Below the pieces are notes generated by a model. It was not told the DNA's origin. It did not search any database and saw nothing but the letters and a program-made list of their open reading frames with translations. DNA of 10,278 nucleotides from Candidatus Auribacterota bacterium (GTDB lineage Bacteria > Auribacterota > JAFGBW01). Of the stretch, positions 1 through 10,278 are shown piece by piece. The stretch's first letter is position 1. The number at the start of each line of letters is the position of its first letter. The stretch is from NCBI GenBank assembly GCA_016932965.1, contig JAFGBW010000132.1, positions 1 to 10,278 of the forward strand, given 5' to 3'. Made by a program: the position numbers and the translations under genes.

Positions 1-1
1 A

Positions 2-346
2 ACCTCTAAAATCAATGCCGATATGGAAAAAATGAAAAAGGATCAGGCCCCCATTCGGGATGCTCTGGCTGAAATGATCGATGAACGGGCCCAGGTGAAA
101 AAATTCATCGATGAAAAACAAAAACAGCTGGATGACATTGATATTCAGATCAATGCCCAGAAACAAAAGCTGGCCAATCTTCAGGAAGTAAGAAATGCCG
201 CTGAAAAGAGACTAGCCACGCTTCAATCAGAATACACTGCCAATCAGGAAAAAGTCAAACAGGCTGATTTGGTTGTACAAAGCATCGAAAGTGAAAGAAC
301 CGCTGAAAAAATAAAACTCAAGGAACTGGAAGATAAAAAATCCTGA
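2..346 (+). CDS. C-terminal part of a coiled-coil protein (5' end outside the window)
   Basis: The reading frame is open from the first bases of the window and ends at TGA 344-346, so only the last 114 or so residues are visible. An internal ATG at 23 is not a convincing start because the frame continues upstream without a stop. The visible part is almost entirely Lys, Glu, Gln, Asp and Ala with regularly spaced Leu/Ile/Val, the pattern of a long alpha-helical coiled coil. There is no Cys, Trp, Gly-rich loop or enzyme motif. It resembles the helical arms of Smc-like or tropomyosin-like bacterial proteins, but such low-complexity helices match many unrelated families and I cannot assign a function. 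The tail is strongly charged and ends in Lys-Lys-Ser. Confidence is high that it is coding and low for any role. Confidence 0.8.
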   Translation, partial: TSKINADMEKMKKDQAPIRDALAEMIDERAQVKKFIDEKQKQLDDIDIQINAQKQKLANLQEVRNAAEKRLATLQSEYTANQEKVKQADLVVQSIESERTAEKIKLKELEDKKS

Positions 347-511
347 CAATATGACATCATCAATGAACCGGCGGATTTGACTTTTCCTTCCTCCGGGTAT
401 GTTTTCAATTCATAAATTGTAAAAATCCCGCAAGGGGTTGCATGACGGATTTAAATCAATAACAGGCTTGAGGGAGTGATTTTAATTCAATACTCGCATA
501 GAGATAAGGGA
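347..511. other. Intergenic region between the coiled-coil gene and tRNA-Cys
   Basis: No credible gene. Two weak hairpins are visible. One, about 368-396, pairs CCGG-GGA with TCC-CCGG around one mismatch and is followed by TGTTTT; it lies 21 nt after the coiled-coil stop codon and could be a poor terminator for it. The other, about 426-441, has on the plus strand AATCCC and GGGGTT arms around a GCAA (GNRA) loop. On the minus strand the same segment reads a short C/G stem followed by ATTTTT, so it could end the tRNA transcript. Neither is strong enough to call firmly. Confidence 0.3.
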
Positions 512-582
512 AGGCGCTGTCCGGATTCGAACCGGAGTAAAAAGTTTTGCAGACTTCCCCCTAGCCACTTGGGTACAGCGCC
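512..582 (-). tRNA. tRNA-Cys (anticodon GCA)
   Basis: Read on the minus strand, a complete cloverleaf folds. The acceptor stem GGCGCTG pairs with CAGCGCC (7 bp), TA sits at positions 8-9, the D stem is CCC/GGG, the anticodon stem GAAGT/ACTTT has one G-U pair, the loop CTGCAAA carries the GCA anticodon (window 548-550), and the T stem TCCGG/CCGGA closes a TTCGAAT loop. The discriminator base is U, the known identity element for cysteinyl-tRNA synthetase. The 3' CCA is not encoded, since TCC follows the discriminator, so tRNA nucleotidyltransferase must add it. The gene stands alone, antiparallel to the flanking genes. Confidence 0.97.
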
Positions 583-643
583 ATGAAGCATAAAGAGGGT
601 ATTTTTTTACTGAAATATATAAAAAAAGCAAGATCATTTTAAT

Positions 644-650
644 AAAGGGA
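644..650 (+). promoter_or_regulatory. Ribosome binding site for the GTG-started receiver gene
   Basis: AAAGGGA lies 7 nt before GTG 658. It supports GTG as the start rather than the in-frame ATG at 673, which would remove the first beta strand of the receiver fold. Confidence 0.7.
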
Positions 651-657
651 CAATTTT

Positions 658-1035
658 GTGGCGAAAAATATCATGGTGGTTGACGATCAGGCTTTTATCC
701 GACAAGTCATCGGGACCGAATTAAAAAAGCTTGGATATGAAGTCAGCTTTGCCGTAGACGGTTTGGATTGCCTTACAAAAATCAAATCCTCCACCGAAAA
801 AATTGATCTCATCATCATGGATGTGATGATGCCGAATCTCGATGGTTACGAGGCATGCCGGAGAGTCCGCCAGGAATTGAATGAAACCATGCCCATTATT
901 TTTCTTTCTGCGAATTCATTGAAGACCTCCATTATCAAAGCCGTTCAATCCGGCGGCAATGATTATGTGGTCAAAGACCCCGATCCCACCAAACTGCTCC
1001 AAAAAATCCAGCAACATCTCGGGAGTCCATCCTAG
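658..1035 (+). CDS. Single-domain CheY-like response regulator
   Basis: A stand-alone phosphoreceiver domain of 125 aa, the usual length for CheY/Spo0F-type proteins, with no output domain. The acidic pocket is Asp9-Asp10 in VVDDQ, the phosphoacceptor is Asp55 in LIIMDVMMP, the switch Ser is Ser84 in FLSA, and the conserved Lys is Lys106. Such proteins take phosphate from a histidine kinase and act by protein-protein contact or in a phosphorelay. No kinase or chemotaxis gene is in the window, so the partner and output are unknown. One oddity: the conserved Lys is normally followed by Pro (KP), whereas here it is followed by Asp (Lys106-Asp107-Pro108). The start is GTG with a good ribosome binding site. 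It is transcribed alone, convergent with lpxB. The family call is very secure; the biological role is open. Confidence 0.95.
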   Translation: MAKNIMVVDDQAFIRQVIGTELKKLGYEVSFAVDGLDCLTKIKSSTEKIDLIIMDVMMPNLDGYEACRRVRQELNETMPIIFLSANSLKTSIIKAVQSGGNDYVVKDPDPTKLLQKIQQHLGSPS

Positions 1036-1329
1036 TCGTCCGCTTTCTCAATTCTCTGCAGGATACACAAAGGCCTTCAGATTTGAGAGTCAACATGCCT
1101 CCGGTCAGACAGAGTCTTAAGGCTTGAAATAATTATCGGCTCAAAGCCTTGTCTTGTTAGACACTCAAAATGGCATAATCTTTAATATAAATTTTGAATT
1201 TATTTTTTTACCGCGGAAGCCACCCGTAGCACCGGGATAATAATATAATCTTCTTTACTTCCGGGGTGCTGAGACGGATTGGGTCTTCGGCGCAGCAGAC
1301 ACTGGATTTTTTCAAACACAGCTTTTGTG
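1036..1329. other. Intergenic region between convergent receiver gene and lpxB
   Basis: No gene is supported. It holds imperfect hairpins that could act as terminators: AAGGCTT 1119-1125 with AAGCCTT 1144-1150; AGCACC 1228-1233 with GGTGCT 1265-1270, extended by GG/CC around a 2-nt bulge; and ACACA/TGTGT around 1314-1329, touching the lpxB stop codon. None is followed by a clear T tract. A TATAAT at 1244-1249 has no matching -35 box or downstream gene. Confidence 0.35.
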
Positions 1330-2511
1330 TCAGACGGACTGGTCGTCCTGTGTTTCATTCAGAATCCGCAATATCACTTCCGACGCGCGTTCGCTGGCAC
1401 CGGCATAACCGATCTTCTCCTTAAGCTGGTCCAATTCGAAAACAGTCTCGCGATACGCTCTCCCGTTCTCAATCAGATGAGAAACCTCTTCCGTAATCCG
1501 TTCCGGATTGCAGCTGTCCTGCACCAGTTCAGGAACAATGGTTTTCTCAGCAATGATATTGACCATGGCGATGTTCTTCACCTGAATCAATAAACGTGTG
1601 ATCCAGTAGGAAATAAAACCCATCCGGTATACGACGACCATGGGTTTTGCGTGAAGTGCCGTCTGAAAACTGGCCGTGCCGGAAGCCACCACAACGATGG
1701 TCGACTCCTTCATGATCTGGTTCACGTCATTTGAGAAAACCGGCACAGGTTCGAGGTCATGCATCCGGAAAAAAGGCGCCGTTATCGCCAGTATCTCCTG
1801 CTCTCTTTCCTTTGAAGAGGCGGAAATCACGAACTGGATATCGGGGATTTTTTTTTTCAACAGAACCATGGATGAACAAAAAACCGGAAGCAGCCTGCTG
1901 ACTTCAGTGTGACGGCTGCCGGGAAGAAAACCTATGAGCGGGCATTCCTCTTTTCTTTGGATGAAAGCTTTGATTTCTCCCGTTGAAAGAAAAGGGTCAA
2001 ATAGATCCATGAGTGGATGTCCGACAAAGGTCACGGGAATGGCCATATCCTGATATATCTTTTTTTCGAATTCAAATATCACGATCATATGATGAATCAG
2101 TTTTTTCATTTCCCGGAGCCTTCCCTTTCCCCATGCCCATAACTGGGGACTTATGTAATACACAACCTTCACGGGAAGATGTTTCAACCGTTTTGCCAGC
2201 CTCAGGTTAAAACCGGGGTAATCTATGAGGACCACGACGCTCACTTGTTCATTCTGGATATGCCGCACAACCTCATTCATCAGCTTCCTGAATTTGAAAT
2301 AGTGTTTGACCGCTTCCCAAAATCCGACAATGGCCAGGTCAGAATTATCCCTCAAAATGGAGACCCCCGCATTTTTCAGATGAGGGCCTCCAACACCCGT
2401 TATGGATAAATCAGGACGCCTGTAGTAAAGCTCTTTCGCGATAAGAGCGCCGTACGCATCTGAAGACTGTTCGCCGCAAAAAATAAAAATCCGGGAAGGA
2501 TTGATCATCAT
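1330..2511 (-). CDS. lpxB: Lipid-A-disaccharide synthase LpxB
   Basis: LpxB is a GT-B (family GT19) glycosyltransferase that joins UDP-2,3-diacylglucosamine and lipid X into lipid A disaccharide phosphate at the inner face of the cytoplasmic membrane. At 393 aa the length is normal. Landmarks: an N-terminal GEQSSD (13-18, usually GExSGD), the conserved acid Asp97 in IDYPGFNLRLAK, SPQLWAWGKGR (121-131), VGHP (163-166), FLPGSR (195-200), ASGTA (277-281), and NII..VPEL near 318-329. The ATG 2511 start overlaps the TGA of the upstream gene (ATGA), indicating translational coupling; a second ATG follows immediately. Two family residues differ: Ser17 replaces the usual Gly, and Gln283 replaces the Glu that usually ends SGTAxxE and faces the UDP-sugar in GT-B enzymes. 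The overall match is strong; whether these changes alter donor specificity is inference. Confidence 0.95.
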   Translation of the reverse strand: MMINPSRIFIFCGEQSSDAYGALIAKELYYRRPDLSITGVGGPHLKNAGVSILRDNSDLAIVGFWEAVKHYFKFRKLMNEVVRHIQNEQVSVVVLIDYPGFNLRLAKRLKHLPVKVVYYISPQLWAWGKGRLREMKKLIHHMIVIFEFEKKIYQDMAIPVTFVGHPLMDLFDPFLSTGEIKAFIQRKEECPLIGFLPGSRHTEVSRLLPVFCSSMVLLKKKIPDIQFVISASSKEREQEILAITAPFFRMHDLEPVPVFSNDVNQIMKESTIVVVASGTASFQTALHAKPMVVVYRMGFISYWITRLLIQVKNIAMVNIIAEKTIVPELVQDSCNPERITEEVSHLIENGRAYRETVFELDQLKEKIGYAGASERASEVILRILNETQDDQSV

Positions 2512-3422
2512 CTGATCTGCTCCAATATCTTAAGCGCGGCGGAAAGCGCCTGTTTTCCGTGCCGGATAGATACCTTTGGCTGCTTGCACTCTTTGACACA
2601 GTGGATGAAATCGTCGATTTCCACTTTCAAGGGTTCTGAAAGGGATATCTCAATCTGAGAGCCTTCGATTTTTCCGTTCTTCATTTCATAATATTCCCCT
2701 GTGTGATGATGATAATCAAGGGTCAGATAGCAATGCGGCTGAAAAATCCGGATTTTTCTCATCTCTTTCTGGCTGATTCGCGACGCCGTCAGATTGGCGA
2801 CACAGCCTCCCTCAAATTCTATCCGGCTGTTGACAATGTCTTCATGGCGCCCCAAAACACTGACACCGTTGCTTCGTATCTCCACGATGGGCTTTTCCAC
2901 AATCGTCAGCACGATATCAATATCATGAATCATGATGTCCAATACCACCCCCACGTCCGTGCTGCGGCCTTTGAAAGGAGCCAGACGGTGGATTTCCAGA
3001 AAACGCGGGTGCGTGATTTTTTTATGAACCGCCAGCCAGACCGGATTGAAACGCTCGATGTGTCCCACCTGCAGTACCAACGGCGTGTTTGAAACCATTT
3101 TTTCCAAACTAACGGCCTGTTCCACGGTTTCTGTCACGGGTTTTTCAACCAGGACATGGATACCGTGTTCAAGAAAAAATTTTGAAATCTCAAAATGGGA
3201 AACCGTGGGAACTACAATGGATACCGCGTCCACCCGCCCCTGCAGGCAACGATAATCTTTTTCAAAAGGGACCCCGTATTTATTCGCTATTTTCATTCCC
3301 TGTTCCGGATTGGTATCCACAACAGCTACCAATTCAGCATCGGGCAATTCGGTATAAACGCGCGCATGATGCTGGCCAAGATGACCCACGCCCACTACAG
3401 ACACTCTGATTTTCTTTTTCAA
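2508..3422 (-). CDS. Gfo/Idh/MocA-family NAD(P)-dependent oxidoreductase, possibly GnnA-like
   Basis: At 304 aa it has the two-domain plan of the family. An N-terminal Rossmann fold carries GVGHLG (11-16) and an acidic Asp36 at the end of the second strand, suggesting NAD. EKP (93-95) supplies the usual catalytic Lys94. The C-terminal substrate domain carries D162-xxx-H166-D167, the family's catalytic His region. The start is TTG at 3420-3422, since an in-frame TAA lies just upstream and later starts would cut the Rossmann fold; the AGAAAG ribosome site 10 nt upstream is weak. It overlaps lpxB by 4 nt. In Acidithiobacillus the related GnnA oxidises the 3-position of UDP-GlcNAc for diamino-sugar lipid A, and gnn genes lie near lpx genes. 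That role is plausible here from coupling to lpxB, but no GnnB aminotransferase is visible, so the substrate is unproven. Confidence 0.9.
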   Translation of the reverse strand: MKKKIRVSVVGVGHLGQHHARVYTELPDAELVAVVDTNPEQGMKIANKYGVPFEKDYRCLQGRVDAVSIVVPTVSHFEISKFFLEHGIHVLVEKPVTETVEQAVSLEKMVSNTPLVLQVGHIERFNPVWLAVHKKITHPRFLEIHRLAPFKGRSTDVGVVLDIMIHDIDIVLTIVEKPIVEIRSNGVSVLGRHEDIVNSRIEFEGGCVANLTASRISQKEMRKIRIFQPHCYLTLDYHHHTGEYYEMKNGKIEGSQIEISLSEPLKVEIDDFIHCVKECKQPKVSIRHGKQALSAALKILEQIR

Positions 3423-3541
3423 AAGAATGTTACTTTCTGATTTTTAGAGGAATTAATATACGGAAAATAAATGAAGTTAAAAAGATTTTTATCATGAAGT
3501 CAGATCGATTTCCGGTTCGCGTGCCTTGATCTTTCCATGAC

Positions 3542-3570
3542 TTGACTGGCCTTTCCGGATAAGGTATTTT
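3542..3570 (+). promoter_or_regulatory. Candidate sigma70-type promoter for the 366-aa gene
   Basis: TTGACT (3542-3547) and TATTTT (3565-3570) are separated by exactly 17 bp, with the -10 box 30 bp before ATG 3601. The -35 box matches consensus at 5 of 6 positions and the -10 box at 4 of 6. It sits in the 178-bp divergent region shared with the Gfo/Idh-lpxB unit. On the opposite strand, TATATT (3455-3460) could serve that unit, but its -35 box is poor. Confidence 0.4.
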
Positions 3571-3600
3571 CTTAATAAGGTAATAGCAAAATCAGACGAC

Positions 3601-4701
3601 ATGAACAGGAAACTTCTTATTTTAATTTTCTTCTTTTATACCGGGAGAGAATGGACACTAGACGCTCATTCTCCTGTTCATAAAAGATTGATTGAAACTT
3701 CTTTGGCCCCGGTTTCTTCTTTTTCAGGAAATGAAGCCCTCCAAAACAGCCGGATTGAAAGAGCCTGGAAACGTTTTGTAAACCGGAAAACTGATCCGGT
3801 CCTCTTGATGAGGAATGTGATAGAAAATCGCCTTCAGCTTATAAGGAAAGAGCCTGATCAACCCAACCGTACTATTACGTCCATAATAAAATTACGTTTA
3901 GAATTCATTAAGAAACGTGAAACTCATATGTTGGCCCAGGCGGATCAAGGAGCAATTCCTTTGGATCTATCAGCCTATAAAATGGCGTTCTATGAACAAT
4001 TTTTTACGTCCTTTTTACGTTCTTTCTATGATCAGGCCATGCAGAGAATTCAGGACCCATTAAAGGAGACAATCTCATTTGAGAATATTCTCGGGGATAT
4101 TGAAGGCATTGGGTCTGCTTTTTATTTCTATACCCCGGCCTGGGAACTGGATGACATATATTATCATGGCTGGCCCAGGAAACTTGATTTTAATACGGTA
4201 GTAACAGACCCCCAGTCAGGTCAGAGTTATAGCTACGCAGAACTGTGGGATCAGCTTGTTCAGAAACTGATCCAGTCCGGACAAAAAGTTGACTGGATAC
4301 CGCAGGTCATGCCTGATCAGATAATCAGCGGCAGAAGCACTCTGTTGCAGAGGATCCTGGATGGTGATTTCACGACACATTCCGAGAGAATGAAATGGAA
4401 TTGGGGATTGGAGGGGTCAATCGAACGGGGGTATAATAAGCTTATGTATTTTTGTGTTTTCCCCCAGCAAAGGGAACCTCCCGGCATACCAGCTCTGCCC
4501 GCGGTTGAACCTTGTGCTTATCTCGTTCCGGATGCCGAAGACAAACAGGTTATCTTCAATGCCATTAGCCAGGCCGTGGAGAGAGAACTCATCACCCGGG
4601 AAGAAGGAATCGAGCTGAGGAAAAAAGTTTTCACTTATCTGGAATACCTTTACCCCCGCACCAGGGTTCCGAATTTAATTTTAATTCGAGGCAGTTCTTA
4701 G
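3601..4701 (+). CDS. Hypothetical protein, probably exported (366 aa)
   Basis: I do not recognise this protein. The start ATG 3601 gives MNRK followed by a short hydrophobic run (residues 5-13, LLILIFFFY) and then TGREWTLDAHS, which looks like a short Sec signal peptide with possible cleavage after Ala22, though the hydrophobic core is brief. There is no lipobox Cys. The middle is helix-rich and charged (50-160). The region 165-290 is rich in Trp and Tyr (FYFYTPAWELDDIYYHGW, WIPQV, WNWG), typical of a folded, ligand- or surface-binding domain. Only two Cys occur (285 and 305), close enough for a disulfide. A Pro-rich stretch (292-308) precedes a final helical segment. No clear Shine-Dalgarno lies just before ATG (AAGG is 20 nt away), so the exact start is uncertain. 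It is monocistronic, with its own candidate promoter and a strong hairpin behind it. Confidence 0.8.
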   Translation: MNRKLLILIFFFYTGREWTLDAHSPVHKRLIETSLAPVSSFSGNEALQNSRIERAWKRFVNRKTDPVLLMRNVIENRLQLIRKEPDQPNRTITSIIKLRLEFIKKRETHMLAQADQGAIPLDLSAYKMAFYEQFFTSFLRSFYDQAMQRIQDPLKETISFENILGDIEGIGSAFYFYTPAWELDDIYYHGWPRKLDFNTVVTDPQSGQSYSYAELWDQLVQKLIQSGQKVDWIPQVMPDQIISGRSTLLQRILDGDFTTHSERMKWNWGLEGSIERGYNKLMYFCVFPQQREPPGIPALPAVEPCAYLVPDAEDKQVIFNAISQAVERELITREEGIELRKKVFTYLEYLYPRTRVPNLILIRGSS

Positions 4702-4748
4702 CCGGAATATGGGGTTCATTTTTTTTATGGTTCCTAATGATCATGCCT

Positions 4749-4789
4749 TCGCCTTTCATTATTCTTGTTTGAAGAAAAATGAAAGGCGA
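4749..4789. repeat. Long inverted repeat A, between convergent genes
   Basis: Arms of 18 bp (4749-4766 and 4772-4789) pair with a single A-A mismatch around a 5-nt GTTTG loop. The base is CGCC/GGCG and the apex is TTCTT/AAGAA. It lies 47 nt after the stop of the 366-aa gene and 25 nt from repeat B. It could serve as a bidirectional transcription end for the two convergent genes, but no clean T tract follows on either strand. Confidence 0.85.
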
Positions 4790-4814
4790 GTATGTTTTCT
4801 TTAAAAAGGAAGTG

Positions 4815-4857
4815 TGAAGGGAAACTTTTCTTTTTAAAAAAGAAAAGTTTCCCTTCA
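4815..4857. repeat. Long perfect palindrome B, overlapping the stop codon of the FAD oxidoreductase
   Basis: Perfect 21-bp arms (4815-4835 and 4837-4857) around a single central base; in RNA the loop would be about 5 nt. The TGA stop of the oxidoreductase (4855-4857, minus strand) forms the end of one arm. The stem has GGGAAAC/GTTTCCC near the base and a run of A/T pairs at the apex. Such a structure at a stop codon would give a very stable mRNA 3' end or a terminator, although the T run is inside the stem rather than after it. Confidence 0.9.
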
Positions 4858-6303
4858 TGAAGCATTCTTTTTCAATAATTTATCCATTTCATTACTGGTG
4901 ATGATACCGTAATTGATGGCGCCGAGCCAGCCTGACATGATGATGCCGACGGATCCCGTATGGAAAAGCCCTGCGATCTGGAAGGACATGTCTGTGCTGA
5001 CTTTCAGTCCTTCAAACTTGGTCCCAAAAGACGCCCCCTGCCAGTGGAGGGTGTATCGCTCAAACGTTTTCGGAGTTGCGGCCTCGAGATGACAGACCCG
5101 CCGACGGATATCAGGGATGAGTTTCTCCAGAGACAATAGAGTGTTTTCAATCAGCGTGTTTTTTTCTGCTTTGTAATCGGATGGAGTCAGACCCTCCCAG
5201 TCCCGGTAATTCGCATTCGTTGAAGATACAATAAAATATCGGGGAAGTCTGCCGGGTCTGATGGACGGGTAATACACGGAAAAAGTCCGGCTTTTTGTGT
5301 GCATTTCCAGCAAAGACTCTGATGTGAATTCGCCAGATTCGGAATAAAAAATCAAATCCCCTATAAAAGGAATATCCGAATCCTTCTTTATGGCAATGTA
5401 AACCTGGCAGCTTGAATTATTGATCCTGACTTTCCCCGCCTGTTCAAGATAATCTTCTTTAAAATGTTCCTGCCCGGCCAGATGATAAATAGTTCCTAGA
5501 AGACTGCCGTTGGAACAAACGGAACGGCAAGACACCAGGCATCTGCCTCCGTTTTTTCCTGATCGCGAAGAAGATAAATACACGCCCTCTATCCGTCCCT
5601 GTTTGATCAGCAATTTTTCTGCCCTGAAACGGGGCAAAATGTCCACTTTGTTTTTAAGGAGCTCATCCGTCATGAGACGGATAAGAAGGTCTGTCCCGCC
5701 CTCAAATGTATAAACCCCCTGGTTCATGAAATTGGAGAAAACAATGCCGTATGTGATGGCAGGCTCATCAAGCGTGGAACCGTTGGCATAGGTAATGGGT
5801 TCCAAAAGAAAACGCGCCACATCGTTTCTTCCGGGAAAAAAACGGTCAAACAGTTCTTTTATCTTAAGAGAATGATTATCGTAAAAATTCATTGCACGAG
5901 CGGTGGTAAAAAATCTTTCGACGGTGTCAGGATCAACTCTGAAATGCTCCACAAGAATCCGGGTGAAATTTTCCCGGTCATAAGTCGTCTCCAGCTGAAA
6001 CTGGGGATTGATAAAACGGATGTGCTTCAGCCTGATGATCCGGTCTGCAATCTCCCTGTTCCAGTATTTCCGGCAGGTTTTGATCATTCCATGGGGAAAA
6101 CCGTGAAGCGAAACGTCAAAGATATGATCCCCTCTTTTAAACCACGCGGCCAAACCTCCCAGCTGATGATGCTGCTCCACTAAAAGAACGCGATACCCGA
6201 TAGACCCCAGCTTATTGGCGCAGGTCAAACCCCCAAGCCCGCTGCCAATAACCACCACGTCGTAAAAGGGTTTGACTTGCTGAAAATCTGTTAAGATAGA
6301 CAT
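4855..6303 (-). CDS. FAD-dependent oxidoreductase of the phytoene desaturase (CrtI/RetSat) superfamily
   Basis: At 482 aa it has the amine-oxidase/CrtI architecture. An N-terminal dinucleotide-binding motif VVIGSGLGG (17-25) is followed by the ribose-binding Glu43 in LLVEQ and a GGLAA segment (49-53). A central GGTDLLIRLM stretch is typical of CrtI-like proteins. The C-terminal FAD motif GLFHTGSVGIIMSGWLGAINYG lies at about 445-466. No membrane segment or signal peptide is visible. Family members desaturate, saturate or isomerise polyprenoids or related lipids, but no carotenoid gene is nearby, so the substrate is unknown. ATG 6303 is the only sensible start (in-frame TAA just upstream), yet no Shine-Dalgarno precedes it; instead three strong hairpins fill the leader. 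It is on the same strand as thrC and hom, 203 nt after thrC. The stop lies inside palindrome B. Confidence 0.9.
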   Translation of the reverse strand: MSILTDFQQVKPFYDVVVIGSGLGGLTCANKLGSIGYRVLLVEQHHQLGGLAAWFKRGDHIFDVSLHGFPHGMIKTCRKYWNREIADRIIRLKHIRFINPQFQLETTYDRENFTRILVEHFRVDPDTVERFFTTARAMNFYDNHSLKIKELFDRFFPGRNDVARFLLEPITYANGSTLDEPAITYGIVFSNFMNQGVYTFEGGTDLLIRLMTDELLKNKVDILPRFRAEKLLIKQGRIEGVYLSSSRSGKNGGRCLVSCRSVCSNGSLLGTIYHLAGQEHFKEDYLEQAGKVRINNSSCQVYIAIKKDSDIPFIGDLIFYSESGEFTSESLLEMHTKSRTFSVYYPSIRPGRLPRYFIVSSTNANYRDWEGLTPSDYKAEKNTLIENTLLSLEKLIPDIRRRVCHLEAATPKTFERYTLHWQGASFGTKFEGLKVSTDMSFQIAGLFHTGSVGIIMSGWLGAINYGIITSNEMDKLLKKNAS

Positions 6304-6321
6304 GGAGAATTAGATGTTATT

Positions 6322-6364
6322 TGCAGGAAACCCATTCTTTGTATCAAAGAATGGGTTTCCTGCA
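6322..6364. repeat. Long perfect inverted repeat H1, upstream of the FAD oxidoreductase
   Basis: Perfect 20-bp arms (6322-6341 and 6345-6364) around a TAT centre. The base is TGCAGGAAACCC and the apex is TTCTTTG/CAAAGAA. It ends 18 nt before the oxidoreductase start codon, on the leader side of its mRNA. Confidence 0.92.
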
Positions 6365-6384
6365 CCTTCCGAAGAAACTGATGC

Positions 6385-6421
6385 GCGGTATGATTTTCTT
6401 GTTTCAAGAAAATCATACCGC
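6385..6421. repeat. Long perfect inverted repeat H2, tandem with H1 and H3
   Basis: Perfect 17-bp arms (6385-6401 and 6405-6421) around a TTT loop, with a GCGG/CCGC base and a TTCTTG/CAAGAA apex. It sits 20 nt from H1 and 23 nt from H3. Its apex is nearly the same as that of repeat A (CTTGTTTCAAG against CTTGTTTGAAG). Confidence 0.92.
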
Positions 6422-6444
6422 CAATTAAAAATGTTTGGAAAAGG

Positions 6445-6480
6445 CGCGGAAAAACCTTTATTCATAAAGGTTTTTCCGCG
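6445..6480. repeat. Long perfect inverted repeat H3, nearest thrC
   Basis: Perfect 17-bp arms (6445-6461 and 6464-6480) around a 2-nt centre; in RNA the loop would be TTCA. The base is CGCGG/CCGCG and the inner stem is AAAAACCTTTA. It begins 26 nt after the thrC stop codon, so it could also end or protect the thrC transcript. Confidence 0.92.
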
Positions 6481-6506
6481 ATACTTTCTCTTTTCAACAA
6501 ATGGAT

Positions 6507-7568
6507 TCACAGCCCCAATTGACTGATGATGGCTTCGAGATTGGCGTCAATGACAATGGGTTTGGCGGAAACATCGATAGCCCGCTCCGGGTCCTTGAGA
6601 CCGTGACCGGTGAGGATACAGACAACGGTTTTCTTTTCACCTTTTTGAAAATAGCCGGCCTTTGCCTTTTTGATGACCCCAGCGACGGAAGCCGCTGAAG
6701 CGGGTTCGCAAAACACGCCTTCTAACGAGGCGAGCATTTGATAAGCCTCTATGATTTCCTCATCTGTCACGCTGTCGATCAAGCCGTGGGAATCTTTGGC
6801 CGCCTGTTCCGCACTTTTCCAGGAGGCAGGATTGCCGATTTTGATGGCGGTTGCGATAGTATGGGGATCGGCCACGGGTTTTCCTAAAACAATGGGCGCA
6901 GCACCCGCAGCCTGAAAACCGATCATTTTCGGCAGGGAAGAAATTTTTTTATCATTGAAGTAATCCAGATAACCTGCCCAGTAAGCCGTGATGTTTCCGG
7001 CGTTACCCACCGGAATAGCGTGATAATCAGGCGCTTTTTTCAGGACATCGCAGATTTCAAATGCACCGGATTTCTGTCCTTCTATACGGAAGGGATTGAG
7101 GGAATTGACAAGGGTCACCGGATATTTTTCCGTGATTTGGAGGACAAATTTCAGGGCGTCGTCAAAATTCCCCCGGATAGCAAGGATATGGGCCCCATGC
7201 ATGGCTGCCTGGGCCAGTTTCCCCAATGCGATGGAATTATGAGGGACCAGAACAAAACTTTTCATTCCGCTCCTGGCGGCATAGGCCGCAGCAGATGCCG
7301 AAGTGTTGCCGGTGGAAGCGCACATCACTGCTTTGGCCCCGGCCTCTACAGCCTTGGAAATCGCCATGGTCATACCTCGGTCCTTAAAAGATCCGGTCGG
7401 GTTCATGCCTTCATATTTTAAATAAATATCCAGATCCGGATGAATTTCACGGCTCAATGTTGTTGCCGGGAGAAGCGGAGTATTGCCTTCATAAAGAGTG
7501 ATGACAGGGGTCTTTTTGGTAACGGACAGGTATTTCTTATATTGTCTGATCACGCCTTCCCAGCTCAT
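6507..7568 (-). CDS. thrC: Threonine synthase
   Basis: This PLP enzyme converts O-phosphohomoserine to threonine and phosphate, the last step of threonine synthesis in the cytoplasm. At 353 aa it matches the short, Bacillus/Mycobacterium-like form. The PLP lysine is Lys62 in GSFKDRGM, the Asn/Ser loop is STGNTSAS (85-92), the phosphate-binding loop is PVGNAGNITA (186-195), and LTGHGLKDP (319-327) supplies the pyridine-ring contact. The start is well set: AAGGA lies about 7 nt before ATG 7568. It follows hom on the same strand but 288 nt away, so it may have its own promoter. No homoserine kinase is beside it. A 7-bp GC-rich hairpin lies in its leader and three long hairpins lie behind it. Confidence 0.96.
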   Translation of the reverse strand: MSWEGVIRQYKKYLSVTKKTPVITLYEGNTPLLPATTLSREIHPDLDIYLKYEGMNPTGSFKDRGMTMAISKAVEAGAKAVMCASTGNTSASAAAYAARSGMKSFVLVPHNSIALGKLAQAAMHGAHILAIRGNFDDALKFVLQITEKYPVTLVNSLNPFRIEGQKSGAFEICDVLKKAPDYHAIPVGNAGNITAYWAGYLDYFNDKKISSLPKMIGFQAAGAAPIVLGKPVADPHTIATAIKIGNPASWKSAEQAAKDSHGLIDSVTDEEIIEAYQMLASLEGVFCEPASAASVAGVIKKAKAGYFQKGEKKTVVCILTGHGLKDPERAIDVSAKPIVIDANLEAIISQLGL

Positions 7569-7856
7569 AGTTTTTTCCTTATCAATTCAAAGTCAAATGC
7601 CACCGGCAGAGCCGGTGAATTGTAAATGAATACCATTTGTTATACTTAATATTTTTTTATACCACTACGGAGGAAACGGAGATAATAACTTATAAATGTT
7701 AAGTTGTAAATTTAAAGCCATGATGCCATCCAACATTCCCATTCATTACACGGAATTTTCGACTTATATTTTTTCTCCGTGGTGAAAATTAATTATTAAT
7801 GTTCTCGTAACAGTCAAACTTTATGAATCTTTCGGCAGAGCTAATTGCCGGAAAAA
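7569..7856. other. Intergenic region between hom and thrC with eroded repeats
   Basis: No gene is supported; the region is AT-rich. It holds ACCACTACGGAGGAAACGGAG (7661-7681, start of a degenerate tandem CGGAG motif) and, about 100 bp on, the inverted counterpart CTCCGTGGTG (7775-7784). A weaker hairpin, TTCGGCA (7831-7837) with TGCCGGA (7846-7852), lies just after the hom stop codon but has no T tract on the hom transcript. The region is long for an internal operon gap, which argues that hom and thrC may be separate transcription units. Confidence 0.5.
7601..7617 (-). promoter_or_regulatory. GC-rich hairpin in the thrC leader
   Basis: CACCGGC (7601-7607) and GCCGGTG (7611-7617) form a 7-bp stem around a 3-nt loop, 32 nt upstream of the thrC start. 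A shorter outer match CAATTC/GAATTG partly encloses it. In the minus-strand RNA it is not followed by a T tract, so it is not a clear attenuator; it may mark a processed or structured 5' leader. Confidence 0.4.
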
Positions 7857-9176
7857 CTACTCCAATATTCTCATGACGACCGGGTCGTCCCGCATTTCCG
7901 TTTCATTTTTGATTTCTTCAACAGCCTGCAATATGTTGCTTTCGTGAGCTTGATGCGTGGTCAGAAAAACAGGGACCCTGCTTTTTTTCTTGGGTTCGGC
8001 CGACTCGTCAAGCAGGGGGCTTTTCTGCAGAACAGAAGCGATACTAATGGAACGCTTTCCGAAAATGCCGGCTATTTTAGCCAGGACTCCTGGTTTATCT
8101 TCAGCCCATAACCGGATGTAATAACAGGAGGCTTTCCCTGTATGGGAAAAAACAGCCTTTTGTGTCATGTGTTCGGAGTACAGGTTATGTTTGACATTGC
8201 CCAGGACACAGTTTTTAGCGCAGGCAATCACATCGCCCAAAACCGCTGAAGAAGTGGGATCTCCGCCTGCGCCCCGTCCGTAAAACATGGTCTTTCCTAT
8301 AGGATGCCCTTTCACAAAAACAGCATTGTACACACCGGATACGGAAGAAAGAGGATGTTTTTTTTGAACCAGACAAGGCCCGACATTGGTCACCAAACCA
8401 TCGCTCATTTTTTCAGCGGACGCAATGAGTCTAATGGTGTATCCCATCTCCCCGGCCATGCGGATATCCAAAATACTAAGCGAGGTAATGCCCTTCACAG
8501 GGAAACTCCCCGGCAGAACAATTTCTCCAAACGCCAGGCTCGCCAGGATCATCAGCTTATGGGCTGAATCCGTTCCTTCAATATCAAAAGCAGGATCAGC
8601 TTCGGCAAATCCTTTTTTAATCGCGGTTTTCAGGGCAATCTGAAAATCCTGGTTCTTTTCAGCCATCTCCGTCAGAATGTAATTGCAGGTTCCGTTCACG
8701 ATGCCCTGAATGCTGTGGATTTCATTAGCCGCAAAACATTCTTTTAATACGGCCAGAATGGGAATCCCTCCTGCCACGGCTCCCTCGTAATAAAAGGAGG
8801 AGCCCGATGAAGTGATGGCTTCCTGCAATTCCAGTCCGTTTTCGGCAATGAGCGCCTTGTTGGCTGTCACGACATGCTTCCCCTTTTTCAGGGCTGAAAG
8901 CACATATTGTCTGGCCGCATCTGTTCCCCCCATGAGTTCGACAACGATGGGGATGCTTTTATCATTCAAGATGGAATCAAAATCATTCGTGAGCACGTTT
9001 TTATCCGGGACCTGGCCGAAAAATTTTTCCGGTTCCTTTTCCAAAATTTTTTTTACATTCAGCCGGATACCTGTTTTTCTGAAGATCAGTTCCTGATGTT
9101 CAAGAAAATGACGGTAAACCGCACTGCCAACAGTCCCTATCCCTAAAATGGCTATATGAACGAATGAATCTTGCAT
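7857..9176 (-). CDS. hom: Homoserine dehydrogenase with C-terminal ACT domain
   Basis: This NAD(P)-dependent enzyme reduces aspartate semialdehyde to homoserine, the branch point to threonine and methionine. It has 439 aa, the usual length for the monofunctional ACT-bearing form, with no aspartokinase domain. The Rossmann motif is ILGIGTVG (10-17), TANKALIA (104-111) lies near the nicotinamide, and the catalytic pair is Asp203 and Lys207 in EGTDSAHK. The dimer region follows, ending with YGRGAGGDPTSSAVLGD (299-315). An ACT domain begins at about 352 (YYIRLWAEDKPGVLAKIAG) and runs to the C terminus; in this family it mediates threonine feedback. The ACT domain has a Lys-rich insertion-like loop near 385-400. 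AAGGA ends only one base before ATG 9176, unusually close, but no better in-frame start exists. It is divergent from terC with 97 bp between. Confidence 0.96.
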   Translation of the reverse strand: MQDSFVHIAILGIGTVGSAVYRHFLEHQELIFRKTGIRLNVKKILEKEPEKFFGQVPDKNVLTNDFDSILNDKSIPIVVELMGGTDAARQYVLSALKKGKHVVTANKALIAENGLELQEAITSSGSSFYYEGAVAGGIPILAVLKECFAANEIHSIQGIVNGTCNYILTEMAEKNQDFQIALKTAIKKGFAEADPAFDIEGTDSAHKLMILASLAFGEIVLPGSFPVKGITSLSILDIRMAGEMGYTIRLIASAEKMSDGLVTNVGPCLVQKKHPLSSVSGVYNAVFVKGHPIGKTMFYGRGAGGDPTSSAVLGDVIACAKNCVLGNVKHNLYSEHMTQKAVFSHTGKASCYYIRLWAEDKPGVLAKIAGIFGKRSISIASVLQKSPLLDESAEPKKKSRVPVFLTTHQAHESNILQAVEEIKNETEMRDDPVVMRILE

Positions 9177-9273
9177 GTCCTTTTCTTCTTTACTTGCTTT
9201 CGATTAAAATAAAATATATTCGTACAATAATAACCTGAACTTGTAAAATGAAGTTTTATGCAGGAGTCTTTTA
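9177..9273. promoter_or_regulatory. Divergent promoter region between hom and the TerC-family gene
   Basis: A very AT-rich 97-bp gap that must hold the start signals of both genes. Candidate -10 boxes include TACAAT on the plus strand (about 9222-9227) and TATTTT on the minus strand, but neither has a good -35 partner. There is too little room for, and no sign of, a yybP-ykoY manganese riboswitch in front of the transporter or a threonine leader peptide in front of hom. Confidence 0.4.
9262..9266 (+). promoter_or_regulatory. Ribosome binding site of the TerC-family gene
   Basis: AGGAG is placed 7 nt before ATG 9274, which fixes the start. Confidence 0.8.
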
Positions 9274-10212
9274 ATGCATCCGCCTACGCACCAGATTCTC
9301 TGGATAATTTTCGCCGTTCTTGTCCCCCTCATGCTGTTTCTGGATTTGAAAGTGTTTCACCGGAAAGTCCATACCGTTGAATTCAAAGAGGCATTAAAAG
9401 GATGCGCTTTCTGGATCGGACTGGCCTTATTGTTTAACGCCGGAATCTATTTTACGGAGGGAAAGGAAAAAGCCCTGTTGTTTTTTACCGGATACCTTGT
9501 AGAAGAATCGTTGAGCGTGGATAACCTGTTCGTATTTCTGCTGATTTTCTCCTACTTCCGCCTCCCCAAGGAATATGAGCATAAGGTTTTATTCTGGGGA
9601 ATCTTAGGGGCCATGATCATGCGGGCTGTTTTTATTGTCCTCGGAATATCTTTGATCAACCGCTTTCACTGGATCATTTATATTTTTGGCGCTTTCCTTA
9701 TTTACACGGGTTTTCAGTTATTCAGAAGAAAAGAAAAAGAAATCCATCCTGAAAAAAATCCTATAATCAGGCTTCTTAAAAAATTCATGCGGATCACCCC
9801 TGACTACGAAAAAGACCGTTTTTTCATTAGAAAAGACAACCAGGTCTGGGCTACCCCGCTTTTTGTGATTCTTCTCGTCGTGGAAACAACTGACGTCATT
9901 TTTGCGGTCGATTCAATCCCGGCTATTCTCGCCATCACGACTGACCCTTTTATCGTTTACACGTCAAATATCTTTGCCATTTTAGGGCTTCGGGCTCTGT
10001 TTTTTGCCTTGTCCGGCCTGATGCGAATGTTTTATTATCTCCATTACGGCTTGTCCGTGATTCTGGTTTTCATCGGGACTAAGATGCTGCTCATGTCTTA
10101 TATCAAGATCCCGGTCGGTATTGCCCTGGGAGTGATCGCCTCCATTTTGTGCATCTCTGTCGCAGCATCGCTGATTCTGGACAAACCGAATAAAACACCC
10201 CATGTTCAATAG
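9274..10212 (+). CDS. TerC/Alx-family integral membrane protein
   Basis: At 312 aa it matches E. coli Alx in length and plan: about nine hydrophobic segments, the first at 8-24. The hallmark acidic membrane motifs are present: VEESLSVDNLFVF (76-88, with Glu77, Glu78, Asp83), VVETTDVIFAVDSIPAI (202-218, with Glu204, Asp207, Asp213) and TSNIFAILGLRALFF (230-244). These acidic residues are thought to bind a metal ion; Alx and relatives export manganese, and TerC members have been linked to tellurite resistance and to metal loading of exported proteins. A charged cytoplasmic loop (about 151-190) separates the two halves. The start has a good AGGAG site. No ter genes or manganese regulator lie nearby, so the call is family level, with metal homeostasis as the likely role. 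Confidence 0.94.
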   Translation: MHPPTHQILWIIFAVLVPLMLFLDLKVFHRKVHTVEFKEALKGCAFWIGLALLFNAGIYFTEGKEKALLFFTGYLVEESLSVDNLFVFLLIFSYFRLPKEYEHKVLFWGILGAMIMRAVFIVLGISLINRFHWIIYIFGAFLIYTGFQLFRRKEKEIHPEKNPIIRLLKKFMRITPDYEKDRFFIRKDNQVWATPLFVILLVVETTDVIFAVDSIPAILAITTDPFIVYTSNIFAILGLRALFFALSGLMRMFYYLHYGLSVILVFIGTKMLLMSYIKIPVGIALGVIASILCISVAASLILDKPNKTPHVQ

Positions 10213-10228
10213 AGAATGTTCTTTGAAA

Positions 10229-10250
10229 CCACGAAATGCACGAAAAAATG
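10229..10250 (+). repeat. Partial ACCACGAAA-type intergenic repeat
   Basis: AACCACGAAATGCACGAAAAA begins 17 nt after the TerC-family stop. It resembles the degenerate CACGAAA tandem motifs scattered between genes in many environmental Proteobacteria, and may continue beyond the right edge. Only one and a half units are visible. Confidence 0.35.
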
Positions 10251-10278
10251 ATTTTAATGAATTATTTTTAGAAATTTA

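Follow-up and report, generated by a model that had tools for sequence, protein, structure and literature searches.

Hairpins around an oxidoreductase gene

The window analysed here is the whole 10,278-nucleotide stretch of contig JAFGBW010000132.1 from a Candidatus Auribacterota bacterium (assembly GCA_016932965.1), in which a gene for a FAD-dependent oxidoreductase is bracketed by five long hairpins, H1 to H5 (Table 1). The gene on the far side of H3 to H5 probably codes for a threonine synthase, and is adjoined by a homoserine dehydrogenase gene. Convergent with the oxidoreductase lies a 366-aa open reading frame (3601-4701) with no match in Pfam or NCBIfam. No counterpart of the oxidoreductase was found at an E-value of 1e-40 in 43 other genomes of the phylum, and a single scan of the genome collection yielded just one relative, 58% identical, in a Puniceicoccales MAG from another phylum, suggesting that the gene was probably acquired laterally. 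Upstream of this relative there is a multi-hairpin repeat of ~105 nt (L081:2794-2897 of the MAG), of which the 0.9 Mb genome has about 40 copies, 75-92% identical.

Table 1. Genes, hairpins and modules in the window (HpL and HpR as defined in the text)
Feature	Position	Strand	Structure or sequence	Assignment
A module	4749-4857	-		H1, linker and H2
H1 hairpin	4749-4789	-	18 bp arms, one mismatch, 5-nt centre	HpR of A module
A-module linker	4790-4814	-	minus strand CACTTCCTTTTTAAAGAAAACATAC...	conserved among A copies
H2 hairpin	4815-4857	-	21 bp perfect, 1-nt centre	HpL of A module
FAD-dependent oxidoreductase gene	4855-6303	-	distant CrtI/CrtD-type profile matches	bracketed by modules
D module	6322-6421	+		H3, linker and H4
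H3 hairpin	6322-6364	+	20 bp perfect, 3-nt centre	HpL of D module
D-module linker	6365-6384	+
B module	6385-6480	-		H4, linker and H5
H4 hairpin	6385-6421	.	17 bp perfect, 3-nt centre	HpR, common to D module (plus strand) and B module (minus strand)
B-module linker	6422-6444	-	minus strand CCTTTTCCAAACATTTTTAATT...
H5 hairpin	6445-6480	-	17 bp perfect, 2-nt centre	HpL of B module
PLP-dependent enzyme (PALP) gene	6507-7568	-		upstream gene of the H3-H5 gap

The initial annotation had described three tandem hairpins in front of the gene, with perfect arms of 17-20 bp and centres of 2-3 nt, and two behind it, one with a single mismatch, and all five are present as described; the spacers, given there as 18-26 nt, measure 20-25 nt. 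H3 is positioned 18 nt upstream of the start codon of the oxidoreductase, H5 starts 26 nt past the stop codon of the PLP-dependent enzyme gene, and the oxidoreductase gene itself stops at the TGA in the first bases of H2 (4857-4855, minus strand). The three hairpin pairs have RNA folding z-scores of -10.2 to -10.9, and an Rfam scan of the window at the gathering threshold returned only one tRNA. The expectation that such repeats do not arise by chance was also confirmed, with eight hairpins of the same grade in 215 kb of the real genome and none in matched Markov sequences. Nothing comparable exists in any other intergenic region of the window, again as first described, and 14 such hairpins were counted in 446 kb of the genome, in contigs mostly picked regardless of hairpins. 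Since they are this rare genome-wide, five in one window constitute a local cluster.

A family of two-hairpin modules

The five hairpins belong to a dispersed intergenic repeat and are not a device of the oxidoreductase gene. They make up three copies of a polar module of ~100 nt, in which the conserved hairpin HpL is joined through 20-27 nt of linker to HpR, a hairpin that varies more. The sequences of HpL, better conserved than those of HpR, are GAAGGGAAAC..., GCGGAAAAACC..., GCGGGAAAAAC... and GAAGGGAACCC..., and the linker begins as a pyrimidine tract and becomes A-rich (CTTCCTTTCAAAAGAAAAC; CCTTTTCCAAACACTTTTA; CCCTTTTCAAAAAACTTT; CTTCCCTCCCAAGAAA). There are at least four subfamilies (A, B, C and D), and a TGCACGGAAAGGTTTTTTCC-type hairpin, found several times on one contig (L033:12044-12105, L159, L166), possibly represents an extra one. 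The arms had been noted to differ in sequence; they are not one-off sequences, however, and fall into these subfamilies, which recur across the genome.

From the own genome (3.14 Mb in 300 contigs, 92.6% complete), both intergenic regions of the window retrieved many other copies, which match most of the query at 73-89% identity, and these sequence searches returned no near-identical copies, the best reaching ~89%. Two covariance models, one from the C and one from the A alignment, gave 74 and 59 matches, respectively, some of them being the same hairpins on the opposite strand; once merged, they correspond to about 81 module places in 69 regions of the 3.1 Mb genome. Direct reading covered 1.12 Mb, roughly one third of the genome, some of it in contigs picked for holding copies. 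The ~81 places support the palindromic repeat family put forward in the initial annotation, where many copies at gene ends were to speak for a repeat family or for terminators, and hairpins of equal quality do not stand behind most genes, the modules being limited to those ~69 regions. Applied to the 43 other phylum genomes, two of which share the same order, the covariance models gave no match; for one same-order genome the 338 kb read contain some long hairpins, with other sequences. The linker patterns matched five times in viral contigs, with no hairpins at those places, and these matches were taken as chance.

Placement relative to genes and upkeep of the stems

With genes called as simple longest open reading frames, the starts of which are longest-ORF guesses, 42 of 46 modules have their HpL at most 45 nt from a gene boundary, where random placement leads to an expectation of 19.5 and to a maximum of 29 in 2000 simulations. 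The two hairpins are not equivalent in this respect, as the boundary is near HpL only in 34 modules and near HpR only in a single one (sign test 2e-9). On the HpL side, stop codons account for 30 of these boundaries and start codons for 12, and the initial TGA of HpL serves as the gene's stop codon in the window and also in three further copies (L025, L030, L131). Convergent gaps are enriched over co-directional ones (p 0.006), and divergent gaps are depleted (p 0.024). Close neighbour modules face each other head-to-head in 13 of 15 cases, co-directional gaps included, and the facing pairs combine different subfamilies.

The genes adjoined by modules number dozens and are unrelated to each other. 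Judging the translations by eye, several of them are housekeeping genes (DnaK, TypA, PlsY, TlyA and a XerC/D-like recombinase). Two composites in a row occur at L149:2794-4090, with a 208-aa open reading frame between them, and at L030:3735-5262, where a gene for a XerC/D-like tyrosine recombinase takes this place.

The stems are almost perfectly paired while their sequence varies between copies. Changes on both sides of a pair were seen in 17 of 38 pairs of the A alignment and in 11 of 28 pairs of the C alignment, values that none of 500 shuffles reached; MAFFT aligned the copies without regard to structure, but as the copies are related these counts do not represent independent events. Slid structures score far below the real pairing, and two-sided differences between copies are more than three times as frequent as expected if the sides changed independently. 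Among about 1500 stem pairs, G-U was found 13 times and A-C 11 times, with 7 versus 8 and 8 versus 11 in a second comparison. G-U should be tolerated if only one RNA strand were under constraint, and the lack of a G-U excess therefore indicates that the structure is seemingly maintained at the DNA level or through both strands.

In four copies (L030, L051, L156, L157) HpR has been swapped for a different perfect or near-perfect hairpin, and three of these replacements are unmatched in the rest of the 1.12 Mb read, the fourth having a weak match. According to published work, perfect stems can both arise and be corrected through template switching (PMC8794818). It is possible, at odds that we place clearly below even, that HpR is a structural slot refillable by other perfect palindromes (unique hairpins of up to about 30 bp), and that these swaps and the paired changes, which lack a G-U excess, would form a natural record of hairpins being created and renewed by template switching, with selection acting from either strand.

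Relation to known repeats and possible role

REP elements are found mostly downstream of coding regions, in convergent and co-directional gaps, and often as facing pairs (PMC3733652). The modules share with REP/BIME that they are short dispersed intergenic palindromes, present in the same gene contexts and in facing pairs (PMC3733652), but they have two dissimilar hairpins per unit and a conserved linker, and no Y1/RAYT transposase was found in the genome (PF01797, no match at 92.6% completeness, with five control genomes positive). The SLS families of Petrillo, Cozzuto, Di Nocera and Paolella, which include NEMIS, ERIC and YPAL, are intergenic repeats of ~50-300 bp with a common secondary structure (PMC2267715), and this broad class describes the modules well, which exist as many dispersed, sequence-sharing intergenic copies with a shared structure supported by covariation. 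What distinguishes them from the SLS families is the presence of four related subfamilies, the turnover of stems by paired changes and the fact that one hairpin is strongly gene-facing. The modules fit the broad stem-loop repeat class and look like the REP/BIME type by position. The family itself was not found in the literature, where our searches met only general REP and stem-loop work.

Some more specific assignments were also considered. Within the modules or their 8-nt flanks, GTAG occurs in 6 of 39 cases (5.4 expected) and CGTC in 2 of 39 (15 expected), and with this missing tag enrichment and no Y1 transposase found in the 92.6% complete genome, the modules do not fit the GTAG/CGTC-tagged REP super-families. 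TnpB (PF07282), like PF01797, has no match in the genome; the result for PF01797 speaks against a REPIN/RAYT system, within the completeness of the genome given above, and the two together against an IS200/IS605-derived palindromic element. Integron attC sites were set aside by reasoning, as the sites are scattered and no cassette array was seen.

We consider, with a probability of about 0.6, that the modules are apparently lineage-specific, REP/BIME-like stem-loop repeats with a role at the 3' end of RNA, and that their stems are kept by template switching and/or by selection on both strands. A role at the 3' end is the most likely one in view of the position after stop codons, the preference for convergent gaps and the very stable first stem. 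Transcription from a gene would enter HpL at the stop codon or no more than about 35 nt after it, and the very stable HpL stem, followed by the pyrimidine tract and the second stem, would end the message or protect its 3' end, whereas facing pairs would separate neighbouring transcription units in both directions. The simplest account of the near-perfect arms would be that one arm is copied from the other by template switching within the hairpin, to which selection for structure, working from either strand, perhaps adds, and the copies probably spread through past transposition or duplication.

The 12 HpL beside start codons are not explained by a 3'-end role, and leave room for the modules being a non-autonomous, MITE/REPIN-like element with no host function, the unit of which would be the head-to-head composite of ~250-330 nt with HpL at both ends, surviving only in intergenic regions, where insertion harms little. 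Like REPINs and MITEs the modules are small, dispersed, non-coding and often in inverted pairs; their copies adjoin unrelated genes, HpL is outermost in the head-to-head pairs, also in co-directional gaps, and the lack of matches in the other genomes of the phylum points the same way. However, the modules are mostly single, and some have the next gene 15-50 nt past HpR, which leaves no room for a partner, while the sequences of HpL and HpR differ and the facing pairs mix subfamilies. A best identity of about 89% in the searches argues against recent activity, and neither a Y1 transposase nor TnpB was found in the genome; among the genes between far-apart facing modules (L156, L157) no obvious transposase was recognized by eye. 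We regard such a selfish origin as rather unlikely.

That the hairpins are the ordinary intrinsic terminators of the organism, alike only through a shared sequence style, is improbable. As in an intrinsic (Rho-independent) terminator, a stable hairpin follows soon after the stop codon and is enriched between convergent genes, but the modules also have a second hairpin, and linkers and second hairpins are common to copies over ~100 nt, which implies common descent. In addition, the modules are confined to few regions, and canonical sites with a stem plus T-run, of other sequence, were found at 17 of 256 gene ends. In place of a proper T-run, HpL is followed by a pyrimidine-rich tract (CTTTTC a few bases on in B and C, CTTCCTTT in A and CCCTCC in D), so intrinsic termination could be weak; two hairpins of the window pass a lax rule of 5 T in 8, and terminator-like sites are no commoner in the window than in shuffles. 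The shared descent of whole modules largely contradicts their being ordinary terminators, though a part in ending transcription may still fall to them.

An oxidoreductase-specific cassette or cis-acting system, as the initial annotation had also proposed, would agree with the bracketing of a gene that looks laterally acquired and with the repeat hairpin upstream of its Puniceicoccales relative, but is extremely improbable, and an exclusive link to the gene is refuted, because modules adjoin dozens of other gene boundaries, no counterpart of the gene was found in the 43 phylum genomes, no support for cassette remnants was obtained, and the Puniceicoccales repeat is dissimilar by eye and constitutes a family of that genome.

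Seen as REP/BIME-like stem-loop repeats, the modules add an untagged REP-like family, for which no RAYT was found, with an unusually clear polarity towards genes, in a genome for which the collection has no close relatives, the nearest being from the same order. Template switching has already been proposed for the origin and upkeep of perfect hairpins, and the about 80 copies in one genome form a compact data set for studying how such hairpins, long and perfect, come about and persist in that state.
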